Of a DNA stretch of 64,000 nucleotides, positions 1-64,000 are shown in pieces; position 1 is the first letter of the stretch, and each line of letters begins with the position of its first letter. The DNA lies in the NCBI GenBank assembly GCA_030538275.1, contig JAUNUH010000002.1, forward strand, positions 1 through 64,000, given 5' to 3'. Below the pieces are notes generated by a model. That model was given only the letters and a program-made list of their open reading frames with translations, was not told the origin of the DNA and did no database searches. The DNA is from Flavobacteriaceae bacterium. Lineage in GTDB: Bacteria > Bacteroidota > Bacteroidia > Flavobacteriales > Weeksellaceae. A program made the translations under genes and the position numbers.

Positions 1-57
1 GGGAAGGGTGGCACGAGCGAAGGACGGCAAAAGAATGGGACAAGTGCTTCGCCTGCG

Positions 58-129
58 TCATGCTTCGATACGATCTTTTAAATTTTATTTCGCTTTGCTC
101 AATGAAATTTAAAAATCACTCAGCATGAC
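58..129 (+). repeat. Dispersed repeat, copy 1
   Basis: This roughly 72-bp stretch starts tcatgcttcga and ends aaaaatcactcagcatga. It recurs as a shorter piece at 4630-4663 and, inverted, at 13565-13631, with only scattered mismatches. All copies are noncoding or sit at gene ends. It is too short and lacks the ends expected of an IS, so a REP/MITE-like intergenic repeat is the likely class. The preceding bases 1-57 contain no convincing gene. Confidence 0.7.
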
Positions 130-160
130 AAAACCGCTGTTAACCAACAAGATACGTCCA

Positions 161-1855
161 CTATACAGTTTCTTTGGCAAATTGATCTATAAAATACGAA
201 AAAGGTATTCCGGAAACTTCTTTAAAAGCGTTACGTAAAGTTTTGGAATTGTTAAAACCAAATTCCTCTGCCAATCCTGTTATCGTATAGTTTTTATACT
301 TTGCATCTCGTTTAAATTGATTTATCAAATATTTGATTCTGAGTTGATTAATGTATTTAGCGTAAGTTATTCCTTTTTCGTTCTTTATAATTTGGGCTAA
401 ATACGTGGCATTGGTATTGAACGATTTTGCTAATTTATTCTGCGTTAAATTACTTTCTAGAAATTGTTGCTGATTTTCAAATTCTTGAAGTTTCTGCAGA
501 ATGTCTTGCGTTACCTCATTTGAAATTGAAATTTTATTTTGGGTTGACTTTGTTATCTCAATAATATTTTCCGTTAATACTTCTTCTGATTTTTCTTCTG
601 TAATTGTTGCGTTCAATAATTGGTCATATTGTTTCTTGTAGCGGGCTCGTAAGCGCAAACTATACACACCTAAACCCAAAACAAGTAAACTGAGTGCTAT
701 AATGCCTGCAAGACCATAGAAACTTCGCTTGCTTTCTGCCTCAAAGTTTTTTTCTATTTGTTCCTTTTCACGCAAGAGTTGTTGGGTATCATATTCGTTT
801 TTGAGTCGCGTACTGATGTTTTTGAAATACGTATTGAGCGTTTGATCTACTGCCAAAAGTTGATTAACAGCCCATAATTGCTCAAACGGCATATTTTCAC
901 CCTCATAATAAGTTAACATTTTCTCATACGCTTCTCTGAATCTGGGACGGGTATAATTCTCTTTCACAAACACCGAATCCATTTTTTTGAAATACGAAAT
1001 TCCCTTTTCCTTTTCGCCCATATCAAAATAGATAGACCCAAGATAAAAATCACCCATGGCGATGCGCGAAAAATCTTCTTTTTTATAAAGTTGAGGTATG
1101 GCAGACTGAACCAAATCAATGGCCTGCGCATAATTTTTTTGCCTGTATTGATTATAGCCCTCATACAAATCTAAAAAAGCCTCTATGGTAGCATCTTTAT
1201 ACGAAGCATTCAATGCTTTGCCCTGATGATACATTTGGCTGGCTTTTTCATATTTACCCAAATCTGTATGCGTATCTTTTAACTCAATAAGTGTTCGAAG
1301 ATAAAAAGCAGAATCATTCCGAGTTTCTAATTTACTATAGTAGGTATTGGAAGAATCCAATAGAGGTATGGCTTCATCAAACAATTCCACATAATTCTTT
1401 ATCAAACCAATGGCCGTCAGCAATTTATATTTGGTAAAAGTATCATCTGTGTTGTATAAATATTTTTCTGCAATCAAATAATGCGCTAATGCCTTATCAT
1501 ATTGCCTTTTACTGTTAAAAGTTAAGCCATATGTTAGATAGGCATTTCCCAAAAGCAGTGAATCAGTAGTATGTTTGGCTGCCCACAAACAGCTGTCGCC
1601 ATATTTCAACTCTTCATCTTCAGGCGCATATGCAGCAGCGGTTCTATATGCTTTGTAAAGCCACCAATAGTCCTTCTCAGTTTTTGCCTTTTTTATCAGC
1701 AAATTGATGTACGTAAAGGCACTCACATCATCCTCATCGAATTTCCTAATAGCACTGTCTAATTCTGTATAGGTATTTTCAATGGAAAGTGCTGGTTCTT
1801 GTGCGTATTGAAACAAACTCAAAAAAATCGTAATTAGATAGAGTTTGGCTTTCAT
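161..1855 (-). CDS. TPR-containing membrane AraC-type transcriptional regulator
   Basis: The 564-residue protein starts with a signal-like segment (residues 1-18). A long alpha-helical TPR-like region to about residue 370 follows (repeats such as AYLTYGLTFNSKRQYDKALA). One membrane helix lies around 375-398, then a linker and a C-terminal AraC-type double helix-turn-helix of about 100 residues, with the typical ending ITGLAEEFGFNNSKTLRNAF then FKEVSGIPFSYF. By family knowledge, the extracytoplasmic TPR part senses or binds something and the cytoplasmic domain controls transcription. The signal and target genes are unknown. No kinase or receiver domain is present, so it is not a hybrid two-component protein. 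It is monocistronic as far as can be seen, and its 3' end faces repeat copy 1. Confidence 0.85.
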   Translation of the reverse strand: MKAKLYLITIFLSLFQYAQEPALSIENTYTELDSAIRKFDEDDVSAFTYINLLIKKAKTEKDYWWLYKAYRTAAAYAPEDEELKYGDSCLWAAKHTTDSLLLGNAYLTYGLTFNSKRQYDKALAHYLIAEKYLYNTDDTFTKYKLLTAIGLIKNYVELFDEAIPLLDSSNTYYSKLETRNDSAFYLRTLIELKDTHTDLGKYEKASQMYHQGKALNASYKDATIEAFLDLYEGYNQYRQKNYAQAIDLVQSAIPQLYKKEDFSRIAMGDFYLGSIYFDMGEKEKGISYFKKMDSVFVKENYTRPRFREAYEKMLTYYEGENMPFEQLWAVNQLLAVDQTLNTYFKNISTRLKNEYDTQQLLREKEQIEKNFEAESKRSFYGLAGIIALSLLVLGLGVYSLRLRARYKKQYDQLLNATITEEKSEEVLTENIIEITKSTQNKISISNEVTQDILQKLQEFENQQQFLESNLTQNKLAKSFNTNATYLAQIIKNEKGITYAKYINQLRIKYLINQFKRDAKYKNYTITGLAEEFGFNNSKTLRNAFKEVSGIPFSYFIDQFAKETV

Positions 1856-2194
1856 TTTTGGTAAAACATTGTTTGGGTTGAGGGTAAATTTACGTATTTT
1901 CTTTTGGATTCAACAGGAAATGTATTGAAAATTACTTTTTATGCAATTTTTTCGCTATGCCTCTATAGTAAAGACTTATCAATGAAATTTATATAGGAAA
2001 ATTTTAAAATTTTCCCATTCCTTTTATCATATTTACCCAACAAGTGTTTGCATACCCCATAATTCTCTGCGATGTTTGTCCTAAGAAAAATCAGAAAAAA
2101 TTTCTTGTTGCAACAGATTTTTTGGAAATGAGATTTAAAAATTTCGAACATCAAACGAAAACGAAATAAAGTCAAATTGTCAAAAAACAAAAAC
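1856..2194. other. Intergenic region without a recognisable gene
   Basis: This gap separates the divergent AraC-type regulator and the small exported ORF. It is very AT-rich and must hold the promoters of both. I found no clean TAnnTTTG box close to either start, no repeat and no RNA gene. A minus-strand open frame across 1963-2379 has the composition of an antisense shadow and is not called. Confidence 0.5.
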
Positions 2195-2425
2195 ATGAAA
2201 CAATACATTTTTATAGGCATTTTTATCGCATTGTTAGAATTAATAGTTGGATTTAGTTCTTTAAATTCAGAAAATATCATAGGTGAATCGAGCAGCATAT
2301 ACACAAAAATAGGGGATAATTCTGAAAATGATTCCAAGGATAATGATAAAGATGATGATAGCAGAAATTTAAACACCAAACCAAGAGGAAATCAACAACC
2401 TTACGGAATAAAAGGAAAAAAATAA
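2195..2425 (+). CDS. Small exported or membrane-anchored acidic protein, unknown
   Basis: The 76-residue protein has a hydrophobic N-terminus (MKQYIFIGIFIALLELIVG) that could be a signal peptide or anchor. A polar Asn/Asp/Lys-rich tail follows, with a run of Asp near residues 48-55 and a basic end. An in-frame TTG lies six codons upstream at 2177, but the ATG places the hydrophobic segment directly after the start and is preferred. I recognise no family. It is the first of several small plus-strand genes with exported features in this accessory patch. Whether it is expressed cannot be judged from the sequence alone. Confidence 0.5.
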   Translation: MKQYIFIGIFIALLELIVGFSSLNSENIIGESSSIYTKIGDNSENDSKDNDKDDDSRNLNTKPRGNQQPYGIKGKK

Positions 2426-2437
2426 AACTTACAAAGC

Positions 2438-2554
2438 ATGAATTTGTCTTTTGATCATACTACAAAGAAGAGAAACGACCGAAATCTATTGTACAAGCGC
2501 GCAGAAAATAGATTTGTACACTCGAAAAGCAAAGTGGTGAAAGGAAGAAGCTGA
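2438..2554 (+). CDS. Possible 38-codon ORF
   Basis: An ATG at 2438 opens a short frame for a strongly basic peptide beginning MNLSFDHTTKKRND and ending before a TGA just ahead of 2555. It lies between the small acidic protein and the larger secreted protein. No signal peptide, family or obvious initiation signal supports it. It may be only leader sequence of the downstream gene. Confidence 0.15.
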   Translation: MNLSFDHTTKKRNDRNLLYKRAENRFVHSKSKVVKGRS

Positions 2555-2649
2555 TGTCTGAAAGAAAGCAATTTATAAAAAATCAAAACGTTGAACAATT
2601 GAAAAGTTTAATTAAAACAAACAACGTAATAACTGTTAAAAACACAAAC

Positions 2650-3282
2650 ATGAGAAATTTTATTTTTTGCTTAATAGCTATCCTATTTTTAGGAACAGGG
2701 GTTTATGGGCAGAGTATTGGAGAGCAACATAATATATTAGTAAGAGATGTTATGAAAGAAGCTAATTTTTCAGGATCAGAATCGCAAGAATATAAAAGAA
2801 ATGTTGTAATCAGAATTATAAAAGAAAAATTTGGAATGAATCAATATGAAGTCATTGATTTAGCTTCTAAATTTAATGATCCATATTTGATATTAAGCAC
2901 GGTTGAAAAAGATTATTCCAAAAAATTGATTAGTGAAGTAAGAAAGGATGTTAACTTTCTTTTAACAAATCCAACTCCAAAGCAAGTAAACTCATATTTC
3001 GATGATAGAATGAAAAACAGTATATTAGATAAAGCCGAATTGGTGATTTATTTGGATTTAGTCTCAATTGCAAAAAGCTCTACAACTCTTTGGAATTCTT
3101 CGGAAGGTATAGATTATGCAAATATTCTTGTTCAAAATTCAACACTGAAAAATGAACCTGGGGCTATTGCTGCAGCATGTGATATGACGGGGGCACTTTT
3201 TGGAAGTTTAGGAGGACCTATCTTTGCATTAGCAAGTGCTGGAACCGCATCTGTATGTAGTCTATTGAATTCACTTAAATAA
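2650..3282 (+). CDS. Secreted protein with hydrophobic Gly/Ala-rich C-terminal segment, unknown
   Basis: The protein has 210 residues if translation starts at ATG 2650. This start puts a textbook signal peptide first (MRNFIFCLIAILFLGTGVYG, then Q-S). The 2554 alternative would add 32 hydrophilic residues before it. The mature part is helical and charged (about residues 21-165). It ends in a distinct hydrophobic Gly/Ala/Ser-rich segment bounded by two cysteines (Cys about 176 and 202; core LFGSLGGPIFALASAGTA). Such a tail could insert into a membrane or form a helical hairpin closed by a disulfide, as in some bacteriocins. That is inference only and I recognise no family. A strong hairpin and a small cytoplasmic-looking protein follow. 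Confidence 0.75.
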   Translation: MRNFIFCLIAILFLGTGVYGQSIGEQHNILVRDVMKEANFSGSESQEYKRNVVIRIIKEKFGMNQYEVIDLASKFNDPYLILSTVEKDYSKKLISEVRKDVNFLLTNPTPKQVNSYFDDRMKNSILDKAELVIYLDLVSIAKSSTTLWNSSEGIDYANILVQNSTLKNEPGAIAAACDMTGALFGSLGGPIFALASAGTASVCSLLNSLK

Positions 3283-3291
3283 AAATTAATC

Positions 3292-3317
3292 GGCATCTCA
3301 AAATTTTTTGAGATGCC
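3292..3317 (+). promoter_or_regulatory. Intercistronic RNA hairpin
   Basis: Bases 3292-3303 (ggcatctcaaaa) pair perfectly with 3306-3317 across a two-base loop. The hairpin sits ten bases after the stop of the secreted protein and 14 before the ATG at 3332. No T-run follows it, so it is not a classic intrinsic terminator. It could protect the upstream mRNA 3' end or attenuate read-through into the next gene. Confidence 0.65.
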
Positions 3318-3331
3318 TCAAAATTGCAATT

Positions 3332-3634
3332 ATGAAAATAACAAAAATAGTTAGTTATCAATTAAAAGACTTAAATCAAAGCCTGATTAATTCTTTAGAA
3401 ATTCTTGGCTGGGAATATGATCTTTTTGAAAAACAAATAAATGTAAATTTTGATTTAAATGCTTACTCCTGGGGTTCTACATTAGAAATAGAATTAGTCA
3501 ACGAACAAACATTGAAATTAGTTTACAAAACAAATTTTCCACTTCAAATTTATGATTGGGGAGATAGTAATAGAAAAATTCGAAAGCTAATGACAGAGTT
3601 GAAGAGATTTGAAGTATTAGAAAGATTAGATTAA
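3332..3634 (+). CDS. Small conserved-looking cytoplasmic protein, unknown
   Basis: The 100-residue protein begins MKITKIVSYQLKDLNQ. It has no signal peptide or membrane segment and looks like a compact alpha/beta domain rich in Asn, Leu and Trp. An upstream in-frame TTG at 3308 lies inside the hairpin and is unlikely to be the start. The gene follows the secreted protein by 49 nt on the same strand, separated only by the hairpin, so co-transcription is plausible. Pairing of a secreted protein with a small cytoplasmic partner resembles toxin/immunity arrangements, but no homology is recognised and the idea is speculative. Confidence 0.6.
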   Translation: MKITKIVSYQLKDLNQSLINSLEILGWEYDLFEKQINVNFDLNAYSWGSTLEIELVNEQTLKLVYKTNFPLQIYDWGDSNRKIRKLMTELKRFEVLERLD

Positions 3635-3645
3635 AAATATAAATT

Positions 3646-4125
3646 ATGAAGACAATTAAAAACAATGTAGTAATGATTCTTTTAATCATTTTTCCATTAA
3701 GCGTATCTGCCCAACAAAATTTTTCTATTGGCGGAAGTGGAGGATTGTTAAGTGTTGATAAACAATCAGCTTGGAACGCAAACCTTTTTGCCGGCTATCA
3801 CATAAGTGAAACCATAACGGTAGGTTTGGACTTGATGCAAAGTAAATAAAATAATGATCTGAAACTAACGGCATACTCCATTTATGGAGAAGCAGGCAAT
3901 AACAAATAGGGTTTTATCAAACGCGAAGAAGATAAAAATCTTATATACATTTCGTGGTTACTAGGCTTGGGAATGATGCAACAAAAAATAGGAGATTTTG
4001 ATGAAAGCGATTTTACATTTAATGCAGGAGTAAAGTTAAACGTTGATTTTGGCAGCAATTTTTTATTTGGATATAAAGGAAACATTTATTTATTTGACAA
4101 AGAAAATGCAATTCAAAACAATTAA
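3646..4125 (+). pseudogene. Decayed outer-membrane beta-barrel-type protein (two in-frame stops)
   Basis: Reading from ATG 3646 gives a signal peptide (MKTIKNNVVMILLIIFPLSV, ending SAQQ) and a glycine-rich start of a small porin-like barrel (FSIGGSGGLLSVDKQ, FAGYHISETITVGLDL). The frame is broken by TAA at 3847-3849 and TAG at 3907-3909. It stays open and protein-like afterwards to TAA 4123-4125, with barrel-strand patterns such as FTFNAGVKLNVDFGSNF. The intact length would have been about 159 residues. Two different nonsense codons with the downstream frame preserved indicate recent inactivation by point mutation. An ORF caller would report only the 67-residue head. Confidence 0.75.
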
Positions 4126-4161
4126 TTTTTGGCATACAGATTTTAAGATTAGAAATCAATT

Positions 4162-4455
4162 TTGAATGTTTGTTTTCTATTAACAATGATAATATCCTTC
4201 GCCCAATCCGAAAAACTCACCGCCGAAATTTCATAGGGCAACAGAGGAAGTTGTATTGGCGCGGGCATTGGCTCTAATGTGGATATATCTAGCGCGCAAA
4301 ACTTTGCAAAAAATAACAACTTTAAATTTGCGCTACAAGGCATCAACGAAAATATGATCCTTTTAGAGATAAATGCAACGCAGTTGAGCCAGGAAGAACA
4401 AGAATCCATTACAGGAAAATCACTCGCCCTAATGGATATCTATGGTACAAACTAA
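4162..4455 (+). pseudogene. Decayed exported protein (in-frame TAG, lost start)
   Basis: One plus-strand frame reads a signal-like segment (LNVCFLLTMIISFAQ) from about 4162, or from ATG 4186. It then meets TAG at 4234-4236 and continues openly to TAA 4453-4455, with protein-like content (FKFALQGINENMILLEINAT). The codons just upstream (TAG AAA TCA) suggest the original ATG was also lost. I recognise no family. It directly follows the other pseudogene and has the same exported character, so the two may be remains of one former operon. The minus-strand frame over this region is an antisense shadow. Confidence 0.55.
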
Positions 4456-4465
4456 TATTAGTAAA

Positions 4466-4645
4466 ATGGAATGGTTTAGAAAAAATATATTAATTATAAA
4501 AATCATTGTGCTCATCTTGTTGGTGGCAACATTCGTTTATTTTTATCCTATTTATCATCCATTGTGGTACATGGTATTTATACCCGTTTTAATAGGGTTT
4601 TTACTTTGTTCGTTGATATATGAAAATATGCTCAATGAACTTTAA
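4466..4645 (+). CDS. Small two-helix membrane protein or gene fragment
   Basis: The 59-residue frame begins MEWFRKNILIIKIIVL and has two hydrophobic helices (about residues 8-26 and 32-50). The last five codons and the stop lie in or at the edge of a dispersed repeat copy (4630-4663). The natural C-terminus may therefore have been replaced by repeat DNA, leaving a truncated gene. An in-frame TTG/ATG extension upstream to 4442 overlaps the preceding pseudogene and is not favoured. No family is recognised. Confidence 0.4.
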   Translation: MEWFRKNILIIKIIVLILLVATFVYFYPIYHPLWYMVFIPVLIGFLLCSLIYENMLNEL

Positions 4646-4663
4646 AGATCACTCAGCATGACA
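4630..4663 (+). repeat. Dispersed repeat, copy 2 (partial)
   Basis: gctcaatgaactttaaag followed by atcactcagcatgaca matches positions 95-128 of copy 1 with two substitutions. Only the 3' half of the unit is present. It overlaps the end of the small membrane ORF and reaches almost to the 3' end of mpl on the other strand. Confidence 0.7.
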
Positions 4664-4679
4664 AATGAGTTACGATCAC

Positions 4680-6020
4680 TTAAATTTCTTGCAGATTTAT
4701 TCCGCCATAGTTTCCACTACTCATCATTAGGAAAACAGCATTTTGTCTATTCAAATTCGAAATAAATGCTTGCAAATTTTCAGTCGCGGTAAAAACATGA
4801 ATGGATTCGTCTCCAAAGGCTTGTTGTATGAATTCTGGCGGAATGGGTTGGCGGCGTTTGATCTGAAGTGCCTCCGAAGAATAATACACGATTTTAATAT
4901 CTGCTGGACTCAATGAATTTTTGTACTGATTCAAAAACTCTGAATTCAAGGAAGAATAGGTATGTAACTCTAGACATGCAATCAAATTAGCATTAGGAAA
5001 TTGTTCTCTTACTGCAGCTGTGGTAGAGGATACTTTGCTAGGTGAGTGTGCATAATCCTTATAAACGATGTAGTCTTTTTCGCGTTTCACAGATTCTAGC
5101 CTTTTGGAAGCACCTTTGAATGTGGAAATGGCTTCATAAAATTCTTCGTCCATTATCCGAAGTTGATTACAAATCAATCTTGCTCCTTCTAAATTCAAAA
5201 GATTATGTTTTCCAAAAATCTGTAATGGCAGCGGGCCATCTGTTGTTTGTAAATAGGTAATTCCGTCTTTTATAACATGCTCTGGTGTTTTGTAAGGAAG
5301 TTTTCGGATTTGATTGGACGAATTTAAAATCACTTTTACCACCTCTGTATCTTCTTGATTATAAATAATTACACCTCCTTTTACAATACTATCCACAAAA
5401 AGGCGAAACTGTTCTATATAGTTTTCAAAAGTGGGAAAAACATTGATATGATCCCATGCAATGCCGCTCAATAATGCTATATTGGGTTTGTACAGTAAAA
5501 ATTTGGGTCGGGGATCCAGCGTAGAAGATAGGTATTCATCTCCCTCCATAATCATAAAATCGCTGTCTTGTGAGAGTTTTACCATCACATCAAAGCCTTC
5601 TAATTGCGCTCCCACCATATAATCTTCTTCTCTGCCATGAAAGTGCAACACATGTAAAATCATGCTGGTAATACTGGTTTTGCCATGAGAACCTCCAATC
5701 ACAACTCGGGTTTTTTCTTTAGACTGTTCATAAAGATATTCTGGGTAAGAAAAGATCTTGAGCCCGAGTTCCTGTGCTTTCAACATTTCTGGATTGTCTG
5801 CGTGGGCATGCATTCCCAGAATAACAGCATCTAAATCTGCCGTTATTTTTTCGGTAAACCAGCCGGTTTCGGCAGGCAAAAGTCCATGGGATGCCAATCG
5901 GGATTTTGAAGGTTCAAAAATGGCGTCGTCTGATCCTGTAACTTTGTAACCCTTTAAATGTAAGGCTATTGCAAGATTATGCATAGCACTTCCTCCTATG
6001 GCAATAAAATGAACTTTCAT
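4680..6020 (-). CDS. mpl: UDP-N-acetylmuramate:L-Ala-gamma-D-Glu-mDAP ligase (Mpl)
   Basis: The 446-residue Mur ligase family protein starts at MKVHFIAIGGSAMHNLA. The longer frame to 6044 would run into the promoter. The N-terminal Rossmann motif is GGSAMHNLAIALHLKGYKVTGSDD. The ATP P-loop is GGSHGKTSITSMIL, and the family regions GDEYLSSTLDPRPKFL and WDHINVFPTFENYIEQF are visible. The motif YKDYAHSPSKV marks the C-terminal domain. Mpl attaches recovered murein tripeptide to UDP-MurNAc in peptidoglycan recycling in the cytoplasm. With AnmK at 16.9 kb it points to active cell-wall recycling. MurC is the closest alternative, but the N-terminal and length features fit Mpl. Confidence 0.9.
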   Translation of the reverse strand: MKVHFIAIGGSAMHNLAIALHLKGYKVTGSDDAIFEPSKSRLASHGLLPAETGWFTEKITADLDAVILGMHAHADNPEMLKAQELGLKIFSYPEYLYEQSKEKTRVVIGGSHGKTSITSMILHVLHFHGREEDYMVGAQLEGFDVMVKLSQDSDFMIMEGDEYLSSTLDPRPKFLLYKPNIALLSGIAWDHINVFPTFENYIEQFRLFVDSIVKGGVIIYNQEDTEVVKVILNSSNQIRKLPYKTPEHVIKDGITYLQTTDGPLPLQIFGKHNLLNLEGARLICNQLRIMDEEFYEAISTFKGASKRLESVKREKDYIVYKDYAHSPSKVSSTTAAVREQFPNANLIACLELHTYSSLNSEFLNQYKNSLSPADIKIVYYSSEALQIKRRQPIPPEFIQQAFGDESIHVFTATENLQAFISNLNRQNAVFLMMSSGNYGGINLQEI

Positions 6021-6041
6021 AAATTTTTGTATAAAACTCCA

Positions 6042-6049
6042 CAAAAATA
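6042..6049 (-). promoter_or_regulatory. -7 box of mpl inside an inverted repeat
   Basis: On the minus strand this is TATTTTTG, a match to the Bacteroidota TAnnTTTG box, about 22 nt before the mpl start at 6020. It lies in the 9-base spacer of a 7-bp inverted repeat (aaactcc at 6034-6040, ggagttt at 6050-6056), an arrangement compatible with an operator. Confidence 0.45.
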
Positions 6050-6124
6050 GGAGTTTAAGGCTGAATTATATAAAATTAGTCGCAAATCCTTTGAATTTCG
6101 GTTTTTGGAAAATATTTTTTCAAA

Positions 6125-6580
6125 TCATCCAACTTTATGCATTCTAAGCATTTCTATATGGGGTAAATTGTCTTCTAAGTAAACATCAGAAACTTTTTCA
6201 AATCCAAAAGATTCATAAAATTTCTGCAGATACAATTGACCCGAAATACGACATTCAACCGTATTGAAAAGATTTCTCATAGCCTCCAAAGCCAATTCTA
6301 CCATCAATTTTCCGTATCCCTCATTTCGAACTCGAGCCGCCGTAACTACCCTGCCCAAACATGGTTCTACATAACTCACGCCCGCAGGAATCATTCTGCA
6401 ATAGGCCACAATTTCGTCATTTAAAGTGCCAAATAAATGAAAACTTACATAATCTTTGCGGTCACAATCTTGATAGGCTGCGTTTTGCTCAATTACAAAA
6501 ACTTCAATTCTCAAGCGTACGATTTCATATAGTTCTTGTACAGATAATTCTTCAAAAGTTTTGAAATGCCAGACAATCAT
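6125..6580 (-). CDS. ElaA-type GNAT N-acetyltransferase
   Basis: The 151-residue single-domain GNAT protein begins MIVWHFKTFEELSVQELYEI. The ElaA features are an RLRIEVFVIEQNAAYQDCD segment near the N-terminus, the acyl-CoA-binding region GRVVTAARVRNEGYGKLMVE around residues 75-95, and the ending QLYLQKFYESFGFEKVSDVY. The family transfers acetyl groups to small molecules or peptides; the substrate is not known. The gene sits about 100 nt upstream of mpl on the same strand, but mpl has its own promoter, so co-transcription is uncertain. Confidence 0.88.
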   Translation of the reverse strand: MIVWHFKTFEELSVQELYEIVRLRIEVFVIEQNAAYQDCDRKDYVSFHLFGTLNDEIVAYCRMIPAGVSYVEPCLGRVVTAARVRNEGYGKLMVELALEAMRNLFNTVECRISGQLYLQKFYESFGFEKVSDVYLEDNLPHIEMLRMHKVG

Positions 6581-6642
6581 GAGATAAAAATAGGAATTAA
6601 TTCTTTAAAATTGGGATTTTAGTTTTTTCAATAAATTTTATT

Positions 6643-8235
6643 TCACCATTTCTTTAAAATTACACTACGGTAATTCTCAAACAAAGAGGGCTGATTGAAA
6701 ATCTGTTGAAAATTCTCTTGAATGTAGGGAACATCCTTGATTCGTCTGTCCTTGGTAAGTACAAGCACATCCGGATTTTCTTGGATAAACTGTTTTAAAT
6801 TTTCTTCACCATGAATTTCTATGAAAGTTTGCTGATAATTGAAATTGAATGCAGGGTCATAACTTTCATAAACTACAATTTCATTATTTTTCATGATTTC
6901 AGACGCTTGAATCACAGGTTCTGCTTGGGACAGTGTGGGATAAATAAAATAAAAAATAAAAATTCCTATCAATATCCACAAAATTCCCATACTCCAAATC
7001 AATTCAGATACTTTTTCTTGAATATAAAATTTTCTGATAAACAAAATTCCAGGAAAAACAAGTAATGTTGCTATCATAGTCAATATCAATTGATTAGAGT
7101 TTACAACCGGATGTTCAAACAAGTTAAAAACCGCAATAGGAATTGCAAAACTTACCAATACAATCAACATAATTGAAACTAAATTCCACCAACGCAACAA
7201 GGTTTTATAGGTCATTATTTCTTCGAAATATCCAGCCGTTAATATCGCCAAAAATGGAATTGCTGGCAAAGTATAATTGGGAAGTCGGGTAGAGGAAATA
7301 CTGAAAAATAACAATACAACCACTAAAATTATCATAGAAAAAGCAGTCAAATCACTACGTTTAAAAAACTTCCAACCGTGAATTATGGCTTGCAGGAAAA
7401 AACTACCAAACGGGAAAAAACCCAAAATCACATACGCCCAAGTAATTAGAAAAATTCCGCCATGCCCTTCCATTTCACTACCAAAACGCTGAAAATTATG
7501 CTGAACAAAAAAACCTTGCGTAAATGCGGCATCGCTTGTAAAATGCATCCAAATAAACCAAGGTGCCGCCACCAATAATATCAACAATCCGCCCCAAATC
7601 GGCGCGTATTTCATCATTTTTTTATATGATAATTCTTTTTTAAACCCCAAAAATAGTAAACCAATCAATCCAGTCAATACTATTGCAAGAGGTCCCTTTG
7701 CCAAGGTAGCAAAGCCAACACATAGGTAGAATAATAACAAATTCATACGCTTTTTTTGACCCTGCTCTTGGCTAGACTTGAAAAAAAACAGCCAAGCACT
7801 ACACAAAAACACAAGTAAATAAGGGTCTGGAACGGCCAAATGAAATTCTTGTACCCAAAAAAAAGCACTTAATAACATAAAAACACTCAGCCGTGCAAGA
7901 TTCAAACTTGCATAATTTCGTAGAAATTGATAAAAAAAAGCCATGAACCCGGCACCTAATAATGAGCCAAAAAAACGCGCGCCCAACTCATTTATCCCAA
8001 AAATAAAATAACCCAATTGCATAAAAACATAATGCAAAGGCGGCTTATCGCTACGTAAAATTTCATTAAAAGTAGGATAAAAAGAATGACCCAGAAACAT
8101 CTCACGAGCAGCTGCTGCATTCTTGGCCTCATCGAGAATTGTGATGGGGTAAAGCCAAATCCCGGAAATCATTAAAAAAAACGCAGCGACAAAAACAAAA
8201 ATTATTTCTTTTTGCGAATTTCTTAGAATATCCAT
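6643..8235 (-). CDS. GT39/ArnT-type membrane glycosyltransferase
   Basis: The 530-residue multispanning protein starts MDILRNSQKEIIFVFVAAFF; a longer frame to 8253 would overlap the divergent promoter. The first extracytoplasmic loop carries the acidic ILDEAKNAAAAREMF motif and DKPPLHYVFMQLGYF, typical of the PMT/ArnT fold. About eleven hydrophobic helices and a soluble C-terminal tail follow. Family members transfer a sugar from a polyprenyl-phosphate donor to lipid or protein in the periplasm. The divergent neighbours are a GT2 enzyme that could make the donor and a flippase-like protein, which supports a shared pathway. The acceptor is unknown. Confidence 0.85.
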   Translation of the reverse strand: MDILRNSQKEIIFVFVAAFFLMISGIWLYPITILDEAKNAAAAREMFLGHSFYPTFNEILRSDKPPLHYVFMQLGYFIFGINELGARFFGSLLGAGFMAFFYQFLRNYASLNLARLSVFMLLSAFFWVQEFHLAVPDPYLLVFLCSAWLFFFKSSQEQGQKKRMNLLLFYLCVGFATLAKGPLAIVLTGLIGLLFLGFKKELSYKKMMKYAPIWGGLLILLVAAPWFIWMHFTSDAAFTQGFFVQHNFQRFGSEMEGHGGIFLITWAYVILGFFPFGSFFLQAIIHGWKFFKRSDLTAFSMIILVVVLLFFSISSTRLPNYTLPAIPFLAILTAGYFEEIMTYKTLLRWWNLVSIMLIVLVSFAIPIAVFNLFEHPVVNSNQLILTMIATLLVFPGILFIRKFYIQEKVSELIWSMGILWILIGIFIFYFIYPTLSQAEPVIQASEIMKNNEIVVYESYDPAFNFNYQQTFIEIHGEENLKQFIQENPDVLVLTKDRRIKDVPYIQENFQQIFNQPSLFENYRSVILKKW

Positions 8236-8242
8236 AAATGGG

Positions 8243-8250
8243 TATATTTG
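8243..8250 (+). promoter_or_regulatory. -7 box for the GT2 gene
   Basis: TATATTTG fits TAnnTTTG and lies 40 nt before ATG 8290 on the plus strand. It sits just outside the start of the divergent GT39 gene, in a gap of only 54 bp that serves both genes. Confidence 0.45.
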
Positions 8251-8289
8251 CACTTAATATTTCTCCTGCTAAAGTACAATTTTTCGCTG

Positions 8290-9252
8290 ATGAATACAGA
8301 CAAAAATAAATTTTTATCTATCGTAATACCTGTGTTCAACGAACAAGATAATGTACAGCTTTTGTCTGAAAAAGTAAAAGATGCACTTGTCAATTTCGAT
8401 TATGAACTGATCTTAATCGATGATGGTTCTACAGATCAAACCGTGAATAGAACCCGAGGCATCAACGACCCCAAACTTATTCTCATAGAATTGAAACGAA
8501 ATTATGGACAAAGTCTGGCACTGGCAGCAGGTATTGACTACGCTTCTGGTGATTACATCATCACCCTAGACGGTGATTTGCAAAACGACCCATTGGATAT
8601 TCCTATGATGATAGAAACTTTGGAAAATGGTGATTATGATGTAGTTACAGGTATTAGGCAAAAACGTAAAGATAATTTTGTGCGTACCATTCCATCCAAA
8701 ATCGCCAATTATATGGTGCGCAAAGCTACCAAAATGGACATCAAAGACAATGGTTGCGCATTAAAAGTGTTTACCAAAGAAACCGCCAAAGACCTCAATC
8801 TATACGGCGAAATGCACAGATTCATCAACCTATTGGCTTATCTGAACGGAGCAAGAATTGCGCAAGTTCCCGTAAGGCATCATGCAAGACAATTCGGAAA
8901 ATCAAAATATGGATTAGGGCGTACATTCAAGGTAATCAATGATTTAACGCTGATTATCTTTATGAGAAAATACATGCAGAGGCCCATTCATCTTTTTGGC
9001 AATACGGGATTAATCGCACTCATTTTAGGCGGAGCCTGTCTATTGTGGCTGGGAATAGAAAAGTTTATTTTTGGCGAAGAAATTGGAACACGACCCTTGC
9101 TTATCGTTGGTGTAATGCTGTTTCTCGCTGGTGTTCAATTGATTACAATGGGCATTGTAGTAGATTTATTGATGAGAACCTATTACGAATCCCAATCATT
9201 AAGACCTTACCGAATCAGAAAAATTACCAAAGGTGAAAAAATCCTGGCGTAA
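8290..9252 (+). CDS. GT2 polyprenyl-phosphate glycosyltransferase (GtrB/DPM-like)
   Basis: The 320-residue protein begins MNTDKNKFLSIVIPVFNEQD. The GT2 catalytic domain has ELILIDDGSTDQTV (about residue 40) and the metal-binding YIITLDGDLQNDP motif (about residue 95), and ends near residue 225. Two membrane helices follow (about 232-255 and 268-292), as in GtrB and ArnC. Such enzymes transfer a sugar from a nucleotide donor to undecaprenyl phosphate on the cytoplasmic face. The next gene overlaps its end, so the pair is translationally coupled. The 14-codon extension to 8248 begins at the promoter and is rejected. Confidence 0.9.
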   Translation: MNTDKNKFLSIVIPVFNEQDNVQLLSEKVKDALVNFDYELILIDDGSTDQTVNRTRGINDPKLILIELKRNYGQSLALAAGIDYASGDYIITLDGDLQNDPLDIPMMIETLENGDYDVVTGIRQKRKDNFVRTIPSKIANYMVRKATKMDIKDNGCALKVFTKETAKDLNLYGEMHRFINLLAYLNGARIAQVPVRHHARQFGKSKYGLGRTFKVINDLTLIIFMRKYMQRPIHLFGNTGLIALILGGACLLWLGIEKFIFGEEIGTRPLLIVGVMLFLAGVQLITMGIVVDLLMRTYYESQSLRPYRIRKITKGEKILA

Positions 9253-10087
9253 ACACTTTTTCACACTACTCAAAATCCTAATTAGCTTGGGACTTTTGTA
9301 TTTTGTTTACACCAAAATCGACTGGCAATTGCTCAAAAATGAATGGAAATTATCCAATAAATTTTATTTATTCTTAGCCTTTATTTCCTTTATCATTTCG
9401 CAAATTTTCTCTGTTTTACGAGTAGATTTTTATTTCAAAAAAGCCGGTGTTCATATGAGTTTTGCCAACAATGCACGCCTATATTTGTTGGGCATGTTCT
9501 ACAACTTTTTCATACCTGGCGGCATCGGCGGGGACGCCTACAAAGTAATCGCCCTCAATCGACACTACGACCAATCGGTAAAAACACTTACAACCGCCGT
9601 TTTTTTCGACCGATTTATCGGTTTATGTGCCATTTTTATCCTCATTTGTCTCGGAATTGTATTTATTCCTATAGATATACCCTTGTGGATCAAGGTATTA
9701 TTTTTTTCAACAGGAATCATAGGAGCACTCATAGGTCCAGCCATTTTAGGCCGAATTTTCACCAAATTCAAAGAAGCATTTTATCCCACACTACTCATTT
9801 CATTTATCATTCAACTCTTTCAAATCGGCACGATAGTACTTGCGCTTTTGGCAACACATCCAGATCATAATATCATGGTTTATGTACTTATTTTTCTGGT
9901 TTCCAGCGTCTTATCAATCGTATCCTTTGCTGGAATCGGCATTCGCGAAACTGTTTTTTATTATGCAGCTCAGTATCTCAATTTCAACCCCGATATCTCT
10001 GCCGGAATCGCATTGATTTTCTCTGTAATCACGCTCATTACCTCTCTTTTTGGCGCTATTTATCTCTTTAGAAAAATTAAATTTTAA
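9233..10087 (+). CDS. Flippase-like integral membrane protein (LPG synthase TM-domain/YbhN family)
   Basis: The 284-residue protein has about eight membrane helices. It starts with GTG at 9233, overlapping the GT2 gene by 20 nt (MKKSWRKHFFTLLKILISLG). The motif YNFFIPGGIGGDAYKVIAL near residue 93 and the later SFAGIGIRETVFYYA are characteristic of the UPF0104 family, which shares the membrane part of lysyl-phosphatidylglycerol synthase. By context it may move a polyprenyl-phosphate sugar made by the GT2 enzyme across the membrane for the GT39 enzyme; this is inference. No soluble aminoacyl-transfer domain is present. Confidence 0.85.
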   Translation: MKKSWRKHFFTLLKILISLGLLYFVYTKIDWQLLKNEWKLSNKFYLFLAFISFIISQIFSVLRVDFYFKKAGVHMSFANNARLYLLGMFYNFFIPGGIGGDAYKVIALNRHYDQSVKTLTTAVFFDRFIGLCAIFILICLGIVFIPIDIPLWIKVLFFSTGIIGALIGPAILGRIFTKFKEAFYPTLLISFIIQLFQIGTIVLALLATHPDHNIMVYVLIFLVSSVLSIVSFAGIGIRETVFYYAAQYLNFNPDISAGIALIFSVITLITSLFGAIYLFRKIKF

Positions 10088-10103
10088 TGGGTTTTGGGCG
10101 ATT

Positions 10104-10174
10104 CCCATCTTGTCAAAGCCCTTACAATTTCTACATTTCCAAATTACATCAACCCATGGCTTTGACAAGATGGG
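10104..10174. repeat. Perfect 17-bp inverted repeat with 37-nt loop
   Basis: Arms 10104-10120 (cccatcttgtcaaagcc) and 10158-10174 are exact reverse complements. They lie shortly after the flippase stop. No T-run follows, so a simple terminator is unlikely. A second, weaker pair (10192-10204 tatctttgccaaa with 10271-10284) lies just downstream. Together they fill most of the 364-bp gap before the lipoprotein gene. Confidence 0.75.
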
Positions 10175-10280
10175 ATCAGGCTTTCCGTTTCTATCTTTGC
10201 CAAAATTTTCTGTACAATTTCATTTCACGCAAAACAACTATTTCTCCTTCCTATCCTATACCCTAACAAGTTTGGCAAAG

Positions 10281-10313
10281 GATATCCACTACAATCCTTA
10301 TCGCGCACCGGCC
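10281..10313 (-). repeat. Divergent relative of the folded intergenic element
   Basis: On the minus strand this reads ccggtgcgcgataagg then attgtagtggatatcc. The core matches attgtaggggata with cccggtgccg at 28205-28227 and recalls the ggatatagyg...agccgg ends of the elements at 37.1, 38.9 and 56.9 kb. Only a fragment is recognisable. Confidence 0.35.
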
Positions 10314-10451
10314 CACAATCTTGCAAAAATATTAATTCTCCAATCACATTCGATTTCCTCCTTCAAAATACTTTGCTTTCAGCATTTCAACAGAAAAGTA
10401 ACCAATGAACTCAATTCATTTCTTATATTTAAACCCAATAAAAACCCACCT

Positions 10452-10805
10452 ATGAAATTTATATCAATTATCTTTCTCATTGTATCGGTTGTAACCTCTT
10501 GTACATCACCCAATTCTACGGCTCGGGATTTTCTTGTCGCATTAAATCAAAAACAGTTTGAAACCGCCACAGATTTGGTAACAGAGGCTTCCAAACCAAT
10601 TCTGTACGAACTCATACATCAAGAAACACAAGAAATGCCAGAAGTACAAATTAAAATAGAAAACTGTGCCGCAGCAGAAGAAAATGATAAACATGTAATT
10701 TGTCTATATTCCATTAACAATCAAGGAGAAAGGTTTGAGAAAAGAATTCACCTCATCAAAGAAAATAACCAATGGAAAATAGATTTAACGCAAAAAGTGA
10801 ATTAA
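10452..10805 (+). CDS. Small lipoprotein, DUF4878-like
   Basis: The 117-residue protein starts at ATG 10452 with a lipoprotein signal (MKFISIIFLIVSVVTSC) whose lipobox cysteine is residue 17. The mature part (ARDFLVALNQKQFETATDLV at the front, ENNQWKIDLTQ at the end) has the pattern of DUF4878/NTF2-like lipoproteins, which fold as a cone-shaped alpha+beta domain. The long in-frame extension to 10050 runs through the inverted repeats and the flippase end and is not coding. Function is unknown. It lies 10 nt before the BtuF-like gene and may be co-transcribed. Confidence 0.75.
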   Translation: MKFISIIFLIVSVVTSCTSPNSTARDFLVALNQKQFETATDLVTEASKPILYELIHQETQEMPEVQIKIENCAAAEENDKHVICLYSINNQGERFEKRIHLIKENNQWKIDLTQKVN

Positions 10806-10815
10806 AAAAGTGGCC

Positions 10816-11541
10816 ATGAAAATTATTTCGCTGGTTCCATCCATCACAGAATTATTATTTGATTTAGGCTTGAAAAATCAAATTATCGGCAGAACCAAAT
10901 TCTGTATTCACCCAAAAGATGAAGTACATGAAATTCCACAATTGGGTGGCACCAAAAATTTGCATATCGATAAAATCATTCAGGCCAATGCCGATGTAAT
11001 TATTGCCAATAAAGAAGAAAATCTGAAATCAGAAGTCGAGCATTTACAACAACATACAGAAGTGATGATTACAGACGTAGAAAATCTAGAACAAAACAAT
11101 CAAATGATTCTGGATATTGGTAAAAAAACCAAAACTGAAGAAAAAGCGGTAAAAATCGTTAAGGAAATTCAACATGAATTCTTTAAACTTCAAAATTTTA
11201 CGCAACATCCAAAAGTTTTATATCTCATTTGGAAAAATCCCTATATGAGTGTAGGTAAATCAACTTTTATAGATGATATGCTGCAGCATAGCGGTTTTGA
11301 CAATGTGTGTAAACATCTTGAGCGTTATCCACAAATCACCGAAAATGACAATTTAACACCAGATTTTGTATTTCTATCTTCAGAGCCATATCCATTTAGC
11401 CCAAAACATATACCGGAGGTTCAAAATTCTTTTCCCAACGCAAAATATATCTTGGTAGATGGAGAAATGTTTTCCTGGTACGGCAGCAGAATGCGTTTAG
11501 CACCAAAATATTTTCTAAACCTTCGGGCACAAATTTTATAA
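10816..11541 (+). CDS. BtuF-like helical-backbone metal receptor protein
   Basis: The 241-residue protein begins MKIISLVPSITELLFDLGLK, the classic start of BtuF-family vitamin B12/metal-chelate binding proteins, followed by IIGRTKFCIHPKDEV. The bilobed fold with a long connecting helix (about residues 90-125) is consistent. No signal peptide precedes it and upstream codons do not provide one, so it may act in the cytoplasm or be peripheral. This is common for the flavobacterial form. No ABC permease or ATPase lies nearby, and no cobalamin riboswitch is seen upstream. The ligand is therefore uncertain. An upstream GTG at 10810 is a possible alternative start. Confidence 0.78.
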   Translation: MKIISLVPSITELLFDLGLKNQIIGRTKFCIHPKDEVHEIPQLGGTKNLHIDKIIQANADVIIANKEENLKSEVEHLQQHTEVMITDVENLEQNNQMILDIGKKTKTEEKAVKIVKEIQHEFFKLQNFTQHPKVLYLIWKNPYMSVGKSTFIDDMLQHSGFDNVCKHLERYPQITENDNLTPDFVFLSSEPYPFSPKHIPEVQNSFPNAKYILVDGEMFSWYGSRMRLAPKYFLNLRAQIL

Positions 11542-11571
11542 TATCTAAAGAATTATTTCAAAATAATAAGC

Positions 11572-13389
11572 TTATAAATTGGCCAAAGCTGGATTTGCAG
11601 CACGTTTACGGTCTGATTCTGTGAGCAAAACTTTTCGCAATCGAAGTGATTGCGGTGTGACTTCTACATATTCATCCTTTTGAATATACTCCAAAGCTTC
11701 TTCTAATGAGAATTTTTTGGCTGGAGCAATTCGCATTTTATCATCTGCACCTGCAGAACGGATATTGGTTAATTTTTTGGTTTTGGTTACATTGATCACC
11801 ATGTCTTCTGCACGCGTATTTTCGCCAATCACCTGTCCTTCATAAATTTTTTCTCCAGGATGAATAAAAAACGTACCTCGATCCTGCAATTTATCCAGTG
11901 AATAAGGGATAGCATCACCAGTTTCCATAGAAATCAGCGAACCGTTTTGTCTTCCAGCAATATCACCTTTCATAGGTTGGTATTCCTTGAATCTGTGCGC
12001 CATAATCGCCTCTCCTGCCGTAGCCGTCAAGATTTGATTTCTGAGTCCAATGATACCTCTCGACGGAATCAAAAACTCACAAATCATACGATCACCACGG
12101 GTTTCCATGCTCAACAATTCCCCTTTTCTCAAAGTAACAAACTCCACAGCTTTTCCACTCAAATTTTCTGGCAAGTCGATGGTGAGCTCTTCAATGGGCT
12201 CACATTTCACTCCGTCAATTTCTTTTATAATTACTTGTGGCTGACCGATTTGTAATTCATAGCCTTCGCGCCTCATGGTTTCTATCAAAACCGCTAAATG
12301 CATTACACCACGGCCAAAAACCGTGAATTTATCTGCAGAATTAGTGTATTCTAAGTGCATGGCTAGATTTTTTTCCAATTCTTTTTCAAGTCTTTCCTTG
12401 ATATGTCGAGAAGTAACGAATTTTCCTTCTTTTCCAAAAAACGGAGAATCATTAATGGTAAACAACATACTCATCGTAGGTTCATCTATGGCAATCGTAG
12501 GTAAGGCTTCTGGATTTTCTGAATCGGCAATGGTATCACCAATTTCAAAACCTTCTAGACCTACAATAGCACATATATCACCAGCTTCTACTTGTGATAC
12601 TTTGGCACGGCCCAATCCAGAAAAAACATGTAATTCTTTAATTCTAGATTTGATCACGCTGCCGTCGCTTTTCAATAAGCTCACGGGCATATTTTCTTTT
12701 AAAATCCCTCGTTGTAGTCTTCCAATTGCAATTCGACCTGTAAAACTAGAAAAGTCCAAAGAAGTAATCAACATTTGCGCACTCCCTTCCTTATCTACTT
12801 TAGGCGCAGGTACGTGTTCAATCACCATATCCAGAAGTGGCTCTATCGAATCTGTAGGCTGTTTCCAATCTACGCTCATCCAATTTTGTTTGGCAGAACC
12901 ATACACAACAGGAAAATCGAGTTGCCATTCTTCTGCGCCCAATTCAAACATCAAATCAAATACTTTTTCATACACCTCGTCTGGCGTACAATTTTCTTTA
13001 TCGACCTTATTAATTACAACTATGGGTTTTTTGCCCAGAGAAATAGCTTTTCCTAGTACAAAACGTGTTTGAGGCATAGGACCTTCAAAAGCATCAACTA
13101 ATAGCAAAACACCATCTGCCATATTGAGAACACGCTCTACCTCGCCACCAAAGTCGGCGTGGCCAGGCGTGTCTATCACATTGATTTTGTGATTTTTATA
13201 ATTTACAGAAACGTTTTTGGAAACAATGGTGATACCACGTTCGCGTTCCTGGTCGTTGTTGTCGAGAATTAATTCTCCGCTTTTTTCGTTGTCTCGAAAT
13301 GTAGCACAGTGATGCAGAATTTTATCTACTAAAGTGGTTTTTCCGTGGTCAACGTGAGCTATAATCGCAATATTTCTGATGTTTTGCAT
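11572..13389 (-). CDS. typA: Ribosome-associated GTPase TypA/BipA
   Basis: The 605-residue translational GTPase has all G motifs: [17 protein letters not shown] (G1), the switch region with [10 protein letters not shown] (G2), [15 protein letters not shown] (G3) and NKVDKENC (G4). Domains II, III and V follow, then the BipA-specific C-terminus ([20 protein letters not shown] then LRKVLL). The length matches the family. TypA binds the 70S ribosome and assists 50S assembly and stress adaptation. It is monocistronic, convergent with the BtuF-like gene. A -7 box lies 20 nt upstream. Several long frames on the other strand are shadows. Confidence 0.97.
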
Positions 13390-13408
13390 AGGTGCATTTT
13401 TGGCGGTG

Positions 13409-13416
13409 CAAAAGTA
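13409..13416 (-). promoter_or_regulatory. -7 box of typA
   Basis: On the minus strand this is TACTTTTG, an exact TAnnTTTG match ending 20 nt before the typA ATG. It implies a leader of about 15 nt. No clear -33 TTG is visible at the usual distance. Confidence 0.5.
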
Positions 13417-13564
13417 CGTAGAAAAATTGAGAATTCAGTTACCTCAATGTAAACAGGATTTTATAAGTGTTTTTTTAACTAAATGGAATGATATTTCCTT
13501 TTAATTCACAGATAAGATACAGTTGTTAAAATCGTTTTAAAAATATGATTCAAAGACTTGTTAT

Positions 13565-13631
13565 ACTGAGTGATTTTTAAAATTCATTAAGCGCAGCGAA
13601 AAGAAATTTAAAAGATTGTTTCGAAGCATGA
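13565..13631 (-). repeat. Dispersed repeat, copy 3 (inverted)
   Basis: On the minus strand this reads tcatgcttcgaaacaatctt and continues to aaaaatcactcagt, matching copy 1 (58-129) over nearly its full length with scattered substitutions. It sits in the 482-bp gap 13390-13871. The rest of that gap holds a small palindrome (ccccctcaaggg, 13675-13686) and no gene. Confidence 0.7.
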
Positions 13632-13871
13632 TTAAACCACTTAACTTTTGTCCCCTAAAAAGTACACCCCTCTGCCCCCTCAAGGGAGGAGTCCGTTGCG
13701 TCTAATATTTTTTCCAATACTTTTATAGTAACAGCTTTTCGTTTTATTCGATACAAATTTTCATTTTAAAGTTGCTAGGCTTTATTTAAAACTGAAAATT
13801 CAATCAGGGGGACAGAAGAAGCACAAATCAATTAGGATGACAAAATAACAATTATCTTCTTTAATTCAGTT

Positions 13872-15239
13872 TTACTTTACCAAAATCTTGGTTTTCAATG
13901 TTTCTCCTTTCAAAAAATACAGACCTTTTGACAGTTGCGATTTCAAAGAATTCTGCCCGTTTTTTACTTGTAATTGTTGAAGTAATTTACCATTTATATC
14001 ATATATTCCAATGTTTTCTTCTTTTTGTAATCCATTGATATATATATGATTGTTGTTCATATGAAATTGAACTTGAGGTTGAATATTAATCGATTCAATT
14101 CCCATACTTTCATTGGCAAATAACCACTGATAAGCCGCGGCAAATTCACCCCGCCAATAAGCCTCGTTATGCCCGCCATAGTTATCGATTTTGATCAATG
14201 AATTTTCATTGCTGAGTCCCAGGCTTTCTAAATTGTTTTGAATGGCATTGATATTTGTTTCTAATGTTGCAGATTCGTTGGCGCTTCCTACAAAATATAT
14301 ACGCATATCGCTCAAATCTGCAGTACTACTACTTATATATTGGGTTAAATCCTCTAAAGCGAACCAATAGGATGGGCTGAACGCACCGATTTTGTCGAAT
14401 GTATCCGATGCATAAATGCCTGCATAGGTAGAAATCAATCCACCCATAGAACTTCCAATCATTGCCGTAAAATTAGCTTGAGCTAAGGTTCTATAATGCG
14501 TGTCAACATAAGGCTTGAGTGTTTCTACAATAAATTGAACAAAAGCCTGGCCTTCACCGCCTCCATACTCTGGATTGTTCCATGGCGAATATTCGTTAAT
14601 TCGCTGGTTTTGCCCATTTTCTATTCCGATTACAATAGCACCATAATCGCCTTGTTCGAAAAGAGAATTTAGCGTTTCGTCCACTTCCCATTCGCCAGCA
14701 AATGCCGTTTGGTTGTCAAAAAGATTCTGACCATCGTGCATATAAATTACCGGATAATTCTTGGCAGAAGTTTCATAATCGGGTGGAAGATAGAGCCAAA
14801 TTTTACGACTTCGGTCTAATTGAGGCATATAAAACGCCTCATCCATAATTGAAACATTCCATGCGGCTGTGCTTTGGGAAGTTCCGCCCAAATCCTCCCA
14901 AGAAAGAATTTGAAGCTCAATGGTTTGGGCCTGACCCGTAAAAGTAAAAGTTCGGTTGTCGATATAGCCACCGTTTTCGTTTCCTTCTACCGATGCCCAG
15001 TTTCCACGAGTGAATTTGAACTCTGCCGTGCCTGTTCCCTCAGGAATGGTAATGGTCCAAGTTCCATTATTTTCGGTAAGTGTAAAATTAGGATCGCCCG
15101 GATTCCAACTGTTGAAACTGCCCGCTGCATAAATAGTGGCTCCCTCTGGAGTATTGGAAGGAATAGAAGTTATTTGCAAAGTAACCTGGGCTTGTAAAAG
15201 ACTGAAAACGCCAGCAAGTATAAAGAAAAATGGTTTCAT
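13872..15239 (-). CDS. T9SS-exported esterase with N-terminal carbohydrate-module-like domain
   Basis: The 455-residue protein has a signal peptide (MKPFFFILAGVFSLLQA). An immunoglobulin-like E-set/CBM20-48-type module follows at about residues 20-115 (IYAAGSFNSWNPGDPNFTL). A Fes/EstA-type alpha/beta hydrolase domain spans about 130-375, with the nucleophile Ser in MIGSSMGGLIS and the motif YPVIYMHDGQNLFDNQTAF. The final 70 residues (IGIYDINGKLLQQLQV, then KGLYFLKGETLKTKILVK) form a type A sorting domain of the type IX secretion system. The enzyme is therefore predicted to be secreted or attached to the surface. The substrate could be an ester of a carbohydrate or siderophore; this is inferred from family only. 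Confidence 0.88.
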   Translation of the reverse strand: MKPFFFILAGVFSLLQAQVTLQITSIPSNTPEGATIYAAGSFNSWNPGDPNFTLTENNGTWTITIPEGTGTAEFKFTRGNWASVEGNENGGYIDNRTFTFTGQAQTIELQILSWEDLGGTSQSTAAWNVSIMDEAFYMPQLDRSRKIWLYLPPDYETSAKNYPVIYMHDGQNLFDNQTAFAGEWEVDETLNSLFEQGDYGAIVIGIENGQNQRINEYSPWNNPEYGGGEGQAFVQFIVETLKPYVDTHYRTLAQANFTAMIGSSMGGLISTYAGIYASDTFDKIGAFSPSYWFALEDLTQYISSSTADLSDMRIYFVGSANESATLETNINAIQNNLESLGLSNENSLIKIDNYGGHNEAYWRGEFAAAYQWLFANESMGIESINIQPQVQFHMNNNHIYINGLQKEENIGIYDINGKLLQQLQVKNGQNSLKSQLSKGLYFLKGETLKTKILVK

Positions 15240-15328
15240 GATATATTTTAATTAAAGTTGATTAAAATGAAATATTAAAAATATTATTAAATAAATCATT
15301 GTATTTTAATGAATAATAAATTAATTTA

Positions 15329-16852
15329 TTAAAAACCCAATCCCATAAATTGGGCTATGGTTTCATAATTAATAATACAAATGTAACCTATTAAACCCAT
15401 CACAACCGTATAAGGTAATGCCATGATTACCATACGAATATAGGAAAGTTTAATAAGCGGTGCCAACGAAGAGGTAAGCAAAAACAAAAAGGCTGCTTGT
15501 CCGTTGGGAGTTGCTACGCTGGGTAGATTTGTACCAGTATTGATGGCTACAGCAAGAATATCAAGATGATCTTTGGTGATATTTCCAGATTTATAAGCTT
15601 CAAAAACTTCATTTATATACACTGTTGCCACAAAGACATTGTCACTGATCATAGAAAGCAAACCATTGGCTATGTAAAACATACCTGGTTGCTGATCAAA
15701 AGGCATTTCCAAAACCCAATTGATAATAGGAGTGAAGAGATGCTGATCATGAATCATGGCTACAACCACAAAAAACACGACAATAAGTGCGGTAAAAGGT
15801 AAGGCTTCTTCAAAAGCTGGCCCTATCCCGTGCTCTTCTGTAATTCCCATGAAAGCCGTTTGAAAAATTATAATTCCTAGCCCAACCAAACCTACGGGTG
15901 CAATATGTGTTGCAAGTCCAATAATGAGAAATACGGCAGCAATAGCCTGTATGATAAGGCCGTATTTGGCCTTTGGAGTGCGTAATCGGTCTTCTTCCTC
16001 TACATATCCTTCTATAATTTTTCGGGCATCTGGCGAAAGTTTTTCACCATACCCGAATAATTTTAATTTTTCCAGTAAAATGGTGGTTATGATTCCACAA
16101 ACGAGTACAGGCAGTGATACGGGAGCCATTCGAACGAAAAATTCAATAAAATTAAGCCCCATTTTTTCTCCAATCAATAAATTTTGTGGCTCGCCGACCA
16201 AGGTGGTAACTCCACCCAAAGCCGTTCCTACAACGCCATGCATCATGAGTGAACGCAGAAAAGCACGGAACTTTTCTAGCGCCTCACCGCCTAATTGTCT
16301 TCTATCTGCAATTCCACTTGCATCGTAATCTGATTCTCCTGATTGAATTTTATGATAAACGCCATAAAACCCTACTGCTACGCTTATCAAAACTGCTGTT
16401 ACCGTAAGTGCATCCAAAAATGCCGATAAAAATGCTGCAAGTAAGGTAAAAATCAAGGATAAAATCAATTTGGATCTTACCTTGATAAAAACCTTGCTAA
16501 AAATATACATGAGCAGTGGTTTCATAAAGAAAATTCCCGCAACCATGAACATCAATAACAAAATTACTTCTAAATTGGCCGAAACCTCATTAAAAGCGTT
16601 TTGAGGTGTCGTAAGTCGTAATGCTAAAATTTGAATGGTAAGCAAGCCTCCAGACTGTAAGGGGTAGCAATTGAGCGCCATGGCCAATGTGAAAATGAAC
16701 TCAGCAATAAAAAGCCATGACAATATTGACATGGCAGCTTGCTTGTCCATGAACATGGGAAGCATAAAATATAAAAGAAAATTAAATACAATAAAGCCAA
16801 TGATGGTAAATTTGTACCAAAGTGGGCTTTTCCCTAGAAAGTTACTTAACAT
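15329..16852 (-). CDS. nhaB: Na+/H+ antiporter NhaB
   Basis: The 507-residue, about 12-helix inner-membrane protein is closely similar to NhaB across its length. Signatures include [40 protein letters not shown], the segment [20 protein letters not shown], and near the end [20 protein letters not shown]. It exchanges intracellular sodium for protons, for sodium and pH homeostasis. It is distinguished from NhaD and ArsB by length and these motifs. The gene stands alone with 75 nt to the next stop. No regulator is adjacent. Confidence 0.93.
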
Positions 16853-16926
16853 GTGTATAAAATTAAAGCATGCAAGTTAGCAAAACATTTAAATCAATTT
16901 TGATTTTATCACATGACATTTCACCT

Positions 16927-17997
16927 TTATTTGTAAATGATTCCAGAGGATGAATTACGTTGCGCGCCTGTAACAGATTTCAAAATATTGATTTGTTTTT
17001 CGAGGCGTAAAAATCCCAAAAGTGCAAAAATCAAGGCTTCCTTAAATTCAAGTATTTCATCATCGGCAATGATGATTTTTTTATCGGTACGTTTGGTAAT
17101 TTCAGCCATTAAAAATTCATTTTTTGCGCCACCTCCGGTGAAATAATTTGTTGCTGTTTGATGCTTGTTGATGCAATGGGCTATTTGTTCTGCTGCGTGC
17201 ACAGTACAAGTCGCAATTTTATCTTCGATATTAATTTTAGACTTATTTAAAAGAGGAAAAAAATGTAAATCTACCCATTCTCGTCCCAGGGATTTGGGTG
17301 GTAATAAATCGTAAAATTCGAGTTGATTGAGTTGATGTATTAATTCATTGTCCACCTTTGCGCTGGCGGCAATTTCTCCATTTCTATCAAATTCTTTTCC
17401 GGTTATTTGCGCCAAATGATTCAAAACAAAATTCACCGGACAAATGTCAAAAGCAATTCTGCGGTTTTTCTCTTGAAACGAAATATTAGCAAATCCACCC
17501 AAATTGATACATGCATCATAATGAGCAAACAATAATTGATCGCCTATAGGAACCAACGGAGCTCCCTGCCCGCCCAAGGCAACATCCTGCGCACGAAAAT
17601 CACAAATTACCATGAGTTGAGTTGATGCCTGTATATGGGCACCATGACCAATTTGCAGTGTATATCCCGATGCTGGATCGTGTAAAATAGTGTGACCGTG
17701 ACTCGAGATTAAATCTATATTTTCTAGATTAAAATCTTTTCTGAATTCATTGATTTTTTGACCTAGAAAATTGCCATAAGCCGCATCTAGAGCGCACAAT
17801 TTTGCAGGTGATAATTCATGTGCTTTGCGCAAGGCAGATTTCCATTCGTTCAAATAGGGATACGCCTTGGCGGCAATTATGGCATATTGAATTTGACTTT
17901 TTTGCTGCCAAAAGTCCACACAAACCAAATCTATAGCATCAAGTGAAGTTCCTGACATCACGCCAATCACTCTTTTCGTTTTGTTGTTTGTATTCAT
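16927..17997 (-). CDS. anmK: Anhydro-N-acetylmuramic acid kinase
   Basis: The 356-residue ASKHA-fold kinase has VIGVMSGTSLDAIDLVCVDF at the N-terminus and GHTILHDPASGYTLQIG in the middle. GGQGAPLVPIGDQLLF, NLGGFANIS and the C-terminal TGGGAKNEFLM complete the AnmK signature. It phosphorylates and opens 1,6-anhydro-MurNAc to MurNAc-6-phosphate during cell-wall recycling. The length is typical of the flavobacterial branch. Function links it to mpl at 4.7 kb and murF-alr at 44.6 kb, although they are not adjacent. Confidence 0.95.
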   Translation of the reverse strand: MNTNNKTKRVIGVMSGTSLDAIDLVCVDFWQQKSQIQYAIIAAKAYPYLNEWKSALRKAHELSPAKLCALDAAYGNFLGQKINEFRKDFNLENIDLISSHGHTILHDPASGYTLQIGHGAHIQASTQLMVICDFRAQDVALGGQGAPLVPIGDQLLFAHYDACINLGGFANISFQEKNRRIAFDICPVNFVLNHLAQITGKEFDRNGEIAASAKVDNELIHQLNQLEFYDLLPPKSLGREWVDLHFFPLLNKSKINIEDKIATCTVHAAEQIAHCINKHQTATNYFTGGGAKNEFLMAEITKRTDKKIIIADDEILEFKEALIFALLGFLRLEKQINILKSVTGAQRNSSSGIIYK

Positions 17998-18069
17998 TTA
18001 AAATCTGTAATCATCATGATTAAATCTATTTTTTGGATGGTTGGGAAAGGATTTTTAATTATAAAACTG

Positions 18070-19197
18070 TTAATTTTCTTCAATTTTTTCTTTGGCATGA
18101 ATTAATCTTGTCATTTTGATACCAAGGTCCAAAAAAACGATTTTTGCATTGGCATTACGCTCTATATGCATAGACGCAAGATTGATTTCATGTAAAATTT
18201 CTTCAATATTTGCACTGTGAATGAATTTCACAAAACCCGGCCATTTAAAATTTTCAGATTTAATTTGATTAAATACCAAATCATCTAATCCGTAATTTTG
18301 CATAAGTGCCTGTCGAAAAATATCTATGCAAAAACTCAAAAACTTTTTTTGCTGCTCACGGTTGTTCCATCCAGCAATTTGTTGAGACCACTGAAAAATT
18401 TCTTGTAAAGCAGATACATCTTTTTTGGCTTTGAAAGCCGCTCGCACCCATTGTATGAACAATTCCTCGAAAACCTCTGATTTAAAAAGTAAATTTTCTA
18501 AACCCAACGAAACATCACCTTTTGCATTTTTGGCTGCTTGTGCTGCTAGATTCGACTCAGCATCAAATTGCTGAATTAGAATTTCTTCTACCTCTAGACG
18601 TCCCAATCTTGGCACTTTTATGAGCTGGCAACGTGAAAGAATAGTAGATAATAATTTTTCTGGACTTTCCGAAATCAACAAAAAAACCGTCTTTTGTGGA
18701 GGTTCTTCCAGTACTTTCAAAAGTTTATTGGCCGCATCTGCGTTCATAGTTTCGGGTAGCCAAATCATCATGATTTTATATCCACCTTCATAGCTACGCA
18801 AACTCAGCGTTTTCAGAATTTCTTTGGCCTGTGCAACATTTATGATGCCTTGTTTTTTTTCTCCGCCGATAAACTGCATCCAATCAAAACCGTCTCCATA
18901 CGGATTTTCGCTCACAAATTTGCTCCAATAATTTCTGAAATCTGCCGAAACTGGATCTTTTTTTACCTCTTCTGTAGTTGCAACTGGATACACAAAATTC
19001 AAATCTGCATGCTGCAGACTTCTTACTTTATGTGCGCAATTTTCATTACCACCTTGGCATAACAATTTCTCGGCATACCACAATGCCAAAGGAAGAGTCC
19101 CATATCCACATTTTCCATGAAAAATGAGCGCATGACTTATTTTGCCTGTTGAAATGGCTTGGAGAAGTTGGGTTTGTAATGCTGTATGTAAATTCAC
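18070..19197 (-). CDS. holB: DNA polymerase III delta' subunit
   Basis: The 375-residue clamp-loader protein has the AAA+ region degenerate at the P-loop (HALIFHGKCGYGTLPLALW), as expected of delta'. GYKIMMIWLPETMNADAANK and LLKVLEEPPQKTVFLLI with SRCQLIKVPRL are typical. No ATG lies before the conserved N-terminus; GTG at 19197 or TTG at 19200 must be used. The insertion HADLNFVYPVATTEEVKKDP is usual in Bacteroidota homologues. Delta' is a structural part of the complex that loads the sliding clamp. A TATATTTG box lies upstream. Confidence 0.92.
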   Translation of the reverse strand: MNLHTALQTQLLQAISTGKISHALIFHGKCGYGTLPLALWYAEKLLCQGGNENCAHKVRSLQHADLNFVYPVATTEEVKKDPVSADFRNYWSKFVSENPYGDGFDWMQFIGGEKKQGIINVAQAKEILKTLSLRSYEGGYKIMMIWLPETMNADAANKLLKVLEEPPQKTVFLLISESPEKLLSTILSRCQLIKVPRLGRLEVEEILIQQFDAESNLAAQAAKNAKGDVSLGLENLLFKSEVFEELFIQWVRAAFKAKKDVSALQEIFQWSQQIAGWNNREQQKKFLSFCIDIFRQALMQNYGLDDLVFNQIKSENFKWPGFVKFIHSANIEEILHEINLASMHIERNANAKIVFLDLGIKMTRLIHAKEKIEEN

Positions 19198-19226
19198 CAA
19201 ATTTGAATTTATCTAAAAGATTTGCT

Positions 19227-19234
19227 CAAATATA
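19227..19234 (-). promoter_or_regulatory. -7 box of holB
   Basis: On the minus strand this is TATATTTG, ending 30 nt before GTG 19197. It lies between holB and the 3' end of the sulfotransferase gene, so holB is probably transcribed separately from the upstream pgi pair. Confidence 0.4.
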
Positions 19235-19235
19235 A

Positions 19236-20042
19236 TTAAAATTTTGATGCTTTCTCCTTCACAAAATTCCATTCGTCTGCAAAAAACTTACTTACAGCTT
19301 CAACTTCTTGCGCCGAAATTAATTCTTCTTTAGGAAACAAAAATTCAGGTAAAATTTTACTTGAATATAAAATACTATACCTTATTATATTGGCATATAA
19401 ATTATATAAAAAACCTTTGGGCTTTCGATGGACTTCTAGTTTTTTTTGAAATTGAATTTTAGAACTTAATTTTCTTACCAATTTCAAGGCATTTTCATCG
19501 TATGAAACATGTGAAGGCGTTAAATTAAAAGTTTGAAATTCAAGCGGAATATCTAGGTATTTTCCAATTTTGTTCAGAAATTGATGTGGATTTTTTTTTA
19601 AATCATCGTAAATCAAAATTAATGGAGGCTGTTCAAAATGTTTTTCGAGCAATTGAATATAGCGAGAATAAGAAAAATCCTGAATTTTGAAATGGCCTTT
19701 ATCACCTTGAATATCAATGAATTCTGTAAATGAAAAATGATGTCCATTTTTTACAAATCGCTTGTAATTGGATACAGCCCAACTCCCGGGTTCACGAAAA
19801 ACAATAATAGGAAATGCAGCAGGATAAGCCTTGGAAAATGAAATAATTTCTCTTTCAAATTGTTGATCAAATTCTCTTGAAATCAGTATTTTATCGGCTG
19901 TAATTCCCGGAATTACATCCAATGCACGTCTATATTTCTTTGTAGGCAAATAGTAAATATGGCCAAGTTTGGGAAAAATCTGTTGCTGCAGAAAAGTAGA
20001 GCCTGTTTTGCTGAGTCCCGTATGGAAAAATATTTGTGACAT
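19236..20042 (-). CDS. Sulfotransferase-fold protein
   Basis: The 268-residue protein begins MSQIFFHTGLSKTGSTFLQQ. The segment GLSKTGSTFLQQ matches the 5'-phosphosulfate (PAPS) loop of sulfotransferases. A second region, PIIVFREPGSWAVSNYKRFV (about residues 78-97), corresponds to the 3'-phosphate-binding RDP..RxxSxY segment. No signal peptide is present, so it is cytoplasmic. The gene follows pgi by only four bases and is probably in its operon. The acceptor is unknown; carbohydrate or lipid sulfation is possible. No PAPS-synthesis genes are in the window, but cysQ at 43 kb degrades the PAP by-product. Confidence 0.75.
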   Translation of the reverse strand: MSQIFFHTGLSKTGSTFLQQQIFPKLGHIYYLPTKKYRRALDVIPGITADKILISREFDQQFEREIISFSKAYPAAFPIIVFREPGSWAVSNYKRFVKNGHHFSFTEFIDIQGDKGHFKIQDFSYSRYIQLLEKHFEQPPLILIYDDLKKNPHQFLNKIGKYLDIPLEFQTFNLTPSHVSYDENALKLVRKLSSKIQFQKKLEVHRKPKGFLYNLYANIIRYSILYSSKILPEFLFPKEELISAQEVEAVSKFFADEWNFVKEKASKF

Positions 20043-20046
20043 GAAA

Positions 20047-21693
20047 TTATTTTCTCATTTCAAAAAAAGTGTTGATTAATCCATTGGTCGAACTATCGTG
20101 AGAATGAATTTTTTGAGCTTTTTGTAATTCTGGTAATATATTGCTTGCCAGTTGTTTACCCAATTCTACGCCCCATTGATCAAAGCTGAAAATATTCCAA
20201 ATAACACCTTGAACAAAGATTTTATGTTCGTACATAGCAATAAGACTTCCCAGTACTTTTGGCGTTAATTTTTGGTACAAAAATGAATTGGTAGGAATAT
20301 TACCGTTAAATACTTTGAAAACCGTGAGAAAGTCTATTTCTTCCTGAGATTTTCCTTGATTTTGTAATTCAGAAATGACCTCCTTTTCATCTTTACCAAA
20401 TGCCAATGCTTCGGTTTGTGCAAAATAATTTGCCAGTAATTTGAGATGGTGATCGCTCAAAGGATTATGTGTTTCTGCGCCAGCAAAAAAATCGGCAGGA
20501 ATCAATTTTGTTCCTTGATGTATTAATTGATAAAAAGCATGTTGACCATTGGTACCCGGCTCGCCCCAGATGATAGGACCCGTTTGATAATCAACTGATT
20601 TTCCATTTCTGTCGGTAGATTTCCCATTGGATTCCATATCTGCTTGCTGTAAATAGGCTGCAAATCTGTGTAAATATTGCTCATAAGGTAAAATTGCGTG
20701 AGATTCGGCACCAAAAAAATTATTGTACCAAATACCCAATAAAGCCATAATCACGGGAATATTATCTTCAAATGCTGCTTGTCTGAAATGATTATCCATT
20801 TCGTACGCACCTTGTAAAAGTTCCTCAAAATTATCATAACCCACAGCAAGACTAATGCTTAGCCCTATTGCGCTCCACAAAGAGTATCGTCCGCCAACCC
20901 AGTCCCAGAATTCAAACATATTTTGTTGGTCTATACCAAATTCGGCTACAGCTTTTTCGTTGGTAGAAAGCGCAACAAAATGTTTGGCGACATCGTTTTG
21001 GCCGGCCCCCGAATTCAAAAACCAAGCTTTGGCAGAAGCTGCATTCGTCATGGTTTCTTGTGTGGTAAATGTTTTGGAAGCAATAATGAAAAGCGTGGTT
21101 TCTGGATTTAGATTGGCCAGTGTTTCTGCTATATGCGTGCCGTCCACATTGGATACAAAATAGATATTGAGAGGCGTTTTATACGCCTTTAATGCTTCTA
21201 CCACCATGACGGGACCCAAATCTGAACCGCCGATTCCAATATTCACTATATCTGTAATGGTTTTTCCTGTAAATCCCGTGTGTTCGCCATTAATTATCTT
21301 TTCAGAAAAACTTTTCATTTGTAGTCGAACTCTTTTAATATCGGGCAATACATTTTTTTCATCTACAGCAACTTCTTGGTCACCAAAATAGCGTAATGCC
21401 GTATGCATCACAGCTCTATTTTCTGTTTGATTGATATGCTTTCCCAGAAACATGGCTTGCAATGCTTCGTTCAATTGGCATTCATGCGCAAGTTCAATCA
21501 ATAAATTTTTGGTTTCTTGTGTAATTCTGTTTTTAGAATAATCAAACAAAATATCGTTGAATCGGATATGGAAATCATGGAATCGATTGGGATTTTTTTC
21601 AAACAAATCACGTAAATGCGTGTTTTTAATGGATTGAAAATGGGTGTTTAAATTTTTCCAGGCTGTGGTATGAACAGGATTAATGTTTTGCAT
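20047..21693 (-). CDS. pgi: Glucose-6-phosphate isomerase
   Basis: The 548-residue enzyme has both SIS-fold halves. Motifs are [55 protein letters not shown], and [15 protein letters not shown] carrying the catalytic His. The C-terminal segment [17 protein letters not shown] contains the catalytic Lys. The length equals the standard bacterial and eukaryotic form. It interconverts glucose-6-phosphate and fructose-6-phosphate in glycolysis and gluconeogenesis. The sulfotransferase-like gene lies directly downstream. Confidence 0.97.
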
Positions 21694-21805
21694 TATACGT
21701 GATTTGTTGGGTGATTACATTTATTGTATTTGAAAGAGATTCAAAAAAAATTATTCATCTTCTATCAAAAATGGGTCAGAACGAGATTTTACAATTCAGA
21801 ATAAA

Positions 21806-23092
21806 TTAAAATAATTCTTTTCTTATAATATTTTGGCTTCGATCTGGACCTACAGAAACGAGATATACTTCAATTCCGAGATAATTTTCGATAAATTGGA
21901 TATATTTTTGTGCTTTTTCTGGTAATTGATCAAAAGAATTAATGCCTGTAATATCTTCCTGCCAACCGTCGAGCTCTTCATAAATCGGTTCGTACAGGTC
22001 GAGTTTGGTGGTAGAAGAGGTAAAGTAATCAATAATTCGATCATCCTCTGTCTTGTAGGCGGTACAAACTTGTATTTTGTCGAATCCGCTCAATACATCT
22101 AGTTTTGTAATCACCAAATGCGTGATTCCGTTGATCATACAAGCATGTTTCAACGCCACAAGATCCAGCCAACCACAACGACGTGGGCGGCCTGTTGTAG
22201 CACCGAATTCAAAACCAGTTTCACGTATTTTGTCGCCGATTTCATTATTTAGCTCTGTAACAAATGGTCCGTTTCCAACTCTAGTGCAGTAGGCTTTGGC
22301 TACCCCTATCAGATTTTGCAGCTTGGTTGGTGGTACGCCTGCGCCTACGCAAACACCTCCTGTAGATGGTGAGGATGAGGTAACATAAGGGTAGGTACCA
22401 AAATCGATATCGAGCATAAGTGCTTGCGCACCCTCAAAAAGTACGTTTTGACCTTGGTCTATGGCATGGTTTAATTCCAATTCCGTATCTACAATTCTAT
22501 CTTTTAGAATGTCACCATAATGAAGAAATTGACGATAAATTTCTTCAAAATCCATGGGTGGTTTGTTGTACAGTTTTTCGAAAATGGCATTTTTGATGCT
22601 AATGTTTTCTTCAAGTTTTTCTTTTAAAACCTGTGGATTGAGCAAGTCTATGGCGCGAATTCCATGTCGAGCAACTTTGTCTTCGTAACACGGGCCAATT
22701 CCACGCTTGGTGGTTCCTATGGACAAATGTCCAGCCGCCTCTTCACGATAGGTGTCATATAATATATGGTAAGGCATGATGATGTGCGCTCTACGGCTTA
22801 TGAACACGTGATCTGTTTTTAATCCGCGTTCTTCTATAGATTGAATTTCTCGTAAAAATGCGCTTGGATCTACTACCACACCATTACCTATTATGCACTT
22901 TCCGCGACATTGCAATACGCCAGAGGGTAATAGATGAAGTACAAATTTGTCTGCACCTACATATACGGTGTGTCCCGCATTGTTACCACCTTGATAACGA
23001 ACTACATAGTCTGATTTGGCCGATAATACATCGGTGATTTTTCCTTTACCTTCGTCGCCCCATTGAAGGCCAACCACTACAAATGTTGACAT
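21806..23092 (-). CDS. purA: Adenylosuccinate synthetase
   Basis: The 428-residue enzyme starts MSTFVVVGLQWGDEGKGKIT, carrying the GTP P-loop. GNNAGHTVYVG with the catalytic His, SIGTTKRGIGPCYEDK and CGWLDLVALKHAC are further signatures. A 13-codon extension to 23131 would begin with TTG inside the promoter box and is rejected. It joins IMP and aspartate in AMP synthesis. With purM and purF at 34.5-37.0 kb it represents the purine pathway, but these genes are not clustered together. Confidence 0.97.
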   Translation of the reverse strand: MSTFVVVGLQWGDEGKGKITDVLSAKSDYVVRYQGGNNAGHTVYVGADKFVLHLLPSGVLQCRGKCIIGNGVVVDPSAFLREIQSIEERGLKTDHVFISRRAHIIMPYHILYDTYREEAAGHLSIGTTKRGIGPCYEDKVARHGIRAIDLLNPQVLKEKLEENISIKNAIFEKLYNKPPMDFEEIYRQFLHYGDILKDRIVDTELELNHAIDQGQNVLFEGAQALMLDIDFGTYPYVTSSSPSTGGVCVGAGVPPTKLQNLIGVAKAYCTRVGNGPFVTELNNEIGDKIRETGFEFGATTGRPRRCGWLDLVALKHACMINGITHLVITKLDVLSGFDKIQVCTAYKTEDDRIIDYFTSSTTKLDLYEPIYEELDGWQEDITGINSFDQLPEKAQKYIQFIENYLGIEVYLVSVGPDRSQNIIRKELF

Positions 23093-23121
23093 ATTTTGAG
23101 TTAAAATTTTACTAGCAATTA

Positions 23122-23137
23122 ATACCTTCAAAGGTAT
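23122..23137 (-). promoter_or_regulatory. -7 box of purA within a palindrome
   Basis: The minus strand carries TACCTTTG at 23136-23129, 37 nt before the purA start. It overlaps an ATACCTT / AAGGTAT 7-bp inverted repeat with a two-base centre (about 23123-23137). A symmetrical site on the promoter could bind a regulator, but it may be chance in AT-rich DNA. Confidence 0.45.
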
Positions 23138-23280
23138 AGATTTTAATTGCTTTTCTTATATTTTGATGAACAGCTTTTTGAACAATTTACTCATACTCAA
23201 AATTGGATTTGTTGAATCTGCTTACGTGTTATTTCTTTTGTTAAATAGGATTACATAACAATCAATTAACAACAACTCTA

Positions 23281-23288
23281 TATCTTTG
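23281..23288 (+). promoter_or_regulatory. -7 box immediately before the Na/Pi transporter gene
   Basis: TATCTTTG ends nine bases before ATG 23297. With the usual spacing transcription would begin within a few bases of the start codon. The alternative GTG start at 23288 would overlap the box itself. Confidence 0.5.
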
Positions 23289-23296
23289 TGAGTTTC

Positions 23297-24916
23297 ATGG
23301 ATTTTTGGATGATTTTGAACAGCTTGGGTGCTATTGCTCTTTTTCTCTTTGGGATGAAGATTATGAGCGATGGAATTCAGCTTGCGGCAGGGTTACGCTT
23401 GAGAAAGTTTCTGAATTCTATGACCAACACCAAGTTACGCGCTGTTTTGGCAGGTCTGGGATTAACTGCGGTGATTCAATCTTCATCTGCGGTAAGTGTA
23501 CTCACGCTATCATTTGTGAATGCAGGATTGTTGCGGCTTATAAGCGCTTTTGGTATTATCATAGGGGCAAATATTGGTACCACAATCAAATTATGGATCA
23601 TTGCTTTAGGATTTGAAATTAATTTTTCGAATTTGAGTTTAGCCATTATCGCTATTGCGGTTCCGCTGTATTTTCTACAGAAATTAAAAATGCGTCATTG
23701 GGCTACATTTTTAATTGGATTTGCACTTATATTTATTGGACTGGATTTTTTGAGCCAAAATTTATCCATACTTGCCAAAGAAAATTTTATGTATGAAATT
23801 TTCAAAGACAAAGATCATTTATCTTATTTTAATGGTTTATTATTTCTATTAAGCGGATTAATTATCACTGTTTTGGTACAATCTTCCAGTGCCAGTACGT
23901 CGATATTTTTGGTGTTGTATTCACTGGGTTTCCCGCTTGAGGCATGTGCAATGATGATAATCGGGGCCAATATCGGAACCACGGTTACTGCACAAATTGC
24001 CGCTTATGTAGGTAATACTTACGCCAAATTTACCGCTCACTTTCATACGCTTTTCAACATATTTGGAGCCGTAGTGTTTTTCTTTATTTCTGGTCCTTTA
24101 ATTTTATGGCTCGATAATATTTTTGGAGATAAATATTTGATAATTGCTGCATTTCACAGTATTTTTAATGTGGTAACCGCTATTTTAATATTCCCATTTC
24201 TAGAAAAAATTGTAAGCTGGTTCAGAAAGAAAAATGTAAAGAATATTCAAAGTTTACAAATGATGCATTCTGCAATTTCTATAACGCCAGAAATTTATAT
24301 TTATGAAGCTAATAATTTGCTGGGAACTTTTGCAGGAAATATTAAACAATCTGTAAATTATTTGGGTAGAATGATTACAGAAAGTGATCCCGAAAAATTA
24401 TTAGAGCTACATGAGCGAATCATCCAGCTGGAAAAAGAAGGTGATGCGATGGAAGGACAAATAAAACAATATCTCAACCAATTATATGAAATGGATTTGT
24501 CGGGTAAGAATTCACAAAAAATCCATTATTTAATTTCTGTTTCCACAGAATTAGAAAATATAGGAGATTTGGCCATTAAATCATCTCATACGCACTTGCT
24601 ACGACGACAATCAAATAGTTTTATAACGCCAAAATTGCGTACGCTTCTTATTCAAATTCAAGATGTCGTTTCGTCTGCCACAACGCATTTAATTCAAAAT
24701 TTGAACGAAACCGAGAATGATCCAAAACTCACAATTCCCAAAAAATTCGAGAGTGAAATCAACCAATTACATCATTTGGCATTCGATGCGCTGATGGCTG
24801 TCACCGAAAAGCATAAAATCAAACCTATAAGTGCTATGTATTACAGGGAATTAATTCAAAATTATGAAATTATTGGAGATCATATTTTCAAAGCCAACAA
24901 GGCATTGATTAAATAA
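23297..24916 (+). CDS. Na/Pi cotransporter family protein with PhoU-like C-terminus
   Basis: The 539-residue protein starts MDFWMILNSLGAIALFLFGM. It has two inverted Na/Pi-cotransporter repeats, each with the QSS motif (VIQSSSAVSVLTLSFVNAG near residue 57; VLVQSSSASTSIFLVLYS near 195). About nine membrane helices are present. A soluble PhoU-like helical domain follows at about 335-539 (ELHERIIQLEKEGDAMEGQI). The protein imports phosphate with sodium or controls phosphate flux across the inner membrane. PstSCAB and PhoBR are not nearby. GTG 23288 is possible as a start but coincides with the promoter box. Confidence 0.9.
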   Translation: MDFWMILNSLGAIALFLFGMKIMSDGIQLAAGLRLRKFLNSMTNTKLRAVLAGLGLTAVIQSSSAVSVLTLSFVNAGLLRLISAFGIIIGANIGTTIKLWIIALGFEINFSNLSLAIIAIAVPLYFLQKLKMRHWATFLIGFALIFIGLDFLSQNLSILAKENFMYEIFKDKDHLSYFNGLLFLLSGLIITVLVQSSSASTSIFLVLYSLGFPLEACAMMIIGANIGTTVTAQIAAYVGNTYAKFTAHFHTLFNIFGAVVFFFISGPLILWLDNIFGDKYLIIAAFHSIFNVVTAILIFPFLEKIVSWFRKKNVKNIQSLQMMHSAISITPEIYIYEANNLLGTFAGNIKQSVNYLGRMITESDPEKLLELHERIIQLEKEGDAMEGQIKQYLNQLYEMDLSGKNSQKIHYLISVSTELENIGDLAIKSSHTHLLRRQSNSFITPKLRTLLIQIQDVVSSATTHLIQNLNETENDPKLTIPKKFESEINQLHHLAFDALMAVTEKHKIKPISAMYYRELIQNYEIIGDHIFKANKALIK

Positions 24917-24931
24917 ATAATGTATTTGAAT

Positions 24932-24939
24932 TACCTTTG
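24932..24939 (+). promoter_or_regulatory. -7 box five bases before the LuxE-like start
   Basis: TACCTTTG ends at 24939 and the ATG is at 24944. Transcription from this box would start at or next to the A of the ATG, so the mRNA would be leaderless. It also argues against the upstream ATG 24920, which would place the box inside the gene. Confidence 0.5.
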
Positions 24940-24943
24940 TGAC

Positions 24944-25921
24944 ATGCTTTCTCCCAATACATTATTTACAGCATACAGTGAGGAGGAATTTGAAATGCTT
25001 GCATTACAAATTTTCAGATTCCAGGCCGAGAATAATAGGGTTTATAAAAGGTTTTTGGATTATTTAAATATAAATCCACTCGAAATTGTTCAACTAGCTC
25101 AAATTCCCTTTCTTCCGATCTCTTTTTTCAAAAATTTTGAAATAATTTCAGGTGCATTTCATGCCGAAAAAATATTTACAAGTTCCGGAACCACAGGTGA
25201 TAATCCAAGTAGGCATTTTGTAAAAGATATAAATCTATATCATAAACAATTAGAAAAGAGTTTTAAACATTTTTACGGTGATTTTGAAGATTTTATCATT
25301 TTTCCTCTTTTACCTGCCTATGCAGAACGCAGCGGTTCGTCTTTGATAGAAATGGTCGATTTCTGGATGAGCAAAACAGGGCAGCTCAACCCAGAATATT
25401 ATCTATACAATCATGAAAAACTAGCAAAAGATTTGATAGAAATTCCTGCAGGGAAACAAGCGATTTTGATTGGAGTGTCTTTTGCCTTGCTGGATTTTGC
25501 AGCGAATTTTTCTATGGATTTAAGCAAAATTCACATCATCGAAACAGGCGGGATGAAAGGAAGAAAAACCGAAATTACCCGCAAAGAATTACATGAAATT
25601 TTAAAAAATTCATTTCAATCAAAACAGATTGAATCTGAATATGGCATGACGGAATTGCTATCACAAGCCTATGCAAGAAAAGATGGATTGTTTGCAACGC
25701 CTCCTTGGATGAAAATTATTTTGCGCGACCCAGAAGATCCTTTTTCTATGGTGAAACAAGGAAAAACAGGCGGAATTAATGTGATTGATTTTGCCAATAT
25801 TCATTCATGTTCTTTTATTGCTACAGATGATTTGGGTAGATATCATGCAGAAAATCAATTAGAAATAATGGGTAGGTTTGATAATTCGGATGTGAGAGGT
25901 TGTAATTTAATGGCGATTTGA
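24944..25921 (+). CDS. LuxE-like acyl-protein synthetase/ANL-fold protein
   Basis: The 325-residue protein belongs to the acyl-protein synthetase (LuxE) family. It has the adenylate-forming P-loop KIFTSSGTTGDNPSRH near residue 83, a HIIETGGMKGRKTEITRKEL region near 205, and SEYGMTELLSQAYARK. The C-terminus FDNSDVRGCNLMAI carries the last family motif. It probably activates a carboxylic acid as an acyl-AMP; the acid is unknown and no luciferase genes are present. ATG 24920 would add eight residues, but the promoter box favours 24944. The gene lies 27 nt after the phosphate transporter. Confidence 0.82.
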   Translation: MLSPNTLFTAYSEEEFEMLALQIFRFQAENNRVYKRFLDYLNINPLEIVQLAQIPFLPISFFKNFEIISGAFHAEKIFTSSGTTGDNPSRHFVKDINLYHKQLEKSFKHFYGDFEDFIIFPLLPAYAERSGSSLIEMVDFWMSKTGQLNPEYYLYNHEKLAKDLIEIPAGKQAILIGVSFALLDFAANFSMDLSKIHIIETGGMKGRKTEITRKELHEILKNSFQSKQIESEYGMTELLSQAYARKDGLFATPPWMKIILRDPEDPFSMVKQGKTGGINVIDFANIHSCSFIATDDLGRYHAENQLEIMGRFDNSDVRGCNLMAI

Positions 25922-26011
25922 TTTTTTTGAATAAATAGGCAGTATGGTTTGTATATGTCATTCCATTTGCAATTTAATTCATAGTTTTAGAGTTTTATAA
26001 AACCAAATTTC

Positions 26012-26569
26012 ATGAGCAGTATCGATCAAATTTTAAGAAAACGCAAAAGCCATCGTCCGGCAGATTTTTTACAAGAAGAAATTTCCCAGCAAGAGTTAGA
26101 AGCTGTATTGTCTGTAGCGCCTTATGCCCCCAATCACAAAAAAACCAAACCTTGGCGTTATATCGTTTTTCGTGGTGAATCCAAAGATCAATTGGCTCAA
26201 AAATTAGCTGAATTATACAAGGAAAATACTGCAACTGAGGCATTTTTGGAAAAAAAATTCGAGTCGATCAAAGAAAATGTGAACAAAAGCCCAGTGGTTA
26301 TATGTATTATTCATCAAATTTCACAAAGTGTTCCCGAGTGGGAAGAGCATGCGGCTATAGCCATGTCGGTATTGAATATGTGGTTGAAAATTACCGATAT
26401 GGGTCTTGGCGGTTATTGGAGCACACCCGGAATGATACGTCATTTGGATGAATTTCTAGAACTCGATTTTTCTCAAAATTGTATTGGTCTGTTTTATTTG
26501 GGTAAAATCAATCCCAATGAAGAAATACGCGAATATGACTGGAAAGAATTTGTAAGCTTCAGAGATTAG
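26012..26569 (+). CDS. Nitroreductase family FMN-dependent oxidoreductase
   Basis: The 185-residue protein is of the small nitroreductase type. The N-terminal KRKSHRPADFLQEEISQQEL carries the FMN-phosphate-binding Arg/Ser region and APYAPNHKKTKPWRYIVFRG the flavin-stacking segment. GLGGYWSTPGMIRHLDEFLE and LFYLGKINPNEE complete the fold. Members reduce nitroaromatics, quinones or enones with NAD(P)H; the physiological substrate cannot be deduced. The gene is 90 nt after the LuxE-like gene and 109 nt before the PyrE-PyrF gene. Confidence 0.88.
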   Translation: MSSIDQILRKRKSHRPADFLQEEISQQELEAVLSVAPYAPNHKKTKPWRYIVFRGESKDQLAQKLAELYKENTATEAFLEKKFESIKENVNKSPVVICIIHQISQSVPEWEEHAAIAMSVLNMWLKITDMGLGGYWSTPGMIRHLDEFLELDFSQNCIGLFYLGKINPNEEIREYDWKEFVSFRD

Positions 26570-26650
26570 AATTTTTAAATAATTCGAAGTGATGTGAGTT
26601 TTCTCAGGAAATTTAATCAAAAATACTATCATTAAAATTCTGATTTCTGC

Positions 26651-26658
26651 TAAATTTG
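26651..26658 (+). promoter_or_regulatory. -7 box of the pyrE-pyrF fusion
   Basis: TAAATTTG lies 20 nt before ATG 26679, giving a predicted leader of about 15 nt. Confidence 0.45.
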
Positions 26659-26678
26659 CAAAACTTCAATTTTCAGAC

Positions 26679-28025
26679 ATGCAAGCACAGGAAGATTTTC
26701 TATTAAAAGCCTTTGAATTAGGAATTATAAAATTTGGAAGTTTTACATTAAAAAGCGGTATTGAATCTCCGTTTTATGTGGATTTGCGACCACTGGCTTC
26801 TAGTCCTCATTTGTTGAAAACCCTTTCACATCACCTTTTACAATTGGTAGATGACAAGGCGCTAGAATTGATTTGCGGCGTGCCCTATGCTGCGCTGCCC
26901 ATGGCTACCACCATGTCATTGGAGAGCGGTATTCCATTGATAATCAAAAGAAAAGAAAACAAGGGTTATGGTACCAAAAAAATGTTGGAAGGAGTTTATC
27001 ATGCAGGGCAAAATTGCCTTTTGGTAGAAGATGTCATTACCAGCGGTAAAAGTTTATTAGAAACCATAGACGAGGTAGAAAAAGAAACACTGAAGGTAAC
27101 AGATATTGTAGTGGTACTGGATCGCGAACAAGGAGGTGTAGAATTGCTTCGCCAAAAAGGATATCGCGTGCAAACGCTTTTTACAATAAATGAAGTCATA
27201 GACATTTTGCACAAATATCATCGCCTGAATTCAGACGAAGTGCAAAATATTAAAGAATTTTTATCCGCAGCTCCAGAAGAAATTGTCGTTTCTCGTAAAA
27301 GACTGGAAGATAAAGATATACAGCATCCAGTAGGTAAAAATATGATTGATATCGCTCTGCGAAAAAAATCTAATTTAATAGTAAGTGCCGATGTTATAAG
27401 TTCTATTGAATTGTTGAATTTGGCCAAAAGTATTGGTGACAAAATTGTTGCTTTGAAATTGCATTCCGATATTATTACCGATTTTTCTCAACAAATGGTC
27501 GTAGAATTACGTGGAATTGCAAGAGAAAAGGACTTTTTATTATTCGAAGATAGAAAATTTGCAGATATTGGAAATACCCAAGAATTGCAGTTCAGACAAG
27601 GCGTTTACCGATTTGCCGATTGGGTGGACATGGTAACCGCACATCCCATTGCCGGTGAAAAAAGCTTTGATGTTTTTGAACCTACCGGCGTGGTGGCTAT
27701 TGTAGAAATGTCTTCTGCCGGAACGCTCACCGACAATTATTATGTATCACAAGCATTGAACGTAGCTACCAGATCAGACGCTGTTTTTGCGGTAGTTGCG
27801 CAACGACGTGTTCCAGATGATTTGCTGCTATTTACGCCAGGTGTGCATATTGGAAAAAAAGGTGACAACAAAGGTCAACAGTACAATACGCCTCAAAAAG
27901 TGTTTTCAGAATATTTTACCGATTTTATGATTGTGGGGCGTGGAATCTATCAAGCAGATAATCTGGTCGAAACGGCGGAAGAATATAGAAAACAAGGCTG
28001 GGAAGCGTATTTGGAGAGTATTTGA
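26679..28025 (+). CDS. Bifunctional UMP synthase: OPRTase-OMP decarboxylase fusion
   Basis: The 448-residue protein fuses two enzymes of UMP synthesis. Residues 1 to about 200 are orotate phosphoribosyltransferase, with IKFGSFTLKSGIESPFYVDL, the PRPP-binding CLLVEDVITSGKSLLETID and RKENKGYGTKK. Residues about 220-448 are OMP decarboxylase. It has HPVGKNMIDIALRKKSNL then IVSADV, the catalytic ALKLHSDII (Lys, Asp), LLFEDRKFADIGNTQEL (Asp-Lys-Asp) and the ending VGRGIYQADNLVETAEEYRK. The order and the DRKFADIGNT type of decarboxylase match animal UMP synthase rather than the usual separate bacterial PyrE and PyrF. It converts orotate to UMP via OMP in the cytoplasm. No frameshift or internal start is evident. 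Confidence 0.93.
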   Translation: MQAQEDFLLKAFELGIIKFGSFTLKSGIESPFYVDLRPLASSPHLLKTLSHHLLQLVDDKALELICGVPYAALPMATTMSLESGIPLIIKRKENKGYGTKKMLEGVYHAGQNCLLVEDVITSGKSLLETIDEVEKETLKVTDIVVVLDREQGGVELLRQKGYRVQTLFTINEVIDILHKYHRLNSDEVQNIKEFLSAAPEEIVVSRKRLEDKDIQHPVGKNMIDIALRKKSNLIVSADVISSIELLNLAKSIGDKIVALKLHSDIITDFSQQMVVELRGIAREKDFLLFEDRKFADIGNTQELQFRQGVYRFADWVDMVTAHPIAGEKSFDVFEPTGVVAIVEMSSAGTLTDNYYVSQALNVATRSDAVFAVVAQRRVPDDLLLFTPGVHIGKKGDNKGQQYNTPQKVFSEYFTDFMIVGRGIYQADNLVETAEEYRKQGWEAYLESI

Positions 28026-28113
28026 TTTGTTATTTTGAATTCTGAATTTTAAAATTTGAAATCCGAAACCTACTGAACGCGGAGCTTCCGCGGCAGGGAT
28101 AGTACCGGAAATC

Positions 28114-28203
28114 CTTTTCTCCTAACTCAATGACCGAAAAAAATCCTAGACTAGGGCGCAAAAACTGGTTTTTGATAATCAAATCTTCATTTCAGGAGAA
28201 AAG
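28114..28203. repeat. Inverted repeat near a divergent folded element
   Basis: cttttctcct at 28114-28123 pairs perfectly with aggagaaaag at 28194-28203. The flanks (agggatagtaccggaaat before, gattgtaggggatagcccgg after) resemble the conserved ends of the elements at 37.1, 38.9 and 56.9 kb. A 6-bp GC-rich hairpin (cgcgga gct tccgcg) lies at 28079-28093. These occupy the 312-bp gap between convergent genes. Confidence 0.5.
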
Positions 28204-28222
28204 ATTGTAGGGGATAGCCCGG

Positions 28223-28293
28223 TGCCGTCCCAATAAAGCACTGGAAGAATGTTTGATTAAGGATATGATTTTGAGTGCTTTATTGGGACGGCA
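28223..28293. repeat. Perfect 20-bp inverted repeat
   Basis: Arms 28223-28242 (tgccgtcccaataaagcact) and 28274-28293 are exact reverse complements around a 31-nt loop. No T-run follows on either strand. It may be a bidirectional 3'-end hairpin for the two convergent genes or the end of a mobile repeat. Confidence 0.75.
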
Positions 28294-28337
28294 GCCGCCC
28301 AAAAATTATCGCAAAATTCTTCCTTGCCTTGAAAAAA

Positions 28338-29582
28338 TCATAGGATCATTGCCATCGCCATTACAAGCGCAAGAATAAAGAAGAAAAGTATGGAATAAAT
28401 AATTCCCATGAGCAAAGACGATAAAATAGCGCGACGGATACTGGTTTGGTAAAAGATATAAACCGAGTTGATGAAATAAACTGCGATGTAAAAGCCAAAA
28501 ATGCATGCTAAAATAAGTATAAAAGGCCACCACTCAAGGTCAAAAAATCGGTATAGCGAGACCGTAATGCCGAAGAAAATGCCCAGTACCATAAACATAA
28601 ACGTGTGCAGTGAAACCGCATGAACAAAGTGTTCATAGTATTTTTTGTACCGGTAAAAATAGAATAACATGAAAATCAAAGATGCGATGGGCATGATGAA
28701 AAACATACTGTATGAAAAATAATTAAGCAATGCTCTCATACGATTTTCTACAAAACTTTTCTTTTCTGCAGATGTCCCGTATTTGAAAACAGCTGTCATA
28801 CGCAACATGCTACGATGCACATAACTATCTATAATTGACCTTTTTATGCCGTCATTAGCTTCTAATTCGGTGGCAAAATCAGGATTTTCGTGAATTTCTT
28901 GTATGGATTCGACTGCATATTTTTTATCTTGTACATAAATACTGTCATATTGTGGTTTGACAAGAATTCCTAAAGCGTTGGATTTTCTATCGACAGCTTC
29001 CACTATTCCAAAATTGATAATAGTTTTGTCTGTTAACTCGGTATAAATGGAGTCTATCGCATCTTTATTTCTCAAAAATTTCCATTCATTTGCTGTAAGA
29101 TCCTCTTGCTTAGAATTCAGCATTACGCTATCTGCCAAGTTTAGTAATTGTTGCCTATCCATGTTCATTGATTTGCGGTGCAAATCCTGATTGAGAACAA
29201 TGGTTTTATAGTTTCTACTATCTTTGAGGCCAACACTACGATTCAGGTTTGCTGAATTCATCATCAGTCCCACGCCGGCATTGAGAATCAGAAAATAAAA
29301 AAATGAAATAAATAGGTAGAGCCGCATGGGCGGAACATAGCGTATCTTTTTTCCCTGCACATAATCGCGCGGCATTTTTCCTGGATTTAGAAAAATAGTT
29401 TTGAGCGTATGCAGGATTTTATTGTCAAAATTGATAAATGAACCTATGAAATCGTTCCAAAGTTCTTTGAGTGAATTACCGTGAAAATGGTTTTCCTGCC
29501 CACAATTTGGACAGAAATTATCCCTGGGGTTTAATTGAGTTAAACAGTTGGGACACTGCGATATGCGCCGACGATTTTTCAG
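28338..29582 (-). CDS. DUF3667 zinc-ribbon membrane protein, probable non-ATG start
   Basis: The ATG-initiated frame (29375) gives 345 residues with about five membrane helices. The same frame continues open upstream and encodes a convincing N-terminus with two CPNC pairs (QCPNCLTQLNPRDNFCPNCG) and ELWNDFIGSFINFDNKILHT, the zinc ribbon typical of DUF3667. Between the upstream stop (about 29609) and the ribbon no ATG, GTG or TTG exists. CTG at 29582 is the best candidate, giving 414 residues. A TAATTTTG box at 29603-29596 supports transcription starting just before it. An eight-base A/T run at 29588-29595 leaves a frameshift or sequencing error as the alternative. Function of the family is unknown. 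Confidence 0.7.
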   Translation of the reverse strand: MKNRRRISQCPNCLTQLNPRDNFCPNCGQENHFHGNSLKELWNDFIGSFINFDNKILHTLKTIFLNPGKMPRDYVQGKKIRYVPPMRLYLFISFFYFLILNAGVGLMMNSANLNRSVGLKDSRNYKTIVLNQDLHRKSMNMDRQQLLNLADSVMLNSKQEDLTANEWKFLRNKDAIDSIYTELTDKTIINFGIVEAVDRKSNALGILVKPQYDSIYVQDKKYAVESIQEIHENPDFATELEANDGIKRSIIDSYVHRSMLRMTAVFKYGTSAEKKSFVENRMRALLNYFSYSMFFIMPIASLIFMLFYFYRYKKYYEHFVHAVSLHTFMFMVLGIFFGITVSLYRFFDLEWWPFILILACIFGFYIAVYFINSVYIFYQTSIRRAILSSLLMGIIYSILFFFILALVMAMAMIL

Positions 29583-29595
29583 GTTTGAAAAAAAA

Positions 29596-29603
29596 CAAAA
29601 TTA
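29596..29603 (-). promoter_or_regulatory. -7 box of the DUF3667 gene
   Basis: On the minus strand this is TAATTTTG, 13 bases before the CTG proposed as start codon. A promoter here means the zinc-ribbon segment is transcribed with the gene. Confidence 0.4.
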
Positions 29604-29652
29604 CAATCAATTTGAATTCGATACAGAAAAAAATGATTGCAAAACTTTAAAA

Positions 29653-31392
29653 TTAAATTTTCAACAAGGCACGGCGAATATCCTCATACGTAACTTTTCC
29701 GTTCAAATATTCATGAATGGGTTTCAATCGCAGTTCATTTTGCTTAAAATCAATATGTTGAAGAGCGTCTTTTACTTTTGCAATTACGCTCAAATCACAT
29801 GGAATTCCAGAAAAATCTACTTCGGGAATTTCTTCTTTTACTTTGTACAAATGCCCAAATATCGTTGAGAGCGCATAGCCTCTTTCATCTGCAATTTCTT
29901 GCGGTGTAAGTCCTTGATCAAGTAATTGCATAGTGACCAAATGGGTTGGAATTTTGTTTATTTTTGCCGTTTTTTTCTTTTTTTTATCCGATTTTTCGTC
30001 CAGATCCTCGCCTTTGGCTTTTTTGCGTTTTTGAATTTTTTCCCGATTTCGTTCGATTTCGCGTTTATTTATGGTTCCTCCAGAACGAACAATAAAGGAG
30101 TCAAAGTCTTGTTCCAAATCCTGTTCAGCAAAATTCGCATCCGCCCAATCAGAGAGTTCCATGAATCTACGATCGGCTTTGTGAGCCAATTCATCCAATT
30201 CCATCACCAAATTGTTAACGCCTTTCAGTCGCAGCCCTTTCATATCGCGCAAACGAGAAAGAGCAACATATCCTTGGCCTTTTTCAAAGGTTTTGCGCAA
30301 ATCGATGGTTGCCGTGTCCAGTGTCATTCCTTGGCTTTTATGCACGGTAATTGCCCATGCCAGCCGCAACGGAACCTGTGTAAGCGACGCCAAGGTCTTG
30401 TCTTGTTCATCTCCCACAATCCAGGTTTCGGGTTTGGCTTCAATCCAATTGCCGTCTTTGGTTTCAACCATCGGAAATCCTTCTTCACTGAATTCGCGCA
30501 CGACGCCCAAGGTTCCATTAAAATATCCTGCTTCCCAATTATTACGCACAAACATTACTTCGGCCCCCTCTTTCAAGTATAAAATTTCTGGAGCCAAAAC
30601 GCTGTTGATTAATGTTTCACACAAAATTTTATTCCCTTTGGTGGTAGCTTTGAATTTTTTTTCTGGTGATTCTATTTCCCGGATTTTATACTCATTAATT
30701 CGGTCAACATCGGCATTGTGGGTGTATAATTGCGGAAAAATTTCCTCGTCTTCATACAGACTTTCCTGCACTTTTTCTTCTAATAATTGTTGAGCTGATT
30801 GACTGGCTTCTCCATTGCGAATTTCTTGTAGTAAAAAATTCAAATCATTCTGGGTTTGCCGGAATTGTTGCGTGAGATAACAAACGTGTAATCCTGCTCT
30901 GGCCCAAGATTTAGACATAAAACAAAACTTTTCGCGTGATGTTTCATGTGGTTCACCTATCGGAGGCAACTGAAAAAAATCTCCAGAAAATACCACTTGA
31001 ATTCCACCAAATGGTAAATTATTTCCTTTAAAATACTGCAAAACTTCATCTACCATACCGAATTGATTGAGGTGCAACATCGAAATTTCATCAATTATGA
31101 GCACTGCAACCTGGTCCATTTTGTCGCGCATATACTTTTTGACGCGCAGGTTTTGCAGATTGCGTAAGGTCATGGTATTTTTTACGCCGATTCCGCTCCA
31201 GGCATGGATGGTCATTCCATTCATGTGGGTGGCGGCAATTCCGGTACTTGCCGTGATGGCCACTGGTACTTCGCGTTCCTTGAGATAATTGATGTACTGA
31301 TTCAGCACAAATGTTTTTCCCGTTCCGGCCGAACCTGTGAGAAACACGTTTTTACCTGATTTTAAGATGGCAAGTGCTTTTTCCTGAGTCAT
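29653..31392 (-). CDS. Pif1/RecD-like DNA helicase with C-terminal HTH domain
   Basis: The 579-residue SF1B helicase starts MTQEKALAILKSGKNVFLTG. It has Walker A (FLTGSAGTGKTFVLNQY), ITASTGIAATHMNG (motif Ia), VLIIDEISMLHLNQFG (Walker B) and QVVFSGDFFQLPPIGE (motif III). Motif VI is LAWAITVHKSQGMTLDTATI followed by VALSRLRDMKG. A Lys-rich linker (about 440-490) leads to a C-terminal helix-turn-helix (LLDQGLTPQEIADERGYALS), as in HTH_40 helicases. Pif1-type enzymes unwind DNA 5'-3' and clear G-quadruplexes or stalled forks. A long minus-to-plus shadow frame exists across 29926-30793. Confidence 0.9.
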   Translation of the reverse strand: MTQEKALAILKSGKNVFLTGSAGTGKTFVLNQYINYLKEREVPVAITASTGIAATHMNGMTIHAWSGIGVKNTMTLRNLQNLRVKKYMRDKMDQVAVLIIDEISMLHLNQFGMVDEVLQYFKGNNLPFGGIQVVFSGDFFQLPPIGEPHETSREKFCFMSKSWARAGLHVCYLTQQFRQTQNDLNFLLQEIRNGEASQSAQQLLEEKVQESLYEDEEIFPQLYTHNADVDRINEYKIREIESPEKKFKATTKGNKILCETLINSVLAPEILYLKEGAEVMFVRNNWEAGYFNGTLGVVREFSEEGFPMVETKDGNWIEAKPETWIVGDEQDKTLASLTQVPLRLAWAITVHKSQGMTLDTATIDLRKTFEKGQGYVALSRLRDMKGLRLKGVNNLVMELDELAHKADRRFMELSDWADANFAEQDLEQDFDSFIVRSGGTINKREIERNREKIQKRKKAKGEDLDEKSDKKKKKTAKINKIPTHLVTMQLLDQGLTPQEIADERGYALSTIFGHLYKVKEEIPEVDFSGIPCDLSVIAKVKDALQHIDFKQNELRLKPIHEYLNGKVTYEDIRRALLKI

Positions 31393-31455
31393 AGTTGATT
31401 TTGAATTTCAGAATCAGCAATTTAGCAAAAATAAATGAGATTAATGAAATACTAA

Positions 31456-32013
31456 TTAATCGAAAAATCCAAGTAAATACGTATATGCCAATTCAGCACC
31501 TAGAATGCACTCGTGTTGATCTGCTTCGGTTTTGATTTCTTGGTCGATAGTTTGGATAAAGTTTTTCCACATTTCTGCCGTGGATTTACCATAAAAGCCT
31601 AAAAATTTGAATTGAATTTGATCGAATTCAGGATTTTTTTTCAAATGTCTTTGTATCATATTCCCCCCCAAAGAAGAGCCCTCCATTACATACATTATGC
31701 CTAATGCCTGTGCCGAATTGGTAATTTTTTTATGAGCAGTTTCATTCGAAATCACCAAACCAAGTTGGGCAGCATCTTGTTGAATTGCAGGAAATTTTTT
31801 TCTTTGGGCTAAAAACATCTTTTCAGCCATAGTCAATGGAATTGCATCATGTACCTCAGCTTCATAATTTTGCAAAAAACGATAGTTTATTTCGATGAGC
31901 TGCCTGTAGTCTGCCATGTTATAGCTCCCTTGAACAATGCGCTCGGCGTGTAATTTTTCTTCGAGTAAAATATGCTCGAAATGCGTTTTTTCTTTTAGAA
32001 TTTTACTAATCAT
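31456..32013 (-). CDS. bphO: Biliverdin-producing heme oxygenase
   Basis: The 185-residue protein begins MISKILKEKTHFEHILLEEK. His14 aligns with the proximal heme ligand of heme oxygenases (LKEATKEVH in HO-1). The distal helix is YVMEGSSLGGNMIQRHL (about residues 107-123). It opens heme to biliverdin with release of iron and CO. The gene overlaps the end of the bacteriophytochrome gene by 8 nt on the same strand, so it is translated from the same mRNA and supplies the chromophore. Iron recovery is an alternative role, but the context is decisive. Confidence 0.92.
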   Translation of the reverse strand: MISKILKEKTHFEHILLEEKLHAERIVQGSYNMADYRQLIEINYRFLQNYEAEVHDAIPLTMAEKMFLAQRKKFPAIQQDAAQLGLVISNETAHKKITNSAQALGIMYVMEGSSLGGNMIQRHLKKNPEFDQIQFKFLGFYGKSTAEMWKNFIQTIDQEIKTEADQHECILGAELAYTYLLGFFD

Positions 32014-34213
32014 GAACTGGTTTTTGAAAAGTGATTCTGAAAGTGCTGCCTACATTCGGCTCGCTGTCAAAATCTATCTCGCCACCCATGCGTTCCATTA
32101 GTCTTTTTACAATCGATAAGCCCACGCCGCTGCCTTTGAATTCAAGCGCATTGGGTTGACGGCTAAACAGTTGAAACATTTTTTCTCTATATTCTTGTGA
32201 AATACCAATACCATTGTCTTTGACGAAATATACAACACTTTCGGGCAATTCTTCGGCCCAAATTTCTACTTTGGGATTTTCTTTTTTGGATGAATATTTT
32301 ACGGCATTTCCAATAATGTTGGAGATGACTTGATAAGCCATGGTTTTATCTGCCAATATTTCGGGAAAATTCTGGGTAGAAATATTCGTATTTCCTAAAG
32401 AAAAATTCGCCATCGATTCTTGAATACATCTATTTATAATGGATTCTGGTTGTAATTTTATTAATTCAATTTCTGATTTATTTACGCGACTCAGGTTCAA
32501 AATATCATTCATCATTGCAGTGAGGTCTTCTACCTGAACCATTATTTCTTTTACCTTTTCTTTTTGAGAAGCATCTGTGATTTTGTTCATTAATTGCTGT
32601 GCGGTAAGACCCATAACGGTGAGTGGCGAACGCAAATCATGTGAAACTGTATAAGAAAAAGTATCGAGTTCATCGTTTTTTTCTTGTAAAATACGATTGA
32701 GTTCGCTTATTCTAGAGTTTTTTTCGTTGGTGGTTTCCAACAATAGGTTTTGTAATATGGTGATTCCGGCTATGTCTTTATCTGTCCATGAAGTAGAGCG
32801 ACCACGTTGCACCTCACGTATAATTTCGAATGATTTTCTAGGCGTTTTAACCAATAGTTTTTCATCAAATATCTCTCTTTGTTCCAGCATTTTGTCGTCC
32901 ATTCCTGCCCATTGAATCGTACGAATCGATTCTTTTTTAAACCAAAATACCATTTTTCCTTCTATACGATTCAAAATCAATAGCATGACGCCTATAGAAT
33001 TTTCTTCTGGTCCGAGTTCAAAGGAAGAATCAGTGTAAAAATGGTCTGAATAATAAATATCTTCACGCAAATTTTTCAATGCCCATTGGGCGAGTTCAGC
33101 TATATGCGTTGGGTCTGGAATAGAGCCAGAGCTGGTTTGATTATGTGGAGAATAGAAAGTGATTCCATCTGATACGACAAAATTTTTCATGTAATCAATG
33201 AAATTTTCGATATTCTCGATTTTGTCTTCCAGTAAAATTTCCTCTTTCAATTCTAGGGTTGTCTGGTAAAAACTATGACTGTATTGAAGTTGTTGATTGT
33301 TAATTAAAGAGGTGTATGCATTGGCAGTAATTCTCGTCAAAACTTCAGTAATTTGTCTGTCGTATAGATCGATGTGCTTGGGGTTTGTGTTTTGGCAGGC
33401 AACCAATCCCCACAATGTGTCGTTCACCACTATGGATGTGCTGAAGCTGGATGCCACATTCGAGTTTTGAAGATATTCTAAATGTATGGGCGATACCGCG
33501 CGAGAAGAAACCAATACCATATCGAGCGGTTCGCTTTCCAGTCCAATCACGGGAACAACGGGGCTGTGAACATCGGCTATTAATCTTTTTCTTTTTTTGA
33601 GATAAAGTGCACGCGCCTGCCTCGGTATATCAGACTCGGGATAGTGGACATTTAGTAAACTATCATAAGTTTCATTTTTATTCTCGGCAATTACTTTTCC
33701 ACTTCCATCAGATAAAAATTTATAAATCATCACCCGGTCATATTCAATGATTTCATTGATTTCATCTACCAAAGATTGCCACAATTCTTCTTCTGTTTCT
33801 ACACGCAGAATATCATTGCCTAGATTTAATAAAATATTTCTGTTGGTTGAATTATCTAGAACCTCTTCAAATTCAGAGTAGATTAAATTATTAAAGCTAT
33901 ATAATTGATAATAATATTTTTTGTCGTTAATCCATAAGATCTCAGGCTGGTAAATTTTATTTCTTGGCTGTTCAATCCTGAAATTGATTGAGGTTTCTGC
34001 GTTGTATAAAATGTCATATATCAAAGGAAAATCAGCCAATTTTTTACCCAACAACAGCTCGGCTTCAGTTCCAAATAAATCTGTGATATTCGTACTGGCA
34101 TATTTTATAATGCGACTGTCAAAATCAAATACGACCAAATAACCGAAAGACTGAATGTGCCCCGGTATATGAATCTTTTCCTCATGACAGTCCTGAAAAT
34201 TGTAATTTTTCAT
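32006..34213 (-). CDS. Bacteriophytochrome sensor histidine kinase
   Basis: The 735-residue protein starts MKNYNFQDCHEEKIHIPGHI; Cys9 is the expected bilin-attachment cysteine of bacteriophytochromes. The modules are PAS (about 10-110), GAF (about 125-300; SDIPRQARALYLKKRKRLIA and AVSPIHLEYLQNSNVASSF), PHY (about 310-490; tongue motif KTPRKSFEI and TIQWAGMDD), HisKA and HATPase. The phospho-acceptor is His525 in TFSYTVSHDLRSPL. ATP-lid motifs are IGNAVKYSS, KDNGIGIS and GSGVGLSIVKRLMERMGG. It is a soluble red/far-red photosensor kinase. No response regulator lies next to it, so its partner is elsewhere. The start at 34228 adds five residues and is less likely. Confidence 0.95.
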   Translation of the reverse strand: MKNYNFQDCHEEKIHIPGHIQSFGYLVVFDFDSRIIKYASTNITDLFGTEAELLLGKKLADFPLIYDILYNAETSINFRIEQPRNKIYQPEILWINDKKYYYQLYSFNNLIYSEFEEVLDNSTNRNILLNLGNDILRVETEEELWQSLVDEINEIIEYDRVMIYKFLSDGSGKVIAENKNETYDSLLNVHYPESDIPRQARALYLKKRKRLIADVHSPVVPVIGLESEPLDMVLVSSRAVSPIHLEYLQNSNVASSFSTSIVVNDTLWGLVACQNTNPKHIDLYDRQITEVLTRITANAYTSLINNQQLQYSHSFYQTTLELKEEILLEDKIENIENFIDYMKNFVVSDGITFYSPHNQTSSGSIPDPTHIAELAQWALKNLREDIYYSDHFYTDSSFELGPEENSIGVMLLILNRIEGKMVFWFKKESIRTIQWAGMDDKMLEQREIFDEKLLVKTPRKSFEIIREVQRGRSTSWTDKDIAGITILQNLLLETTNEKNSRISELNRILQEKNDELDTFSYTVSHDLRSPLTVMGLTAQQLMNKITDASQKEKVKEIMVQVEDLTAMMNDILNLSRVNKSEIELIKLQPESIINRCIQESMANFSLGNTNISTQNFPEILADKTMAYQVISNIIGNAVKYSSKKENPKVEIWAEELPESVVYFVKDNGIGISQEYREKMFQLFSRQPNALEFKGSGVGLSIVKRLMERMGGEIDFDSEPNVGSTFRITFQKPVHD

Positions 34214-34518
34214 GTTTAGAAATGGCAAAAATCAAAAAACGAATCTACGATAATTATATGAAATTTTAACAATCAATTTAATTATTTCGTAAAATATTGA
34301 TTTTTATTTCAAATATACTATAATAAAAACCGCGATTAGGTAAGATTTAAATAATTTAATTTTAGAAAAATAATGTTTACGTTTCCTTTAACTAATTGTG
34401 ATTCAATTATATAAAATTCGCTCAAACTGAGAGGTATTTCGCTTAACATTGAAAATGTAATGTTTAGAATATTACAGCGTGGAACTCCAAAATAATTTTA
34501 ATTTATACTCCAAGCGTA
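34214..34518. other. Intergenic region upstream of the phytochrome gene
   Basis: This gap separates purM (3' end) from the phytochrome start on the same strand. It is very AT-rich. No gene or clean -7 box is seen. An imperfect palindrome (tgtaat...attaca, about 34458-34475) is the only structure noted. Confidence 0.4.
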
Positions 34519-35517
34519 TTATATCCATAGTATAGGAGATTCGTTTTCAATGATTTTTCCTATCAAATACGCATCCTCACCGTATTCCTTCAACTTTTGG
34601 ATAATCGTTTCGCTCAATTTTTCATCAGCTACCACAACCATTCCTACGCCCATATTGAAAGTTCCAAACATTTCCTCATCAGAAACTTTGGCCCTATTCT
34701 GTAATTCTTTCATGATTTCAGGAACTCGGATTTTTGATTTTTGAATTTCAACACCCAAACCTTTTGGCAAAATCCGCGGAATATTTTCAATTAATCCTCC
34801 ACCCGTAATATGTGCAATCCCGCTGATTTCCATCGATTCAATCAGCCCCATAATTCCATTTCCATAAAGACGCGTAGGTGTCAATAGCGTTTCGTACAAT
34901 GGTTTTCCTTTCCATTCTTCATAAAAATCTGGAAAAACCTTGCGCACAAATGAGAAACCGTTACTATGGAAACCACTAGAAGGCAAGGCAATTACTACAT
35001 CACCTCCTTTGATTTTGCTGCCGTCTATGATGTTATCTTTTTCAACAATTCCCACACAAAATCCCGCAACATCATAATCGCCGATCTGATACATGCCGGG
35101 CATTTCCGCAGTTTCTCCACCAATTAGCGCACACCCCGTTTCTTTGCAAGCTGCTACAATTCCGCCCACAATTTCTGCCGCCACATCGCTGTCCAATTTT
35201 CCACAAGCCAAATAATCCAAGAAAAAAAGCGGTTTAGCTCCATGACACAATATATCATTGGCACACATGGCAAAACAGTCAATCCCTACCGTGTCGTATT
35301 TTTTAACATCCAATGCAATACGCAATTTGGTTCCTACACCATCGGTTCCGCTTACCAATACCGGATTATTATATTTCCCGAGTTCATAAAAAGCACCAAA
35401 TGAGCCAATTCCGGCCAATACATTTTTATTATGTGTACTCGCAACTGCATCTTTGATTTTGGATACCGTTTCGTATCCTTCTTCTTTGTTTACACCTGAA
35501 TCTTTGTACGTGGACAT
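34519..35517 (-). CDS. purM: Phosphoribosylformylglycinamidine cyclo-ligase
   Basis: The 332-residue AIR synthetase has YKDSGVNKEEGYETVSKIKD at the N-terminus, VLVSGTDGVGTKLRIAL (ATP/metal-binding) and IDCFAMCANDILCHGAKPLF. LIGGETAEMPGMYQIGDYDV and ALPSSGFHSNGFSFVRK are also present. It closes the imidazole ring of AIR in purine synthesis. The gene follows purF by 54 nt on the same strand, an operon-like pair. The length is slightly short of the E. coli enzyme, but all motifs are present. Confidence 0.96.
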   Translation of the reverse strand: MSTYKDSGVNKEEGYETVSKIKDAVASTHNKNVLAGIGSFGAFYELGKYNNPVLVSGTDGVGTKLRIALDVKKYDTVGIDCFAMCANDILCHGAKPLFFLDYLACGKLDSDVAAEIVGGIVAACKETGCALIGGETAEMPGMYQIGDYDVAGFCVGIVEKDNIIDGSKIKGGDVVIALPSSGFHSNGFSFVRKVFPDFYEEWKGKPLYETLLTPTRLYGNGIMGLIESMEISGIAHITGGGLIENIPRILPKGLGVEIQKSKIRVPEIMKELQNRAKVSDEEMFGTFNMGVGMVVVADEKLSETIIQKLKEYGEDAYLIGKIIENESPILWI

Positions 35518-35571
35518 GTTATTTATTTAAAATTTTAGCAATAAATGGGTTTAATGAAATCCTCTTATTTT

Positions 35572-36984
35572 TTATTTTTTCTCTACCGGATATATGCCTG
35601 TAAAACATCCAAAACAATGATTTTCAGAGCCTAATAATTCTTTCAAATTTTCAACCGATAAAAACTCCAAGCTATCTACGCCCAAATATTCACGCAATTC
35701 ATCTCCATGCATATTCGCAGAAATCAATTCTTTTTTTGTCGGCATATCAATGCCCAGATGGCAGGGAGAAACAATAGCAGGCGACGCACTACGAAAGTGA
35801 ATTTCCTTGGCTCCAGCTTCTCTCAGAATTTTTACCAATAATTTACTCGTCGTACCTCTTACAATACTATCATCCAGAATTACCAGGCGTTTGCCTTTTA
35901 TTTTTGGAATTATGGGATTCAATTTCAAATTGACAATACGTTCACGCATTTCTTGCGTAGGTACAATAAACGATCGGCTCATATACCTGTTTTTTACTAA
36001 AATGGGCTCAAACGGAATTCCACTCGCCTCAGAATATCCTATGGCCGATGGCACACCACTATCCGGAACGCCTATCACAGCATCGGCGTCTATAGGTGCC
36101 TGTTCATACAGTTTCCGACCACTTTGTACACGTAGATCATACACCTCTTTTCCCTGCAAATTACTATCAGGTCTAGCAAAATAAATATATTCAAAAGAAC
36201 ACAAACGCTGCTGCCTTTTTTCTGAATAAAAATAAGATTCAACACCTTCTGGCGAGCAAATCACGATTTCGCCAGGCTCTACTTCCCGCACAAAGGTGGC
36301 ACCAACCGCATCCAGTCCCACCGTTTCTGAACTGAAAACCCAAATGTCATCACCAATTTTTCCCATACTCAACGGGCGAATTCCATTGGGATCACGAAAA
36401 GCCGCCAATTTGTTTTTAACCAATAACAGCACAGAATAAGCCCCTTCTATCAACTTTTCTACCTGCTGCATTGCCTTTTCCACAGGCAAATCAGCATAAT
36501 ACTGAATCGCACGCAGCATCACCTCCGTATCAGAGGTAGCGATAAATGGTAAATCTTTGTCAACCAGCTCATTACGTAGCTCTTCTGTATTCACCAAATT
36601 CCCGTTATGAACAATAGAAAAATGTGGTTTCCCATATTTATTCACCGCATATAGGGGTTGAATATTCTTGGAACCACCACCACCAGCCGTAGAATAACGC
36701 GTATGACCAATCGCAGCATTTCCCATAAAATCTTCAAAATTCTCGATATTACGAAAATTATCCAAAACCAGCCCATTACTCTTGGTTGTACGTATCTCAC
36801 CATCTTTCAAAACAGAAAGACCACAAGCTTCTTGTCCACGATGTTGCAAGGCAAACATGCCAAATTGCATCAACGAAAAAGTATCAATATTTCGTGGAGA
36901 ATACACACCAAAAATTCCGCACTCCTCTCGCATAGGCTTGGGATTCACGAGCATTTCAAAATTCAGATTTTCTGTGGGAAACAT
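35572..36984 (-). CDS. purF: Amidophosphoribosyltransferase
   Basis: The 470-residue class II glutamine amidotransferase/PRTase has the nucleophile Cys in MREECGIFGVYSPRN near residue 22. The short N-terminal propeptide is removed in this family. ALQHRGQEACGLS, HTRYSTAGGG and SIVHNGNLVNTEELR form the Ntn domain. RLVILDDSIVRGTTSKLLVK is the PRPP loop, and Cys residues near the C-terminus (NHCFGCFTGIYPV) fit the Fe-S form. It commits PRPP to purine synthesis. MLVNPKPMREE or MREE are alternative starts because the propeptide length varies. Confidence 0.96.
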   Translation of the reverse strand: MFPTENLNFEMLVNPKPMREECGIFGVYSPRNIDTFSLMQFGMFALQHRGQEACGLSVLKDGEIRTTKSNGLVLDNFRNIENFEDFMGNAAIGHTRYSTAGGGGSKNIQPLYAVNKYGKPHFSIVHNGNLVNTEELRNELVDKDLPFIATSDTEVMLRAIQYYADLPVEKAMQQVEKLIEGAYSVLLLVKNKLAAFRDPNGIRPLSMGKIGDDIWVFSSETVGLDAVGATFVREVEPGEIVICSPEGVESYFYSEKRQQRLCSFEYIYFARPDSNLQGKEVYDLRVQSGRKLYEQAPIDADAVIGVPDSGVPSAIGYSEASGIPFEPILVKNRYMSRSFIVPTQEMRERIVNLKLNPIIPKIKGKRLVILDDSIVRGTTSKLLVKILREAGAKEIHFRSASPAIVSPCHLGIDMPTKKELISANMHGDELREYLGVDSLEFLSVENLKELLGSENHCFGCFTGIYPVEKK

Positions 36985-37050
36985 GTCGAATAATTAAGCC
37001 GCAATTTACGTATGTTTTTGGTTTTATTCCAAAGAGATTTCATGCTTTTT

Positions 37051-37197
37051 TTGGGCGGCATTTCCGGCTGTACACTATATCCCAACAATCAAATGCTTAG
37101 AAAATGCTGGTGTACAGGATTTCCATTCCATTCCAATCCTGTACACCACATTTTCTTAGCGCATTCGAATTGTCGTGATGCCGTTTCCATCCGGGCC
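37051..37197 (-). repeat. Folded intergenic element, copy C
   Basis: On the minus strand it begins gcccggatggaaacggcatc and ends gggatatagtgtacagccgg then aaat, matching the ends of copies A (38.9 kb) and B (56.9 kb). The centre is a different hairpin: 37109-37121 pairs perfectly over 13 bp with 37135-37147 (ggtgtacaggatt), extended by agaaaatg/cattttct. It lies between purF and ruvC, both on the minus strand. Conserved ends with a swapped central stem suggest a structured RNA or a mobile palindromic repeat. Confidence 0.65.
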
Positions 37198-37225
37198 GCG
37201 CTACGTCTGGCAATTTTGCAAAAAA

Positions 37226-37780
37226 TTAGGAGTTTTGCGTTCTGCCTGGATTTTGTTTTACAAATGCAGACCAACCCGAATAGGATTTTTCACCAATCGA
37301 TTTCCCAGAATTAAAATGATGACAAACCGCCGCAGCCAATCCATCTGTTGCATCCAAACTATCCGGCAAATTCTTGATATTCAATAGATTTTGAAGCATA
37401 CCAGCCACTTGTTCTTTACTGGCATTCCCATTTCCAGTAATTGCCATTTTGATTTTTTTGGGCGAATATTCTGTAATGGGAACCTCTCTATACAATCCCG
37501 CTGCCATGGCCACACCTTGTGCACGACCCAATTTGAGCATAGACTGCACGTTTTTACCATAAAAAGGCGCTTCAATGGCCAATTCATCTGGATGAAAAGC
37601 ATCTATTAGAGCCAATGTTTTTTCAAAAATACGCTTTAATCGCAATGAATGACTTTCGTATTTCTTCAAAATCAACTCATCTATCATGATGAGTTTCATC
37701 TTGTTGTTACAAACCTCAATCATCCCAAAACCCATCACGGTCGTTCCAGGGTCAATTCCTAAAATTATTTTTTCATTCAT
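37226..37780 (-). CDS. ruvC: Crossover junction endodeoxyribonuclease RuvC
   Basis: The 184-residue RNase H-fold nuclease begins [20 protein letters not shown] with the first catalytic Asp. [20 protein letters not shown] gives the catalytic Glu, and [13 protein letters not shown] the C-terminal acidic pair. It resolves Holliday junctions with RuvAB. It overlaps the end of panE by eight bases, so the two are translated from one message. RuvA and RuvB are not in the window. Confidence 0.96.
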
Positions 37781-38708
37781 CTATATGATTTCCTGCATAA
37801 TATTCTGTAACCGATAAACACTTGTAAATCATTTCATTCAAAGGAACAGACATGTCCATTTCGTAGGCAAAACGTACAACCGCACCATTCAAATACTCCA
37901 GCTCAGAGGGTAATTTGGCGTCTATATCTCGTTGCATAGAAGATGTCGCGTTATAATCTGCCGCGTCAACCATGCGCATGGCATGAGTTACAACACTTTC
38001 ATCCCAGTTGATTTGTTTGGCAACGCCTACATGGTAAATTTCTGTAAAAAGTTCTTTCAACATTTTGCGTCCTGGCTTGTACGAACGGATTTCACCGTAT
38101 GTGCTGCGCGTGAGCGCCAATAAACCTCCGCTACAGATAAACATGAATTTTTTCCATTTCTGTAGGTGAATATCCTCTTCTGCATGTGCTTCAAAACCAG
38201 CTTCGTTAAAGGTTTTTACCAATTCTAAAATTCTTGGGGTTAAGGATTTATTATTTTCACCTATTTGAATGACAGGCTGATTATAGCCAAAATGATGAAT
38301 AACTCCAGGCGCTTCAATTTTACTGTAAATTTTACATAATCCCGGTATAATTGATTTATAATCAATATGTTGCTGTAGAATTTCTTCACTGGCCAAGCCG
38401 TTTTGCAACGGAATTACGACTGTGTTCTCGTGCATTACATGATGCAATAGTGGCGCAATTTCTTTTACTTGTTCAACTTTGGTGCAAACCAAAATCAAGT
38501 CTGCAGTGGGAAAATCTGTTAATTTGTCTGATGCTTGCGCAGGTGAAATGACAAAATCACCGTCCACGCTTTTCACTCTAAGTCCTTGATTTTTAATCGC
38601 GTTTAATTGTTCGTTGCGTGCAAAAAAATATACATCATGTTTATTTTGGGCTAATTTTCCACCGAAATAGCCTCCTACACCACCTGTTCCTATAATTACA
38701 ATTTTCAT
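37773..38708 (-). CDS. panE: 2-dehydropantoate 2-reductase
   Basis: The 311-residue enzyme begins [20 protein letters not shown] with the NADP-binding GxGxxG loop. [17 protein letters not shown] and [20 protein letters not shown] (catalytic Lys region) are present, and the C-terminal helical domain ends near [12 protein letters not shown]. It reduces ketopantoate to pantoate for coenzyme A synthesis. Related ketopantoate-reductase paralogues of other function exist, so the assignment is strong but not absolute. Upstream is TATCTTTA, a near-match to the -7 box, six bases before the ATG. Confidence 0.9.
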
Positions 38709-38913
38709 GTTTTAAAGATATGATTTGTTTGTGAATTTCCGTGTTCTTTGGAAATTTTCATTTCTTTTTTGAATATTAGTTGAGACAAATTAGCGCGTCA
38801 ATTTAGCTTTATTTTGTATTAATTGTAATCGAATTTATAGAAATTGAATCAATAATAATGTGTTTGTATGAAGTTTTTGATGTAATTTAGGAGTTTGGTC
38901 TAGACGGTTTTAG

Positions 38914-39040
38914 CCCGGATTGCAGCGGCATCCTGCGAACAAAAATGCTATACAAAAATGCTGCTTACAAGAGCGATAGCTCCTTGTACGCAGCATTTTT
39001 TTTGCATTATTGGAGCAGGATATAGCGTAAAGCCGGAAAT
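38914..39040 (+). repeat. Folded intergenic element, copy A
   Basis: The element runs from cccggattgcagcggc to gccggaaatagctcc. The outer pair is cccgg 38914-38918 with ccgg 39033-39036. A second stem is atcctgc 38930-38936 with gcaggat 39015-39021, a perfect 7 bp. A long central hairpin at 38954-39003 has apex agcgatagct. The bulges attgcagcgg and atagcgtaaa recur in copies B and C. It lies in the 349-bp gap between panE and the DUF2892-like gene; the rest of the gap shows nothing else. Confidence 0.7.
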
Positions 39041-39057
39041 AGCTCCCCATCTACTTC

Positions 39058-39624
39058 TTAGAAATATTTTCCTCTTTTGCGCATATGGGGGTTTTGCATA
39101 TTTCGGCCCATATTCATTTTTTTGAGTTGTTCTTCAAAGATTTTGATTTGGTCGGTAAGCATATTTTGCTTGTCTTCTGCTTTGGCGTCAGCCAATAATT
39201 TTTGGGCTTCTTGTTTGCGGCCTCGGGTCATAGCGCCTGCAGCTAAATTCATTTTGGCCATGGCGCGGTCGTGCGCAAAGGATAAACCATGATCTAGAGC
39301 TTTGCGCATGTGGGTTTCGGATTTGGTGAGATTGTTTTGGGCTTCTGTGAGTCCCAGCATGAAGTTGTAATATCCCAACTGTTTCTTAATCAATTGTTTA
39401 TCTGGATTTGTTATTTTGGATAACCACATTTTGGCAGCTTCCATGTCTTGATTGCGCATTTTCCAGAAGGCAAGTAATATAAATTCGTTTCGGAAATATA
39501 ATAAAATTGGGATAGAAGACAATAAAATACAGATGATTCCCCAGGCAATTTCGCGTTGGGTGATGAGAAAAACACCGCCAACGATAAGCAATAGAGCGAG
39601 TATAGGTTTTAATATTTTATTCAT
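39058..39624 (-). CDS. DUF2892-like two-helix membrane protein with TPR-like tail
   Basis: The 188-residue protein has two N-terminal membrane helices (about residues 8-22 and 27-47; ILALLLIVGGVFLI and GIICILLSSIPILLYF). A helical TPR-like region follows (about 55-165; KSETHMRKALDHGLSFAHDR), ending in a basic Met/Asn-rich tail. This layout is common among uncharacterised Bacteroidota proteins. Function is unknown. It has its own promoter box 17 nt upstream and is separate from the hydrolase/pdxJ operon. Confidence 0.75.
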   Translation of the reverse strand: MNKILKPILALLLIVGGVFLITQREIAWGIICILLSSIPILLYFRNEFILLAFWKMRNQDMEAAKMWLSKITNPDKQLIKKQLGYYNFMLGLTEAQNNLTKSETHMRKALDHGLSFAHDRAMAKMNLAAGAMTRGRKQEAQKLLADAKAEDKQNMLTDQIKIFEEQLKKMNMGRNMQNPHMRKRGKYF

Positions 39625-39641
39625 TCAATTTGAATTTTTTG

Positions 39642-39649
39642 CAAAGATA
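39642..39649 (-). promoter_or_regulatory. -7 box of the DUF2892-like gene
   Basis: On the minus strand this is TATCTTTG, 18 nt before ATG 39624. It implies a leader of about 13 nt. Confidence 0.5.
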
Positions 39650-39679
39650 TAGTTTTGAAATTGGATTGTTTTAAAGGAA

Positions 39680-40447
39680 TTAAAGAAGAAATTTGAGGGA
39701 TTTTTCCAGAAATTCTATAGGTTTTTCGGCATGTAACCAATGTCCTGCATCACTTATGTATTCAATTTTGGCATGTGGGAAATACTTCAAAATCAATTCT
39801 TTGTCTTCTGCCATAATGTAATCTGATTTTTCGCCCGCCAAAAACAGCACGGGCTTATCAAATGTTTTGTCGGGTAATTGATTGGTAACCAATCCTATAT
39901 AATTCTCACTTAAAACTTTGAGGTTGAATCGGAAAGCATAGGTTTCGTCTGGTTTTCTATAAACATTTTTGAGTAGAAATTGTCTAACTGTAGGATGTGG
40001 AATATAGGGAATCATAAACTCTTCTACATCGTTTCGAACATTCACCTGTGAGAAATCGACGTTTTCTAGTCCTTGTATAATGTCTTGATGATGAGGTGGA
40101 TAGTCTTTTGGCGCCATGTCTGCAACGATTAATTTGTCAACTTTTTCGGGCTGTTTTAATGCAAGTAGCATGACTACTTTTCCGCCGAGAGAATGACCAA
40201 TAAAATGAGCAGAAGATATTTGGTGATGATTCAAATAATTTTCCAAATCAGCTACCATGGCTTGTTGCGAGGTGTCATCATCATGAAAACTACGTCCGTG
40301 GTTTCTGAGGTCTATTAAATGCGTGGTAAAATTTTCTTGAAATTTTTTTCCTAGGGTGTTCCAATTGTCGAGTTGTCCGAACAGGCCATGAACAATGATG
40401 AGGTGCTGTTGTGAATCGCCAATAATTTTGCTATTTAGAATTTGCAT
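39680..40447 (-). CDS. Alpha/beta hydrolase (YbfF-like)
   Basis: The 255-residue hydrolase has HLIIVHGLFGQLDNWNTLGK with the oxyanion HGLFG motif and HLIDLRNHGRSFHDD. The nucleophile Ser is in HFIGHSLGGKVVML (about residue 94), and a terminal His lies in ISDAGHWLHAEKP. This matches the YbfF/acyl-CoA-esterase-like group. The substrate is unknown. No signal peptide is present. It lies six bases after pdxJ and is the last gene of the MscS-pdxJ-hydrolase operon. Confidence 0.88.
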   Translation of the reverse strand: MQILNSKIIGDSQQHLIIVHGLFGQLDNWNTLGKKFQENFTTHLIDLRNHGRSFHDDDTSQQAMVADLENYLNHHQISSAHFIGHSLGGKVVMLLALKQPEKVDKLIVADMAPKDYPPHHQDIIQGLENVDFSQVNVRNDVEEFMIPYIPHPTVRQFLLKNVYRKPDETYAFRFNLKVLSENYIGLVTNQLPDKTFDKPVLFLAGEKSDYIMAEDKELILKYFPHAKIEYISDAGHWLHAEKPIEFLEKSLKFLL

Positions 40448-40453
40448 TTTTAA

Positions 40454-41191
40454 TTATAAATTTTGATTAAAATGAGCCTTTTCAATTTTTCGTAAATACA
40501 TTTGAATGGTATTTTCCAGTCCCAGATAGATTGCTTCTGAAATAAGTGCGTGACCAATTGATACTTCGGCGATTGTGGGTATTTGTTGTATGAGGAATTC
40601 GATGTTTTGAAGGCTCAAATCGTGTCCGGCATTTACTTGTAAACCATGCTCGACGGCAATTTTTGCGGTTTCTTGGTAGGGTAGAACGGCCTTATGATTT
40701 CCAGCAGCGAATCCATTGGCAAATGCTTCTGTATAAAGTTCTATGCGGTCTGTACCTGTTTTGGCTGCATAGGCTATCAAATCAGGTTTGGGGTCGAGGA
40801 AAATTGAAGTTCGGATTCCATTTTTCTTAAATTCAGAAATAATTTCTGTTAAATAGTTCAAGTGTTTTTTGGTATCCCATCCGGCGTTTGAGGTTATAGC
40901 GTCTTCTGCATCAGGAACTAATGTAACCTGTTCTGGCTTGATTTCCAACACCAAATTCAAGAATGAATCTACAGGATTTCCTTCGATATTAAATTCTGTT
41001 GTAACCAGGGGTTTTAGGTCATAAGCATCTTGATATTTAATATGTCTTTGGTCGGGGCGTGGGTGTATGGTAATTCCTTGTGCACCATATTGTTGGCAGC
41101 GTATGGCGGCTTGTGTGACACTGGGTTCACTTCCTCCACGGGCGTTGCGTATGGTGGCTATTTTGTTGATGTTTACACTTAATTTTGTCAT
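40454..41191 (-). CDS. pdxJ: Pyridoxine 5'-phosphate synthase
   Basis: The 245-residue TIM-barrel enzyme has KLSVNINKIATIRNARGGSE, GAQGITIHPRPDQRHIKYQD, VTLVPDAEDAITSNAGWD and VNAGHDLSLQNI. The ending EVSIGHALISEAIYLGLENT is typical. It condenses 3-amino-1-deoxyacetone phosphate and DXP to form PNP, a vitamin B6 precursor. It is placed between the MscS-type channel gene (7-nt gap) and the hydrolase (6-nt gap). No link between these functions is obvious. Confidence 0.96.
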   Translation of the reverse strand: MTKLSVNINKIATIRNARGGSEPSVTQAAIRCQQYGAQGITIHPRPDQRHIKYQDAYDLKPLVTTEFNIEGNPVDSFLNLVLEIKPEQVTLVPDAEDAITSNAGWDTKKHLNYLTEIISEFKKNGIRTSIFLDPKPDLIAYAAKTGTDRIELYTEAFANGFAAGNHKAVLPYQETAKIAVEHGLQVNAGHDLSLQNIEFLIQQIPTIAEVSIGHALISEAIYLGLENTIQMYLRKIEKAHFNQNL

Positions 41192-41198
41192 AAATATA

Positions 41199-42467
41199 TT
41201 ATTTACCTATTGGAATGGATTGTACAACTTCTAGATCAAATTCCCTGCTGGCGGTTACCAGATGGTCAAAAATATCTGATTGAACGGCTTCATATTCGTT
41301 CCAAACCACAGTTTTGGTAAAACAATAAATTTCTAATGGCATGCCTTGTGGCGTGATTTCGAGTTGTCTTACCATAAGGTTGTCTCTTTTAGAAATATTT
41401 GGATTTTCTTGCAAATAACTCAAAGCGTATTTTCTGAAAACACCGATATTCGTCAGTCGGCGGCCATTTATCGGCAGATTAGAGTTAAATTCATGCTTTC
41501 GGTTATATTCTTCAAGTTCATTTTGCATTCGGATGATGTAATTTTTTATATAATCAATTTGTTTATATTTTTCAAGCATTTCATCAGTACAAAATTGAAA
41601 TGATTTGACATTGAATACGATAGAGCGTTTGATGCGTCTTGTATTGGTTTGTCGCATGGCTTCAAAATTCTTAACTTCTGTTGTAATCAAGTCATAGGTA
41701 GGAATGAATGAATTGGTTTTATCGAAATTTTCTATTTTGCAAGAAACCAGATTAATTTCTCGAACGACGCCTTCTAGATTATATTTAGAAACACTAATCC
41801 AATCACCCACTTTTACCATTCTTGTAGAAGCGATTTGAATTCCCGACACAAAACCTAGGATTGTATCCCTGAAAATCAATAATAAAATAGCCGTAGCTGC
41901 TCCAAGTCCAGCAAGAATAGCATTCAGTTTGACATTGAATAAAATTGAAATGATAATTAAAACCGCAAAGAAAATAGTAATAATTTTCATTAATTGGCTG
42001 AAGGTGCGCACTGCAACGGTTCGGTAATTGTTTTCATCGGTAGAAATAGACAAGATAGTACTCGCCAAGCGCAGTATAAATTGCAGCATGATGATGATAA
42101 AAACAATATCGAAAACTTTACCCATTGAATTGAGCGTTTGTGGCGAATGATATAAAACATAAGGTGCCAGTAAACGTGTGAATGCCAATGGAATCAATCG
42201 AAAAAGTGAATTGAAAACCTTGTTGTGGTAAAAATGTTTATCCCATTCAAATCTTGTTAAATTGATGATTCTTTTGGTGAAAAACAATAAGGTACGAGTG
42301 AGGATAAAATCCAATATTAAAAACACCACAACCAGAACGGCAATACCAGATAATATCATGCTCAGACCTTGATATTCAGGGTTTACAATTTCTGAAATAT
42401 AGGAATTATATTGTTCAACCCATTCATTTCTAAATGGTCTTAATTCTTGTTTGGTGTACCAACTCAT
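41199..42467 (-). CDS. Mechanosensitive channel, MscS family (YbdG-like)
   Basis: The 422-residue protein starts MSWYTKQELRPFRNEWVEQY and has about five membrane helices. The pore-lining helix (LNAILAGLGAATAILLLIFR) is followed by the beta domain entrance IASTRMVKVGDWISVSKYNL. The long C-terminal part (LTNIGVFRKYALSYLQENPN) resembles YbdG-type channels. It protects cells from hypo-osmotic stress. A TAACTTTG box ends seven bases before the ATG, so translation is probably leaderless. The TTG start at 42476 would lie in that box. Confidence 0.9.
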   Translation of the reverse strand: MSWYTKQELRPFRNEWVEQYNSYISEIVNPEYQGLSMILSGIAVLVVVFLILDFILTRTLLFFTKRIINLTRFEWDKHFYHNKVFNSLFRLIPLAFTRLLAPYVLYHSPQTLNSMGKVFDIVFIIIMLQFILRLASTILSISTDENNYRTVAVRTFSQLMKIITIFFAVLIIISILFNVKLNAILAGLGAATAILLLIFRDTILGFVSGIQIASTRMVKVGDWISVSKYNLEGVVREINLVSCKIENFDKTNSFIPTYDLITTEVKNFEAMRQTNTRRIKRSIVFNVKSFQFCTDEMLEKYKQIDYIKNYIIRMQNELEEYNRKHEFNSNLPINGRRLTNIGVFRKYALSYLQENPNISKRDNLMVRQLEITPQGMPLEIYCFTKTVVWNEYEAVQSDIFDHLVTASREFDLEVVQSIPIGK

Positions 42468-42473
42468 AGAAAG

Positions 42474-42481
42474 CAAAGTTA
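42474..42481 (-). promoter_or_regulatory. -7 box of the MscS operon
   Basis: On the minus strand this is TAACTTTG, ending seven bases before ATG 42467. It pairs with the divergent plus-strand box at 42521 in a 65-bp intergenic space. Confidence 0.5.
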
Positions 42482-42520
42482 AGATATTATCAACGGAATC
42501 GACGTATCGAACAAAAAATG

Positions 42521-42528
42521 TACCTTTG
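42521..42528 (+). promoter_or_regulatory. -7 box five bases before the DUF456 start
   Basis: TACCTTTG ends at 42528 and the ATG is at 42533. Transcription would begin at the A of the start codon or very near it. Confidence 0.5.
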
Positions 42529-42532
42529 AACC

Positions 42533-43045
42533 ATGGACGAAAGCCTTTTAACCATTATTTCACTTATTTGTCTGGTGACAGGCTTTTTTGGTTCGTTTTT
42601 GCCCGTTTTGCCCGGAACTGTACTGTCATGGGTGGGTTTGTTATTATTCAAATACACTTCCTATGCAGATTATGGTTGGCCTACTTTGATATTTTGCGGA
42701 TTGATTGTGATATTGGTTCAGGTGGTTAATTATATTTTACCTGCCTATGGTTCCAAAAAATTCGGAGGCTCACGTGCTGGAATTATAGGTGCAAGTTTGG
42801 GCTTGTTGGTGGGGATTATTTTTGCACCATTTGGTTTTATTTCCATTATCATTGCACCATTTTTAGGGGCATTTTTAGGTGAATATATTTTTCAAAAACG
42901 TGGGCAAAAAGAAGCTTTCAAAGCGGCATTTGGAACTTTTGTCGGATTTATTTTAAGCACAGGAATCAGTATGTTGGTGAGTTTGGCTTTTTTGGTATTT
43001 GTCATGTGGAAATTAAGCTCAAATGCCAATTGGAACTGGATATAA
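42533..43045 (+). CDS. DUF456 membrane protein
   Basis: The 170-residue protein has about five hydrophobic helices. DUF456 motifs are visible: GSFLPVLPGTVLSWVGLLLF near the N-terminus and the glycine-rich GGSRAGIIGASLGLLVGIIF with FLGAFLGEYIFQKRGQKEAF. The biochemical role of the family is not established. It is the first gene of a short operon with cysQ, 12 nt downstream. Confidence 0.88.
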   Translation: MDESLLTIISLICLVTGFFGSFLPVLPGTVLSWVGLLLFKYTSYADYGWPTLIFCGLIVILVQVVNYILPAYGSKKFGGSRAGIIGASLGLLVGIIFAPFGFISIIIAPFLGAFLGEYIFQKRGQKEAFKAAFGTFVGFILSTGISMLVSLAFLVFVMWKLSSNANWNWI

Positions 43046-43057
43046 ATCAATTTAACA

Positions 43058-43873
43058 ATGAATTATAAAAAATTATTGGAAGCGGCTACGCATGCCGCTG
43101 TTTTAGCAGGAAAGGAAATCATGTCTCAATATCATAACGGATTTGATGTAATTACCAAACCAGATAATTCTCCCGTAACGACTGCAGATCTGGCAGCTCA
43201 TGATATTATTCTTAAGGAGTTGGAGAGTACACAAATTGCCGTTTTGTCTGAAGAAGGTGAAAAATTTTCGCATGAATTTCGGCAGAATACGCCCTATTGG
43301 TGCGTGGATCCCATCGACGGAACCCGTGATTTTGTGAATAAAACCGATGAGTTTTGTATTTCTATAGGATTAGTTGTGGATAATACCTCAAAAGTTGGTG
43401 TATTATATGCTCCAGCTATGGATTTATACTACTTTGCAGCAGAAGGTATGGGAAGTTTTAAGTATGAAAAAGATAGAATTTCATTAGAAAAATTGATAGA
43501 TTCTGATGATTTTTTTCAATTATTACAAGAAAATTCTCAAAAATTACCTCAACATCCATTACCTGAATTTCCCACAGCACTGAACAGCAGATTTCATAGG
43601 GATGAAAAAACTGAAGATTATTTGAATCAATTGAAAACCCAAAACCCGAATTGGCAATTTATCGTAATGGGAAGTGCCATTAAACTCGGTATTATTGCAG
43701 AAGGTAAAGCAACGGAATATACACGCTTTATGGGCGTTAACTTCTGGGACATTGCCGGTGGTCATGCCATTGCCAAATATGCCGGACTGGCTGTGATGCA
43801 GATAGATAAAGAAAAAGAGATTAATTATTCTGACCAGAATATGCGTGTAGCAGGCTATTGTTTGCAGTGGTAG
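43058..43873 (+). CDS. cysQ: 3'(2'),5'-bisphosphate nucleotidase CysQ
   Basis: The 271-residue inositol-monophosphatase-fold enzyme has KPDNSPVTTADLAAHD, LSEEGEKFSHEF (metal site), CVDPIDGTRDFVNKTDEFC (the main signature) and MGVNFWDIAGGHAIAKYAG. It removes the 3' phosphate from PAP or PAPS, preventing PAP accumulation during sulfate activation. A sulfotransferase-like gene at 19.2 kb would generate PAP. The gene is probably co-transcribed with DUF456. Confidence 0.93.
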   Translation: MNYKKLLEAATHAAVLAGKEIMSQYHNGFDVITKPDNSPVTTADLAAHDIILKELESTQIAVLSEEGEKFSHEFRQNTPYWCVDPIDGTRDFVNKTDEFCISIGLVVDNTSKVGVLYAPAMDLYYFAAEGMGSFKYEKDRISLEKLIDSDDFFQLLQENSQKLPQHPLPEFPTALNSRFHRDEKTEDYLNQLKTQNPNWQFIVMGSAIKLGIIAEGKATEYTRFMGVNFWDIAGGHAIAKYAGLAVMQIDKEKEINYSDQNMRVAGYCLQW

Positions 43874-43971
43874 AAAGTTGATGTAGTTGAAAATAATTTG
43901 AATTTGGAATAAAAGTGATTTAAGTAATTTCAACTTCAGATTTTTCACTTTAAATTCTGTATTTTTACCAA

Positions 43972-44583
43972 ATGTTTCTTGAAAACTATATAAATCAAAA
44001 TCACCGGACGGGCTGGATTGAAGTTATTTGTGGGTCGATGTTTTCTGGCAAGACCGAAGAGTTGATTCGCCGTTTGAAACGTGCAGAATTTGCTGGTTTG
44101 AAGGTAGAAATATTCAAACCTGCCATAGACAAACGATATGATGAGGCAGATGTGGTATCTCACGATAAAAACAAACTGGCCGGAACGCCGGTAGAATCTA
44201 GTGCTGCGCTTCCACTTCTGGCTAGTGATTGTGATGTTGTGGGAATTGATGAGGCGCAATTTTTTGACCCCGGAATTCTGGAGGTGGTTAATTTATTGGC
44301 AAATAGTGGTAAGCGTGTTGTTATTGCTGGTCTGGATATGGATTTTATGGGCCGCCCATTTGGACCCATGCCAGGGTTGATGGCGATTGCAGAATATGTG
44401 ACCAAGGTGCATGCAATTTGTGTAAAAACAGGAAATTTGGCCAATTATTCCCATAGAAAAACCACAAGTGATAAATTGGTCGAATTGGGAGAAACAGAAG
44501 AGTATGAACCATTAAGCCGTGCAGTTTTCTGGGATATAATCGAAAATGAGAAGGAAAATTCCTCTACCAAATCCACCCATTAA
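43972..44583 (+). CDS. tdk: Thymidine kinase, type II, with degenerate zinc site
   Basis: The 203-residue enzyme has the P-loop [38 protein letters not shown] (Walker B) and [19 protein letters not shown] (lasso). The usual zinc ribbon has two Cys pairs; here they read CVKTGN and EPLSRAVFW, so only one of four cysteines remains. Such loss may be a lineage trait. The N-terminus has a short extension before the P-loop. It salvages thymidine to dTMP and sits six bases before murF-alr. Confidence 0.93.
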
Positions 44584-44589
44584 ATACAT

Positions 44590-47031
44590 ATGTTTCCTTA
44601 TACACTACAACAACTTCAGGACATTTTTAAAGCTCAACTCTTCGGGAATTCTCGTCAACTGATAGAACAAATTTGGATAGATTCACGCAATATTGTAGAA
44701 GGTAAAAATGGAATTTTCTTTGCTTTGAAGGGTGCACAACTCGATGGGCATCGCTTTGTGGAAGCTGCTTATGAAAAAGGAATACGCAATTTTGTCGTTA
44801 CGCATTTGCCCGAAGTGTCTATGAATGCCAATTTTTTGGTGGTAGAAAATACGCTAGTGGCACTGCAACAATGGGCAAGTTTTCACCGAGCTCTTTTTCA
44901 CTATCCTGTAATAGGAATCACTGGTAGTAACGGTAAAACCATTGTAAAAGAATGGTTGTATCAATTACTTTATAAAAAAATAAAATTAATACGTAGTCCC
45001 AAAAGTTATAATTCACAAATTGGCGTTCCATTGTCTATCCTAGAAATGATGCCCGAAATCGATTTGTCCATTATAGAATTGGGAATTTCACAACCGGGTG
45101 AAATGGAAAAAATTGCCCGTATTGTTCGACCCGACATTGCGCTCATTACCAATGTGGGCGAGGCACACGCACATTTTTTTGAAAACCGAAGTCAGCATAT
45201 AAAAGAGAAATTAAAAATTGCAAAGGAATCAAATATCATTATTTATCCCAAAGATGATGCAGATATAGAGCGATGGATAACAACCGAATATTCGGACAAA
45301 AAATTAATTTCTTTTGGCATATCGGAATTAGCCCAAGTAAGACTTTTGGAAATCTCTAATGGGGAATTACAATTGGAAGTGAATTCAAAAAAAATTCATT
45401 TTCCATTCCAATATTCAGACAGGGCTGCGATTTCTAATTTGTTGAGTTGTGTGGCTGTATTAACGGCTTTAAATTGGGATATTTCTGAATTTTTTCACGA
45501 AATTTCTAATTTGATTCCAGTGGAAATGCGGCTTGAAATCAAGGACGGCGATGAAAATATGGTCATAATCAATGATTCGTTTAATTCTGATTTATCATCT
45601 ATTCCCATAGCACTCAATGTACTAAACCAACAAACTAAACCGCTTAAAACACTCGTAATTACAGATGTTCTTCAGAATCGACTGCATGGAGAGCAGCTCT
45701 ATACCGAGGTAGCCAATTGGGTGAATGCGTACGACATCCAAAAGGTTTATTTGATAGGTGAAGAAATTGTGAATTATAAGAATAAATTCAAAAATTTTAA
45801 CGCTTCTTTTCCGGCAACACAAGATTTTTTGGAACGTTTTAGCGCGTCAGATTTTGTGGGTGAAGCCTTGTTGTTGAAAGGTGCAAGAAAATTTGAATTA
45901 GAAAAAATTTCAAAAAAGTTTGAAAGCAAATCACACGACACCATTTTGGAAGTCAATTTGCAGAATTTGCTCGAAAATGTCAATTATTTCCGGAGCAGGC
46001 TACAGCCAGAAACCAAATTGATGTGTATGGTAAAAGCCTTTGGTTATGGAACGGGTGGTTTTGAAATTGCCCAAGCACTGGAAGCGCACAGAGTAGATTA
46101 TTTGGGTGTGGCCTACGCAGATGAGGGAGCAGATTTACGGAAAAAAGGAATACGGACGCCTATTATGGTAATGAACCCCGAGCAAAGCAGTTATGACACC
46201 ATCATCGATCACAATTTAGAAGCAGAAATTTATAGTTTGCGTGTATTGGATAAATTGACGCAAAAATTAATTGACAAACAGGTGAAAACTTCTTTTCCCA
46301 TTCATATCAAACTCAATACAGGAATGAATCGTTTGGGATTTAAACCTAAAGAAATTTCGGAATTGATTCAGCGATTGGCAGATAATCCTTATGTAAGCGT
46401 TAAATCCATTTTCTCTCATTTGGCGACAAGTGATAATATGGCAGATCAATCCTTTGTTCATCAACAATTTAGCGTTTATAATGAAATGTATGAACGTATT
46501 TCGTTTAATCTTGGATATCAGCCACTTAGACATATTCTTAACACCTCAGGAATTTTAAATTTCCCTGAATATCAAATGGATATGGTACGATTAGGAATTG
46601 GAATGTATGGAGTAGCCAGTAATGAAGTGCACAAAAAACACTTGAAAACAGTTGTAACTTTCAAAACCGTAATTTCACAAATTACCGAACTCGAACCTGG
46701 GGAAAGCGTAAGTTATGGCCGAACTTTCCAAGCAGAAAAACCAATAAAACTGGCAACGCTGCCTGTGGGATATGCAGATGGGATCAAACGCAGCCAAAGC
46801 AATATGGGCGAGGTGAGTATTCATGGCAAAACAGCCAAAATTGTGGGAACCGTTTGTATGGATATGATTATGGTTGACGTGAGTCATATCAATTGTCAAG
46901 AAGGGGATGAGGTGATTATTTTTGGTGAAAATCCTGATTTAGAATCTGTTGCAGAAAAATGTAATACAATTTCGTACGAAATTCTAACTTCTGTTTCTAG
47001 CAGGGTAAAAAGGGTTTATCTCAGGGAATAA
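44590..47031 (+). CDS. Bifunctional MurF ligase/alanine racemase
   Basis: The 813-residue fusion has two parts. Residues about 1-440 form MurF: IWIDSRNIVEGKNGIFFALK, ATP loop GITGSNGKTIVKEWLYQ, FNSDLSSIPIALNVLNQQ and the C-terminal domain. Residues about 450-813 form alanine racemase: LEVNLQNLLENVNYF, PLP-lysine loop MVKAFGYGTGGFEIAQA, IHIKLNTGMNRLGFKP and, near the end, the second catalytic region VGTVCMDMIMVDVSH. It makes D-alanine and adds D-Ala-D-Ala to the UDP-muramyl tripeptide. This fusion is characteristic of Bacteroidota. No Ddl gene lies next to it. Confidence 0.96.
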   Translation: MFPYTLQQLQDIFKAQLFGNSRQLIEQIWIDSRNIVEGKNGIFFALKGAQLDGHRFVEAAYEKGIRNFVVTHLPEVSMNANFLVVENTLVALQQWASFHRALFHYPVIGITGSNGKTIVKEWLYQLLYKKIKLIRSPKSYNSQIGVPLSILEMMPEIDLSIIELGISQPGEMEKIARIVRPDIALITNVGEAHAHFFENRSQHIKEKLKIAKESNIIIYPKDDADIERWITTEYSDKKLISFGISELAQVRLLEISNGELQLEVNSKKIHFPFQYSDRAAISNLLSCVAVLTALNWDISEFFHEISNLIPVEMRLEIKDGDENMVIINDSFNSDLSSIPIALNVLNQQTKPLKTLVITDVLQNRLHGEQLYTEVANWVNAYDIQKVYLIGEEIVNYKNKFKNFNASFPATQDFLERFSASDFVGEALLLKGARKFELEKISKKFESKSHDTILEVNLQNLLENVNYFRSRLQPETKLMCMVKAFGYGTGGFEIAQALEAHRVDYLGVAYADEGADLRKKGIRTPIMVMNPEQSSYDTIIDHNLEAEIYSLRVLDKLTQKLIDKQVKTSFPIHIKLNTGMNRLGFKPKEISELIQRLADNPYVSVKSIFSHLATSDNMADQSFVHQQFSVYNEMYERISFNLGYQPLRHILNTSGILNFPEYQMDMVRLGIGMYGVASNEVHKKHLKTVVTFKTVISQITELEPGESVSYGRTFQAEKPIKLATLPVGYADGIKRSQSNMGEVSIHGKTAKIVGTVCMDMIMVDVSHINCQEGDEVIIFGENPDLESVAEKCNTISYEILTSVSSRVKRVYLRE

Positions 47032-47142
47032 TCATTGAGGCATTCATGAAATTTTTGTATATTACAACCTATTTAAAATTTGATTTTACAATCGGAATAA
47101 ATTTTGTTTAGTATTATTAAAAATAATTAAATCATTTAAAAA

Positions 47143-48144
47143 ATGACATTAGAACACGCTATGAAAACCCTGCCTATGAGAGGCTTTTTGGATATTCCTA
47201 TTCCCGATGGAATTGATTTGGTTGCAGAAATCAACCGTATGCGAAAGGAAAAGAATGCGATTATTTTAGCACATTATTATCAAATTCCTGAAATTCAGGA
47301 TATAGCTGATTTTTTGGGTGACAGTCTTCAACTGGCTAGAGCAGCGCAAAATACTGATGCAGATTTAATCGTATTTTGTGGAGTTCACTTTATGGCCGAA
47401 GCGGCAAAAATTTTAAATCCTACCAAGAAAGTTCTACTTCCAGATTTACACGCCGGCTGTTCACTGGCAGATGCTTGTTCTGGAGAGGGATTGCGAGCAT
47501 TGCGTGCACAACATCCAGGCTCTGTGGTGGTAACATATATTAATTGTGATGCAGGCACCAAGGCAGAAAGTGATTATATCGTAACCTCTTCTAATGCCGA
47601 ACATGTTATCAATCAAATTCCTGAAAATCAAAAGATTATATTTGCACCCGATAAGAATTTAGGTGCGTATTTGAGCAAACAAACAGGGCGCGAAATGATA
47701 TTGTGGGATGGCGTTTGTATTGTTCACGAAGCTTTTTCGCTAGAGCGAATTGCACAACAATTGATGGATAATCCTGATGCTAAATTAATTGCGCATCCAG
47801 AAAGTGAGGCTCCCATTTTAGAAATGTCAGATTTTGTAGGTTCAACCTCGCGCTTATTAGACTATGTCGAAAAAGACGAAGCACAATCTTTTATAGTGGC
47901 TACAGAAGAAGGAATTATTCATGAAATGCGTAAAAGAGCTCCAGAAAAAACGCTTATTCCAGCATTTCCACAAGACGAAACTTGTGCTTGCAGTGAATGT
48001 TTTTATATGAAACGAAATACGATGGAAAAATTATATTTATGCCTCAAATATGAACAACCCGAAATCTTGATGGACGAAAGCCTTCGAAAACAAGCATTGA
48101 TCCCTGTTGAACGTATGTTGGATATGAGCAAACAAATTAAATAA
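47143..48144 (+). CDS. nadA: Quinolinate synthase A
   Basis: The 333-residue [4Fe-4S] enzyme has KNAIILAHYYQIPEIQDIAD, VFCGVHFMAEAAKILNP (first cluster Cys), AGCSLADACSGEGLRAL and DGVCIVHEAF. The ending PQDETCACSECFYMKRNTME holds the last cluster cysteines. It condenses iminoaspartate with DHAP to quinolinate for NAD synthesis. NadB and NadC are not nearby. A strong terminator follows. Confidence 0.96.
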   Translation: MTLEHAMKTLPMRGFLDIPIPDGIDLVAEINRMRKEKNAIILAHYYQIPEIQDIADFLGDSLQLARAAQNTDADLIVFCGVHFMAEAAKILNPTKKVLLPDLHAGCSLADACSGEGLRALRAQHPGSVVVTYINCDAGTKAESDYIVTSSNAEHVINQIPENQKIIFAPDKNLGAYLSKQTGREMILWDGVCIVHEAFSLERIAQQLMDNPDAKLIAHPESEAPILEMSDFVGSTSRLLDYVEKDEAQSFIVATEEGIIHEMRKRAPEKTLIPAFPQDETCACSECFYMKRNTMEKLYLCLKYEQPEILMDESLRKQALIPVERMLDMSKQIK

Positions 48145-48223
48145 ATCCTATACAAAATGCTCAAAATTGGGCTTTGATTTCTAAACTGGAATCAAGGTTT
48201 TCCTATAGGTAAAACAATAATTG

Positions 48224-48259
48224 AAACGATTTAATTTCCAAAATTGAATCGTTTTTTTT
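48224..48259 (+). terminator. Intrinsic terminator of nadA
   Basis: aaacgatttaattt (48224-48237) pairs with 48241-48254 over 14 positions with one G-U pair and a three-base loop, followed by Ts to 48259. The T-run reaches the stop codon of the convergent ABC permease gene. Confidence 0.8.
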
Positions 48260-49370
48260 AACTTTTTTTACGATAACTCCATACTGCAATCAAGTTCAAC
48301 ACCAATGCAAATATTATTTCATAAATAAAAATGGGAATAAGGTCTGCAAAACCACTTCCTTTTACCATTATCATGCGTACAGCTTTCATGAAATGAGTGA
48401 TGGGTAAAAAATCGGCCAAGCTTTGCGCCCAATTGGGCATACTTTCAACCGAAGTAAATAATCCACTAAGCATGATGAAAACCATGATAAAAAAATACGC
48501 GATAAACATTGATTGTAATTGGTTGTGACTCACAGAAGAAACGATCAATCCAAAGCCCAGAATTGCAATTAAATAAATAGCAGAAAGTGCATACAATACC
48601 AATAAACTGCCTTGTGGCACCAAGCCGTAAACCAGGCGCGCAATGACGAGTCCCAAGGTGAGAACAATGAGTCCAGTTATCCAAAACGGAATCATTTTTC
48701 CTAGTATAAACTGCCATTTCTTTACCGGAGAAACGTTAATTTGCTCTATGGTTCCTACTTCTTTTTCACGTACAATATTGAGTGCGCTCAAAAATCCACC
48801 TACAATAGTGAGCAGTAAAACCAAAACGCCAGGTACAGAAAACCAATAATAATTGGCAAGTGGATTGTACCAAACCATGGATTGTACATTTATTTTCTGT
48901 GGTGGATTGACAGCGTTTCCGCTGAAAATCTGAATTTCTTGGTTAAAGTCCTGAATTACTGCCATTATATAGGCCGAGCCTAATCCAGACTTGGTGCCAT
49001 TAATCGCATCTACAAACAATCCTAGTTTTTGTGAACTCTCTCGGATGAGATGTTTTTCGAATTTAGAAGGAATATGAAGTATCGCATCCGCCTCTCCAGA
49101 ATTCAAGTAAATGATAGCTTCTTCAAAGGTATTTTCTTGTGACTGAATATGAAAATATCTAGATCCAGCCAATTTTGCCGTCAATTTTTGCGAAAAACTA
49201 CTGTTGTCGTTGTCAATTAATACCAAATTAAGCTGTTTTACCTCATAATCCATGGCCATAGGAATCAGAATTAATTGAATCAAAGGCAGCATAAGCATCA
49301 TGATCAAAATGGTTTTATCCCTGAAAATTTGTCGAAATTCTTTTTGAAGGATATATTTTAAATTTCTCAT
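48258..49370 (-). CDS. ABC-2 type transporter permease (YbhR/YhhJ-like), second copy
   Basis: The 370-residue permease has an N-terminal helix (KEFRQIFRDKTILIMMLML), a large extracytoplasmic loop (about 45-175) and five further helices. The signature NIVREKEVGTIEQINVSPVK lies near residue 205. It forms the membrane channel with the 49.4-kb permease and the two ATPases. It overlaps that gene by four bases and is the last gene of the operon. The export substrate is unknown; xenobiotic or lipid export is typical for the YbhFSR/YhiI type. Confidence 0.9.
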   Translation of the reverse strand: MRNLKYILQKEFRQIFRDKTILIMMLMLPLIQLILIPMAMDYEVKQLNLVLIDNDNSSFSQKLTAKLAGSRYFHIQSQENTFEEAIIYLNSGEADAILHIPSKFEKHLIRESSQKLGLFVDAINGTKSGLGSAYIMAVIQDFNQEIQIFSGNAVNPPQKINVQSMVWYNPLANYYWFSVPGVLVLLLTIVGGFLSALNIVREKEVGTIEQINVSPVKKWQFILGKMIPFWITGLIVLTLGLVIARLVYGLVPQGSLLVLYALSAIYLIAILGFGLIVSSVSHNQLQSMFIAYFFIMVFIMLSGLFTSVESMPNWAQSLADFLPITHFMKAVRMIMVKGSGFADLIPIFIYEIIFALVLNLIAVWSYRKKS

Positions 49371-50473
49371 TCAAGCCTGATTTTGAAGCGTTTAATCGAA
49401 ACTCCTAGCAAGACAATACTCATGATAACCAAAATCAAGGTTTCTTTCCATACATAATTGAAATCCAGCCCTTTAAGCATTATATTTTTGACTATAATAT
49501 AATACCATTTTGCCGGAATCAAGTTTGAAATCCATTGAAAAAAAATCGGCATATTTTCTAATGGAAAAATAAATCCTGTAAAAATAATAGTAGGCAAAAG
49601 CAGACCCATCATCGAAATTAATAGCGCCTGTTGCTGTGTTTGTGCAATAGTAGAAATTACCAATCCAAATAGTAAACTGGTAAGGATGAATAACAAACTT
49701 TCGAGTGTGAGTAGTACCATACTTCCCATAATCGGAACTTCTAAAACCGTGATGGCCAGCACTAGGATAAAAGCAAAATTGAACAGTGATAACACCAAAT
49801 AAGGAACGGCTTTGGCCACAAGCACCAGCCAAGGCTGAAATGGAGAAACCAATAGAATTTCCATAGTCCCGAGTTCTTTTTCGCGCACCACCGCTACAGA
49901 AGTAAGTGCGGTACAAATTATCATAAGTATCAAAGCCAAAACGCCAGGTACAAAATTTACAGAACCGTTTTGTTCTTCATTAAACATCATTCGAATTTCT
50001 GGTTCAATTCGCATAAAACTAACAGACAATTTGTTCATGTCCTGTGTTTGTTGAGCGGTTATTGCAGAGATGTATTGAATGATACTTTTTGCGGTATTAG
50101 GTTCGGTTCCATCTGTAATTATTTGAATATCAGAAGAATTTAATTTATATAAATTTCTTTCAAAATGCACAGGAATATGAATTACGGCTTTGATTTTTCC
50201 TTTTTTAAACTCCGAATCCAATAAACTTTGGGGGATTTTTTTATGATGAACGATAAAATTGGAAGTAGCAGCAATACGACGCGACAATTCTCGTGAAGCG
50301 GTATCATTAGCATAATCAGAAATGATAATTTCTACATTTTTCACTTCTGTCGTGAGAGCAAATCCAAATAATAAAATTTGAATAAATGGCAATCCAAACA
50401 TGATAATCAAAGTTCTTTGATCTCGAAAAACATGTAAAAATTCTTTTCTAATAAAAACCCACAATTTTCTCAT
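49367..50473 (-). CDS. ABC-2 type transporter permease (YbhS-like), first copy
   Basis: The 368-residue protein is of the same architecture as its neighbour: LWVFIRKEFLHVFRDQRTLI, an extracytoplasmic domain, and SVAVVREKELGTMEILLVSP. The two permeases are recognisably related and probably heterodimerise. It overlaps the upstream ATPase and downstream permease by four bases each, indicating translational coupling. Confidence 0.9.
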   Translation of the reverse strand: MRKLWVFIRKEFLHVFRDQRTLIIMFGLPFIQILLFGFALTTEVKNVEIIISDYANDTASRELSRRIAATSNFIVHHKKIPQSLLDSEFKKGKIKAVIHIPVHFERNLYKLNSSDIQIITDGTEPNTAKSIIQYISAITAQQTQDMNKLSVSFMRIEPEIRMMFNEEQNGSVNFVPGVLALILMIICTALTSVAVVREKELGTMEILLVSPFQPWLVLVAKAVPYLVLSLFNFAFILVLAITVLEVPIMGSMVLLTLESLLFILTSLLFGLVISTIAQTQQQALLISMMGLLLPTIIFTGFIFPLENMPIFFQWISNLIPAKWYYIIVKNIMLKGLDFNYVWKETLILVIMSIVLLGVSIKRFKIRLE

Positions 50474-51216
50474 ATTTCACTTCTTTTTGCCACTCGTGCC
50501 AATTGAAAAAATACTTCATCCATGGAATTTGCGCCAAAGTTTTCTCGTAAATTTGCAGGTGTGTCCAAAGCTTCAATTCTACCGTCAACCATGATAGAAA
50601 CACGGTCGCAATACTCAGATTCATCCATATAATGCGTTGTTACAAAGACTGTTACGACGTTTTCTGCCGCTTCATAAATCATATCCCAAAACTGTCTGCG
50701 TGTTACAGGGTCAACACCACCTGTGGGCTCATCTAGAAAAACGATTTGGGGACGATGAAAAACAGCTACAGAAAATGCCAGCTTCTGTCTCCAACCCAAG
50801 GGTAAAGACGAAACTACTTTTCGCGCTTCATTTTCCAGACCAAGTTCGTAGATTAATTCCTTACTTCTTTGTTTGATTTCGAACTTGGAAACGCCATAAA
50901 TGCCTGCAAAAAACTGAATATTTTCTAATGGAGTCAAATCTTCATACAACGAAAATCTTTGACTCATATATCCTATGTTTTTCTTGATTTTTTCGGCTTC
51001 TTTATATACATCAAAACCCGCAACAATAGCACCGCCCGAACTTGGAGTAAGCAAACCTGTAAGCATTTTCATTGCAGTTGTTTTTCCTGCTCCATTCGCT
51101 CCTAAAAATCCAAAAACTTCGCCTTTCTTTACCTCAAAGCTGATGTTGTCAACTGCCGTAAATTCTCCAAATTTTTTTGTGAGCTCATGACAAGAAATGG
51201 CGATATTATTTGGCAT
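50470..51216 (-). CDS. ABC transporter ATP-binding protein
   Basis: The 248-residue ATPase has Walker A FGFLGANGAGKTTAMKML, Q-loop IGYMSQRFSLYEDL, signature SSLPLGWRQKLAFSVAVF (LPLGW in place of LSGG) and Walker B QIVFLDEPTGGVDPVTRRQF. It drives the export complex. The variant signature is shared with YbhF-type domains. It overlaps the end of the preceding ATPase gene by 11 nt. Confidence 0.92.
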   Translation of the reverse strand: MPNNIAISCHELTKKFGEFTAVDNISFEVKKGEVFGFLGANGAGKTTAMKMLTGLLTPSSGGAIVAGFDVYKEAEKIKKNIGYMSQRFSLYEDLTPLENIQFFAGIYGVSKFEIKQRSKELIYELGLENEARKVVSSLPLGWRQKLAFSVAVFHRPQIVFLDEPTGGVDPVTRRQFWDMIYEAAENVVTVFVTTHYMDESEYCDRVSIMVDGRIEALDTPANLRENFGANSMDEVFFQLARVAKRSEI

Positions 51217-52129
51217 TTTTGGATTGCATATTTTGAGTTAAACGAATAAAAACATCTTCGATAGAGGCTTGAATTTCTTTTATTTTGAAATCTTCACCTT
51301 GTAAATATTTATTTGTAATCGATTCAATATCTGTCGATTGGTGTTTGAGTGTAAGGTGTAATTTATCACCAAATGAATAAATTGATTCTACTTCGGGAAT
51401 TTGATTTAGAATTTTTTTTAGTTTAAAATTGTGGGTCGATTGAAGTGCAAATAATTTTTTAGGAAATGTTTCGACAATTTCTTTGGGTGTTCCAATCTGC
51501 ATGATTTTTCCATGTTGAATCAGTGCTATTTTATCACAAAGCACGGCTTCGTCCATATAAGGTGTCGAAACTAAAATAGTAATACCTTTTTGCTTGAGAT
51601 TTTGCAACATTTCCCAAAATTCTCGACGCGAAACGGCATCAACACCCGTGGTGGGTTCATCTAGAAATAATACGGACGGATTATTGATCAATGCGCAAGA
51701 CAATGCCAGTTTTTGCTTCATTCCACCCGAAAGTTTTCCGGCTCTACGTTTTTTGAAGGGCTCAATTTGTTTGTAGATATCCCGAATCAAATGATAATTT
51801 TCTTGAATAGATGAACCAAAAAGTGAAGCAAAAAAATGCAAATTTTCTTCAACCGATAAATCCTGATAAAGAGAAAATTTTCCCGGCATATATCCCACTT
51901 GATTCCGAATGGATTGATAATCAGACTGTATATCATGTTGCATGACAAAGGCTTGGCCTGAACTGGGAAGAATCAAAGTTGTTAAAATTCTGAAAATACT
52001 TGTTTTTCCTGCTCCGTCTGGACCAATCAAACCAAATAATTCTCCTTTTTCTACATCAAAAGAAACTTGGTTTAATACTTGTCGATTGGCATAACTTTTA
52101 CTGATATTTTGTACGCGAATGGCTGTCAT
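51206..52129 (-). CDS. ABC transporter ATP-binding protein
   Basis: The 307-residue ATPase has Walker A GLIGPDGAGKTSIFRIL, signature AGKLSGGMKQKLALSCALIN and Walker B SVLFLDEPTTGVDAVSRREF. An extra C-terminal regulatory part of about 80 residues is present. In E. coli YbhF both ATPase halves are in one chain; here they are separate genes. It begins directly after the HlyD-family gene. Confidence 0.92.
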   Translation of the reverse strand: MTAIRVQNISKSYANRQVLNQVSFDVEKGELFGLIGPDGAGKTSIFRILTTLILPSSGQAFVMQHDIQSDYQSIRNQVGYMPGKFSLYQDLSVEENLHFFASLFGSSIQENYHLIRDIYKQIEPFKKRRAGKLSGGMKQKLALSCALINNPSVLFLDEPTTGVDAVSRREFWEMLQNLKQKGITILVSTPYMDEAVLCDKIALIQHGKIMQIGTPKEIVETFPKKLFALQSTHNFKLKKILNQIPEVESIYSFGDKLHLTLKHQSTDIESITNKYLQGEDFKIKEIQASIEDVFIRLTQNMQSKNAK

Positions 52130-53065
52130 TTACTGCGTTTGGAATAAAACTTCTGCATACATGCCTATTTTCAAAAAACCATCATTTTTTACTTTTATTT
52201 TGATGGCGTAAACCAAATTTGCCCTTTCTTTTTTGGTCTGTATGGTTTTAGGAGAAAATTCTGCCTGATCGGAAATCCAGGTAATTTGGCCCGGATAGTA
52301 TTTATACGATTCTCCCTCATCTATTCTAATCCTAACTTGTTGATTTAATTGTATTTGTGATAATTGATCACCACTCACATAAGCTTTTAAAAATACATTT
52401 TCCAAATTAGCGATTTTATACAAAGGTTTTCCAAGAAGAGCCATTTCACCAGCTTTTGCGTAAGTTGTTAATACTGTGCCATCTATTGGATTCATCACTT
52501 TTCCCAAATCTATTTGATATTGAACTTGATCGGCAGATTTTTGTATAGGTTCACTTTCGCTCAATATTTGCCGGTTTTGATCGGCCGCCATAGATTCATA
52601 TAATTTAATCTGTGCGCGCTGCGTTTGCATTTCTCGCTGAATCTGAATCATTTGTGCGTTTATATCATCCAATTGTTTTCTGGGAGCAGCATCGGCCTCG
52701 ACCAATTTCTGGGTACGCCTTTTTTCAAATTCCAATTTCTCTAATTGTGATTGTAGGGTCGCCAATTGATTTTCAACTACTTTGATTTGGGTATTTGGCG
52801 ATACTGTTTTTTGTTTTAAAGCAGAATGACGCGAAATAAGTTGCTCTTTTTGAAGCTGTTGCGCTTCGGTATCAATTAGTACGGCCAGCTCACCTTGATT
52901 CAGTTTCATACCTTCATCTACAAAAAAATCAAGGATGATTCCAGATTGTTGAGCGGCAACCCATACTTCGTCTGACTCAATATAGCCGGCTGCATCAAAA
53001 TCCGAGACGGGCAATTGACAGGCATTCCAAGCTACAAACAAGAATAGAAATAGTAATTTTTTCAT
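52130..53065 (-). CDS. HlyD-family membrane fusion lipoprotein (YbhG-like)
   Basis: The 311-residue protein has a lipoprotein signal (MKKLLFLFLFVAWNAC; Cys16). A biotinyl-lipoyl segment (VDEGMKLNQGELAVLIDTEA), a long coiled-coil hairpin (about 75-170) and a beta-barrel domain with NPIDGTVLTTYAKAGEMALL follow. It bridges the inner-membrane ABC complex and the TolC channel. It lies one base after the TolC-type gene. Confidence 0.9.
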   Translation of the reverse strand: MKKLLFLFLFVAWNACQLPVSDFDAAGYIESDEVWVAAQQSGIILDFFVDEGMKLNQGELAVLIDTEAQQLQKEQLISRHSALKQKTVSPNTQIKVVENQLATLQSQLEKLEFEKRRTQKLVEADAAPRKQLDDINAQMIQIQREMQTQRAQIKLYESMAADQNRQILSESEPIQKSADQVQYQIDLGKVMNPIDGTVLTTYAKAGEMALLGKPLYKIANLENVFLKAYVSGDQLSQIQLNQQVRIRIDEGESYKYYPGQITWISDQAEFSPKTIQTKKERANLVYAIKIKVKNDGFLKIGMYAEVLFQTQ

Positions 53066-53066
53066 T

Positions 53067-54323
53067 TCACAGACCGGTTATATTTTTTAGATTTTCTTTA
53101 CTTTTGATGTATAATATTTCGTGCAAATTTTTGGTGATTTCTGCCGAATGCAAAGCATTGAGTTTATTTATAAATTCATGCGAATTGATTACTCCATTTT
53201 GTAACTGCGCTTCTGCAGATTTTACAACTTCACGACGTAATTCGATAATAGCCTCATCTTTCAAAATGAGTTGTTCATATTTAGCCATTTGAGACAATTC
53301 CTTTTGCGATTCTATTTGGGTATTTAATAGAAATGCTTCTTTTTCTGTATTGAATTTATCCATTTGAAAATCAATTATTTCTAATTCTTTTTTTTCTGTG
53401 TAAAAACCAGAAATTTTCCATTGAAACTGAATTCCACCTATAGCAAAAGGCTCAAATGAGTTTTTGAGCATGTTCAGACCTGGTCTTCCATATCCGGCAT
53501 TTAAAAATCCATTAATTTGTGGAAAACGATGCTGCCAAATTTGTTTTTTTCTGAGTTCTAGATTTTTCCTCTGCAATTCAAACAGCTGTAACTCAGGTCT
53601 TTGATTGTCATAGTTGGGGTTTAAAACATTATCTTCCACCCATAGAAGTTTTGTATCAGCCGTCAAAGACACACCTGTAAGTTCGGATAGCATTTGCAAG
53701 GCAGCCGTTTTGTCGTGGTGAATTTCTTCCGTTGTCATCTGGGCTGATAGTAATTCAGCTTTTAATTCATTTACCACACTTTTGTAGGTAACGCCCTCCT
53801 TCAACGCAAGCTCTGCTTTGGATAACGCAGCATTCATATTTTCTTCCAGTAAATTTCTTTGTTGAATCTGTTTATCATAGAGTAAAATACCAAAAAAAAG
53901 TTGAGCCACACGCTCTCTGAGTTTGTATAAATTGAGCTCATTTTTTTTGTCTTCAATCAATTGAGACATAAGTATTTGCTCTTGATGTAATTTCACTTTT
54001 CCACCATCAAAAATTAATTGATAAACTTCTGCCTGAACTTTATATTGATCTTTACTCATAGGATCTATATGAAAATTGGGCAAGGTCACGGGAATTTCTG
54101 TTACATCGGATTGATAGGTTGCTCCACCGCTGATCTGTGCTTGTGGTAGCCAGGCTTTTCGCGAATTTTGAATTTGAAGTTCTGTAGTTTTTTTATTCAT
54201 TTCAAATTGTTGATATAATGGGAAATGAATCTGTGCTTGTTCGTACAAATAAGCAAGCGTATATTCCTGAGCTTGCAAAGTGAAACTTGAAATTAAGCTG
54301 AAAAAAATCAAAAATTCTCTCAT
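53067..54323 (-). CDS. TolC-family outer membrane efflux protein
   Basis: The 418-residue protein has a signal peptide (MREFLIFFSLISSFTLQA) and two OEP repeats with long helices (LRERVAQLFFGILLYDKQIQ; LELRKKQIWQHRFPQINGFL). It forms the outer-membrane exit of the tripartite exporter. The reading frame begins inside the last codons of the TetR gene (four-base overlap). Confidence 0.9.
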   Translation of the reverse strand: MREFLIFFSLISSFTLQAQEYTLAYLYEQAQIHFPLYQQFEMNKKTTELQIQNSRKAWLPQAQISGGATYQSDVTEIPVTLPNFHIDPMSKDQYKVQAEVYQLIFDGGKVKLHQEQILMSQLIEDKKNELNLYKLRERVAQLFFGILLYDKQIQQRNLLEENMNAALSKAELALKEGVTYKSVVNELKAELLSAQMTTEEIHHDKTAALQMLSELTGVSLTADTKLLWVEDNVLNPNYDNQRPELQLFELQRKNLELRKKQIWQHRFPQINGFLNAGYGRPGLNMLKNSFEPFAIGGIQFQWKISGFYTEKKELEIIDFQMDKFNTEKEAFLLNTQIESQKELSQMAKYEQLILKDEAIIELRREVVKSAEAQLQNGVINSHEFINKLNALHSAEITKNLHEILYIKSKENLKNITGL

Positions 54324-54937
54324 GATTTCTCGGGTTTAATATCTAGTAAAGTTTTGGCCCACAGCGGAACCATATGTTTGCGCTCTGCCATTATCTCATT
54401 TAATTCCAAATTTGTGTTTTGGGCCAAAATGTGAAGAACAGGTTTCATTACAAATGGGAAAATATTGAGTCCTAAAATATTGATAAGTAGGTTTTCAGGT
54501 CGAATTTCTGCATTTTCTGCTTTTAATTGCCTTATTAAAACTGAATTTTGTATAAAATCATTTTGCAGAAGATGTTCAGAAAATTTGTGGGGATTTTTGT
54601 GAATTTCACCTAAAATAAAAATAGGCAAATCAGGATTGCTGCTTAACATGGAAAAATAGCGGTCAGACAAAAGTTGAATTTTCTCTTCTATAGATGTTTC
54701 AGAATCATTAAAAACAGGTAACAGCGAACCAAAGAAAGTTAGAAATTTTTCTTGCATGATAATTCTAAACAGGTTTTCCTTACTTCTGAAATAATAATTT
54801 ACCAAGGCGGGATTTATCTCGGCTTGCGTAGCAATTTCACGCGTTGTAGTTGCTGTAAAACCCTTTTCTGTAAATAGTTTTTGAGCTGCAGTTTTAATTT
54901 TTTCTTCGGTAGAGCTGTCTTTTATCTTTGAATTCAT
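54320..54937 (-). CDS. TetR/AcrR-family repressor of the exporter operon
   Basis: The 205-residue regulator has the HTH at residues about 12-58 (KIKTAAQKLFTEKGFTATTT then REIATQAEINPALVNYYFRS). The C-terminal part is an all-helical ligand-binding domain. It is the first gene of the seven-gene export operon. A palindrome overlaps its promoter, so it likely represses its own operon and is released by a transported compound. The ATG follows the -7 box by five bases. Confidence 0.92.
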   Translation of the reverse strand: MNSKIKDSSTEEKIKTAAQKLFTEKGFTATTTREIATQAEINPALVNYYFRSKENLFRIIMQEKFLTFFGSLLPVFNDSETSIEEKIQLLSDRYFSMLSSNPDLPIFILGEIHKNPHKFSEHLLQNDFIQNSVLIRQLKAENAEIRPENLLINILGLNIFPFVMKPVLHILAQNTNLELNEIMAERKHMVPLWAKTLLDIKPEKS

Positions 54938-54941
54938 GAAA

Positions 54942-54949
54942 CAAAGGTA
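54942..54949 (-). promoter_or_regulatory. -7 box of the exporter operon
   Basis: On the minus strand this is TACCTTTG, ending five bases before the TetR ATG. The operator palindrome lies just upstream over the expected -33 region. Confidence 0.55.
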
Positions 54950-54966
54950 AAAAATATTTTTTACAA

Positions 54967-54982
54967 TTAAACAATTGTTTAA
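54967..54982. promoter_or_regulatory. Probable TetR operator
   Basis: ttaaacaattgtttaa is a perfect 16-bp palindrome about 18 bp upstream of the -7 box. A related half-site (gattgtttaaatc) lies at about 54986-54998. The position blocks RNA polymerase at the -33 element. The palindrome occurs only here among the promoters inspected. Confidence 0.65.
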
Positions 54983-55114
54983 AATGATTGTTTAAATCAA
55001 ATGTTTTACATTTTTTCGATTAAAAATGAAATATATCTTCAGGTAGTTTTACTTGTTTATTCAATTTTATTTCAACTAAAATGACTAATTTTATTTTTTT
55101 TAAATCAGCAAAGC

Positions 55115-56065
55115 TTGTTTACAGTTGCATTTTATAATACCGAGAATTTGTTTGACATTTTCAATGATCCCAAAACCTTGGATGACGATTTTACGCCGCA
55201 GGGAAAACGCAAATGGACACAAAACAGATATGAAAATAAGATTGGAAAAATTGCCATGACTATTTCACGAATCGGTTTGGACGAAACGGGTTATCCGCCT
55301 TCTCTTGTGGGTTTGGCCGAGGTAGAAAATGATGTAGTGGTTCAGGATTTAATCAAAAATAAATATTTAGGTGAAGAAAACTACGATTTTGTACATTTTG
55401 ATTCCCAAGACGAACGTGGAATTGATGTTGCATTAATTTATAATAAACATGTGTTTTTTCCAGAACACTCCGAGCCCTTGCATCCACCTATGATTTATGA
55501 TGGTGGCGGACGTGATTTGACTCGGGACATTTTGTATGTAAAAGGAAAGTTATATCACAGAAGAATTCATGTTTTTGTGGTGCATATGCCCTCTAAGCGT
55601 GAAGAAAATTATAATTTGGCTAAAAGAGAGGCGATTGCACAGAAATTATGGCATAAAATTGAAGATATTAGTCGTGAAGAAAAAAATCCATATATTATAG
55701 TTTTAGGTGACTTTAACTCTGATCCGACGACGGATACGCTCAAAAAATATTTGAAAGGTCAACATCAGAAGCCTAAGTCGAGTGAATTATCATTTTTCAA
55801 CCCCATGGAGTTGTTGGTGCGTGATGGCCATTTTACGACAGTACATCGAAAAGACTGGTTATTATTTGATCAAATGTTGTTTTCCACGGCGTTTTTTTCT
55901 GCTTATGCCAGTCCGACTTTGGTGGGAACCCAAGTTTTCAATCCGTATTTTTTGCAGGAATGGAATCACAAGTATCGTTTTCAGCCGTTCAGAACCTATG
56001 TTGGGCGCAAGTATCTTGGTGGTTATAGTGATCATTTTCCGATTTATTCGATTTTAAAAATATAA
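55115..56065 (+). CDS. Endonuclease/exonuclease/phosphatase family protein
   Basis: The 316-residue EEP-fold protein starts FTVAFYNTENLFDIFNDPKT with the Asn and Glu of the active site. VGLAEVENDVVVQDL, HVFVVHMPSKR, IVLGDFNSDPTTDTL and a final SDHFPI give the remaining catalytic residues. The start is TTG at 55115; no ATG exists upstream before the in-frame stop. No signal peptide is visible. Members cleave DNA, RNA or phosphoesters; the substrate is unknown. DeoC starts two bases later. Confidence 0.85.
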   Translation: MFTVAFYNTENLFDIFNDPKTLDDDFTPQGKRKWTQNRYENKIGKIAMTISRIGLDETGYPPSLVGLAEVENDVVVQDLIKNKYLGEENYDFVHFDSQDERGIDVALIYNKHVFFPEHSEPLHPPMIYDGGGRDLTRDILYVKGKLYHRRIHVFVVHMPSKREENYNLAKREAIAQKLWHKIEDISREEKNPYIIVLGDFNSDPTTDTLKKYLKGQHQKPKSSELSFFNPMELLVRDGHFTTVHRKDWLLFDQMLFSTAFFSAYASPTLVGTQVFNPYFLQEWNHKYRFQPFRTYVGRKYLGGYSDHFPIYSILKI

Positions 56066-56067
56066 AT

Positions 56068-56808
56068 ATGAACATAAAACAATTTTTGGATTCAACTTAT
56101 CTCAAAACCTCCGATCAGTCGGGTCTCACAGAAGAGCAAACTTGGCAAAAGGTAAAAGAGCTCACACAAGAAGCAATAGATCATGGTATTTTTGCTGTTA
56201 TGATAAGGCCTGAATATATGTCGAGGGTGCGCAAAATGATAGATGAAGCCGAATCGGATGTGGTTTTGGGCTGTGTAATTTCTTTTCATGAGGGAGATTT
56301 ATCTACAGAAGATAAATTGAATGAAGCTCAGAAAGCCTTGGAAGATGGTGCAGATGAATTGGATTTTGTCATTAATTATCGTCAGTTTATCAGTGGGAAT
56401 TTACAATTTGTTGCGGATGAGGTATTACAGGGGAATCGATTGGTTTTGGAGGCGGGTAAAACCATCAAATGGATTATAGAAACCGCTGCTTTGAACGCAA
56501 ATCAGATTGCTGAAATTACAGATTTGATTCGTGGTGTTACCGAGAAGAATTTTCCTGGAAAAGAATCGCGTGTTTTTGTTAAAACTTCTACTGGTTTTTA
56601 TGATTCGGCGGATGGCAAGCCGATTGGTGCTACTATTGAAAATGTGAAAATTATGCTTGAGCATGCGGGTAAATTACCTGTAAAAGCTGCTGGTGGAATA
56701 AGGACGCGAGAAGAGGCCATTGCGATGTTGGATTTGGGGATAAAGCGTATTGGAACTTCGTCTGCTTTGGCCATTTCGGATGGAGCTGCTGCAGAAGATT
56801 CTTATTAG
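56068..56808 (+). CDS. deoC: Deoxyribose-phosphate aldolase
   Basis: The 246-residue TIM-barrel aldolase has ADELDFVINYRQFISG and SRVFVKTSTGFYDSAD, where the Lys forms the Schiff base. KAAGGIRTREEAIAMLDLG carries the second Lys. It splits deoxyribose-5-phosphate to glyceraldehyde-3-phosphate and acetaldehyde in nucleoside catabolism. Only two bases separate it from the EEP gene, suggesting co-transcription. Confidence 0.95.
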   Translation: MNIKQFLDSTYLKTSDQSGLTEEQTWQKVKELTQEAIDHGIFAVMIRPEYMSRVRKMIDEAESDVVLGCVISFHEGDLSTEDKLNEAQKALEDGADELDFVINYRQFISGNLQFVADEVLQGNRLVLEAGKTIKWIIETAALNANQIAEITDLIRGVTEKNFPGKESRVFVKTSTGFYDSADGKPIGATIENVKIMLEHAGKLPVKAAGGIRTREEAIAMLDLGIKRIGTSSALAISDGAAAEDSY

Positions 56809-56861
56809 ACAAATGTTTTGAGAAAAAGCTAGGGTGTTGGTAAGTAGTAGGAAACCCTTAG

Positions 56862-56991
56862 TCCCGATTGTAACGGCATCCTTTGAAAAAAGATACTTCT
56901 GCAAAATGTGTTTTACAAGAGCGGTAGCTCCTTGTAAGGCACATTTTTGCAAGTAGATTTTGAGCAGGATATAGTGAAAAGCGGGAAAAAA
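56862..56991 (+). repeat. Folded intergenic element, copy B
   Basis: The element runs from tcccgattgtaacggc to agcgggaaaaaactcc. The outer pair is tcccg 56862-56866 with cggga 56982-56986, a compensatory version of copy A. The second stem is atcct 56878-56882 with aggat 56966-56970. The central hairpin spans 56901-56950 with ttacaag (56913-56919) pairing cttgtaa (56931-56937) and apex agcggtagct. It lies between convergent deoC and the UmuD-like gene. Confidence 0.7.
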
Positions 56992-57004
56992 CTCCAAAAA
57001 AATA

Positions 57005-57433
57005 TCAAAAAGATTTGATAACGTGGGTAACGATGCCCCAGATTTGGAAATTTTGGGTTTCGTTGATGTGAATGGGGCGATAATCTACGTTGGCAGGCAT
57101 GAGCCAGATTCCGTCGCGTTTGATACGTATGCGTTTACAGGTAAATTCGCCATCGATGAAACATACGGCGATTTTGCCGTCTTGTGGTTGTAAACTGCGG
57201 TCGATGACCAGCAGATCGCCGTCTGCAATGCCATCGTCTATCATAGATTGTCCATTGACTTTGGCGTAAAAAGTAGTGAGAGGGTTGCGAACGAGCTCTC
57301 GATTGATGTCGAGTTTGTTTTCGAGTTTTTCGTAAGCAGGTGAGGTTTGGCCACAGCTTATGCCATTGATAAACAGAGGTATCTCGGTTTGGGTAGAAAT
57401 ATCGGGGGTTATTATTTGTAGCTGTAAAGTCAT
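57005..57433 (-). CDS. UmuD/LexA-type S24 peptidase (orphan)
   Basis: The 142-residue protein matches UmuD. The self-cleavage site is a Cys-Gly in LFINGISCGQTSPAYEKLEN (about residues 27-28). The catalytic Ser is in VNGQSMIDDGIADGDLLVID and the catalytic Lys in CFIDGEFTCKRIRIKRDG. No HTH DNA-binding domain is present, which excludes LexA. No umuC gene lies next to it. It probably acts in SOS mutagenesis with a partner elsewhere. A -7 box lies six bases before the ATG, and no LexA box is identifiable by eye. Confidence 0.88.
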   Translation of the reverse strand: MTLQLQIITPDISTQTEIPLFINGISCGQTSPAYEKLENKLDINRELVRNPLTTFYAKVNGQSMIDDGIADGDLLVIDRSLQPQDGKIAVCFIDGEFTCKRIRIKRDGIWLMPANVDYRPIHINETQNFQIWGIVTHVIKSF

Positions 57434-57438
57434 CGTAT

Positions 57439-57446
57439 CAAAGATA
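57439..57446 (-). promoter_or_regulatory. -7 box of the UmuD-like gene
   Basis: On the minus strand this is TATCTTTG, ending six bases before ATG 57433, implying an almost leaderless message. Confidence 0.5.
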
Positions 57447-57606
57447 TATAAAAATGTTTACAATTAATTAATAAAATTTTTGGACGGTATATTAAAATTA
57501 ATTTACGATATTCGCAGCGTACGAATTTTATGTATCTAACTAAGACTAATTTACTTTTTAGATGTTTTAAAATTTAGACAAATAAACAGTAAATTATTTT
57601 ATTCTT

Positions 57607-57927
57607 ATGAACATTTTTGTTACAAAATTAAACCGCAGTACGAGAGACGAACATCTGCAACAACTTTTTGAATCTTATGGCGAAGTGAGCTCTGCCAAAG
57701 TAATTATGGATCGCGATACAGGTAGATCTAAATGTTTTGGGTTTGTAGAAATGCCCGATGATGATGCCGCACAACAGGCTATTGATGAATTGAACGAGAC
57801 AGATTTTATGGATTTTAAGATTGTCGTGAAAAAAGCTGAACCTAGAGAGGATAAGCCAAGAGATAATCGCCCGCGCAGAGACAATCGCGATAGGGATTTC
57901 CGTGGAGATCGAGATAGAAGATATTAA
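57607..57927 (+). CDS. Small RRM RNA-binding protein with Arg/Asp-rich tail
   Basis: The 106-residue protein has one RRM at residues 1-80. RNP2 is MNIFVTKLNRSTRDEHLQQL and RNP1 is GRSKCFGFVEMPDDD. A charged tail of about 26 residues (PRRDNRDRDFRGDRDRR) follows. Such bacterial RRM proteins resemble cyanobacterial Rbp and are common in Bacteroidota; RNA-chaperone or cold-response roles are suggested for relatives. The gene is monocistronic with a strong terminator. Confidence 0.92.
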   Translation: MNIFVTKLNRSTRDEHLQQLFESYGEVSSAKVIMDRDTGRSKCFGFVEMPDDDAAQQAIDELNETDFMDFKIVVKKAEPREDKPRDNRPRRDNRDRDFRGDRDRRY

Positions 57928-57932
57928 GAATT

Positions 57933-58584
57933 TTATTTTCGAAAATAAAGTCTGTCTGAATTAATTTTCAGACAGATTTTTTTGTTGGTTGAAATCGAGA
58001 CGATATATAAATCAGTTCCATGCTGATGGTAAATCAAAATGTTTTGAGCCAAAATTCCCACCAATGTTTTATTTCTGAAATATGCATTGTTGGCCATCAT
58101 TTTATCTACCATATCATTACTTTTTGGTGTTTCAATAGACTGAATTTCAAAATTATGTGGATTCATAACAAAACTTGTACTGGATATTAAATACTCCTTT
58201 TTGAATTTCATTCACGTTTAATTCTCCCTCGTAATAAGTATAAATTCCCTTTGACGACGATAGGAATTTTACTTTTTTGAGGACATTTTCCGTTTCTTCG
58301 ATTGGCATAAACGCATCTAGAGGGAAAAACTCAAAATAGGCTTTGCCATTCACATACAATGGAAATTCAGAATCTGTAAGCACGTAATTTTCATCAAAAA
58401 CCTTCCAAACCAAGGCGTCTTTATTTTGATCATTTTTGATGACCAATGCATAATTAGCTTTTTTTGTATTTAATTTATCAATAAAATTGAGGTTGTTTTT
58501 CGGCTCAAGAAAAGTTGAAACGGCTACTTACGCCTGGCTATATTTGATGGCGAAAATTGAAAGTAGAAGAAAATTTTTTTTCAT
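57933..58584 (-). pseudogene. Decayed exported protein: in-frame stop plus frameshift
   Basis: From ATG 58584 the minus strand reads a signal peptide (MKKNFLLLSIFAIKYSQA) and then TAA at 58530-58528. The same frame continues as plausible protein (FLEPKNNLNFIDKLNT, then VWKVFDENYVLTDSEFPLYV) until about 58200. There a one-base insertion in an A/G run moves the frame: one frame stops shortly after EIQKG and the other continues as EYLISSTSFVMNPHNFEIQ to about 57933. The end runs through the RRM terminator, so the original stop may also be lost. I recognise no family. Confidence 0.65.
57951..57983 (+). terminator. Intrinsic terminator of the RRM gene
   Basis: tctgtctgaa (57951-57960) pairs perfectly with 57967-57976 over 10 bp around a six-base loop, followed by seven Ts. 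It is 23 nt after the RRM stop codon. Confidence 0.9.
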
Positions 58585-58589
58585 GAATT

Positions 58590-59942
58590 TTATTCTTTGT
58601 TTTGGTTTAAATCTTCTGGATTATTAATTTTTCTTAATCGCATAAATTCCTCTACTACTGCGTGATGTGTGACGGTTTTGTCTCGAAAAAGCACAGTAAA
58701 ATAATCTCGTTCGCGTTGATTTGCTCCCAATTGGTTCAGAATATTGAAAAGGTGCATTTTCATATGACCTTTTTGGATTCCATCGGTAGTAAGTGAACGA
58801 AGCGCAGCAAAATTCTGTGCAAGTCCAGCCACCGCTGTAATTCCCATAAGTTCCTGTGCATCAGGATTGTCTAGTAGGTTTAATGAGAATTTCACCAGGG
58901 GATGCAATGAGGTGAGTCCGCCGACCGTTCCCAATGCGATGGGCAAATCCAGCCAAAACCGAAAAACGCCATCTTTTACTTCACAATGGGTAAGACTTTG
59001 GTATTTTCCGTTGCGCGCTGCATAGGTGTGTGCACAAGCTTCGACAGCGCGGAAGTCGTTTCCAGTTGCAATTACCAAGGCATCTATTCCGTTCATAATG
59101 CCTTTGTTGTGTGTGGTTGCGCGATAGGGTTCTACTTCTGCAATGCGCACAGCAAGAGCAAATTTCTCAACAAATTCCATGGCATCCATCTCTTCTTCTG
59201 CCAATTCTTCTATTTGGCATCTCACCTCGGCCCGAACCATATTTTCTGGGGTGAAATTAGACAAAATACACATCACCACTTGTAGAGAGTTTTTTTCTTC
59301 TTTGGAAAATTCAGCCGATTCAGAAATTTCACGCTCCATGGTTTTGGCAAATTGTTCCAGGCAGGAATTGATGAAATTGGCACCCATCGAATCTTTGGTA
59401 TCGAATTTTCCTTCAATTTGAAAATAATGGGGAATTTCGAGGGTTTTATCTTTGAGTTCAAGGCTTAGAATTCCACCGCCTCTTTTTATCATATTTTTGG
59501 TAATGGCAGCCGTTTCTTCATGAAGCTTATTTTTCAAAACTGTGTCAAAAAAGTTTTGAAGTTTATTTTTATCGCCATGAAACATAAAATGGACATGTCC
59601 GAGTTTTTTATTGCCTAGAATTTGGGTGTGAAATCCGCCACGATCTAGCCAAAATTTGGCGGCTTTGGAAGCTGCGGCTACTACCGAACTTTCTTCTATA
59701 GCCAATGGCAAGGCCAATAATTTTCCATTAATCAAAAAATTGGGTGCAATTCCATAAGGCAAATAATAATTGGAAATCGTATTCTCAGAAAATTCATCAT
59801 GTAATCGCTGTAATTCAGCGTCTTCATTCCAATATTGCTTTAGGGTTTTTTTGGCTTGTTTGTCATTTTGGAGGTAATGTTGCGTGAGCCAGTTGATTTT
59901 TTCTTTTTTATCGAGTTTAGAAAATCCGGATATGGGTTTCAT
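58590..59942 (-). CDS. Hydroxymethylglutaryl-CoA reductase, class II type
   Basis: The 450-residue enzyme has ENTISNYYLPYGIAPNFLIN, EESSVVAAASKAAKFWLDRG, DSMGANFINSCLEQFAKTM and HNKGIMNGIDALVIATGNDF followed by RAVEACAH. The catalytic His is in IQKGHMKMHLFNI near residue 385. It reduces HMG-CoA to mevalonate for isoprenoid synthesis. This agrees with the mevalonate route in Flavobacteriia rather than the DXP route. It follows the pseudogene on the same strand with no other mevalonate genes nearby. Confidence 0.94.
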   Translation of the reverse strand: MKPISGFSKLDKKEKINWLTQHYLQNDKQAKKTLKQYWNEDAELQRLHDEFSENTISNYYLPYGIAPNFLINGKLLALPLAIEESSVVAAASKAAKFWLDRGGFHTQILGNKKLGHVHFMFHGDKNKLQNFFDTVLKNKLHEETAAITKNMIKRGGGILSLELKDKTLEIPHYFQIEGKFDTKDSMGANFINSCLEQFAKTMEREISESAEFSKEEKNSLQVVMCILSNFTPENMVRAEVRCQIEELAEEEMDAMEFVEKFALAVRIAEVEPYRATTHNKGIMNGIDALVIATGNDFRAVEACAHTYAARNGKYQSLTHCEVKDGVFRFWLDLPIALGTVGGLTSLHPLVKFSLNLLDNPDAQELMGITAVAGLAQNFAALRSLTTDGIQKGHMKMHLFNILNQLGANQRERDYFTVLFRDKTVTHHAVVEEFMRLRKINNPEDLNQNKE

Positions 59943-60078
59943 TGGCGCAAAATTTTAAATTGAACGGTAAATTTACGTTATTATTAATGGTTTTTGATAC
60001 TAGACAAGATCCTGCAAAGTACACATTGAAAAGTTAATCATAATTTTAATTCATATTATTTTTAAAAATCCCAAACTT

Positions 60079-61791
60079 CTATTTCTTTAAAAACACCTTC
60101 CCATTCCCGTCTGCGTAGCAAAAAGTGATTTCATCGGCGGTGGAAAGTACAAACATGTCTAGTCCTTGATGTCCGTTATAATTTGGGAAATAGCGTGTAG
60201 GCAACTCAGGAAAAACGGGTTGAATGATTTTTTGGATTTCCCTGTTACTGCTGAACTCCACGATTCCGTAATGCTTATTCTTTTTCAAAATGATGAAAGA
60301 ATCTTGCATTTCATAATTGTGGTCACGAACAAAACTGAAACCGTTTTTGAAGATATTTTCATATTCAAAAGGCAGATATATTTCGTTATTCATACCGATT
60401 AAACCGGCTTTTCCGTTTTGATAAGCCACCATAAAACCCTTGTTACTGTCCAGAAATCCACTACTGGAATACTCCAGGATTCTTTTGGTCTTATTGTCAT
60501 ATGTGTAGGGTTCTCGCAGTTCGATTTTTTTATTTTTTTCATCGTCTGTGTTCCAATACGTTTCGGGCATATTTACTTGAATGGAATCGTACACCATCGG
60601 TACAGTCCAGGTTCCGTCAGGTTTCAGAATGCCGTATTTCATTTTTGCGTTGGAATCTTTTTTTCCGGCCAAATAATAATGTCTGAAATCATAAATTGTG
60701 ATACCAAATTGATTTTTAATGTATTGCAGATGGTCAAATTCTGGATTTTCTTTTCTCAAATCTGTGAAAAACAATCCTTTTTTGCCGTTTTCTGCAGTGA
60801 AAATCAAAGGTTCCTTCTGTGATTTTTTTTCGTCAATAAACTCAAAATTTAAGTGGTTTTTTTCGATGGGTTCCTTGTTATTTAATACCTGTTTTTCGGG
60901 CGAAAGCGAAAATTCCGCAGGAGGTGCAGGTCTGGAAATAGGCGCAGGCACTCTTTCTGCAGGCATTTTTTCCGCAGGAACAGGAGATTTCATTCCTTCC
61001 ATGGCTACATTCGGAACCATTTCAGGCGCTGCAACTGCTGTTCTGCCCGGCATTCCATACATTCCATATTCCTGCTCATTGGTAAAACTATTGGGTCGTT
61101 CGTCGCTGAGCTGATATTTCCCGTTTTCGAACCAAATAAATCCATTCAGATAATAATTGTTTTTGTCTGAATAATCAAATTCGAGTAGTTGGTCATCGCG
61201 TTGACTTCTTACTTTCAGTAAGTTAAGATTTTCCAGAATTCTTTGGGAGATTTCACCTTTTTTGACATCATATACCGCGATTTCATAGGTTTTGTCTTCG
61301 TATGCAATCATTAAAAGATTATGGGTCATGTTTCCCTGCGTATCAAACTGCGGATTGAAACCGTGAAATGTATCGATATCCCGACTGAAAAGTGCTTTGC
61401 CATTCGGGCTGAACAGCATGGCATTTTCGATATACGAACGGGAATCACCTCCCAGAATAATCTGATCGGGCAATACGGTATAAACAGGATATTTTTGTCC
61501 ACTTATGATTACTTTTTTGTGTTGAATCACACCGGTTTCGGGCCGATTGACCTCCTTTACCTCAATCCTGCCGCCCACCCAGTGAATGGTATCTTTGGTA
61601 AAATGATTATGGGTATAACTGAAATAATTTTTCCCCATATACATCAGCGCATCATACTGCGGATTGAGCACGGTTTTGCCCTTGAGATTCACCAGTCCGA
61701 ATTTGTCCTTTACCCGCATGGGTACATAAGTTTCTTGAGAAATAAGGAAAGAAAAGGAAAGTAATAGAATGGTTGAAATTACATTTTTCAT
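60079..61791 (-). CDS. Exported WG-repeat protein with Pro-rich insert
   Basis: The 570-residue protein has a signal peptide (MKNVISTILLLSFSFLISQ). WG-type repeats occur around residues 24-45 (KDKFGLVNLKGKTVLNPQYD), 345-365 (NGKKGLFFTDLRKENPEFDH), 395-415 (KYGILKPDGTWTVPMVYD), 455-475 (KAGLIGMNNEIYLPFEYE) and 500-520. Between about 255 and 300 lies a low-complexity Pro/Met/Ala/Glu insert (PAEKMPAERVPAPISRPAPP). WG repeats form beta-propeller-like surfaces and are found in binding proteins. Function is unknown. An upstream start at 61803 adds four residues before the signal. Confidence 0.85.
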   Translation of the reverse strand: MKNVISTILLLSFSFLISQETYVPMRVKDKFGLVNLKGKTVLNPQYDALMYMGKNYFSYTHNHFTKDTIHWVGGRIEVKEVNRPETGVIQHKKVIISGQKYPVYTVLPDQIILGGDSRSYIENAMLFSPNGKALFSRDIDTFHGFNPQFDTQGNMTHNLLMIAYEDKTYEIAVYDVKKGEISQRILENLNLLKVRSQRDDQLLEFDYSDKNNYYLNGFIWFENGKYQLSDERPNSFTNEQEYGMYGMPGRTAVAAPEMVPNVAMEGMKSPVPAEKMPAERVPAPISRPAPPAEFSLSPEKQVLNNKEPIEKNHLNFEFIDEKKSQKEPLIFTAENGKKGLFFTDLRKENPEFDHLQYIKNQFGITIYDFRHYYLAGKKDSNAKMKYGILKPDGTWTVPMVYDSIQVNMPETYWNTDDEKNKKIELREPYTYDNKTKRILEYSSSGFLDSNKGFMVAYQNGKAGLIGMNNEIYLPFEYENIFKNGFSFVRDHNYEMQDSFIILKKNKHYGIVEFSSNREIQKIIQPVFPELPTRYFPNYNGHQGLDMFVLSTADEITFCYADGNGKVFLKK

Positions 61792-62016
61792 GGACAAATT
61801 CAATAAATTAAAAATGAGCTGAATCAGATTTTTGTTTTAAACGACTGTAATTAAATCAAATCTAGCAAAAAAAATGAATTTGGAGATGATTTTTTGAACC
61901 CAAATGTTCATAGATGGTAGAATAGGAGAAATTAATATAGTAATAAGGATTTTGAATTATAAATTTTATTTTAAATTGATTAATTTTATAAATTTAACAC
62001 ATTAAAAATTTTTATT

Positions 62017-63528
62017 ATGGAGGAAAATAAAAAGCTAACACGTCAAACGGGAGCACCTGTACCGGATAATCAAAACGTCCAAACGGCCGGGCAGAGAGGT
62101 CCACTTTTGATGCAGGATTTTTGGTTTCTGGAAAAGATGGCCAATTTTGACAGGGAAGTCATCCCAGAAAGACGGATGCACGCCAAAGGATCTGGTGCGT
62201 TTGGTACTTTTACAGTAACGCATGATATTACCCAATATACAAAAGCAGATATTTTCAGTAAAATTGGGAAAAAAACAGAAATGTTTGCCAGATTTTCTAC
62301 TGTAGCAGGTGAGCGAGGAGCTGCTGATGCAGAAAGAGATATACGTGGTTTTGCCCTTAAGTTCTATACGGATGAGGGGATTTGGGATTTGGTAGGAAAT
62401 AATACACCAGTTTTCTTCTTTCGTGATCCGATGAAATTTCCTGATTTGAATCACGCTGTGAAGAGAGATCCAAAAACCAATCTACGCAGTGCGCAAAACA
62501 ACTGGGATTTCTGGACATTACTTCCAGAATCACTACACCAGGTAACTATAGTTATGAGTGATCGAGGTATCCCAAAAGGTTATAGACACATGCACGGATT
62601 TGGAAGTCATACCTATTCTTTTATCAACAAAGATAATGTTCGGCATTGGGTTAAATTCCACTTCAGAACACAACAAGGAATAGAAAATCTATCTGATCAA
62701 GAGGCTGCTGTTTTGGTAGGTACCGACAGAGAGTCTGCACAACGCGACCTTTTCTATAATATAGAAGAAGGTAATTTCCCAAAATGGACTTTGTTTGTAC
62801 AAATTATGACAGAAGAAGAGGCGAAATCTTATCGTTTTCATCCGTTTGATTTGACCAAAGTTTGGTCTAAAAAAGATTTCCCATTAATTGAAGTAGGAGA
62901 ATTCGAATTGAATAAAAATCCTGAAAATTATTTTGCAGATGTAGAACAAGCAGCATTCAATCCTACCAATATCGTTCCTGGAATCGGATTTTCTCCAGAC
63001 AAAATGCTTCAAGGGAGACTTTTCTCTTATGGCGATGCGCAGCGTTACCGTTTGGGAGTGAATCATTTCCAAATTCCGGTAAATAAACCACGTTGTCCAT
63101 ATCATGCATTTCATAGAGACGGTGCCATGCGTGTAGATGGTAATTATGGTGACGCAAAGCACTATGAACCAAATAGTTATGGTGAATGGCAAGAGCAACC
63201 CGAAACCAAAGAGCCACCATTGGAATTGGAAGGTGCTGCCTATGCCTATAACTTCAGAGATGATGATACTGATTATTTTACCCAACCAGGTGACCTGTTC
63301 AGAATTATCAAAGCCGATGGTAAAGCAGAGGTTTTATTTCAAAATACAGCAACGCAAGTGGGTGGAGCAGAAAAATTTGTACAGATTAGACACATCAGAA
63401 ACTGCTACAAAGCCGATCCCGAATATGGTGAGGGCGTAGCAAGAGCGCTGGGTCTGACAATGGAAGAGGTAAATGAATTTGACATGACACCCTATGACCG
63501 TTGGGCACCACGACCCACACAGGCTTAA
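62017..63528 (+). CDS. katA: Heme catalase, KatA type
   Basis: The 503-residue monofunctional catalase has the distal His in [19 protein letters not shown], Asn in [19 protein letters not shown] and the proximal Tyr in [24 protein letters not shown]-type residues are consistent with clade 3 small-subunit enzymes by length. It disproportionates hydrogen peroxide in the cytoplasm. No OxyR gene lies adjacent. A clear terminator follows. Confidence 0.97.
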
Positions 63529-63549
63529 ACGGAATAAATTGTAATGAAA

Positions 63550-63577
63550 AACCTTTCGGAAACGAGAGGTTTTTTTT
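63550..63577 (+). terminator. Intrinsic terminator of katA
   Basis: aacctttcg (63550-63558) pairs with 63563-63571 over nine bases with one G-U pair around a GAAA tetraloop. The T-run to 63577 follows. It is about 20 nt after the katA stop. Confidence 0.9.
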
Positions 63578-63758
63578 ATTAAGTAAAATTCAAATTAATC
63601 TGTTATTTAATTGATTATCAATAATTTTTTGTTTATATGACAAATTGAAACTACGCTAAAAGATTAAATTTTTTTCGTTTTTAAAAGTTAAAATAGAATA
63701 ATATATAGTAAGAATTACAAGATTTATTTTAATTTTCTGCTCGGTAATTTATAAGCGT

Positions 63759-64000
63759 ATGCGAGGAATATTATGGCTAACAGCAATCGGTTTTCTTTCA
63801 GGAATTGTTTTGATTGCAGTATTAAAACTGATCATGTTGTGGACGGGCAATACGGCTTATATTTTACTTTTTAACTTCGATTATATTCCTGTGATTCAAG
63901 ATTTACGTCCAGAGAAATTCTTCGGATATGTTTTTCATTTTGTCACTTGTTGTGCCAGTGTAATAGGTTTGTTTTTAATTCTGCGAATTTGGCAGAAACA
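63759..64000 (+). CDS. Partial membrane protein, cut by window end
   Basis: An ATG at 63759 begins MRGILWLTAIGFLSGIVLIA and stays open to the window end (80 codons). Two hydrophobic helices are visible (about residues 4-28 and 60-77; FVTCCASVIGLFLILRIW). The 230 bp between katA and this start hold the katA terminator and AT-rich DNA. No family can be named from the fragment. Confidence 0.6.
   Translation, partial: MRGILWLTAIGFLSGIVLIAVLKLIMLWTGNTAYILLFNFDYIPVIQDLRPEKFFGYVFHFVTCCASVIGLFLILRIWQK

Follow-up and report, generated by a model that had tools for sequence, protein, structure and literature searches.

The question raised by this locus is what kind of element recurs between its genes. 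In an initial annotation, the window (a 64,000-nt stretch of Flavobacteriaceae DNA) was described as carrying three folded intergenic copies with conserved ends (A, B and C), typical of a structured RNA or a palindromic mobile repeat and possibly matching the Rfam Flavo-1 motif, and a cmscan of the three copies and a genome-wide covariance search were proposed. Copies A, B and C were all present where they had been placed. When scanned against Flavo-1 (RF01705, gathering score 42 bits), copy A matched at 38908-39043 (47.6 bits, E 3.7e-7) and copy B at 56856-56992 (45.4 bits, E 1.5e-6), which confirmed the suggested family, while copy C gave no Rfam match at E≤5 and so stays below the 42-bit score. 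The list of three was also incomplete, as two further copies at 28.1 kb and 10.2 kb bring the total in the window to five; these two, together with A and B, exceed the gathering score with 44.1-49.6 bits.

The copies were also scored with R1, a covariance model derived from 26 compact copies, of which relatives supplied 24 and this genome two. Copy A (38912-39046, plus strand; R1 39.3 bits) lies between panE (37773-38708, minus strand) and an uncharacterised gene (39058-39624, minus strand). It belongs to the GGCATC/GATATAG class and is made up of an outer helix (AGC/GCT and CCGG/CCGG), internal loops, a long central stem and the apical sequence ACAAGAGCGATAGCTCCTTGT. Copy B, of the same class, occupies 56860-56995 on the plus strand (R1 49.2 bits), flanked by a convergent DeoC-like gene (56068-56808, plus strand) and an S24 peptidase gene (57005-57433, minus strand). 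The fourth copy (28088-28228, plus strand; cmscan 49.6 bits, R1 60.9 bits) is of the GGAAATCC/GATTGTAG class with a non-palindromic centre and is set between convergent genes at 26679-28025 (plus strand) and 28338-29375 (minus strand), and the fifth (10170-10317, minus strand; cmscan 44.1 bits, R1 53.7 bits) is of the GGATATCC class and has a poorly paired centre.

Copy C (37053-37199, minus strand) is located between an amidophosphoribosyltransferase-like gene (35572-36984, minus strand) and ruvC (37226-37780, minus strand). It is of the class of A and B and forms a full-length rod with an outer helix GCGGC/GCCGC and a (TGGAA)n-like apical loop. R1 detected it with 20.3 bits (E 0.005), and over 162 nt it shares 84% identity with a further full-length genomic copy, itself found by R1; because of this match and this identity we regard copy C as a diverged relative of Flavo-1, below Rfam grade. 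The genome-wide search with R1 returned about 54 Flavo-1 matches in the 2.5-Mb assembly, against 11 for the Rfam model in the same genome. The Rfam model covers the outer 76 positions only, the inner helices and apical module being absent from it, and its smaller number is probably due to the long centres of the copies.

None of 200 dinucleotide shuffles folded as well as copies A, B and C, with z values of -5.9 to -8.1 as RNA and -5.5 to -8.6 as DNA (copy A, -6.7 and -6.3; copy C, -8.1 and -8.6). Since the three copies beat their shuffles as both molecules, folding energy cannot separate RNA from single-stranded DNA. The structure of compact relatives has an outer helix of 3-4 bp, then a pair of 3x3 loops in which GNA faces GGA, one on either side of a 2-bp step, and further inward another helix of 3-4 bp, a C bulge and a stem that varies; 97% of cells are paired and 16-18 of the 19 modelled pairs have changes on both sides. 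Alignment A4, containing 18 copies of the window's genome including A, B and C, revealed one rod of about 135-165 nt with 42 pairs in five helices, 33 of these pairs having compensatory changes and 95% of cells being paired. Covariation in A4 reached 0.562, against 0.172 for shuffled alignments and no more than 0.116 for slid ones; deriving the structure from A4 itself gives it an advantage over the slid controls, but the margin is large. The initial annotation had left itself open to an alignment of many copies without covariation and to a lack of transcripts, and on the first point the covariation proved very strong.

The compensatory change earlier seen between the outer pairs of A and B is real, CCGG/CCGG and CCCG/CGGG differing by one G-C to C-G double change. 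The inner hairpin had also been described as swapped, and that of C does differ from that of A and B, but to call it replaced is an overstatement, as it falls at the same position in the alignment, its stem pairs having changed on both sides together. Copy C and its relatives have GGAATGGAATGGAA as apical loop, and A, B and others one of the GAGCG type. From these loop forms and alignment A4 we infer that the central hairpins of A/B and of C are one apical module at different stages of divergence, a step taken by way of intermediate copies since the A/B and C loops themselves are poorly alignable. Many copies have an extra outer helix (e.g., that of C), and the 3' end of many is of the CGCCCAAA or CTCCTAAA type, both features lying outside the Rfam model. 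Judged from these sequences, Flavo-1 in this lineage is larger than Rfam describes.

Flavo-1 copy number among 40 relatives extended from zero to 89 or more per genome, and in a sample of the phylum the element was found in 22 of 148 genomes. The control RNA 6S-Flavo was a single copy wherever it was found (31 of the 40 genomes). Viral contigs gave 59 pattern matches, only four of which were true Flavo-1 copies; these are on IMG/VR contigs L311, L320, L321 and L289 and represent an occasional phage or prophage-edge location. No match to the two Flavo-1 subfamilies searched was obtained from plasmids. Separately, L113 carries 100-140-nt stretches at about 5065-5180, 9583-9717 and 10473-10618 which recur many times in G008 and G059 and gave no Flavo-1 match.

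Rfam types the family as "Gene; sRNA", Weinberg 2010 rated it likely RNA and not cis-regulatory (PMC2864571), and it has been placed with the bacterial sRNA families of highest abundance, with no function given (PMC9029176). A structured RNA gene which is multicopy by chance would agree with the strong covariation and with the excess of G-U over A-C on one strand described below. Genomic context was sampled for 110 copies in 1.2 Mb of three genomes, with ORFs called mechanically. Three copies were in ORFs and eight at region edges, and gap types followed the background (63 tandem, 18 divergent and 18 convergent; p 0.21 and 0.53). Strand relative to the neighbouring genes was random (46 same, 53 opposite). 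In a consensus-level test of copies of relatives, the Bacteroidetes -33/-7 promoter pair was found with none of 109, and downstream T-runs were not in excess in the same number of relatives' copies (30 observed, 29 expected). A transcriptome of F. psychrophilum contains Flavo-1 matches in sense or antisense without preference, many being untranscribed (PMC9723704). Because the context is random, promoter and terminator signals are lacking and published transcripts are indifferent to strand, an sRNA gene is disfavoured. Copy number that varies by up to two orders of magnitude among relatives, where 6S-Flavo keeps to one, and the presence or absence of copies at orthologous sites also count against such a gene, which we consider quite unlikely.

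Orthologous sites were compared for presence of the element. Site E1, in the genus of G010, is filled in three close congeners and empty in six, and its element stands directly after a stop codon and before a convergent gene. Site E3 (L098, 12025-12159) is upstream of the start codon of a gene which we take to be htpG from its start, MATGSINVSVENIFPLIKKFLYSD, and is filled in nine congeners and empty in four; at both sites the presence/absence is unpolarised. In the genus of G010, a subfamily of about 118 nt is scattered over dozens of sites whose flanks are unrelated, its copies being about 90% identical, and pairs of copies in the window's genome are up to 93% identical over 138 nt. By DNA synteny, the site of copy C is without the element in G002, of the same genus, and for copy A the corresponding site shows no counterpart in G001 and, at best, a diverged one in G002. 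The E1 junction is not exact, other junctions are rearranged, and no clean target-site duplication was observed at the junctions compared. By the general marks of a mobile repeat, namely presence/absence at orthologous sites and near-identical copies with unrelated flanks, Flavo-1 looks, on this comparative evidence, like an element of the mobile kind. The alternatives first offered, structured RNA or palindromic mobile repeat, thus hold up, with copy number, orientation and presence/absence favouring a mobile repeat over an RNA gene. We consider it probable, though well short of certain, that Flavo-1 is a non-autonomous mobile repeat, a short hairpin of 80-180 nt that resembles REPIN and MITE elements and is spread through intergenic DNA in Flavobacteriales.

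At E3 the structure has been maintained in the orthologous copies of nine species, with wholesale differences in the centre between species and, in G050, one pair flipped from GT/AC to AC/GT. This weakens the mobile reading, since a structure kept in nine species could mean a local function. Flavo-1 could be a hairpin in the 3' or 5' UTR of transcripts, dispersed by chance and kept for a role in stabilising or regulating neighbouring mRNAs, as the copies which adjoin stop codons and the paired changes kept upstream of htpG would suggest. The random orientation of copies to their neighbours and the four congeners without a copy at htpG make this improbable for the family as a whole, although some copies, such as E3, may act in a UTR.

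To ask which molecule folds, defects in paired cells were counted strand by strand. On the Flavo-1 strand, G-U defects outnumbered A-C defects 31:10 in alignment A2 (p 0.0015) and 32:3 in the 18-copy set (32 G-U in 782 cells), and as 1x1 mismatches the ratio was 54:17. A double-stranded cruciform would equalise both kinds, so the excess of G-U indicates that a single strand folds, and a pure double-stranded DNA cruciform was rejected. Total G-U was 1.5% of A2 cells (31/2059), A2 having been aligned to a model trained on few G-U pairs, and 4% in the 18-copy set. Controls from the same genomes had 8% G-U in tRNA stems and 10% in 6S-Flavo, the latter for a structure guessed by RNAalifold. As a share of all defects, G-U made up a third to a half in Flavo-1 and three quarters in the controls. 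The 26 compact copies had G-U in only 2 of 491, which was at one point taken as proof of folding at the DNA level and is weakened to a lean by 31/2059 and 32/782. The G-U deficit, counted with founder effects among related copies left in, leans toward single-stranded DNA over RNA and is not decisive. The RNA-like 32:3 ratio, one position of the 18-copy set at which G-U is the commonest pair, as in RNA, and the lack of replication-strand bias by GC skew (52 of 110 copies) weaken the mobile reading; by this last result Flavo-1 also differs from IS608-type single-strand transposition.

The strand-specific fold and the RNA-like balance of G-U to A-C in the 18 aligned copies would also be expected if Flavo-1 moved through an RNA intermediate, with selection on an RNA fold that is copied back into DNA in the manner of a SINE. 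Consistent with this, the 3' end is conserved (CCCAAA/CTCCTAAA) and A-runs are in excess downstream of relatives' copies (86 of 109, against 54 expected), but they are in excess upstream too (76 against 50.5), the G-U content is under that of the RNA controls, and the 90%-identical subfamily of about 118 nt terminates in CCNWAA and lacks a long A tail. Movement through RNA is in our view unlikely.

A non-autonomous repeat would need a mobiliser in trans. Of the 40 relatives, 21 have Flavo-1 and 16 of these also have Y1_Tnp genes, compared to 2 of the 19 that lack Flavo-1 (p 3e-5; 0.007 within family), an association for which genome size is a confounder. Bacteroidetes RAYT genes of subclass 2.6 are flanked by "atypical structures" (PMC6006769), and the co-occurrence and these structures together would suit Flavo-1 as the cognate REP of that RAYT/TnpA-REP subclass. 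Near 30 Y1_Tnp loci, however, Flavo-1 was not enriched (3 of 30 stretches, the nearest at about 400 nt), and most of eleven Y1_Tnp-like loci, the majority RAYT-like, are flanked by another palindrome (e.g., of the CGAGCRTCATGCTCG type), with Flavo-1 in the flanking stretch of only one. The window's genome has no Y1_Tnp, yet 54 Flavo-1 copies. Y1_Tnp genes co-occur with Flavo-1 but carry other repeats, and RAYTs were rejected as mobiliser; a cognate REP is very improbable, and the mobiliser is probably not a RAYT of these genomes. RAYT-like genes (YIHNNP/YIHQNP) with flanking repeats of their own, of the GCTGGCGCGAGCRTCATGCTCGTG or GCTAGCGCGGATTTGCAATCCGTGCC type, were observed at loci L144, L145, L147, L149, L150, L151, L152 and L157.

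For the mobile hairpin we propose that a single strand of Flavo-1 would fold into the rod, in which paired stems may drift in sequence while unpaired motifs stay constant: the GNA/GGA 3x3 loops, the bulged C in compact copies, an AATGCG/CGGAT loop and the apical GGAAYGGAA or GAGCG. The folded strand, in the simplest case single-stranded DNA, would be recognised by a recombinase supplied in trans, which would copy it and place the copy in AT-rich intergenic DNA. More tentatively, Flavo-1 might belong to an unrecognised class of bacterial mobile elements, in which the selected unit is a long folded single strand with nearly all stem pairs free to co-vary and only the internal loops, probably of sheared G-A motifs, fixed, and which is moved by an enzyme unrelated to RAYTs; we regard this as possible but doubtful. 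If the mobile hairpin reading is true, catalogues of Bacteroidetes sRNAs contain too many entries and there is a transposition machinery still to be found. Counting G-U and A-C defects by strand, with 6S and tRNA as controls, was not decisive here but may help to separate RNA from DNA folds in other orphan Rfam families.

The elements described here share with Rfam Flavo-1 the outer 76 positions, the sequence motifs and the pairing, but in this genome many copies reach about 135-165 nt, have conserved inner helices and an apical module and frequently carry a further helix on the outside, and the family acts as a dispersed repeat and not as an sRNA gene. The full-length architecture, the kinship of copy C and the case for a dispersed mobile-type hairpin over an sRNA gene are what this analysis adds. 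Like RAYT-mobilised REP/REPIN/BIME elements, Flavo-1 is multicopy, intergenic, palindromic and patchy, with a single-strand hairpin and conserved unpaired bases, but it is much longer, its stems are free to vary and it is not beside RAYT genes. CGTC-type REPs are also dispersed palindromes without a dedicated transposase (PMC3733652), but have stems of 8-9 bp compared to 42 pairs here, and no common terminal tag was recognised. Bacterial MITEs of the RU/ERIC type resemble Flavo-1 in being 100-180 nt long, intergenic and multicopy; in Flavo-1 no target duplication was recognised and the fold is kept by covariation along its whole length. Integron attC sites are folded single strands with conserved unpaired bases and a variable terminal structure, as is Flavo-1, whose copies are dispersed and without cassette arrays.

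A second hairpin (28223-28293, plus strand; TGCCGTCCCAATAAAGCACT...AGTGCTTTATTGGGACGGCA) abuts the 3' end of the fourth copy, and one also lies 3' of the fifth copy, toward lower coordinates. In this genome a perfect inverted repeat of at least 12 bp follows 6 of 55 copies on the 3' side, compared to 1 of 36 in the upstream control. The CTTGTCAAAGC arm is frequent in such second hairpins, and a sub-threshold cmscan match to mir-263 corresponds to a second hairpin 3' of Flavo-1.
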